Source of the DNA: a virus
DNA length: 21,593 bases
Virus record (IMG/VR): IMGVR_UViG_3300050014_000094
Coordinates: 1-21,593 of that record
Direction: 5' to 3' (one strand)
Of the stretch, positions 1-21,593 are shown one piece after another (positions within the stretch are counted from its first letter, which is position 1; every line of letters starts with the position of its first letter). Both the position numbers and the translations under genes were made by a program. The notes beneath the pieces were generated by a model that saw only the letters and a program-made list of their open reading frames with translations, was not told where the DNA came from and made no database searches.

Positions 1-1
1 C

Positions 2-370
2 AAAAGCCCGACGCAAGGGAATGGCGTGACAGTTCTGATTAACGACGGCGCCGGTAATTATTACAAGATACTTTACTGGCATTTATTGGATTTTATGGTC
101 AAGGAAGGCGACACCGTGACTTTAGGGCAGCTTTTAGGACGCGCGGATAACACCGGGATGTATACCACTGGTTCCCATCTTCATTTCGGGATGTATTACT
201 CTAACAAGTTCGGCAATACACTGATGACGACCAACGGCTACGGCGGCGCATTGGACCCGTTGCCTTACACCAAGGACGTGTTCGCCCTGGATGCCAAAGA
301 TATTATTAATCAAGAGATCGGGATTGTGCAATCGCTAATTAATATTTTTAAAAAATTAATTGGCAAATGA
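2..370 (+). CDS. M23-family peptidase, 5' end cut off
   Basis: The frame is open from base 2, so the N-terminus lies outside the window; about 122 codons are visible. The residues read as the catalytic core of a LytM/M23 zinc metallopeptidase: a YWHL segment near base 79, the pattern GDTVTLGQLLG, then NTG and the H-x-H signature in SHLHFG (bases 173-190), where the two histidines would be a zinc ligand and a catalytic residue. Members cleave peptide cross-links of peptidoglycan. In this place, next to a small membrane protein and upstream of the terminase, it is probably the phage endolysin or a virion-associated lysin. The last bases overlap the next start (ATGA at 367-370), which suggests translational coupling. 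The family call is firm; whether it acts in lysis or entry cannot be told. Confidence 0.85.
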   Translation, partial: KSPTQGNGVTVLINDGAGNYYKILYWHLLDFMVKEGDTVTLGQLLGRADNTGMYTTGSHLHFGMYYSNKFGNTLMTTNGYGGALDPLPYTKDVFALDAKDIINQEIGIVQSLINIFKKLIGK

Positions 371-474
371 GCAATTACCTGATCTATTTTTTTCTTTTTG
401 CCCTGGCCCTAGTCTTTTGTCTGGCGATAGTGGAATTTTTCGATAAAAATAACCCGAAGGGGAATAAAAAATAA
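367..474 (+). CDS. Small single-span membrane protein (holin-like candidate)
   Basis: A 35-residue ORF whose ATG overlaps the stop of the M23 gene (ATGA). After a short polar start (MSNY) it has one hydrophobic stretch of about 20 residues rich in F, L, A and V, then a charged tail ending KNNPKGNKK. This is the layout of a one-span inner-membrane protein with a basic cytoplasmic tail. Because it is coupled to a cell-wall peptidase gene, a holin or other lysis accessory role is the natural guess, but no holin family is recognised and a membrane anchor or unrelated micro-protein is equally possible. Confidence 0.55.
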   Translation: MSNYLIYFFLFALALVFCLAIVEFFDKNNPKGNKK

Positions 475-478
475 CACG

Positions 479-667
479 ATGGAGGAGGAGGTTTTTAAGA
501 CATTAAAAGAATTATCGCCAGCCGATTATGAGATTTGGCGGTGGTTGCGGCAATCTCGCGATGTTTTAATAGTCTTGAAAGAAGTTCGCCGGACAAAAGT
601 AAGTTTCTATATTCGTGAAGACGGGACTATTGATCGCAGAAGTTTGGAGATAATAAAAAAAATATGA
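479..667 (+). CDS. Hypothetical 62-residue protein
   Basis: An ATG ORF starting MEEEVFKTLKEL and ending in a TGA that overlaps the next ATG (ATGA at 664-667), so it is packed into the same small operon as the lysis genes. It is charged and probably alpha/beta: an amphipathic N-terminal helix, a W-R-W cluster in the middle, then a possible strand (VSFYIREDGTI). I recognise no family. The tight overlaps with both neighbours are the main support that it is translated. Confidence 0.5.
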   Translation: MEEEVFKTLKELSPADYEIWRWLRQSRDVLIVLKEVRRTKVSFYIREDGTIDRRSLEIIKKI

Positions 668-830
668 TTAAAAATTGCAATCAATGCGGTGGATATTTTA
701 AAATTGTACCATCTCAAATAAAAGTGGGGAATATAAGCGAGAGTTAACAGACTGGTTAAGGTTATGCGTTTCTTGCCATAAGAAATATTATTCAAAAATC
801 AAGCCTAAAAAAATTAATATAATTTTTTGA
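664..830 (+). pseudogene. Small zinc-ribbon protein interrupted by a one-base shift
   Basis: The ATG frame from 664 reads MIKNCNQCGGYFKIVPSQIK with one CxxC pair, then stops at TAA 745-747. Sliding back one base at the GTGGGG run (724-729) gives an open continuation that reads GEYKRELTDWLRLCVSCHKK and runs to TGA at 828-830, supplying the second CxxC pair. Together they make a typical 55-residue four-cysteine zinc ribbon with the pairs about 25 residues apart. One missing G in the G run, from assembly or real mutation, would explain it; -1 recoding is less likely because no classical slippery heptamer is present. If only the first frame is made, it is a 27-residue fragment without a complete metal site. 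Confidence 0.5.
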
Positions 831-833
831 TTG

Positions 834-862
834 TTGCATTGGTTTTAATATTTTGTTATAAT
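834..862 (+). promoter_or_regulatory. Sigma-70-type promoter for the terminase/capsid block
   Basis: TTGCAT at 834-839, a 17-bp spacer, and TATAAT at 857-862. The -10 is preceded by TGT, making an extended -10 (TGnTATAAT). Transcription would start near 869-871, exactly where similarity to the leader at 17792 begins. It is the only promoter-like site seen upstream of the terminase genes and may serve the whole block of closely spaced + strand genes that follows. Confidence 0.75.
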
Positions 863-868
863 ATAGTT

Positions 869-913
869 ACAAATTTAATATTTGACGCTTCAAGCGATTA
901 TTCGCCAAGCCAG
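869..913 (+). ncRNA. Conserved leader hairpin, copy A
   Basis: The first transcribed bases (871-889) match 17792-17809 except for one inserted T. They are followed by a hairpin: GCTT 887-890 pairs with AAGC 907-910, and GCGA 894-897 with TCGC 902-905, closing the loop TTAT 898-901, with an asymmetric internal loop (CAA opposite C). The other copy keeps the loop and shape but changes four of the eight base pairs in a compensated manner, which is good evidence that the RNA structure is selected. The 3' strand overlaps the start of the terminator stem, so the two may compete or stack. Confidence 0.7.
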
Positions 914-941
914 TTACCCATTTTATGGGGGCTGGTTTTTT
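908..941 (+). terminator. Intrinsic terminator/attenuator inside the leader of the terminase block
   Basis: AGCCAG 908-913 pairs with CTGGTT 932-937 (one G-T wobble); CCCAT 917-921 pairs with ATGGG 925-929 around a TTT loop; a run of six T follows at 936-941. It lies between the promoter at 857 and the small-terminase gene at 1043, so it would stop most transcripts before the first gene unless it is overridden. Confidence 0.75.
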
Positions 942-947
942 GTTTAT

Positions 948-1000
948 AACTTGCGGCTCTTATCCCTCACCTTTCTCGCAAGTTGGGTGCGGGATAGGAG
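948..1000 (+). promoter_or_regulatory. Interleaved inverted repeats (pseudoknot or two-state RNA switch), element 1
   Basis: Arm a AACTTGCG 948-955 is complementary to a' CGCAAGTT 977-984 (8 of 8). Arm b CTCTTATCCC 957-966 is complementary to b' GGGATAGGAG 991-1000 (10 of 10 with one T-G wobble, which favours the + strand RNA). After one mismatch b can extend by four more pairs (968-971 with 986-989). The order is a-b-a'-b', so the two helices cross. It lies in the leader, downstream of the attenuator and 42 nt before the small-terminase start. Confidence 0.65.
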
Positions 1001-1042
1001 TTGCCATAGGAAATTTGATTATTTGAATAATAACAAAAAGGT

Positions 1043-1420
1043 ATGTCAGTAAAACAGAAAAACAGCGATAAAATCACCGATAAAAGATTAAAAAATCTCA
1101 AACCAGCTTGGAAAGAGGGTGAAAGCGGAAATCCTAACGGCAGACCGCTGGGAACTAAAAATTTTAATACTGATTTTGATGAAGCGGTTAAAGAAATAGC
1201 GGAAGAAAAAAAGATTACCACGAGCGAGGCGCGGAAGATATTAATTAAAAAAGCGTTTACCGAAGCCGAGAAAGGTAATTTTCCTTTTTACAAGGATATT
1301 TGCGACAGATATTACGGCAAAGCGCAAGAAAATTTGGACTTAACAAGCGGAGGCGAAAAACTTTCTATAAATTTTGATCCGATATTTGAATGCAACTCCA
1401 CGAAAAACAACGAGAAATAA
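1043..1420 (+). CDS. terS: Terminase small subunit-like protein (DUF5681 type)
   Basis: A 125-residue protein carrying the signature WKEGESGNPNGRPLGTKN near residues 28-46, the W-x-G-x-SGNP-x-GRP motif of the DUF5681 family, which is regularly found just before large terminase genes. The rest is helical and charged (TTSEARKILIKKAFTEAEKG). Small terminases recognise phage DNA and load the large subunit onto it. It overlaps the next gene by 31 bases, which implies coupled translation, and is the first gene after the promoter, attenuator and element 1. The AAAAAGG directly in front of the ATG is too close to serve as a normal Shine-Dalgarno. Confidence 0.75.
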   Translation: MSVKQKNSDKITDKRLKNLKPAWKEGESGNPNGRPLGTKNFNTDFDEAVKEIAEEKKITTSEARKILIKKAFTEAEKGNFPFYKDICDRYYGKAQENLDLTSGGEKLSINFDPIFECNSTKNNEK

Positions 1421-2748
1421 TTGCGAATAAGGCAAGGTTTAAAGTTATTCGCGCCGGTAGGAAAGGAGGGAAAACAACGATGGAAGTGGAGGATATGAGT
1501 TTTGCGGCGGTTAGCGGGAAAGACAGAAATATTTTCTATATCGCGCCAACCCAGATTCAGGCAAGGGATATTGTTTGGGAAACATTTAAAAGAAAATTAT
1601 TTAAAATTGCAGATTTTAACGAGCAAAGGCTGGAAATAAAAGTACCAACGCAAGAGGGAGGATATTCAATCATAAAATTATCAGGCTGGGAAAATAGAGA
1701 AAATTTTAGAGGAAAATCGGCTTATAAATTGGTATTTGATGAAGTAGACACAATGGTAGAGTTTTTTTTAGGATGGCAAGACATTTTCAGACCGACATTG
1801 CTTGATACTGGAGGGGAGGCGACATTTATCGGAACTCCTAAAAAAGAAAATCCCAATTTGCGAAGATTGGAAAAAGCGGCTCTAACGGACACAACATTCG
1901 CGACATTTCATTTTACTTCGTTAGATAATCCTTATTTGTCGCAGGTTGAATTGGAGAGTATTAAAAATGAATACAAAGATAATCCAGAATCATACCGGCA
2001 AGAGATTTTAGCGGAACATATTGATAATTCCGGAGCCTTATTCAAGTATGAGGCTTTAGTGGATATTTTCAGCAATACGATTGTCAAAAAACCAGAGAAG
2101 TATTTGACAGTAGATATTGCAGATGACGGTAGCGACAAAACAATATTCAGCTTTTGGGAAAGTTTAGAAGAATACCGCCGGGAAGAATTTGAGCGTTTGA
2201 ACACCGAAGGGATTATCCAAAAAATCAGGGAATATGCGCAAACCGAGCGGATACCGTACAGCCAAATTGCCGTTGACGCGATCGGAGTAGGTGCAGGAGT
2301 GGCGAGTAATAGTCTACTGGACGGGATAATCGGGTTTAAGAGTAGTTACGCGGCAATAAAGACCGACACAAACATAGTTTTATTGCCTTACGCGACATTT
2401 ATTGATCCGCCGAAGACCAGCGATTACAAGAATTTGCGAAGCCAGTGCGTTTTCACCCTTGCGGATAAAGTAAACAATCACCAGATCGCTTCTAAAGTAA
2501 CAGGGAAACAGAAAGAAGAAATAATCGAGGAATTGTCCAACTATCAGGACGCAAGCGCCGGAGATGGCAAAAGAATGGCAACGGTGAAAGAGAAAGTTAA
2601 GGAGATTATTGGCAGATCACCGGACTCAAGCGATTGTTTCATTATGAGAATGTATTTTGAGGTTATGGCAAAAGTGTCCCCGGTTCAAAGCGATATAAAA
2701 CCAAGAATATGGCAACACCAAGAACAACGAAAAAACGTAGCAATATAA
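1390..2748 (+). CDS. terL: Terminase large subunit (ATPase-nuclease)
   Basis: A 452-residue packaging motor. The N-terminal ATPase has a Walker A at residues 23-30 (GRKGGKTT) and a Walker B at 114-118 (LVFDE), followed by the coupling-type segment FIGTPKKENPN. The C-terminal RNase-H-like nuclease shows the expected acidic residues: D242 in YLTVDIADDGSDKT, D296 in IAVDAIGVGAG, and D412/D415 in PDSSDCF. It cuts concatemeric phage DNA and pumps it into the prohead through the portal. It starts inside the small-subunit gene and itself overlaps the next ORF by 40 bases. The length is normal for the family and nothing appears missing. Confidence 0.95.
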   Translation: MQLHEKQREIIANKARFKVIRAGRKGGKTTMEVEDMSFAAVSGKDRNIFYIAPTQIQARDIVWETFKRKLFKIADFNEQRLEIKVPTQEGGYSIIKLSGWENRENFRGKSAYKLVFDEVDTMVEFFLGWQDIFRPTLLDTGGEATFIGTPKKENPNLRRLEKAALTDTTFATFHFTSLDNPYLSQVELESIKNEYKDNPESYRQEILAEHIDNSGALFKYEALVDIFSNTIVKKPEKYLTVDIADDGSDKTIFSFWESLEEYRREEFERLNTEGIIQKIREYAQTERIPYSQIAVDAIGVGAGVASNSLLDGIIGFKSSYAAIKTDTNIVLLPYATFIDPPKTSDYKNLRSQCVFTLADKVNNHQIASKVTGKQKEEIIEELSNYQDASAGDGKRMATVKEKVKEIIGRSPDSSDCFIMRMYFEVMAKVSPVQSDIKPRIWQHQEQRKNVAI

Positions 2749-3056
2749 AACCGACAGAGAAACAGTTGGAGGCGCGCGCTAAGTTTGCGTTATTGGCAAA
2801 GAAACGCGCGCAAAAAGGCGAATATAGTTTATCGGTTACTTTGGGCGGTATTATTTTTAACGCCAAAACCGACGATATTAAAACCGCTTTGTTGGATTTG
2901 AAACCGGAAAAGATAACTAACACAGTAACGGTGGCCGTTACAAAAGGAGCTAAAACAATTGAAAAGAAATTGACGGCTCTAAAAGCGCGACAGATATTTT
3001 TTAACGGTTTGGCTTGTCAGTATTTTACTAAAAATTTAACCGCTTTATTAAATTAA
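2709..3056 (+). CDS. Hypothetical protein between terminase and portal
   Basis: A 115-residue basic protein. The first 40 residues are lysine/arginine-rich and probably helical (TTKKRSNIKPTEKQLEARAK); the middle looks like a small beta unit (SLSVTLGGIIFNAKTDDI); the C-terminus is helical and ends LTALLN. It overlaps the terminase gene by 40 bases and its TAA overlaps the portal ATG (TAATG at 3054-3058), so it is part of the packaging operon. The context suggests a DNA-binding or packaging accessory role, but I recognise no family. Confidence 0.6.
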   Translation: MATPRTTKKRSNIKPTEKQLEARAKFALLAKKRAQKGEYSLSVTLGGIIFNAKTDDIKTALLDLKPEKITNTVTVAVTKGAKTIEKKLTALKARQIFFNGLACQYFTKNLTALLN

Positions 3057-4891
3057 TGGACGCAAAATCCCCCGCACAAACAAAAACAGAGAATGTTTAT
3101 TCTTTTATAACGAGAGAGGAAACCGCGTACCAGACGCTGGGTGTTCCGGTTATCGACGGTTGGGAGTGGCATATGTTTGACCACATTAAAAAGAGCACAC
3201 TTTATAAAAATTCCAAGTTTTTCGATGGTAAAGATGATGGCAACCGTCCGTTTAAGAACATAATCCGGCCAATTCTTAATGTCGCTTATCGTTCCGAGGG
3301 TTTTGATGTGAAAGATATAAATCCCTTTGTTGATGATGCGGATAATTATTACAAATCATTTTTGGTTAAGAAGTTTCACGTTAAATGGGCGCGGAATAAC
3401 GATATTGATACTTTTATCGACGATGTCGTTGAATCATACGTTGATTACGGTGGCGTGTTGGTTAAGGAAGTCAATGAGGTGAGGCCTGAAGTTGTGCCGT
3501 TGCAACGGTTGGCGTTTTGCGATCAGACCGATATTCTTTCCGGACCGATATGCGAAAAGCATATGTACGCCCCTGATCAGTTACTTGAAATGACCAAGTG
3601 GGACGCGGATAAGATTGATGAGGCGATCACGATGGCGCGAGAAGAAAAAAGTAATTCACAATCAAACAACGTTAAGGCGAAAACGCCTGGAAAATATATT
3701 GAGGTTTACGAATTGCACGGTATGTTCCCCGAAACGTGGCTTGACGATAGTGGCAATCCTTATAAATATACCCGCCAATTCCACGTTATTACTTTTTACA
3801 AAGACACTAATTCAAACAAAAACGGCATTACTCTTTATAAGGGCAAAGAGAAAAATCCTTATAAATTCTTAGCGAGGGATAAGATTTACGGCCGGGCCTT
3901 GGGTTTTGGCGGGATTGAAGAACTGTTTGAAGCGCAAATTTGGACGAATTACAGCGAGATACAGATCAAGGAAATGTTGGACGTGGCGGCGATGATGATT
4001 GTTCAGACTTATGACAAGACTTTCGTCGGACGGCATAGTCTAACCGATATGAAGAAGGGAGAGATCGTGACTACCGAACCAAACGCGCCATTAAACTTTT
4101 TACAAATACCCGCGGCGAATATAAATTTGTTCGAGCAGAAACTTAGAAGCTGGGATTTGCAGGGGAAGACCACAGGAAGCGCGAACGACGCGCAGATGGG
4201 TATCAATCCATCAAGCGGTACCCCATTTGCCTTAGAGAACTTAATAACGGCAACCGGTCAAGGTTTGCACGAATATCGCCGCGGCAAGATTGCCACGTTT
4301 GTCGGCGAAATGTATCGTGATTGGTTCTTGGATGATTTAGCGGCCGAAATGAACAAGGGCGATAAGTGGCTTGTCGAATTGGACTTGGATGAAATGCAGT
4401 TTGTCGCTGAAGCGATCAGTACCAAACAGGCCAATAATGAGGCGGTAAAGATGGTAATTAATTATTTTGACGGCAAGGGCGAAGCACCATCCCAAGAAGA
4501 AATTGACGCTTTTAAGGAAGTAGCGAAGCAGGATTTTATTAAAGGGGGAAAGAAAAGATTTTTGGAGATCGTGAAAGATGAACTTAAAAGTATTCCGATT
4601 GATGTCGATGTTAATGTGGCTGGAAAGCAAGCCTATAACGATAAAGTAACCGACAAACTGACTAATATTTTCCGGCAGATCATTGCTAATCCGATGGCGT
4701 TCCAACAGACAATGCAACTGCCTGGAATGGGCAAAGTATTCAATGAAATACTTGAATACGCCGGATTAAGTCCCGTTGATTTTGTTGGGATGACCGTGGC
4801 GCAACCGGCGCAACAAATGCAACAACCACAACAACCACAACAACAAATTAATCAACCGCAACAGGCACAGCCTCAAGCGGTTACACAATAA
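3056..4891 (+). CDS. Portal protein
   Basis: A 611-residue protein directly after the terminase with the look of a podovirus portal: an N-terminal segment naming a target-like ITREETAYQTLG, a central alpha/beta region with GGVLVKEVNE and RDKIYGRALGFGG, and a long helical C-terminal half. The last 25 or so residues are a low-complexity Q/P tail (from about residue 587). Portals form the dodecameric ring at one capsid vertex and are the docking site of the terminase and later of the adaptor. The call rests on length, position and overall pattern rather than on one signature motif. The ATG overlaps the preceding stop. Confidence 0.75.
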   Translation: MDAKSPAQTKTENVYSFITREETAYQTLGVPVIDGWEWHMFDHIKKSTLYKNSKFFDGKDDGNRPFKNIIRPILNVAYRSEGFDVKDINPFVDDADNYYKSFLVKKFHVKWARNNDIDTFIDDVVESYVDYGGVLVKEVNEVRPEVVPLQRLAFCDQTDILSGPICEKHMYAPDQLLEMTKWDADKIDEAITMAREEKSNSQSNNVKAKTPGKYIEVYELHGMFPETWLDDSGNPYKYTRQFHVITFYKDTNSNKNGITLYKGKEKNPYKFLARDKIYGRALGFGGIEELFEAQIWTNYSEIQIKEMLDVAAMMIVQTYDKTFVGRHSLTDMKKGEIVTTEPNAPLNFLQIPAANINLFEQKLRSWDLQGKTTGSANDAQMGINPSSGTPFALENLITATGQGLHEYRRGKIATFVGEMYRDWFLDDLAAEMNKGDKWLVELDLDEMQFVAEAISTKQANNEAVKMVINYFDGKGEAPSQEEIDAFKEVAKQDFIKGGKKRFLEIVKDELKSIPIDVDVNVAGKQAYNDKVTDKLTNIFRQIIANPMAFQQTMQLPGMGKVFNEILEYAGLSPVDFVGMTVAQPAQQMQQPQQPQQQINQPQQAQPQAVTQ

Positions 4892-4893
4892 AT

Positions 4894-5220
4894 ATGGAAG
4901 ACGATATTTTAACCGAAGCGGAGCAAAATTTAATTATTTCTTTCAACTCCAATACGGAAATGAAAGAATCGGTGAAGAAAGTTTTGCTAAGGGGAATTTA
5001 TGAGAATGGAGTAATTAAGAAAGGAAAGAAAGTTGACGCTACAAAAAACTGGGCATTATCGTTAGGGCTTAATCAGCCCGTGAGCGTCAGCAATGAGGCG
5101 ATCGGGGCAAAACTTGTAGCTTTATCAGAGGCGATCCAATTTCTTGAAAATGCGTTTTCTCAATTAAGCGTATATAAAAAAGCCGAACCAGCAGAACCTC
5201 AAACTAATAAAGCAATATAA
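4894..5220 (+). CDS. Hypothetical protein downstream of the portal
   Basis: A 108-residue, mostly helical protein starting MEDDILTEAEQNLIISFNSN and ending in an A/P/E-rich tail. It begins two bases after the portal stop and ends two bases before the next start, so it is firmly in the operon. The composition (EAIGAKLVALSEAIQFLENAF as a likely amphipathic helix, split here by the reading) suggests an oligomerising helix. It may be a head-assembly factor, but no family is recognised. Confidence 0.6.
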   Translation: MEDDILTEAEQNLIISFNSNTEMKESVKKVLLRGIYENGVIKKGKKVDATKNWALSLGLNQPVSVSNEAIGAKLVALSEAIQFLENAFSQLSVYKKAEPAEPQTNKAI

Positions 5221-5222
5221 AT

Positions 5223-7034
5223 ATGGCAGAATTTAAAAATGTTTCAGAATCGGGATTAATTAAATCCAAAGGAGGAAAATTAAACAAAATCATTATCAAT
5301 TCCCATTCATCGGGAACCGTGGCGTTGGTTGACGGCACTGGTCCGAGCGTGGCTGGTTCGCAGGTGCTTACCAGCGCGGGAGCCAGCGCGCCGGCGGTAT
5401 ACGCGACACAGACAATCACCCAAAGCGTGGGTGCGGGAACGCCCGCCGATTACGCTACTCAAACTTTGACCAGTTCGGGCGCAGGCGCACCGGCGGCACA
5501 CGCTTTGCAGACACTTACGAGTAACGGGAAAAATGTATCCGATGGCGATACGATCACCGTTGCGTCAACCGTTTACACGTTTAAAAAGGTTTTAGCTTCC
5601 GCCTACGATGTGAAAATTGGCGATACCGCCCACGAAAGTTTGGTGAATCTATACAAAGCTGTAAACGCGACCGGCGTGGCTCTTACTAATTATTTTACAG
5701 GAACCTTGGTTCATCCGACCGCGATCGCCTACAATTTGACCGATACCACGTTTGTAGTGGTTGCGCGAACAATCGGGACGGGCGGAAATTCGATTGCGAC
5801 AACTTCAACCGCCACTAATTTCACTTTTGGCGATACCACAATGGCGGGAGGCGTGGCGACAACTTCCGCAACGATCACGGTGAACACCACGGTTTATACC
5901 GCGGTTAAAGTATTGAGCGAAACTTACGGTTTAACCGCCGCGGCCAACCAAGTTAAATGGACAACCAGCGAAGCGGTATTCCTGGATAATTTGAAGCTTG
6001 CTATTAACGGAACGGGAACCGCGGGAACGCATTATGGGACTGGCACGGTGGCGCATACAACCGTGATCGCAACCGCCAACACCGATACTACGCAAGTAGT
6101 TTACGCAAGAACAATTGGAACTGCCGCTAATTCTTATCCGTCAACCGCGACAATGAGCAATTACGCTTGGGGAAATACCACCTTGCTTGGAGGTGTGGCG
6201 GTTAGCGCGGCGACAATCACGATCGGAACCACGGTTTATACCGCGGTGAAAACTTTGGCCGAAACTATCGGGCTTACCGCTGTTGCTTATCAGGTTTTAT
6301 GGGTTACTTCGGAAGCGGTATTCTTGGATAACTTAAAATCAGCGATTAACGCGATCGGAACCGCAGGAACGGACTATGGCACCGGAACCGCGGCTCATCC
6401 CGATGTTATCGCTTATACGAATACAAACACTACGCAAGTGGTGGTCGCCAGGGTGATCGGAACCGCGGCAAACAGTATTGCCACCACTGCTACCATGACA
6501 CATTACGCTTGGGGTAATACGACTCTTTTAGGGGGCGTGGCGACAACTGTCGCAACAGTAACCATTGGAACGAGAGTATATACGGCGGTAACCGGATTAG
6601 CGGAAACCTATGGTTTGACCGCAGTCAAAGACCAGATATTGTGGGTTACTTCGGAGGAAGTATTTTTGGATAACCTTAAATCGGCGATCAATGGATCGGG
6701 GACGGTTGGAACCGATTATTCGACAGGTACAACTCCAAATTACGATGTTTACGCGACAACAAATACCGCAACCCAGCAAACCATTGTTAGCAAACTTTTG
6801 GGAGTGGCGCAAAACTTGATTGCGACAACGACAACGCTCGGCAATTATTCGTGGGGAGCGGCGACTTTAGCAAGTGGTGCGGGCCCGGTAGGCAAGGTGA
6901 TGCATCCGACAATGACGCTATCCGTAGTAGCAACAACAGGGGAAAGAGTTTTGGATTTTGGCGATGAGGAATTTATCAACGGTTTGTATATAACGGTCGG
7001 CGGAACAGCGAATTTAACTTTAGTACTAAATTAA
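5223..7034 (+). CDS. Repeat-rich beta structural protein (surface or decoration type)
   Basis: A 603-residue protein of low-charge, Thr/Ala/Gly/Val-rich sequence. Residues about 40-98 contain three short repeats of the pattern GAGxPAxYAxQTLT. Then come four tandem domains of about 107-114 residues. Each starts with a strand pair such as TITVNTTVYTAVK, continues with SEAVFLDNLKLAINGTG and HYGTGT, and ends YAWGNTTLLGGVA. The domains correspond to about 5514-5855, 5856-6197, 6198-6539 and 6540-6881. The last 50 residues (HPTMTLSVVATTGERVLDFG onward) form a different beta cap. Such repeated beta domains are common on phage capsid or tail surfaces, where they bind glycans or decorate the shell. 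A place between the portal and scaffold genes supports a head-linked protein. Confidence 0.6.
   Translation: MAEFKNVSESGLIKSKGGKLNKIIINSHSSGTVALVDGTGPSVAGSQVLTSAGASAPAVYATQTITQSVGAGTPADYATQTLTSSGAGAPAAHALQTLTSNGKNVSDGDTITVASTVYTFKKVLASAYDVKIGDTAHESLVNLYKAVNATGVALTNYFTGTLVHPTAIAYNLTDTTFVVVARTIGTGGNSIATTSTATNFTFGDTTMAGGVATTSATITVNTTVYTAVKVLSETYGLTAAANQVKWTTSEAVFLDNLKLAINGTGTAGTHYGTGTVAHTTVIATANTDTTQVVYARTIGTAANSYPSTATMSNYAWGNTTLLGGVAVSAATITIGTTVYTAVKTLAETIGLTAVAYQVLWVTSEAVFLDNLKSAINAIGTAGTDYGTGTAAHPDVIAYTNTNTTQVVVARVIGTAANSIATTATMTHYAWGNTTLLGGVATTVATVTIGTRVYTAVTGLAETYGLTAVKDQILWVTSEEVFLDNLKSAINGSGTVGTDYSTGTTPNYDVYATTNTATQQTIVSKLLGVAQNLIATTTTLGNYSWGAATLASGAGPVGKVMHPTMTLSVVATTGERVLDFGDEEFINGLYITVGGTANLTLVLN
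5514..6881 (+). repeat. Four tandem coding repeats of about 321-342 bp
   Basis: The spacing of equivalent codons is regular: the GTTTAY of the TVYT motif lies at 5571, 5892 and 6234, giving periods of 321 and then 342 bp; the GGCGTGGCG or GGTGTGGCG unit boundary recurs at about 5850, 6192 and 6534. The last three units are most alike and the first is most diverged. All units keep the reading frame, so this is a domain array grown by in-frame duplication. Confidence 0.85.
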
Positions 7035-7043
7035 AAAAAATAT

Positions 7044-7493
7044 ATGGCTTTAACTACGAATCGTTCAAGTTTATCAGCGAAGTTGATAGCGAAAAACTAT
7101 AAAGCAGGTTTAGGCAGTTTGCAAATGGCGCGGGTTATCTATGACTTTACGGTGGATGGTGGCGGCGCGGCCGCTTACACGCCTAAAAAGAACGTGGAAT
7201 TGCCGGATAATACAGTTATCGTGGGAGGCACAATTAACTCTACCACCGCGGTAACATCCACCAACGCTTGTAACGTAACCATCGGAACAAGCGCGGGATC
7301 GGCGGCTAACTCAATCCTTACCGCGACCGCCAAAGGTTCTTTCTCGACCGATGCGGTGATTAACTCAGTAGCGACATTCGCCACTCCAGTGAAGTTGACC
7401 GCTAAAGGAAAAGTAACAATCAGCTTTACTGACTCAGCGGTTTTAGGTGGTGTAGTCGAAATCACCTTGTATTATTTTGTAGCAAGAAACTAA
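7044..7493 (+). CDS. Capsid decoration/head-fibre-like protein, paralogue 1
   Basis: A 149-residue beta-rich protein: a short polar N-terminus, then GLGSLQMARVIYDFTVDGG, ELPDNTVIVGGTINSTTAVT and a C-terminal strand segment VVEITLYYFVARN. The next gene encodes a protein of exactly the same length with the same blocks in the same order, so the two arose by gene duplication. This type of small protein is common beside phage capsid genes and probably forms beta-sandwich trimers on the shell. It follows the repeat protein after 9 bases, with an A-rich start context and no Shine-Dalgarno. Confidence 0.6.
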   Translation: MALTTNRSSLSAKLIAKNYKAGLGSLQMARVIYDFTVDGGGAAAYTPKKNVELPDNTVIVGGTINSTTAVTSTNACNVTIGTSAGSAANSILTATAKGSFSTDAVINSVATFATPVKLTAKGKVTISFTDSAVLGGVVEITLYYFVARN

Positions 7494-7505
7494 CAAGAAA
7501 CTAAT

Positions 7506-7955
7506 ATGTCTGGAAATGCACACAGAAACATTTATTTGCAAAGAAAAATACTTTCCAAGAATACCAATTATGGGCTTGGAACTTTGCAGATGGCAAGAGC
7601 GATTTATGATTTTGGTGTCGATGGCGGAGCAATCTCTACCATTACGCCAAAACATAATGCGTGGCTTCCCGATAACGCCATCATCGTTGCCGGAGTGATT
7701 AATTCCACAACCGCGGTAACATCCGCCGGCGCGCCGAGTATTACGATTGGAACAAGTGCAGGTTCGAGTGTGTCGGCGATTTTGGGAGCAAAAGTCAAAG
7801 GTGATTATACGCTGGACGCGATCATCGCGGCGGTTCCTACTTTTGCTGTGCCGGTAAAGTTATCGAACAAAGGGCAGATCACAATCACTACCGACGTGGC
7901 TTTAACCGCGGGGGTGATCGAAGTTACATTGTTTTATTTTGCGGAGAGGAATTAA
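7506..7955 (+). CDS. Capsid decoration/head-fibre-like protein, paralogue 2
   Basis: A 149-residue paralogue of the preceding gene: GLGTLQMARAIYDFGVDGG, WLPDNAIIVAGVINSTTAVT, SITIGTSAGSS and a C-terminus ending VTLFYFAERN. The N-terminal 20 residues (MSGNAHRNIYLQRKILSKNT) differ most from paralogue 1, as expected if this part docks to different sites or partners. It starts 12 bases after the first copy. The two may form a mixed oligomer or bind different capsid positions; the sequence does not decide. Confidence 0.6.
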   Translation: MSGNAHRNIYLQRKILSKNTNYGLGTLQMARAIYDFGVDGGAISTITPKHNAWLPDNAIIVAGVINSTTAVTSAGAPSITIGTSAGSSVSAILGAKVKGDYTLDAIIAAVPTFAVPVKLSNKGQITITTDVALTAGVIEVTLFYFAERN

Positions 7956-8009
7956 AGTTTTTGTAGGTCTTAGCGGTTAATTCCAAGAAGAGATCACGGA
8001 TAATAAAAT

Positions 8010-8102
8010 TTGAGTTCTCAATCTCGTAAAAAATTGTTAAAAGTTATCACTCTTTTAAAAAGTGAATTAAATCGAGTTATGATTCTCGCGCAAAATCAAT
8101 AA
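8010..8102 (+). CDS. Possible 30-residue basic peptide (TTG start)
   Basis: An open frame from TTG 8010 to TAA 8100-8102 reads MSSQSRKKLLKVITLLKSEL followed by NRVMILAQNQ. It is a single amphipathic, lysine-rich helix and fills the only sizeable gap before the scaffold gene (7956-8115). There is no ATG at its head and no ribosome-binding site. Its regular helix pattern is the only support, so it may be chance. Confidence 0.3.
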   Translation: MSSQSRKKLLKVITLLKSELNRVMILAQNQ

Positions 8103-8115
8103 CATATATCATTTT

Positions 8116-8679
8116 ATGGCAAATCAAAATGACGTTAACGAGGAAGAGGTAATCGATGTACCCGAAATCAAGGAAGAGAAAGACGAAAACGGGGCGGACG
8201 TTACCGACTGGAAGGCTAAGGCTTTGGAAGCGCAGGGAATAGCAAAACGCTATCAGACTAAACTTTCAAAGATGAAAGAGGCCAAACCAGCACCCGCAGT
8301 TGAGAAGCAAGAAGCAAAACAAGAAACTTTGGACCGAATTGATCGCGCTGTTTTACGGGTTGAAAAGATAACTGAACCCGATGAAATCGCGCTGGTTGAA
8401 TCGACGATGAAAGAAAGCGGTAAATCTCTTGAGGCAGTATTGGCAATGAAATATTTCCAATCAGAACTCAAGGAAATGCGAGAATTTCGTGCGTCAAAGG
8501 AGGCTATACCAAGCAGTACCAGACGCTCAAGCCAATCATCTCGCGATACTGTTGATTATTGGATTGCTAAAGGTGAATTACCGCCCGCGGATCAGGTAAA
8601 ATTGAGGCGCGACGTGGTAAATGCCAGAATGGCAACCGCAAAACAGAAAAGCAAATTTACCGATAATCCCGTCGTGTAG
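8116..8679 (+). CDS. Scaffolding-type protein
   Basis: A 187-residue highly charged protein just before the major capsid gene, the usual place for a scaffold. The N-terminus is acidic (NEEEVIDVPEIKEEKDE), the middle is a K/E/Q-rich helix likely to form a coiled coil, and the C-terminal region is serine/arginine-rich followed by a basic helix (KLRRDVVNARMATAKQKSK) suited to binding the inner capsid surface. Scaffolds guide prohead assembly and then leave. It ends with TAG, whereas nearly all neighbours end with TAA. Confidence 0.7.
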   Translation: MANQNDVNEEEVIDVPEIKEEKDENGADVTDWKAKALEAQGIAKRYQTKLSKMKEAKPAPAVEKQEAKQETLDRIDRAVLRVEKITEPDEIALVESTMKESGKSLEAVLAMKYFQSELKEMREFRASKEAIPSSTRRSSQSSRDTVDYWIAKGELPPADQVKLRRDVVNARMATAKQKSKFTDNPVV

Positions 8680-8748
8680 TCTGATATTTCTTGTTGCATA
8701 ATTTAACAATTTTGTAACAAGCGAAAGCGAAAACTACAAAATACCAAT

Positions 8749-9588
8749 TTGGCAATTATCTATGGAGAAGAGTGGGCAATCAAAGCGCAAGAACGCTTGG
8801 ACGAACCCACAAAAGTGAAGGACATCTTTAAGATGACCTACACCAACGAAAGAGTTCTGCATAATCCTTATAGAACCGACGCAAGCGTGGCCGCTTTGAC
8901 CCCTTACTCGGCCTATACTCCCGCCGCTGTCGCTTTGACCGATGATTATGTGACTATCGACGCTCACCGCGTGGTGTCGCAGATCATTGACCGGGCAGAC
9001 TTGGCTCAGTCAACCTATCTTAATCAGATGGACTTGGCCGACGCGCAGGGTGTTCTTTTGAACGAGGATTTGGAAAGTTTGGCATTCGCTCAATACGCGC
9101 AATTTACCAGTTTTGATAATACCGAGATCGGCGGAGCCGCGGGGAACATTATTGTTTCTTCGAGCAACATCGACGATATTATCCGGGCGATAGATCAAAA
9201 AATCGCGGTTGCGAAAGGCGATAAACTGAAAGAAAGAAACGGCGGATTCATTGTTTGGAGACCGGCGGATTTCAATCTGTTGACCGCTTTTATGCAGGCT
9301 AATGGTTTTAGCACCGCGGATAGCGCGTTGAGCAACGGCGTTAAAGGAGGCGTGGAATATATGGGTTTCACCCACTATCGTTCCAACTCTTTGACTGCTG
9401 GGCATTTGCTTGCCGGCGTGAAACAGTTAGCGGAGATCGGTATCGTTAAAGATACTTATGGCCAGGTGATGATTAACGAAAAAGATCCGGGCAATGTGTC
9501 TGGTATCTCGGTTGTTATGCGTCTTGACTATAAGGTTAAAGTTTGGACAAAGACCTTGCCCGTACTTTACAACGTGACGGTCGCCTAA
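8749..9588 (+). CDS. Major capsid protein
   Basis: A 279-residue protein between scaffold and adaptor genes. Segments such as NPYRTDASVAALTPYSAYTP, VSQIIDRADLAQSTYLNQMD, KERNGGFIVWRPADFNLL and a C-terminus with SVVMRLDYKVKVWTKTLPVL match the pattern of HK97-fold capsid proteins of short-tailed phages, where a bound N-arm leads into the shell domain. No ATG is available: the frame is open only from 8707, and TTG 8749, followed by GCA as in the many ATGGC starts here, is the best start. There is no Shine-Dalgarno. A strong hairpin follows the gene at 9593. Confidence 0.75.
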   Translation: MAIIYGEEWAIKAQERLDEPTKVKDIFKMTYTNERVLHNPYRTDASVAALTPYSAYTPAAVALTDDYVTIDAHRVVSQIIDRADLAQSTYLNQMDLADAQGVLLNEDLESLAFAQYAQFTSFDNTEIGGAAGNIIVSSSNIDDIIRAIDQKIAVAKGDKLKERNGGFIVWRPADFNLLTAFMQANGFSTADSALSNGVKGGVEYMGFTHYRSNSLTAGHLLAGVKQLAEIGIVKDTYGQVMINEKDPGNVSGISVVMRLDYKVKVWTKTLPVLYNVTVA

Positions 9589-9593
9589 CGTTA

Positions 9594-9620
9594 AAACAGC
9601 CTCATTTGTGGGGCTGTTTC
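9594..9620 (+). terminator. Hairpin after the capsid gene (probable weak terminator or mRNA end stabiliser)
   Basis: AACAGCCTCA pairs with TGGGGCTGTT over ten pairs (one T-G wobble) around a TTTG loop, and only TTTC follows. The short T run argues for partial termination or for 3'-end protection of the capsid mRNA rather than a complete stop, since the next gene block has no promoter that I can see. Confidence 0.55.
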
Positions 9621-9633
9621 GGGAATTGTAAAT

Positions 9634-9697
9634 TAAACCTTACGATTCCCGCCCTCTATCTTTTTACTCGTAAGGTTTAGAGATGGAGGGCGGGAAT
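9634..9697 (+). promoter_or_regulatory. Interleaved inverted repeats over a start codon, element 2
   Basis: Arm a TAAACCTTACG 9634-9644 is complementary to a' CGTAAGGTTTA 9669-9679 (11 of 11). Arm b ATTCCCGCCCTC 9645-9656 is complementary to b' GAGGGCGGGAAT 9686-9697 (12 of 12), and b can extend to 17 pairs with one wobble (9657-9661 with 9681-9685). The order a-b-a'-b' makes the helices cross, with a abutting b. Arm a' contains AAGG (9672-9675), placed 7 nt before ATG 9683, and that ATG sits at the edge of b', so either helix would hide part of the initiation site. Confidence 0.75.
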
Positions 9698-9823
9698 AAA
9701 AACAATAAACAAAGGAAAGATGAAAAATTAGGTTTAAGAAAACATAATGGTGCTCAATTGCGCCAGGCTTATAAAGCTAAAGAGAAACGGCTGACTCAAG
9801 GGTTAGCGACAGTATCAAATTAA
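9683..9823 (+). CDS. Small basic protein (46 residues) under element 2
   Basis: The ORF reads MEGGNKNNKQRKDEKLGLRK then a helix rich in Q, A, K and R, and ends TVSN. It is strongly basic and probably helical, as expected for a nucleic-acid-binding or capsid-interior peptide. It lies between the capsid and adaptor genes. It is the only gene in the window with an SD-like sequence at normal spacing (AAGG, 7 nt), and that sequence and the ATG are both inside the paired arms of element 2. I recognise no family. Confidence 0.5.
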   Translation: MEGGNKNNKQRKDEKLGLRKHNGAQLRQAYKAKEKRLTQGLATVSN

Positions 9824-9828
9824 ATGCC

Positions 9829-10527
9829 ATTACATTTTCCGAAATAGTAGCCAAAATTGACCGCGCCTGTAACACCAATTCGGCCAATTACACACTGGCG
9901 AATAAAGCGATAGATGTAAACCTTGCCTTGCGCGACCTTATTGCGATTGCTTTGCGCAACAAAAAGGTAAATTACGACGATCCGAACCAAACGGAAAATC
10001 CTTTTTTGACGACCACCCTGGTATCCGGACAGCGGGATTATTATTTTCCACTGGACGAACAGTCAAATATTATTCTTGCGTTCAATAAAATTATGGTTGC
10101 CGACTCTTCCGGCGTGTTTCACGCGCTTGACCGAGTAAATCAGGAGCTGGACAGCAATATGGAGAGTTTCTTTGATGGCCAGAACTTCACAGGAACGCCT
10201 ACACGCTTCGACCAGACAGGAATGTGTGCATTTCTCGATCCGATACCTAATTACTCCAAGACGGCCGGGATTAAGGCATTTATTGACCGGACGCCCAGCT
10301 TTTTTATATCTTCGGATACCACAAAGACCGCGGGAACCGACGAACTGGTGCAATCTTATCTTTATTTGAGGCCGAGTTATGAATATTGCCGCGATCATTC
10401 AAGGGCAAACACCGAACAGCTTTTTCGGGATATGAACATCGCCTTGAGAGCCGCTGAAGATCGATTGTCGGCAACGCCTAAAGATTTACCGAATCGGATT
10501 GTTCCGGATCGTATTAATTTCAGATAA
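9829..10527 (+). CDS. Head-tail adaptor protein (start unclear)
   Basis: The frame is open from 9781 and has no ATG before the body of the protein. From 9829 it reads ITFSEIVAKIDRA, then NKAIDVNLALRDLI, DDPNQTENPFLTTTLVSGQR and DYYFPLDEQ, a pattern I know from podovirus-type adaptor proteins that sit under the portal. Starting at TTG 9928 would discard the conserved N-terminal helices. An ATG at 9824 lies one base out of frame: if it were ATGGCC rather than ATGCC, the protein would start MAITFSEIV like its neighbours. I therefore give the body from ATT 9829 and regard the true start as about 9824. The C-terminus ends RIVPDRINFR. Confidence 0.65.
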   Translation: MTFSEIVAKIDRACNTNSANYTLANKAIDVNLALRDLIAIALRNKKVNYDDPNQTENPFLTTTLVSGQRDYYFPLDEQSNIILAFNKIMVADSSGVFHALDRVNQELDSNMESFFDGQNFTGTPTRFDQTGMCAFLDPIPNYSKTAGIKAFIDRTPSFFISSDTTKTAGTDELVQSYLYLRPSYEYCRDHSRANTEQLFRDMNIALRAAEDRLSATPKDLPNRIVPDRINFR

Positions 10528-10530
10528 AAT

Positions 10531-10797
10531 ATGCCCGCAACAGTAACCAATTTACCAAAGACAACGACCATCATAGATAACTTGGCTAAAAAGACCGGGG
10601 CTAGTGTTGGCAATCAATCAAAAAACACGACCATCAAAGATAACCAATCCAAACAAAACAATGTTTCGTTAACTAATTTTGGCCGGGATATTTTATTGAT
10701 TTGCGAAGACAGCGCGAAATTAATGACCGAAGACAGCCGTTATATCATTGTTGAAAAAACATCATCGCCCGCGATAGATAACCAACCCAAAAACTAA
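10531..10797 (+). CDS. Hypothetical protein with short internal repeats
   Basis: An 88-residue protein. The first half repeats the pattern NLPKTTTIIDNLAKK / NQSKNTTIKDNQSKQ, and a related DNQPKN closes the protein. A hydrophobic middle (FGRDILLICEDSAKLMTEDS) separates them. Three bases separate it from the adaptor stop, and its TAA overlaps the next ATG (TAATG), so it is in the tail-assembly operon. Repeated D-N-x-x-K segments suggest a binding linker or a beta-solenoid-like strip. No family recognised. Confidence 0.55.
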   Translation: MPATVTNLPKTTTIIDNLAKKTGASVGNQSKNTTIKDNQSKQNNVSLTNFGRDILLICEDSAKLMTEDSRYIIVEKTSSPAIDNQPKN

Positions 10798-11915
10798 TGG
10801 CAGATCCAATTAAAATATCAGATTTAACCGTAGCAATCCCCGCCGCAACCGATGTTTTGCCGTTTTCGCCCGTAGGAGGGGCTACGAGCAAGAAATGCAC
10901 AGTATTGGCTCTACGGGGCAATCTGACGCCAACGGTGCTGGCTACAGGGTTTACACTGGCCGGCGGGACTATCCCCAAGACTTTGACTGTGGATGTTGAT
11001 TTGGTGGCCAGTACGTTAGCAACGATTGGCAATGTGGCAACGGCTCTTGGAACAGCTGAAGGTTATACCGACAGCGTGGCGGGCGGTAAAGTGAATAATT
11101 CCGGCAACGAAACAATCGCAGGAATTAAAACATTTTCATCTTTTCCAATTTCTCCTTCAAGCGACCCGACAACCGATTACCAAGTAGCCAACAAAAAGTA
11201 TGTTGATACCGTTGGTTCAGCTGGTACGCCCGACGCCACCGAGGCGACAAAAGGCAAGATGGTTTTAGCTTCTCAGGCGAAGACCGACGCCGGAACAGAC
11301 GATGCCAGTGCGCTCACGCCGTTGAAATACGCAACCACGACAAAGATACCCGCAGTAGTAGCCACGGCATTGAGCGGAAAAATGGCGGCTTCAGCGTTGA
11401 GCACCGATGGCACGATGGCTGATAACAGCGACGCCGAGGTTCCAAGCCAGAAGGCGGTGAAGACTTATGCGGCAACTTTTACCACGATAGTCTCCGAAAA
11501 TTTACGCAATAGCGATGACGCACAAGTTACAATCGTCGCAGGGGCTGGAACTTTCCCTGTTTCGTATTCAAAAGTTAAAGAAATATTGCTTAACGAAGCA
11601 CTGCCTGCGACGACAGTTAAATTTGATTTAACTGGGACTAATTATGCCATGTACGCCAAAATCTATGTTAATGGTTCCGCAGTCGGAACTGAACGATTAA
11701 TATATTCTGGATCAACAACGTATAGCGAGAACTTGACCGGGTTGGCTTCGGGCGCGCTTATTCAAATATATTGGCGTTCCGACTATAACATGTGCGGTGG
11801 AAATATTAAAAATTTACGCCTATATTACGACCACGTAGTTACCGCGATCGGTGGGAAAACTTTAGCAACGCCTTTACTCGATACTTACGCAATTTCCACA
11901 ACAAATAATTCATAA
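10797..11915 (+). CDS. Tail fibre/collar-like protein
   Basis: A 372-residue protein with features typical of phage fibres: an N-terminal beta segment IKISDLTVAIPAATDVLPF, the phrase GNETIAGIKTFSSFPISPSS followed by YQVANKKYVD at about residues 103-140, a linker rich in T/D/A (GTPDATEATKGKMVLASQA), and a second address-like phrase SDAEVPSQKAVKTY near residue 215. The C-terminal 130 residues look like a beta-sandwich that may bind carbohydrate (VKFDLTGTNYAMYAKIYVNG). It probably forms a trimeric fibre or whisker used in host recognition. Confidence 0.65.
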   Translation: MADPIKISDLTVAIPAATDVLPFSPVGGATSKKCTVLALRGNLTPTVLATGFTLAGGTIPKTLTVDVDLVASTLATIGNVATALGTAEGYTDSVAGGKVNNSGNETIAGIKTFSSFPISPSSDPTTDYQVANKKYVDTVGSAGTPDATEATKGKMVLASQAKTDAGTDDASALTPLKYATTTKIPAVVATALSGKMAASALSTDGTMADNSDAEVPSQKAVKTYAATFTTIVSENLRNSDDAQVTIVAGAGTFPVSYSKVKEILLNEALPATTVKFDLTGTNYAMYAKIYVNGSAVGTERLIYSGSTTYSENLTGLASGALIQIYWRSDYNMCGGNIKNLRLYYDHVVTAIGGKTLATPLLDTYAISTTNNS

Positions 11916-11917
11916 CT

Positions 11918-13483
11918 ATGGCAATCCGCGAAATAAAACAAAATAATTTTCTTGCTGGTATTGTCAACGATCCGCGGGCAAATAATCCCGCCGCCCTTTG
12001 GTATGCGGAAAATATGGAGGTTGGGAAAAATAAATCTATATTTTCAGTGGTGAACAATCAGGCGGAAAACGCATTATCTTTTTTAAATATAAATTGCATC
12101 ACGAAGATGATTGACACGGGAGCTAATATCTACGGCGTTGGAAATTATGCCAGCGGGATTAATTTATATTCCAAACCAACCGATTTGAGTTCAGCCTGGG
12201 CTAGTTGTACCGGGGCGACAATTGCCGGGGGTACTTTTTACAAAGACAATGGGTTCTTTGCTATTATTTGGCCGTATGTCTATTTTTACGATATTTATCA
12301 CGCCAACATTGCCCGTTGGTATGTGTTTTCGCCTTTTACTTTAACGGCAAATTATATTTATTGCGGCGGGACTTTATTGAATAGTTATGGATATTTTCAG
12401 GGAGGAGTTCCGTGGCAAGGAAAACTATATGGATGGGTTGCAAATATTGTCTTTATGGTCGATTATTCAGGAGCAAACAATGGAACGATAACACAAATGA
12501 TAAATGTCGACGCGGAGCAGACGATCGTTGATATTGTCCCATACCAAGACAATCTGAAAATTGTTTGCTCTTCCGGTTCGAGCGCAATCAAATCCCTGGC
12601 TTATCTATGGAATGGAGACAAGGATTCAACATTTATAGGGATTTATGAAATCGGAGCCGGGACGGTCTTTGGCGCGACTGAATATGAAGGAAAACTTATT
12701 GTGGCAATTGCGGCAGCGAATAAGAAATATTTCTCTTTAAAATATTTTAACGGAGTCAATTATAAAACTCTCTTCAATTATTCGCCGCGGGCAAATCTTG
12801 CGGGAACTTACGCCTATATTTCCCCGGCTTCAAAATTGAAGGTTTTCGGAAATTATATTTATTTCCTTGTTACCGGGACAAAACCGAATGATTCCTACGC
12901 CGGATATTACCAGTACGCTTTGGCGCGATATGGACATGATGACCCGTCAAACCCGTTGGCGTTTTCAATCTTCAAAACATTTGATTTTGCGAACGTAACG
13001 CGCGGATTGGACGGCCAGGTGGTTAACAATGATTTTCTAATACTTGAAGGAGTTGCGGGGGGGGCAAGTTCCCCGGAGAGATATGTGGCCGCGGTGATCT
13101 ACTCGGATACCAATAAAACGACTTTCTTTTTGAGCGCGGCAAGCACGTACTCTGGACAATCGGGGATTGTAGAAACATTGAAGTTTGACGGCGGCGATCC
13201 GTCCATCCCGAAGCAATTAAAATCAGTTTCCCTTTCATACGGGGCAATCCCGGCCAGCGGAAGCGTGACTTTAAAGTATCGGCTTAATTCGGATACGGCT
13301 TGGACGACCATTTTCACCGATTCAACCGCGGGAAGTTGCACGCACGCGGCAGTTAATATCGAAAGTTCGGGAGTTAATTTTGATTCTTTCTATGAAGTCC
13401 AGTTCAGGATAGAAATTTTAGGATCGATAGAATTGAAGTCATTTAAGGCAAAATACGAAACGACGGACCAACCTAGCTATTAA
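11918..13483 (+). CDS. Large beta-rich tail protein (nozzle/propeller-like)
   Basis: A 521-residue aromatic and glycine-rich protein. The N-terminus FLAGIVNDPRANNPAALWYA resembles the entry segment of podovirus nozzle or tail-tubular proteins, which start with a list of nodes in the tail ring. The middle has recurring segments such as GGTFYKDNGFFAIIWPYVYF and GGVPWQGKLYGWVANIVF that fit blades of a beta-propeller. The C-terminal 120 residues form a separate beta domain (SVTLKYRLNSDTAWTTIFTD). Position after adaptor and fibre genes supports a short-tail component. I am unsure of the exact role. Confidence 0.55.
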   Translation: MAIREIKQNNFLAGIVNDPRANNPAALWYAENMEVGKNKSIFSVVNNQAENALSFLNINCITKMIDTGANIYGVGNYASGINLYSKPTDLSSAWASCTGATIAGGTFYKDNGFFAIIWPYVYFYDIYHANIARWYVFSPFTLTANYIYCGGTLLNSYGYFQGGVPWQGKLYGWVANIVFMVDYSGANNGTITQMINVDAEQTIVDIVPYQDNLKIVCSSGSSAIKSLAYLWNGDKDSTFIGIYEIGAGTVFGATEYEGKLIVAIAAANKKYFSLKYFNGVNYKTLFNYSPRANLAGTYAYISPASKLKVFGNYIYFLVTGTKPNDSYAGYYQYALARYGHDDPSNPLAFSIFKTFDFANVTRGLDGQVVNNDFLILEGVAGGASSPERYVAAVIYSDTNKTTFFLSAASTYSGQSGIVETLKFDGGDPSIPKQLKSVSLSYGAIPASGSVTLKYRLNSDTAWTTIFTDSTAGSCTHAAVNIESSGVNFDSFYEVQFRIEILGSIELKSFKAKYETTDQPSY

Positions 13484-13486
13484 TCT

Positions 13487-13624
13487 ATGGCAAACCTAAC
13501 ACAACAAGATATTGATGACGCAGTGGCGGTTTGCCAGCAACAGTTAGAGCAAGAGATCGCCGGATTGCGTCAGCAATTACAAGACATGTCCGATATGCTC
13601 AATAAATTATGGTCGCAACAGTAA
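13487..13624 (+). CDS. Small coiled-coil protein (45 residues)
   Basis: The ORF from ATG 13487 to TAA 13622-13624 reads MANLTQQDIDDAVAVCQQQL, continues with EQEIAGLRQQLQDMSDML and ends NKLWSQQ. It is one long heptad-like amphipathic helix with Q/L-rich a/d positions. The start has the ATGGC context of its neighbours, 3 bases after the previous stop, and the next gene begins 12 bases later. It may be an oligomerising linker or chaperone for the tail proteins. Confidence 0.6.
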   Translation: MANLTQQDIDDAVAVCQQQLEQEIAGLRQQLQDMSDMLNKLWSQQ

Positions 13625-13636
13625 AATCAAAACAAT

Positions 13637-15328
13637 ATGGCAGATTTAAACGCAATACAAAATCAAGTAAATCAAATCAAGGCTAAAACAGCCACTTTGG
13701 TCCCGCAGGTGGCGCAAGTATCGGGTACTCCTCAAACTACGTCCACAACTCAACCTGGCACTCCTACGGCGATCAGTGCGGACAGTTTGCGCCCGGTTGC
13801 GCCGATTGTTTTACCAAATCAAAAACCCGATACGACCAACTATTCGGCAATGATTAATGGAGGAAATGCCGCGATTGATTCGCTTACAAAGGCCAACGCC
13901 GCTAATGTTACCCCCGCGTCCACGCCAGATACTTCGACGGCGGATTTATTTACGGATTTATTTAAACAATATCTGGGAGGAGAAACCGCCCCGACTAACC
14001 GGGCAGATGAGTATAATTCAATGGAAAACAGCACGGGAATCGATGACAAAACAAAACAAATCAACGATGTCAATGCCCAAATTGCGGACATCAACGCTAA
14101 AGTTCAGGCTTCAAATCTTGCCTTGGAAAGAAGCGCGGCTAAATCGGGCGATGTGACTACTTCATTTTTAGGCAGGGAACAGGCCGAACAGAACCGCCAG
14201 GCGGCGATCCAAGTTTTGCCTTTGCAGGCGCAAGCGTTAGCTTTGCAAGGCTCATTAAAGGCGGCGCAGGATAAATTGGACACAACCTTTAAACTTCAAT
14301 CTGATTACGAAGACAAACTTTATAATTACAACAAGGATTTGCGCGATAAAGTTTACCAGTTTTCGACTGACGAACAAAAAAGAAAACAGGCCGCGCAACA
14401 GAAAAAAGACGACCAGGATTTCCAGTTGTTTCGGGATAATTTGAAGAACGCGCAGTCATTGGAAAAGACCGCAATGGACAACGGAGCACCTGCGATTGCG
14501 GCTAAGATCACCGCTTTGGACCCGAAGTCAACTACCTACAAGGCGGATTTGGCTGATTTGGAGGCAAGCATACCGCCCGACCCGACCAAAATGCAAGATC
14601 GTATTTTAAAGTCGTTGCAAATACAAAATCAACAGTTAGACAATCAGAAGCTCATCAGAGAAGCAAAGGAAAATGGAGGCGATACCATCAATTTAACAAA
14701 AGATGATGGTTCTAGTATAAGCGTTCCCGTTGATGTCGCTCCATATTTTAACACTGCAAGTAATGGGGTTGATTATATCGACGCTTCGAGTATCCAAGGA
14801 ACAGCGGCAGAAAAGAAGGCAGTCATAGATGAAGCGCAGAAATCAGGATTTAAAATTATTACGAATAAAAATACAGCCGCCGATTTGGTTAATATCAAAG
14901 ATGCTAACGCTAAACTTGATACGGTATCGACAATAATGGCCGGTATCGCTCAACCTGGATGGCTTTCAAGGACTTTGTATGGTCTTGGAATGACGAAACT
15001 TGCAACTACGACTCAGAGTGATCCACAGAAGGCCGCCGCAGGAGCATTAGAGAGCGTAGGATTGGATGTTTTGAAAGCAATTTCCGGTGTGCAAGGGTTT
15101 AGAGGTAACTCTTCGGTTGTCCAGCAAATCACAGACCATTTGCCTAAAGTAACCGATACTGTTGATACAGTAAATCAAAAAGTGTCCTATATCAAACAAC
15201 TCATTTCCGATAGAGAAGACGCGGCAGTTGGTAAGGCGCAAACAGTTGACACTAATCATCCAGACCAAACAGTTGGGGGCGTTACTTATTCTTATAGTGC
15301 AAGCGACGGTCTTTATCATTCTAAATAA
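13637..15328 (+). CDS. Long helical internal/ejection-type virion protein, candidate
   Basis: A 563-residue protein. Residues 1-110 are low-complexity T/P/Q/A-rich (VSGTPQTTSTTQPGTPTA). Residues about 125-310 are helical and coiled-coil prone with alternating Q, A, K and D (NDVNAQIADINAKVQASNLA), and the last third is mixed alpha/beta with a hydrophobic segment near GIAQPGWLSRTLYGLGM. No enzyme motif is seen. In short-tailed phages, long helical proteins placed after the nozzle gene are often internal core proteins ejected with DNA. This is an inference from context and composition. Confidence 0.5.
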   Translation: MADLNAIQNQVNQIKAKTATLVPQVAQVSGTPQTTSTTQPGTPTAISADSLRPVAPIVLPNQKPDTTNYSAMINGGNAAIDSLTKANAANVTPASTPDTSTADLFTDLFKQYLGGETAPTNRADEYNSMENSTGIDDKTKQINDVNAQIADINAKVQASNLALERSAAKSGDVTTSFLGREQAEQNRQAAIQVLPLQAQALALQGSLKAAQDKLDTTFKLQSDYEDKLYNYNKDLRDKVYQFSTDEQKRKQAAQQKKDDQDFQLFRDNLKNAQSLEKTAMDNGAPAIAAKITALDPKSTTYKADLADLEASIPPDPTKMQDRILKSLQIQNQQLDNQKLIREAKENGGDTINLTKDDGSSISVPVDVAPYFNTASNGVDYIDASSIQGTAAEKKAVIDEAQKSGFKIITNKNTAADLVNIKDANAKLDTVSTIMAGIAQPGWLSRTLYGLGMTKLATTTQSDPQKAAAGALESVGLDVLKAISGVQGFRGNSSVVQQITDHLPKVTDTVDTVNQKVSYIKQLISDREDAAVGKAQTVDTNHPDQTVGGVTYSYSASDGLYHSK

Positions 15329-15334
15329 AAAACT

Positions 15335-17029
15335 ATGGCACAAGGATTTACATTAGAACAATTGCAGGGAATGGGAGCAAAACCCGTTACAAATCCAACC
15401 CCATCGTCTGGTGGATTGACTTTGCAACAGATAATTGCGAAACAACAGGCAACGCCCGCGCCGGTGCAACAGACGGGGCTTTTGCAAAATGTGGGACAGG
15501 GAATAAATGATGTTGTAAATAAAGTTGGTAATACTGCCGGCGAACTTGGCATTGGAATAATCAGGGGCGTGGGTTCAACACTTAATGGAATTTCACAAAA
15601 TGGGCAAAATATAGCCAACGCAACAATCAACAAAATCCCTGGACTTGGAGGGCAACAGCCAATCGCGCAACTCCCCGGTATGGAAACTCAAGGGACGGCG
15701 CAGGCAATAGGAAAAGGCGCAGAACAAATCGGTGAATTTTTCATTCCCTCAAGTTTAGTTACAAAAACAACAAAAGCGTTGGAAGCCACCAGTGTTGTAA
15801 AAGCGGCTAGTGCTTTAGGTAAAGTTGGTAAAATCGCGGGAACAGCAATAAGCCACGGAATACCAGAAGCTTTGAATACGGCAGGAGTAACAATGGCGCA
15901 AACTGGTGGCGATATTGGTGATTCTATTCGTAATGGGATTATTGCCGGGATTGTGCCGGTAGTCGGTAAAGCGTTAAGCGTGTTAAAACCAGTTACAGGT
16001 ACAATTAGATCAATAGCGACTGGAGTTCCAAAAGAGGTATTTCAGGGAATTAAAGAAAATCCCGACGCTTACGCCGTGGCATTGCAACACGTTACGGAAA
16101 ATCCCAAACAACCATTTTTACAATTAGCTGATACCATTAAAAACAGAATGGTTGATACGATGGGTAAGGCACAACAAGCTTATAAACAAGGGGCTGACGC
16201 TTTAGCGCAAAAATTTACAGGTAAAACATTTAATTTAAATCCCGGATTAAAAAGCTTGTTCAATACTCTTAACAACGATTTCCATATTGCAGTTAAGCCT
16301 TCTACCAGTGGAAATTATGCGTATGAAGCTGTCAAAACGGCGCAAACTCCTTTATCGAATAAAGATTTAGGGGTGATTGATGATTTGATACACTCAGTTG
16401 CTCAGTCTAAAAAGGTTGATTTAAAAACCGCTGTTGATCTACGACAGAAATTCGATGAGGTATATAATAATTTACCATTATCCGCTTCTGGCGAAAAAAC
16501 CAAACTTCACGCCGTTGTCCAGTCAATGAGTAATAAGGTTGATGAAATAGTCAACAAAGCAATCCCCGAATTAAAACCTATCAATCAAAACTTTTCCCAA
16601 GTGAAAAATATTTTTGATACATTTAAAACAAAATTTGTAGATAGCAACGGGCAATTAAAGCAAGGAGCTGAACAGTTTTTGTCTAATTTGCAAAACCTTA
16701 ATAAGGGAGCGCAACAACAAAGCATTGCAACCTTGGAAAGATTAACCGGCGTGCCTATTTTAGACAATATAGAACTTCTTAAAAATGCTCAAAAACTGCA
16801 AGGGTTGATCGCGCCTACCGGTAACAGGACAAGAGATATTTTAAACGCTTTGCTGATAGGAAGTGGTGTATGGATGCACAATCCTGTCGCAGCAGGTGCG
16901 GGTTTTCTTGCGACTTCTCCAAGAATGGTCGGGGAAGCATCTATTAAAGCTGAAAAAGCAGTTGAGGCAATAGAAAAAAACGCCCCTCAAGTTTTGAAGG
17001 GTTTAGTTAATCGAGTAACGGGAAAATAA
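15335..17029 (+). CDS. Glycine/alanine-rich ejection-type virion protein, candidate
   Basis: A 564-residue protein starting MAQGFTLEQLQGMGAKPVTN. Residues about 45-235 are rich in G, A, I and V with small-residue zippers (GELGIGIIRGVGSTLNG, IRNGIIAGIVPVVGKALSVL), able to enter a membrane. The C-terminal half is helical and charged, with a final hydrophobic patch (DILNALLIGSGVWMHNP). Together with the preceding gene it resembles the pair of internal proteins that form a channel for DNA ejection in podoviruses. Both genes share the ATGGC start, and a hairpin pair follows the stop. Confidence 0.5.
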   Translation: MAQGFTLEQLQGMGAKPVTNPTPSSGGLTLQQIIAKQQATPAPVQQTGLLQNVGQGINDVVNKVGNTAGELGIGIIRGVGSTLNGISQNGQNIANATINKIPGLGGQQPIAQLPGMETQGTAQAIGKGAEQIGEFFIPSSLVTKTTKALEATSVVKAASALGKVGKIAGTAISHGIPEALNTAGVTMAQTGGDIGDSIRNGIIAGIVPVVGKALSVLKPVTGTIRSIATGVPKEVFQGIKENPDAYAVALQHVTENPKQPFLQLADTIKNRMVDTMGKAQQAYKQGADALAQKFTGKTFNLNPGLKSLFNTLNNDFHIAVKPSTSGNYAYEAVKTAQTPLSNKDLGVIDDLIHSVAQSKKVDLKTAVDLRQKFDEVYNNLPLSASGEKTKLHAVVQSMSNKVDEIVNKAIPELKPINQNFSQVKNIFDTFKTKFVDSNGQLKQGAEQFLSNLQNLNKGAQQQSIATLERLTGVPILDNIELLKNAQKLQGLIAPTGNRTRDILNALLIGSGVWMHNPVAAGAGFLATSPRMVGEASIKAEKAVEAIEKNAPQVLKGLVNRVTGK

Positions 17030-17072
17030 CTCATCAATCTTTGTGAGATAATCTTAAAGCAATATAGATTAT
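17030..17072 (+). terminator. Two tandem hairpins at the end of the ejection genes
   Basis: CTCA 17030-17033 pairs with TGAG 17044-17047, and ATAATCT 17048-17054 with AGATTAT 17066-17072. No T run follows directly; a T9 stretch begins only near 17102. The site is where + strand transcription from the capsid block meets - strand transcription of the zinc-ribbon gene, so it could be a weak two-way end. Confidence 0.35.
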
Positions 17073-17113
17073 TAAAACTAGAGATATAAATTCAATCATA
17101 TATTTTTTTTTAG

Positions 17114-17308
17114 TTAGAAAAGTAATTTTTGCTCGCCGCTATTTTTTATCAATCCCTTTTCTTGCATTTCAAGATATTCATAATGATTGACTATACTACG
17201 GCAAGCAGAACACGAAAGATATTCGGGAAACACACATTGAGGATTAAACCTTAAAACCAGTTTACCGCTGCATTTCCTACATTTTGAGTTTGTCGTTGTG
17301 ATGTTCAT
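17114..17308 (-). CDS. Four-cysteine zinc-ribbon protein on the minus strand
   Basis: A 64-residue protein with CRKC near residue 10 and CSAC near residue 33, spaced as in a treble-clef or zinc-ribbon metal site, with a helical C-terminus (YEYLEMQEKGLIKNSG). It is the only - strand gene that I accept. It lies behind a strong - strand promoter and a roughly 365-nt structured leader, a layout typical of a separately controlled regulator or accessory gene. AGGA occurs only 2 nt before the ATG, too close for an ideal ribosome-binding site. It may bind nucleic acid or a host transcription protein, but no named family is recognised. Confidence 0.6.
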   Translation of the reverse strand: MNITTTNSKCRKCSGKLVLRFNPQCVFPEYLSCSACRSIVNHYEYLEMQEKGLIKNSGEQKLLF

Positions 17309-17312
17309 AATC

Positions 17313-17674
17313 CTGATGAGGTAAGTAAGAAAGGGGTAAAGCCAGGGAATTAGATTCCGACTTGTTTCATCAGTAGGCCGTTCTATCCGGGCTGAATAAT
17401 ATAGATGTTTTTATGCGGGTTTAATGGTTTACCCGTTTAACGATCATTGCAAGGGTACTATATCCGTTGCAGGAAAGAAAACCAGATGAGTATAAGGCAC
17501 GGAATGCTGTCCGGCACATCAGAGGTTTTAATGGATGATTACTTGGCAACCAGCGGGGGAACACCCAATTCGCCAGACCTTATCCGCCAGAATATAACAA
17601 AAGTGGATTGACTCTGGCGCGTCAATCCACTTCTACAAAGAATTCTTTAAATTGGGTAATACGCCAGTATCACA
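17313..17674 (-). ncRNA. Structured RNA: long leader of the zinc-ribbon gene or a free-standing ncRNA
   Basis: No + strand gene lies here. Complementary blocks in + coordinates: 17650-17657 with 17563-17570 (8 of 8); 17621-17632 with 17601-17612 (12 of 12); loop 17613-17619 with 17585-17591 (7 of 7); 17478-17483 with 17524-17529 and 17485-17488 with 17517-17520 around an inner hairpin 17497-17515; 17448-17454 with 17464-17471, whose loop (17458-17463) can also pair with 17399-17404; 17416-17420 with 17431-17435; 17346-17350 with 17354-17358; 17313-17319 with 17367-17373. The - strand is favoured because a perfect promoter starts there and because the first pseudoknot has canonical loop lengths only on that strand. 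It does not match tmRNA, RNase P or a tRNA by eye. Confidence 0.55.
17571..17667. repeat. Repeated CGCCAG sites around a hairpin whose loop is their complement
   Basis: CGCCAGA occurs at 17571-17577 and 17585-17591, and ACGCCAG at 17661-17667. The hairpin loop at 17613-17619 is TCTGGCG, the exact complement of the first two. The loop therefore has three possible partners in the same RNA, two downstream and one upstream on the - strand. Confidence 0.65.
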
Positions 17675-17680
17675 ATTTAC

Positions 17681-17710
17681 ATTATACACCCAATCCCTAT
17701 TTTTTGTCAA
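17681..17710 (-). promoter_or_regulatory. Perfect-consensus sigma-70 promoter, minus strand
   Basis: On the - strand TTGACA (17705-17710) is followed after 18 bp by TATAAT (17681-17686). Transcription would start near 17674 and run left through the structured RNA into the zinc-ribbon gene. It is the strongest promoter in the window and stands divergent from the + strand promoter at 17757-17783. A second TTGACA lies further upstream at 17744-17749 without a matching -10. Confidence 0.75.
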
Positions 17711-17754
17711 ATGTTCACCACGCCACAAACAAACTTAAAACATTGTCAAGGGTC

Positions 17755-17783
17755 TGTTGCTTTCCATTATTTTTTGCTATAAT
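17755..17783 (+). promoter_or_regulatory. Extended -10 promoter for the appendage block
   Basis: TATAAT at 17778-17783 is preceded by TGC, an extended -10. The -35 is weak: TGTTGC at 17755-17760 (17-bp spacer), or TTGCTT at 17757-17762 with 15 bp. The same GTTGC occurs in the promoter at 834. Transcription would start near 17790-17792, where identity to the other leader begins. Confidence 0.7.
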
Positions 17784-17789
17784 ACAACC

Positions 17790-17832
17790 ATAAATTAATA
17801 TTTGACGCTCTATCTGTTATCAGACGAGCCAG
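17790..17832 (+). ncRNA. Conserved leader hairpin, copy B
   Basis: The first transcribed bases 17792-17809 match 871-889 apart from one missing T. GCTC 17807-17810 pairs with GAGC 17826-17829, and TCTG 17813-17816 with CAGA 17821-17824, around the loop TTAT 17817-17820; the internal loop is TA opposite C. Compared with copy A, one outer and three inner base pairs differ and all keep pairing. The 3' strand shares two bases with the terminator stem. Confidence 0.7.
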
Positions 17833-17864
17833 CGATTCCCTTAAATGGGACGTTGGCTTTTTTT
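17828..17864 (+). terminator. Intrinsic terminator/attenuator just before the appendage genes
   Basis: GCCAGCG 17828-17834 pairs with CGTTGGC 17851-17857 (one G-T wobble), TCCC 17837-17840 with GGGA 17847-17850, and seven T follow at 17858-17864. Only 7 nt separate the T run from the ATG at 17872, so the next gene is made only from transcripts that read through. Confidence 0.85.
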
Positions 17865-17871
17865 CTTTTAT

Positions 17872-18552
17872 ATGGAAGACCAGCTTAAAAAATTGCAAGT
17901 ATTGTTAAGTTCAATGGATCAAGACTTTTTGTCAAAGTCTGATTTTATCAAAGAGTTTGAGCGCGTGCTTTCTTTTGTTAAAGCTTTGAAAGAAGGTAAT
18001 ACCACGGCTTTCGCTAAGATCAATGGTCAAATCGGGGGTATCGTGTCGAGATTAAAGGAAAACAATGAAGTTGAAATTACGCAAGCCAAAAACGAAGTGC
18101 TTGCGCTGGTTTCCGATTATATCAAGCAGATTGACAAAACGACCGCGCAAAAAATGAAAGCGGTTGATTCGAGGTTGGCAGAATTGAAGAGTGGGATGGA
18201 CGGCAAGGATGCTGACGAACAAGCTATTACTAAAACCGTCGCAGAGGCCATACAAGCCCCACTGTTGGACAAAATCGAGAAAGACCTACCTACGCTCGGT
18301 ACAGCAATCAGAGATGGCTTAGAGGTTTTAAATGGCAAGGAACGATTGGATAAAAGCGCGATCAAGGGATTAGACGATTATGACGAAGTTGCAAGGTTGG
18401 CCAAACAACCGAAAGCGGGAGGATTTGGCGGGGGATTGAGTAGGGGTGTAGCCGATGGCCTTTACATAACCGGCGTAGGAACCCATAAAATGACCGTCGG
18501 CGCGGTTGAACCAACCAACCCCGCCGAAGGTGATATTTGGATTCAAATTTAA
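17872..18552 (+). CDS. Coiled-coil appendage/fibre protein
   Basis: A 226-residue protein starting MEDQLKKLQVLLSSMDQDFL. Most of it is heptad-like helix with alternating I, L, K and A (about residues 1-160). A glycine-rich hinge (GGFGGGLSRG) follows and the C-terminus HKMTVGAVEPTNPAEGDIWI is a phrase seen at the end of many phage fibres and neck appendages. An upstream in-frame ATG at 17845 would start inside the terminator loop and add a tract of F and W residues, so 17872 is the better start. It is the first gene after leader B. It probably forms a trimeric stalk. Confidence 0.65.
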   Translation: MEDQLKKLQVLLSSMDQDFLSKSDFIKEFERVLSFVKALKEGNTTAFAKINGQIGGIVSRLKENNEVEITQAKNEVLALVSDYIKQIDKTTAQKMKAVDSRLAELKSGMDGKDADEQAITKTVAEAIQAPLLDKIEKDLPTLGTAIRDGLEVLNGKERLDKSAIKGLDDYDEVARLAKQPKAGGFGGGLSRGVADGLYITGVGTHKMTVGAVEPTNPAEGDIWIQI

Positions 18553-18571
18553 AAAATAAATAAACAAAAAT

Positions 18572-19054
18572 ATGTATTTAGACAAAGTTATTTTGAAACC
18601 GGACGGGCATATCGCTTTAATAGGCTACCCGACGCAAAAAGAAATTGATACGTTGCCCCGCAAAAAAGACGGATCTCCCGATATTACCAAGCTTCCAAAC
18701 GAAACTTGCCGGACGTTAATTCTTCAATGCCTTAATTTTTCCAAAACATTCGGTTTTGATGAAAGTATGGCGGTAATGGCAATCGGGAAGAAAGTAAGGG
18801 AAGAAGGAAATATCAGATTTAACGATTACGAATTGGATTTATTGAAAAAGATTGTGCGCGATCAGATTTATGAAGAAAAAAACACCTTCGAGGGAAAGGT
18901 CGAGAAGAAAGGAATTTACCGAGGATGGGCAATCGCCCAGGTATTGCAAGAACTCGGTGAGCAGACAAATGTTTCTCTCTATACGCAGGGAATTAAAAAA
19001 CAAGAAGCTGTAATTTTCCCCGTAACCGTGAGAACCGATGAAGATAAAAAATAA
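18572..19054 (+). CDS. Hypothetical protein in the appendage operon
   Basis: A 160-residue soluble alpha/beta protein: MYLDKVILKPDGHIALIGYP, a central helical part with TLILQCLNFSKTFGFDESMA, then a basic helix around YELDLLKKIVRDQIY and a C-terminus VIFPVTVRTDEDKK. It starts 19 bases after the stalk gene, with an A-rich, SD-free context. No motif for an enzyme is visible. It may be a chaperone or capping protein for the appendage. Confidence 0.55.
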   Translation: MYLDKVILKPDGHIALIGYPTQKEIDTLPRKKDGSPDITKLPNETCRTLILQCLNFSKTFGFDESMAVMAIGKKVREEGNIRFNDYELDLLKKIVRDQIYEEKNTFEGKVEKKGIYRGWAIAQVLQELGEQTNVSLYTQGIKKQEAVIFPVTVRTDEDKK

Positions 19055-19069
19055 ATAAAATAAAAAACT

Positions 19070-19498
19070 ATGGCAGATGTTATATTTACTGGTTTTAAAA
19101 ACCAATTATTGCAAGCCGGTATCAATTTAAACACAACCGATACCATTAAGTTAGCTCTTTGCACATCGTCTTACACGCCTAATCAAGATACCCATTTGAC
19201 TTTTAACCAAGTTACCAATGAAGTGTCTAACGCCAACTATACCGCGGGCGGGGCGACGTTAAGCACTCATTCAGTGGCGCCCGACAACACAAACCACCGT
19301 TCTATTTTTAATTGTTCGGTCAATGTTACCTGGCCCAACGTAACCCTAACCGCCAGATATGGCGTGCTTTACAAGTCTAGTGGCAACAACAACACCAGTC
19401 CGCTAATTTGTGCGTTTGATTTTGGGGCCGATAAAACGGCTTCAGGCGGTACGTTTGAAGTTGACTGGAATGCGGTAGGAATTTGCGCTTTAACATAA
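19070..19498 (+). CDS. Phage structural protein, conserved small beta type
   Basis: A 142-residue protein. MADVIFTGFKNQLLQAGINL, IKLALCTSSYTPNQDTHLTF, NYTAGGATLSTHSV, TARYGVLYKSSG and a C-terminus FDFGADKTASGGTFEVDWNA follow the pattern of a widespread, functionally unassigned family of phage head/tail structural proteins that I have seen in many tailed phages. It is predicted to be a small beta-sandwich. It starts 15 bases after the previous stop and ends 7 bases before the glycosyltransferase gene. Confidence 0.65.
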   Translation: MADVIFTGFKNQLLQAGINLNTTDTIKLALCTSSYTPNQDTHLTFNQVTNEVSNANYTAGGATLSTHSVAPDNTNHRSIFNCSVNVTWPNVTLTARYGVLYKSSGNNNTSPLICAFDFGADKTASGGTFEVDWNAVGICALT

Positions 19499-19505
19499 AT
19501 TTAAA

Positions 19506-20705
19506 ATGGATAAAAAAATCGCTACGCCAAAAAAGCCTTCAGTTAATATTGTTGTGCCGTCTTCGCGATATTCGATGCACCCGGAATGTGCGATGTCATT
19601 ATTTGAGAACTTTATGGATCTGATCGCGCACGGTTATGGCGTGGTGTTTAAGTTTATGGCTTCATCGTCGTTTATTTCCGCAACGCGCAATATGTGCGCC
19701 GTGGATTTAAAACAAGACTATTTGATGTTTGTTGACGATGATGAGAAATTTCCGCCTTACGCTATCCGGCAGCTGCTTGAAGCCAACAAGGATATTATCG
19801 GCGGCCTTTATTACAAGAAAGGCGACGATTTTAACCCGATGGCGGTAGTTATCAGCCAGGAGAAAATGAATATCGATTACGTCAAAGATATTCCGACCAA
19901 ACCCTTTTTGTGTGATGGGGTAAACACCGGATTTTTACTTATTAAGAAAAAGGTGTTTGAAGCTTTTACGCCGGATAAAGTCAAGGAGATGGGAATGCCG
20001 TTTAACTTTTGGACACGTCCGTCCGACGGCCGGGAAATATCCGAAGATTGGGCATTCTGTATGCGCGCGTCAAAACTGGGGTTCAAAATATGGTGCGACC
20101 CGACGTTTCCTATCGGCCACATGGGGGATAAGGAATATACCCGTACCGATTACGAATCAAAACGCCAATATCAAGAATTTGTGGACAAGAATATTGAGTA
20201 CCGCAACAATATTGAAGGTTGGATGAAGCCGGTGGAATTGGATTGGCTGTATAAGGCCGCGAAAGGTATGCAAACCATTGTTGAAATCGGCTCTTGGAAA
20301 GGAAAAAGCACCGCGGCGCTTTGTAGCGCGTGCAAGGGTACGGTTTATTCGGTTGATACGTTTAAAGGCAGCGCAAGCGAAAAAGAAGAACACGCCGAAG
20401 CCAAACAACGCGACATATACCAGGATTTTAAAGCCAATACCAAACAATTCAAAAATCTTGTTTCTTGCAAGATGACGAGTTTGAAGGCTTCAAAGAAATT
20501 CAAAGACAAATCCATCGATATGGTTTTTATCGACGGCGAACACACTTACGAGGCGGTCAAACAAGATATTGAATTATGGCTTCCCAAGTGCAAGAAACTG
20601 ATTTGCGGACACGATTATAATTATAACGATGTGGCGCAAGCGGTTAATCAGAAATTTGGTTATGTTGATACCGCGGAATGTATATGGATTAAAAATATAG
20701 TTTAA
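19506..20705 (+). CDS. Glycosyltransferase-methyltransferase fusion
   Basis: A 399-residue two-domain enzyme. The N-terminal part (about 1-230) is a GT-A fold glycosyltransferase: VNIVVPSSRYSMHPECAMSL, then FVDDDEKFPP with the metal-binding D-x-D at D77-D79, IGGLYYKKG, and SEDWAFCMRASKLGFKIWCD that fits the acceptor/base region. The C-terminal part (about 235-399) is a class I SAM-dependent methyltransferase with motif I VEIGSWKGKST at 259-269 and VFIDGEHTYEAVKQDI at 340-355, typical of the Methyltransf_24 group. Together they could transfer a sugar and then methylate it, or a neighbouring sugar, on a virion protein or a host surface glycan. All key motifs look intact. Confidence 0.8.
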   Translation: MDKKIATPKKPSVNIVVPSSRYSMHPECAMSLFENFMDLIAHGYGVVFKFMASSSFISATRNMCAVDLKQDYLMFVDDDEKFPPYAIRQLLEANKDIIGGLYYKKGDDFNPMAVVISQEKMNIDYVKDIPTKPFLCDGVNTGFLLIKKKVFEAFTPDKVKEMGMPFNFWTRPSDGREISEDWAFCMRASKLGFKIWCDPTFPIGHMGDKEYTRTDYESKRQYQEFVDKNIEYRNNIEGWMKPVELDWLYKAAKGMQTIVEIGSWKGKSTAALCSACKGTVYSVDTFKGSASEKEEHAEAKQRDIYQDFKANTKQFKNLVSCKMTSLKASKKFKDKSIDMVFIDGEHTYEAVKQDIELWLPKCKKLICGHDYNYNDVAQAVNQKFGYVDTAECIWIKNIV

Positions 20706-20712
20706 CGGTTTC

Positions 20713-20745
20713 TTCCTTTGCCCCTTCGTAGGAAAGGGGGCAAAG
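20713..20745 (+). promoter_or_regulatory. Hairpin with 5'-flank to loop complementarity, element 3
   Basis: CTTTGCCCC (20716-20724 region) pairs with GGGGCAAAG (20737-20745) and continues by two more pairs (T-G, T-A). The loop holds GGAA, which is complementary to TTCC just 5' of the stem: TTCCT 20713-20717 with AGGAA 20730-20734. The order is again a-b-a'-b' with a abutting b. It lies in the gap between the glycosyltransferase stop and ATG 20759. No T run follows, so it is not a standard terminator. Confidence 0.5.
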
Positions 20746-20758
20746 ATAAAAAACTGGT

Positions 20759-21593
20759 ATGCCAAAATTAGATTCAACCAAACTACCGAAGGCAATCAAA
20801 GATAAATATACACTGTTAAACAGTGCCTTAGTTCAGGCTGTAAAAACTGATTGGCGTGATTCTATTTCCGCAGAAATCGGAGATACTAAAGACGCAACGA
20901 CATTCCAGCCGCAAGTGAAGATTTGTCGCTGGCTAAATTCCGATGGTACAAACGAGGTTAATTTTTCGATGAGGTTGAAGCACACCGAGAAAAACCCGAC
21001 TGTAGAATTTGACGGCGAAAAAACAAAGTGGATTGGCGCAAAAGTTGAGGCGCATTTTTACGACAAACCCGAAGTTAGTGAAGATGGAGGACACGAGTTT
21101 GAGGTTATTTTGAAAGAAAAACCCAAGACAAACATCTTGGAATTTTCGATTGAAACAAAGGGGTTGGAGTTTTTCTACCAGTCCGCACTTACCGAATCCG
21201 AGATTGCCGAAGGTGCAAATCGTCCCGAAAATGTCATTGATTCCTATGCCGTTTATTACAAGGATTGCCCCGCCAATTATGTTGACGGTAAACTATATCG
21301 CACGGGCAAAGCATTTCACATCTACCGCATTAAAGCCACGGACGCAAATGGAGTTTCGGTTTGGGGAAAGCAAAATATTGATGTTGATAAAAAACTTCAC
21401 ACGATAGAATTACCACAGGACTTTTTGGACAAGGCGGTATATCCGGTGGTAATTGATCCAACGTTCGGGTATACGACGCAGGGGGCGAGTTACGTAAGCA
21501 CAACTGCAGATGTTCTTTATGGTCAGGTTTATTCTGGGGCGGCGGGAACAGGAAATAGTATGTCTCTTTATTGTCAATGGATTTATAACCCTC
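20759..21593 (+). CDS. Large beta-rich surface protein, 3' end cut off
   Basis: The frame from ATG 20759 stays open to the window end (278 codons). It starts MPKLDSTKLPKAIKDKYTLL; the first 215 residues form a mixed, beta-rich domain with W and D/N-rich turns (WIGAKVEAHFYDKPEVSEDG). Near residue 220 come the phrases HTIELPQDFLDKAVYPVVID and PTFGYTTQGASYVS, a junction I know from long metagenomic surface proteins, in which it leads into a lectin-like beta domain. The visible end (TGNSMSLYCQWIYNP) enters that domain. It is probably a receptor-binding or adhesin-like virion protein encoded next to the sugar-modifying enzyme. Confidence 0.65.
   Translation, partial: MPKLDSTKLPKAIKDKYTLLNSALVQAVKTDWRDSISAEIGDTKDATTFQPQVKICRWLNSDGTNEVNFSMRLKHTEKNPTVEFDGEKTKWIGAKVEAHFYDKPEVSEDGGHEFEVILKEKPKTNILEFSIETKGLEFFYQSALTESEIAEGANRPENVIDSYAVYYKDCPANYVDGKLYRTGKAFHIYRIKATDANGVSVWGKQNIDVDKKLHTIELPQDFLDKAVYPVVIDPTFGYTTQGASYVSTTADVLYGQVYSGAAGTGNSMSLYCQWIYNP

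Follow-up and report, generated by a model that had tools for sequence, protein, structure and literature searches.

In the RAT elements read by BglG and LicT, an intrinsic terminator shares bases of its 5' arm with a hairpin that has an asymmetric internal loop, and a protein that holds the hairpin prevents termination. The nut sites of phage lambda are built differently, as a linear block, boxA (consensus CGCTCTTA), followed by boxB, a small hairpin with a purine-rich, GNRA-like pentaloop. According to excerpts of the respective reports, Q proteins need a -10-like sequence together with a Q site between -35 and -10 (PMC6606751), AlpA has equivalent requirements (PMC9371919), and the putL and putR RNAs of HK022, about 70 nt long and folded into two stem-loops, act on polymerase without a dedicated protein (PMC9378689).

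Here we describe a pair of leaders that has features in common with each of these systems. They lie in a stretch of 21,593 nt, referred to as the window (positions 1 to 21,593 of IMG/VR record IMGVR_UViG_3300050014_000094), from a virus that is, judged by its gene content, a tailed phage. A near-identical sister contig, IMGVR_UViG_3300050015_000074 (31.8 kb; 4 differences in 20,116 bases compared), extends the window by 11.7 kb upstream. The recognisable genes are on the + strand, in the order DnaD-/DnaC-like helicase loaders, a NinG-like gene and a methyltransferase, an M23 peptidase, leader 1, a DUF5681 protein and the terminase, followed by a major-head-like protein and large uncharacterised genes up to position 17029, and then by leader 2 (Table 1). 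Leader 1 stands immediately 5' of the terminase and head genes on the same strand; the DUF5681 protein is probably the small terminase subunit, a role suggested by its position. Behind leader 2, a single protein has a Pfam match above the cut-off, and it is methyltransferase/glycosyltransferase-like. We tentatively read both copies as promoter-proximal attenuators, one serving the terminase/head operon and the other a second transcription unit that we infer to be late, a reading to which we give slightly less than an even chance.

Table 1. Coordinates of the features discussed in the text; positions refer to the window unless a locus is named.
Feature	Position	Strand	Basis or remark
Promoter 1, extended -10 (TGTTATAAT), weak -35	854..862	+	sequence and promoter scans; predicted start
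Promoter 2, extended -10 (TGCTATAAT), weak -35	17775..17783	+	sequence and promoter scans
Initial transcribed block, copy 1 (ACAAATTTAATATTTGACGCT), including -10-like TAATAT at 876-881	869..889	+	alignments
Initial transcribed block, copy 2 (ATAAATTAATATTTGACGCT), including -10-like TAATAT at 17796-17801	17790..17809	+	alignments
Hairpin II, copy 1, GCTT-CAA-GCGA-TTAT-TCGC-C-AAGC	887..910	+	alignment, folding, pair counts
Hairpin II, copy 2, GCTC-TA-TCTG-TTAT-CAGA-C-GAGC	17807..17829	+	alignment, folding, pair counts
Predicted intrinsic terminator, copy 1, 5' foot AAGC common to hairpin II, U run 936-941	907..941	+	fold; constrained fold
Predicted intrinsic terminator, copy 2, 5' foot GAGC common to hairpin II	17826..17864	+	fold; constrained fold
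First gene after leader 1, DUF5681 protein adjoining terminase large subunit	1043..1420	+	Pfam PF18932
Terminase large subunit	1390..2748	+	Pfam PF03237, phrog_2
First gene after leader 2, 226 aa	17872..18552	+	7 bases separate its ATG from the end of terminator copy 2
G007-like leader	L084:9949-10035	+	behind promoter-like site
G007-like leader	L084:2208-2298	-	behind promoter-like site
G007-like leader	L168:1288-1381	-	behind promoter-like site
G007-like leader	L169:4878-4981	-	behind promoter-like site
G007-like leader	L171:2496-2588	+	behind promoter-like site
G007-like leader	L172:3180-3275	-	behind promoter-like site

Several smaller features of the surroundings can be recorded here. Just 5' of leader 1, at 664-830 (+), a small zinc-ribbon-like protein is split between two frames, one CxxC half in each, which may reflect a broken gene, a frameshift or chance. 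Of the four sister-contig differences, two (window positions 17877 and 17883) are in the opening codons of the gene behind leader 2. None of the 20 main gene starts in the window passes a simple test for a Shine-Dalgarno (SD) sequence, the 5' regions being AT-rich, and the host lineage may rarely use such sequences; the AAGG at the gene start at 1043 is too close to the ATG to count (duplex -3.4). Attenuation by a leader peptide was considered and rejected: a TTG-started frame spans both leaders, with peptides that diverge after three residues and no SD sequence by eye.

The first-pass annotation of this DNA had pointed to two TATAAT promoters with an extended -10 some 17 kb apart, to RNAs with near-identical first bases, and to a hairpin with a constant TTAT loop followed by a terminator; we find all of these in both copies, the last by sequence and by folding. 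TATAAT lies at 857-862 and at 17778-17783, preceded in each case by TG and one base, and the -35 boxes of both promoters are poor (best match 3/6). RNA positions are counted here from assumed starts at 869 and 17790, 7 nt past the -10. Over the first 20 or so transcribed nucleotides the copies differ by one substitution and one 1-nt gap, and their longest run of identity, the transcribed 15-mer TTAATATTTGACGCT, occurs twice in the window, both times on the + strand. A 17-mer form of the shared block is expected 0.18 times by chance when up to 3 mismatches are allowed. Under strict settings of a promoter-plus-terminator scan, the two leaders are the sole such units in the 31.8-kb sister contig, and a laxer scan adds a minus-strand unit at 20430 of the window. 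The specificity of the leader pair rests on the 15-mer count, the 17-mer expectation and the promoter-plus-terminator scan. A further scan looked in each contig for repeats shared by pairs of initial transcribed regions. Overlapping -10 sites and low-complexity repeats dominated its output, and controls often scored as high as real contigs (the window's top control reached 16, the score of the true pair); the scan is unused as evidence. As a separate observation, a divergent consensus promoter, TTGACA-18-TATAAT (17681..17710, minus strand), lies about 65 bp from the -10 of promoter 2 and is directed towards a 64-aa ORF that has two CxxC motifs (17114-17308); about 40 nt on, transcription would reach a hairpin whose 12-bp stem is perfect and whose tail is T-rich, promoter and hairpin together occupying 17597-17710.

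The hairpin that follows the shared block, hairpin II, consists of four pairs, an internal loop (3/1 in copy 1, 2/1 in copy 2), a further four pairs and a UUAU loop. It had been annotated as differing between copies in four of eight pairs with all pairing retained, and the counts agree: all eight pairs are Watson-Crick in both copies, with four changed two-sidedly, none one-sidedly and none broken. When the 8 changed bases were redrawn at random, all pairs were Watson-Crick in 1.2% of draws (3.8% including G-U), and shuffled segments give the hairpin II layout in 0.03%. The grouping of the 8 changes into 4 whole pairs contributes a further factor of about 0.005 (hand arithmetic, 70/12870), and no more than one two-sided change survives when the pairing partners are slid by 1-3 columns. 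The covariation tool's own shuffle control, with only two rows to work on, is weaker, the observed values being reached in 36 of 500 shuffles. The redraw and shuffle figures lend support to the earlier suggestion that the RNA fold is probably selected; the pairing of hairpin II looks selected, on fair evidence from two sequences of one lineage. The full leaders also fold better than their dinucleotide shuffles (z of -4.24 and -3.81), the larger share of this stability coming from the terminators (-15.6 and -19.6 kcal/mol alone, compared with -7.2 and -7.5 for hairpin II).

In both copies, the foot of the terminator is built from bases that also form part of the lower stem of hairpin II, so that the two full structures are predicted to be mutually exclusive. 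In folds of the growing RNA, hairpin II has fully formed at 46 nt in both copies and persists at 54 and 62 nt; at 70 nt the predicted fold switches, and the terminator takes AAGC or GAGC, the 3' side of the lower stem. The change of this foot from AAGC to GAGC keeps pairing with both alternative partners. The terminator conformation is the more stable state in both copies by thermodynamic prediction, and the two states stay close in energy despite the changed sequence of hairpin and terminator: forcing the lower stem of hairpin II costs 2.4 kcal/mol in copy 1 and 2.8 kcal/mol in copy 2. With the hairpin forced, 1 or 2 nt separate the remaining terminator stem from the U run, which amounts to partial exclusion only, and the overlap could be mere compactness. 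As modelled, this is the anatomy of an attenuator, and the competition was absent from the first-pass annotation. That annotation had proposed an antitermination or attenuation leader with a parallel in HK022 put; attenuation is strengthened by the predicted competition of hairpin and terminator for shared bases in each copy, while the put parallel is not supported (see below). The predicted intrinsic terminator between promoter and first gene in both leaders likewise supports an attenuator.

In having a hairpin that overlaps the 5' arm of an intrinsic terminator, both window leaders resemble RAT. The likeness is one of architecture, and they differ in standing at the transcription start of phage gene blocks, in being used twice and in carrying a constant 5' block. 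No BglG-type protein is among the Pfam matches of the 30 entries scanned (one gene entered twice).

We propose that RNA polymerase would start at the extended -10 and copy the near-constant block of about 20 nt and then hairpin II, which would form first and hold the 5' foot of the terminator. Without intervention, the rest of the terminator would be made and would displace the lower half of hairpin II, and transcription would stop at about 70 nt. A phage or host factor might bind the constant block, the UUAU loop or both, and either keep hairpin II closed or change the polymerase there. With the hairpin held or the polymerase modified, the terminator would be shortened at its foot and transcription would read through into both units together. 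Among the points against this attenuator reading are that the early proteins scanned include none recognisable as an antiterminator, and that none of the genes after leader 2 is given a virion function by the scans.

The main rival, which we nevertheless consider unlikely, is that the two sites are Q-type late promoters, at which a phage protein would bind the promoter DNA, load on polymerase halted at a -10-like site and carry it through the terminator, hairpin II being secondary. The order helicase loader, NinG, M23 peptidase, leader, terminase resembles the gene order of lambda. As at PR'-tR' of lambda and 21 for Q and at PalpB-tB for AlpA, an intrinsic terminator lies just downstream of the promoter in both copies, and the first transcribed bases hold a -10-like site, TAATAT at +8 in copy 1 and +7 in copy 2 (a 4/6 match to -10), although such matches come easily in AT-rich DNA. 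In the window, however, conservation is highest in a block downstream of the start, rather than between -35 and -10. The -10 hexamers are identical (6/6) and the discriminators agree at 2/6; upstream of the -10, 12 of 30 bases agree in an ungapped comparison, with 9/17 in the nearest 17 and 3/13 in the further 13. The nearest 17 bases leave room for a short shared (6-bp) site, with no clear element, but the segment as a whole is much less alike than the transcribed block, and it is T-rich. Judged from the alignment, sequence-level conservation therefore lies mainly in the transcribed part, with a short shared element possible beside the -10, and pairing-level conservation is that of hairpin II and the terminator. 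Two sets of ten proteins gave no Q match in PHROGs or Pfam, Q families being diverse, and the three Pfam Q families named in an excerpt of one report are absent among the matches (PMC7171158). A Q-type switch would also leave the compensated hairpin unexplained.

Compared with the attenuator reading, it is rather improbable that each unit gives an independent small RNA, a terminated transcript of about 70 nt that acts elsewhere while the downstream genes use other promoters. The strong predicted terminators would suit such a role, the full leaders folding at -22.3 and -22.9 kcal/mol, and in the terminase relative L084 the unit at 2310 (-) has no ORF of at least 90 aa ahead on its strand (71- and 85-aa ones are present). 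Leader 2 also matches a Burkholderia sRNA of Rfam below threshold (score 20.4 bits, threshold 40 bits; E 0.014, the lowest E-value among the sub-threshold matches), and copy 1 lacks this match; at the gathering score, Rfam gives no match in the window. Against a free-standing RNA, both units lie directly before genes of the same direction, no + promoter-like site is listed between the terminators and the first genes of either leader, and the gene of copy 2 begins just past the U run.

We give little credence to passive duplication, in which a promoter-terminator cassette would have been copied and would now act, unregulated, as a pair of ordinary promoters or insulators. Such an origin would fit the identity of the copies at 58 of the 89 columns aligned between the -10 and the U run (counted by hand), and the terminator alone would explain part of the pairing constraint; the four two-sided compensated changes in hairpin II speak against it, as do its upper four pairs, which lie outside the terminator and three of which are changed two-sidedly. 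That the RNA by itself renders polymerase resistant to termination, as put does, is highly improbable: it sits at the very start of two transcription units and copy 1 is predicted to form two hairpins, but the 5' AU hairpin is predicted for that copy only (-1.3 kcal/mol, against +1.0 in copy 2), the hairpin that has support is short, constitutive resistance would make little sense of a terminator 30 nt further on, and Rfam gives no match at its gathering score.

The likeness to HK022 put is that of an RNA element in two operons, expected to affect termination; the window leader has one supported 8-pair hairpin, which overlaps the terminator, and a second stem-loop is not predicted in copy 2. 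With lambda nut the leader shares a constant linear block, a small hairpin with a constant loop and a variable stem, and use in two transcription units. It differs in its loop, a UUAU tetraloop in both copies as opposed to the purine-rich boxB loop, and in the terminator that abuts the hairpin, and an N gene was not recognised. A comparison by eye with boxA picks out CGCTCTAT in copy 2 and CGCTTCAA in copy 1, the resemblance in copy 2 being confined to CGCT and two further bases. For put and for nut alike, a feature that was tested disagrees with the window leaders.

The covariance-model search suggested in the first-pass annotation was carried out with a model built from both copies and run over 86 sources (1.18 Mb in total, among them the terminase relatives). 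It found both copies and their duplicates in the sister contig, and its three other matches had E-values of at least 3.5; by this model and by pattern alike, the leader was not found in the terminase relatives. Four patterns were run against IMG/VR. The first gave 14 stretches, two of them in the sister contig, and 11 of the other 12 (L013 left out) were inspected and appear by eye to be chance matches. The second gave 61, two being the leader's own; a T run was in range in 12 of the remaining 59, and none of these showed a hairpin-terminator layout by eye. The third, whose gap was too short to match the window itself, gave 16 stretches, by eye chance matches, and the fourth 77, two of them own, with 2 of the 75 others folding at -9 kcal/mol or below and neither having the leader layout. 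The IMG/VR stretches that combine promoter and shared block look like chance and are not close relatives, and the single match of the leader pattern in GTDB contigs is also chance. The 148 pattern-matched loci include no close relative of the phage (best terminase identity 30%; one locus shares pentapeptide repeats at 59-64%).

The terminase itself finds 57 IMG/VR loci (57-71% identity, the sister contig excepted), and a terminase pattern in GTDB contigs returned 22 stretches, none of them relatives. Among cultured phages 124 records match the terminase, all at less than 60% identity and none over more than 80% of its length; the 20 listed of these 124 have 27-34% identity over 48-63% of the length. 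No such leader is among the literature matches listed. The patterns and model used place the leader in a single phage lineage, which leaves two copies as the basis of the covariation.

Promoter-plus-terminator units were also sought more widely. In 29 pieces the scan returned 32 units, the two own leaders included, against 17 in reversed sequence, so that about half of the matches are noise; a laxer scan gave 56 units after duplicate removal against 50 in reversed sequence without such removal. Units before the terminase gene were not clearly enriched (3/44 against 1.2 expected, P 0.12), and admitting the -10 variant TACTAT, post hoc after L035, gave 4/44 against 1.3 expected (P 0.04); the duplicates L017, L034 and L047 had been left out of this test beforehand, as had loci with less than 500 nt upstream. 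The leaders of terminase relatives have no sequence in common with the window leader. In L041, L061 and both L084 leaders, as in the window, the RNA is predicted to fold one way before the terminator is made and another way in the end, and no fold exchange is predicted in L045 and L023, for example. Separately, L050:6235 (+)/L088:6358 (-), which are on the same contig, and L053:2564 (+) have an initial transcribed AAAGAAAA(G)CAA stretch in common, followed by terminators; these promoters of two terminase relatives perhaps represent another leader used twice.

The two leaders of L084 (contig IMGVR_UViG_3300033571_006685) are of another design. Their terminator pattern finds the same RNA in four more contigs, giving six leaders in five phage contigs (the G007-like leaders of Table 1), and a relaxed pattern returned 21 stretches, the six known ones and 15 that are non-members by eye. 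These leaders are about 90 nt long, and one of the five contigs has two copies. In all six, the predicted pre-terminator fold is a hairpin A followed by a helix B that encloses the rest, and the complete RNA folds as the terminator. The gap between hairpin A and helix B is 0 nt in five members and 1 nt in one, and the first six pairs of helix B are Watson-Crick in 6/6, pairs 4 and 6 each occurring in all four types. The modelled antiterminator of this family covaries strongly and is exclusive with an intrinsic terminator, whose arms are fixed by the search pattern and uninformative in their constancy. Automatic alignment caught the terminator and inner hairpin only, and the resulting model, R2, consequently lacks helices A and B. 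Over 58 sources R2 found no member in the window or in terminase relatives except L084, opposite-strand echoes aside; it also matches one L022/L097 locus at E 0.011. In the other four contigs it gave no strong second copy (one match, E 0.38), and Rfam at the gathering score matched no leader in these loci, its sole match being a tRNA. A ParB-like gene lies downstream of the leader in L167 and L171 (translation by eye).

The second family resembles the window leader in its promoter-like site, its hairpin at the RNA start, the exclusive antiterminator and terminator, and its occurrence twice in one phage. The two are unrelated in sequence and topology: in the second family helix B abuts hairpin A, and the 5' arm of the terminator lies inside helix B. 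Because a second, unrelated family of exclusive-fold leaders was found in the same survey, our data suggest that the attenuator-leader design recurs in phages, and the window is not thereby a member of that family.

To our knowledge, the timing of late genes in uncultured phages is mostly unknown. The two natural copies in one genome mark the constant 5' block and the UUAU loop as candidates for recognition, and the covarying parts as candidates for what merely has to pair. In its furthest form, which we hold to be doubtful, the attenuator reading would make this a new class of antitermination leader, in which the constant 5' block and UUAU hairpin are read at both units by a phage-encoded RNA-binding antiterminator of no known family, replacing a DNA-loaded Q switch in a host that rarely uses SD sequences. 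If the attenuator reading is true, the late genes of this phage would be controlled by a shared RNA attenuator instead of a promoter-bound Q, and one switch could turn on both gene blocks, including the capsid and DNA-packaging genes.
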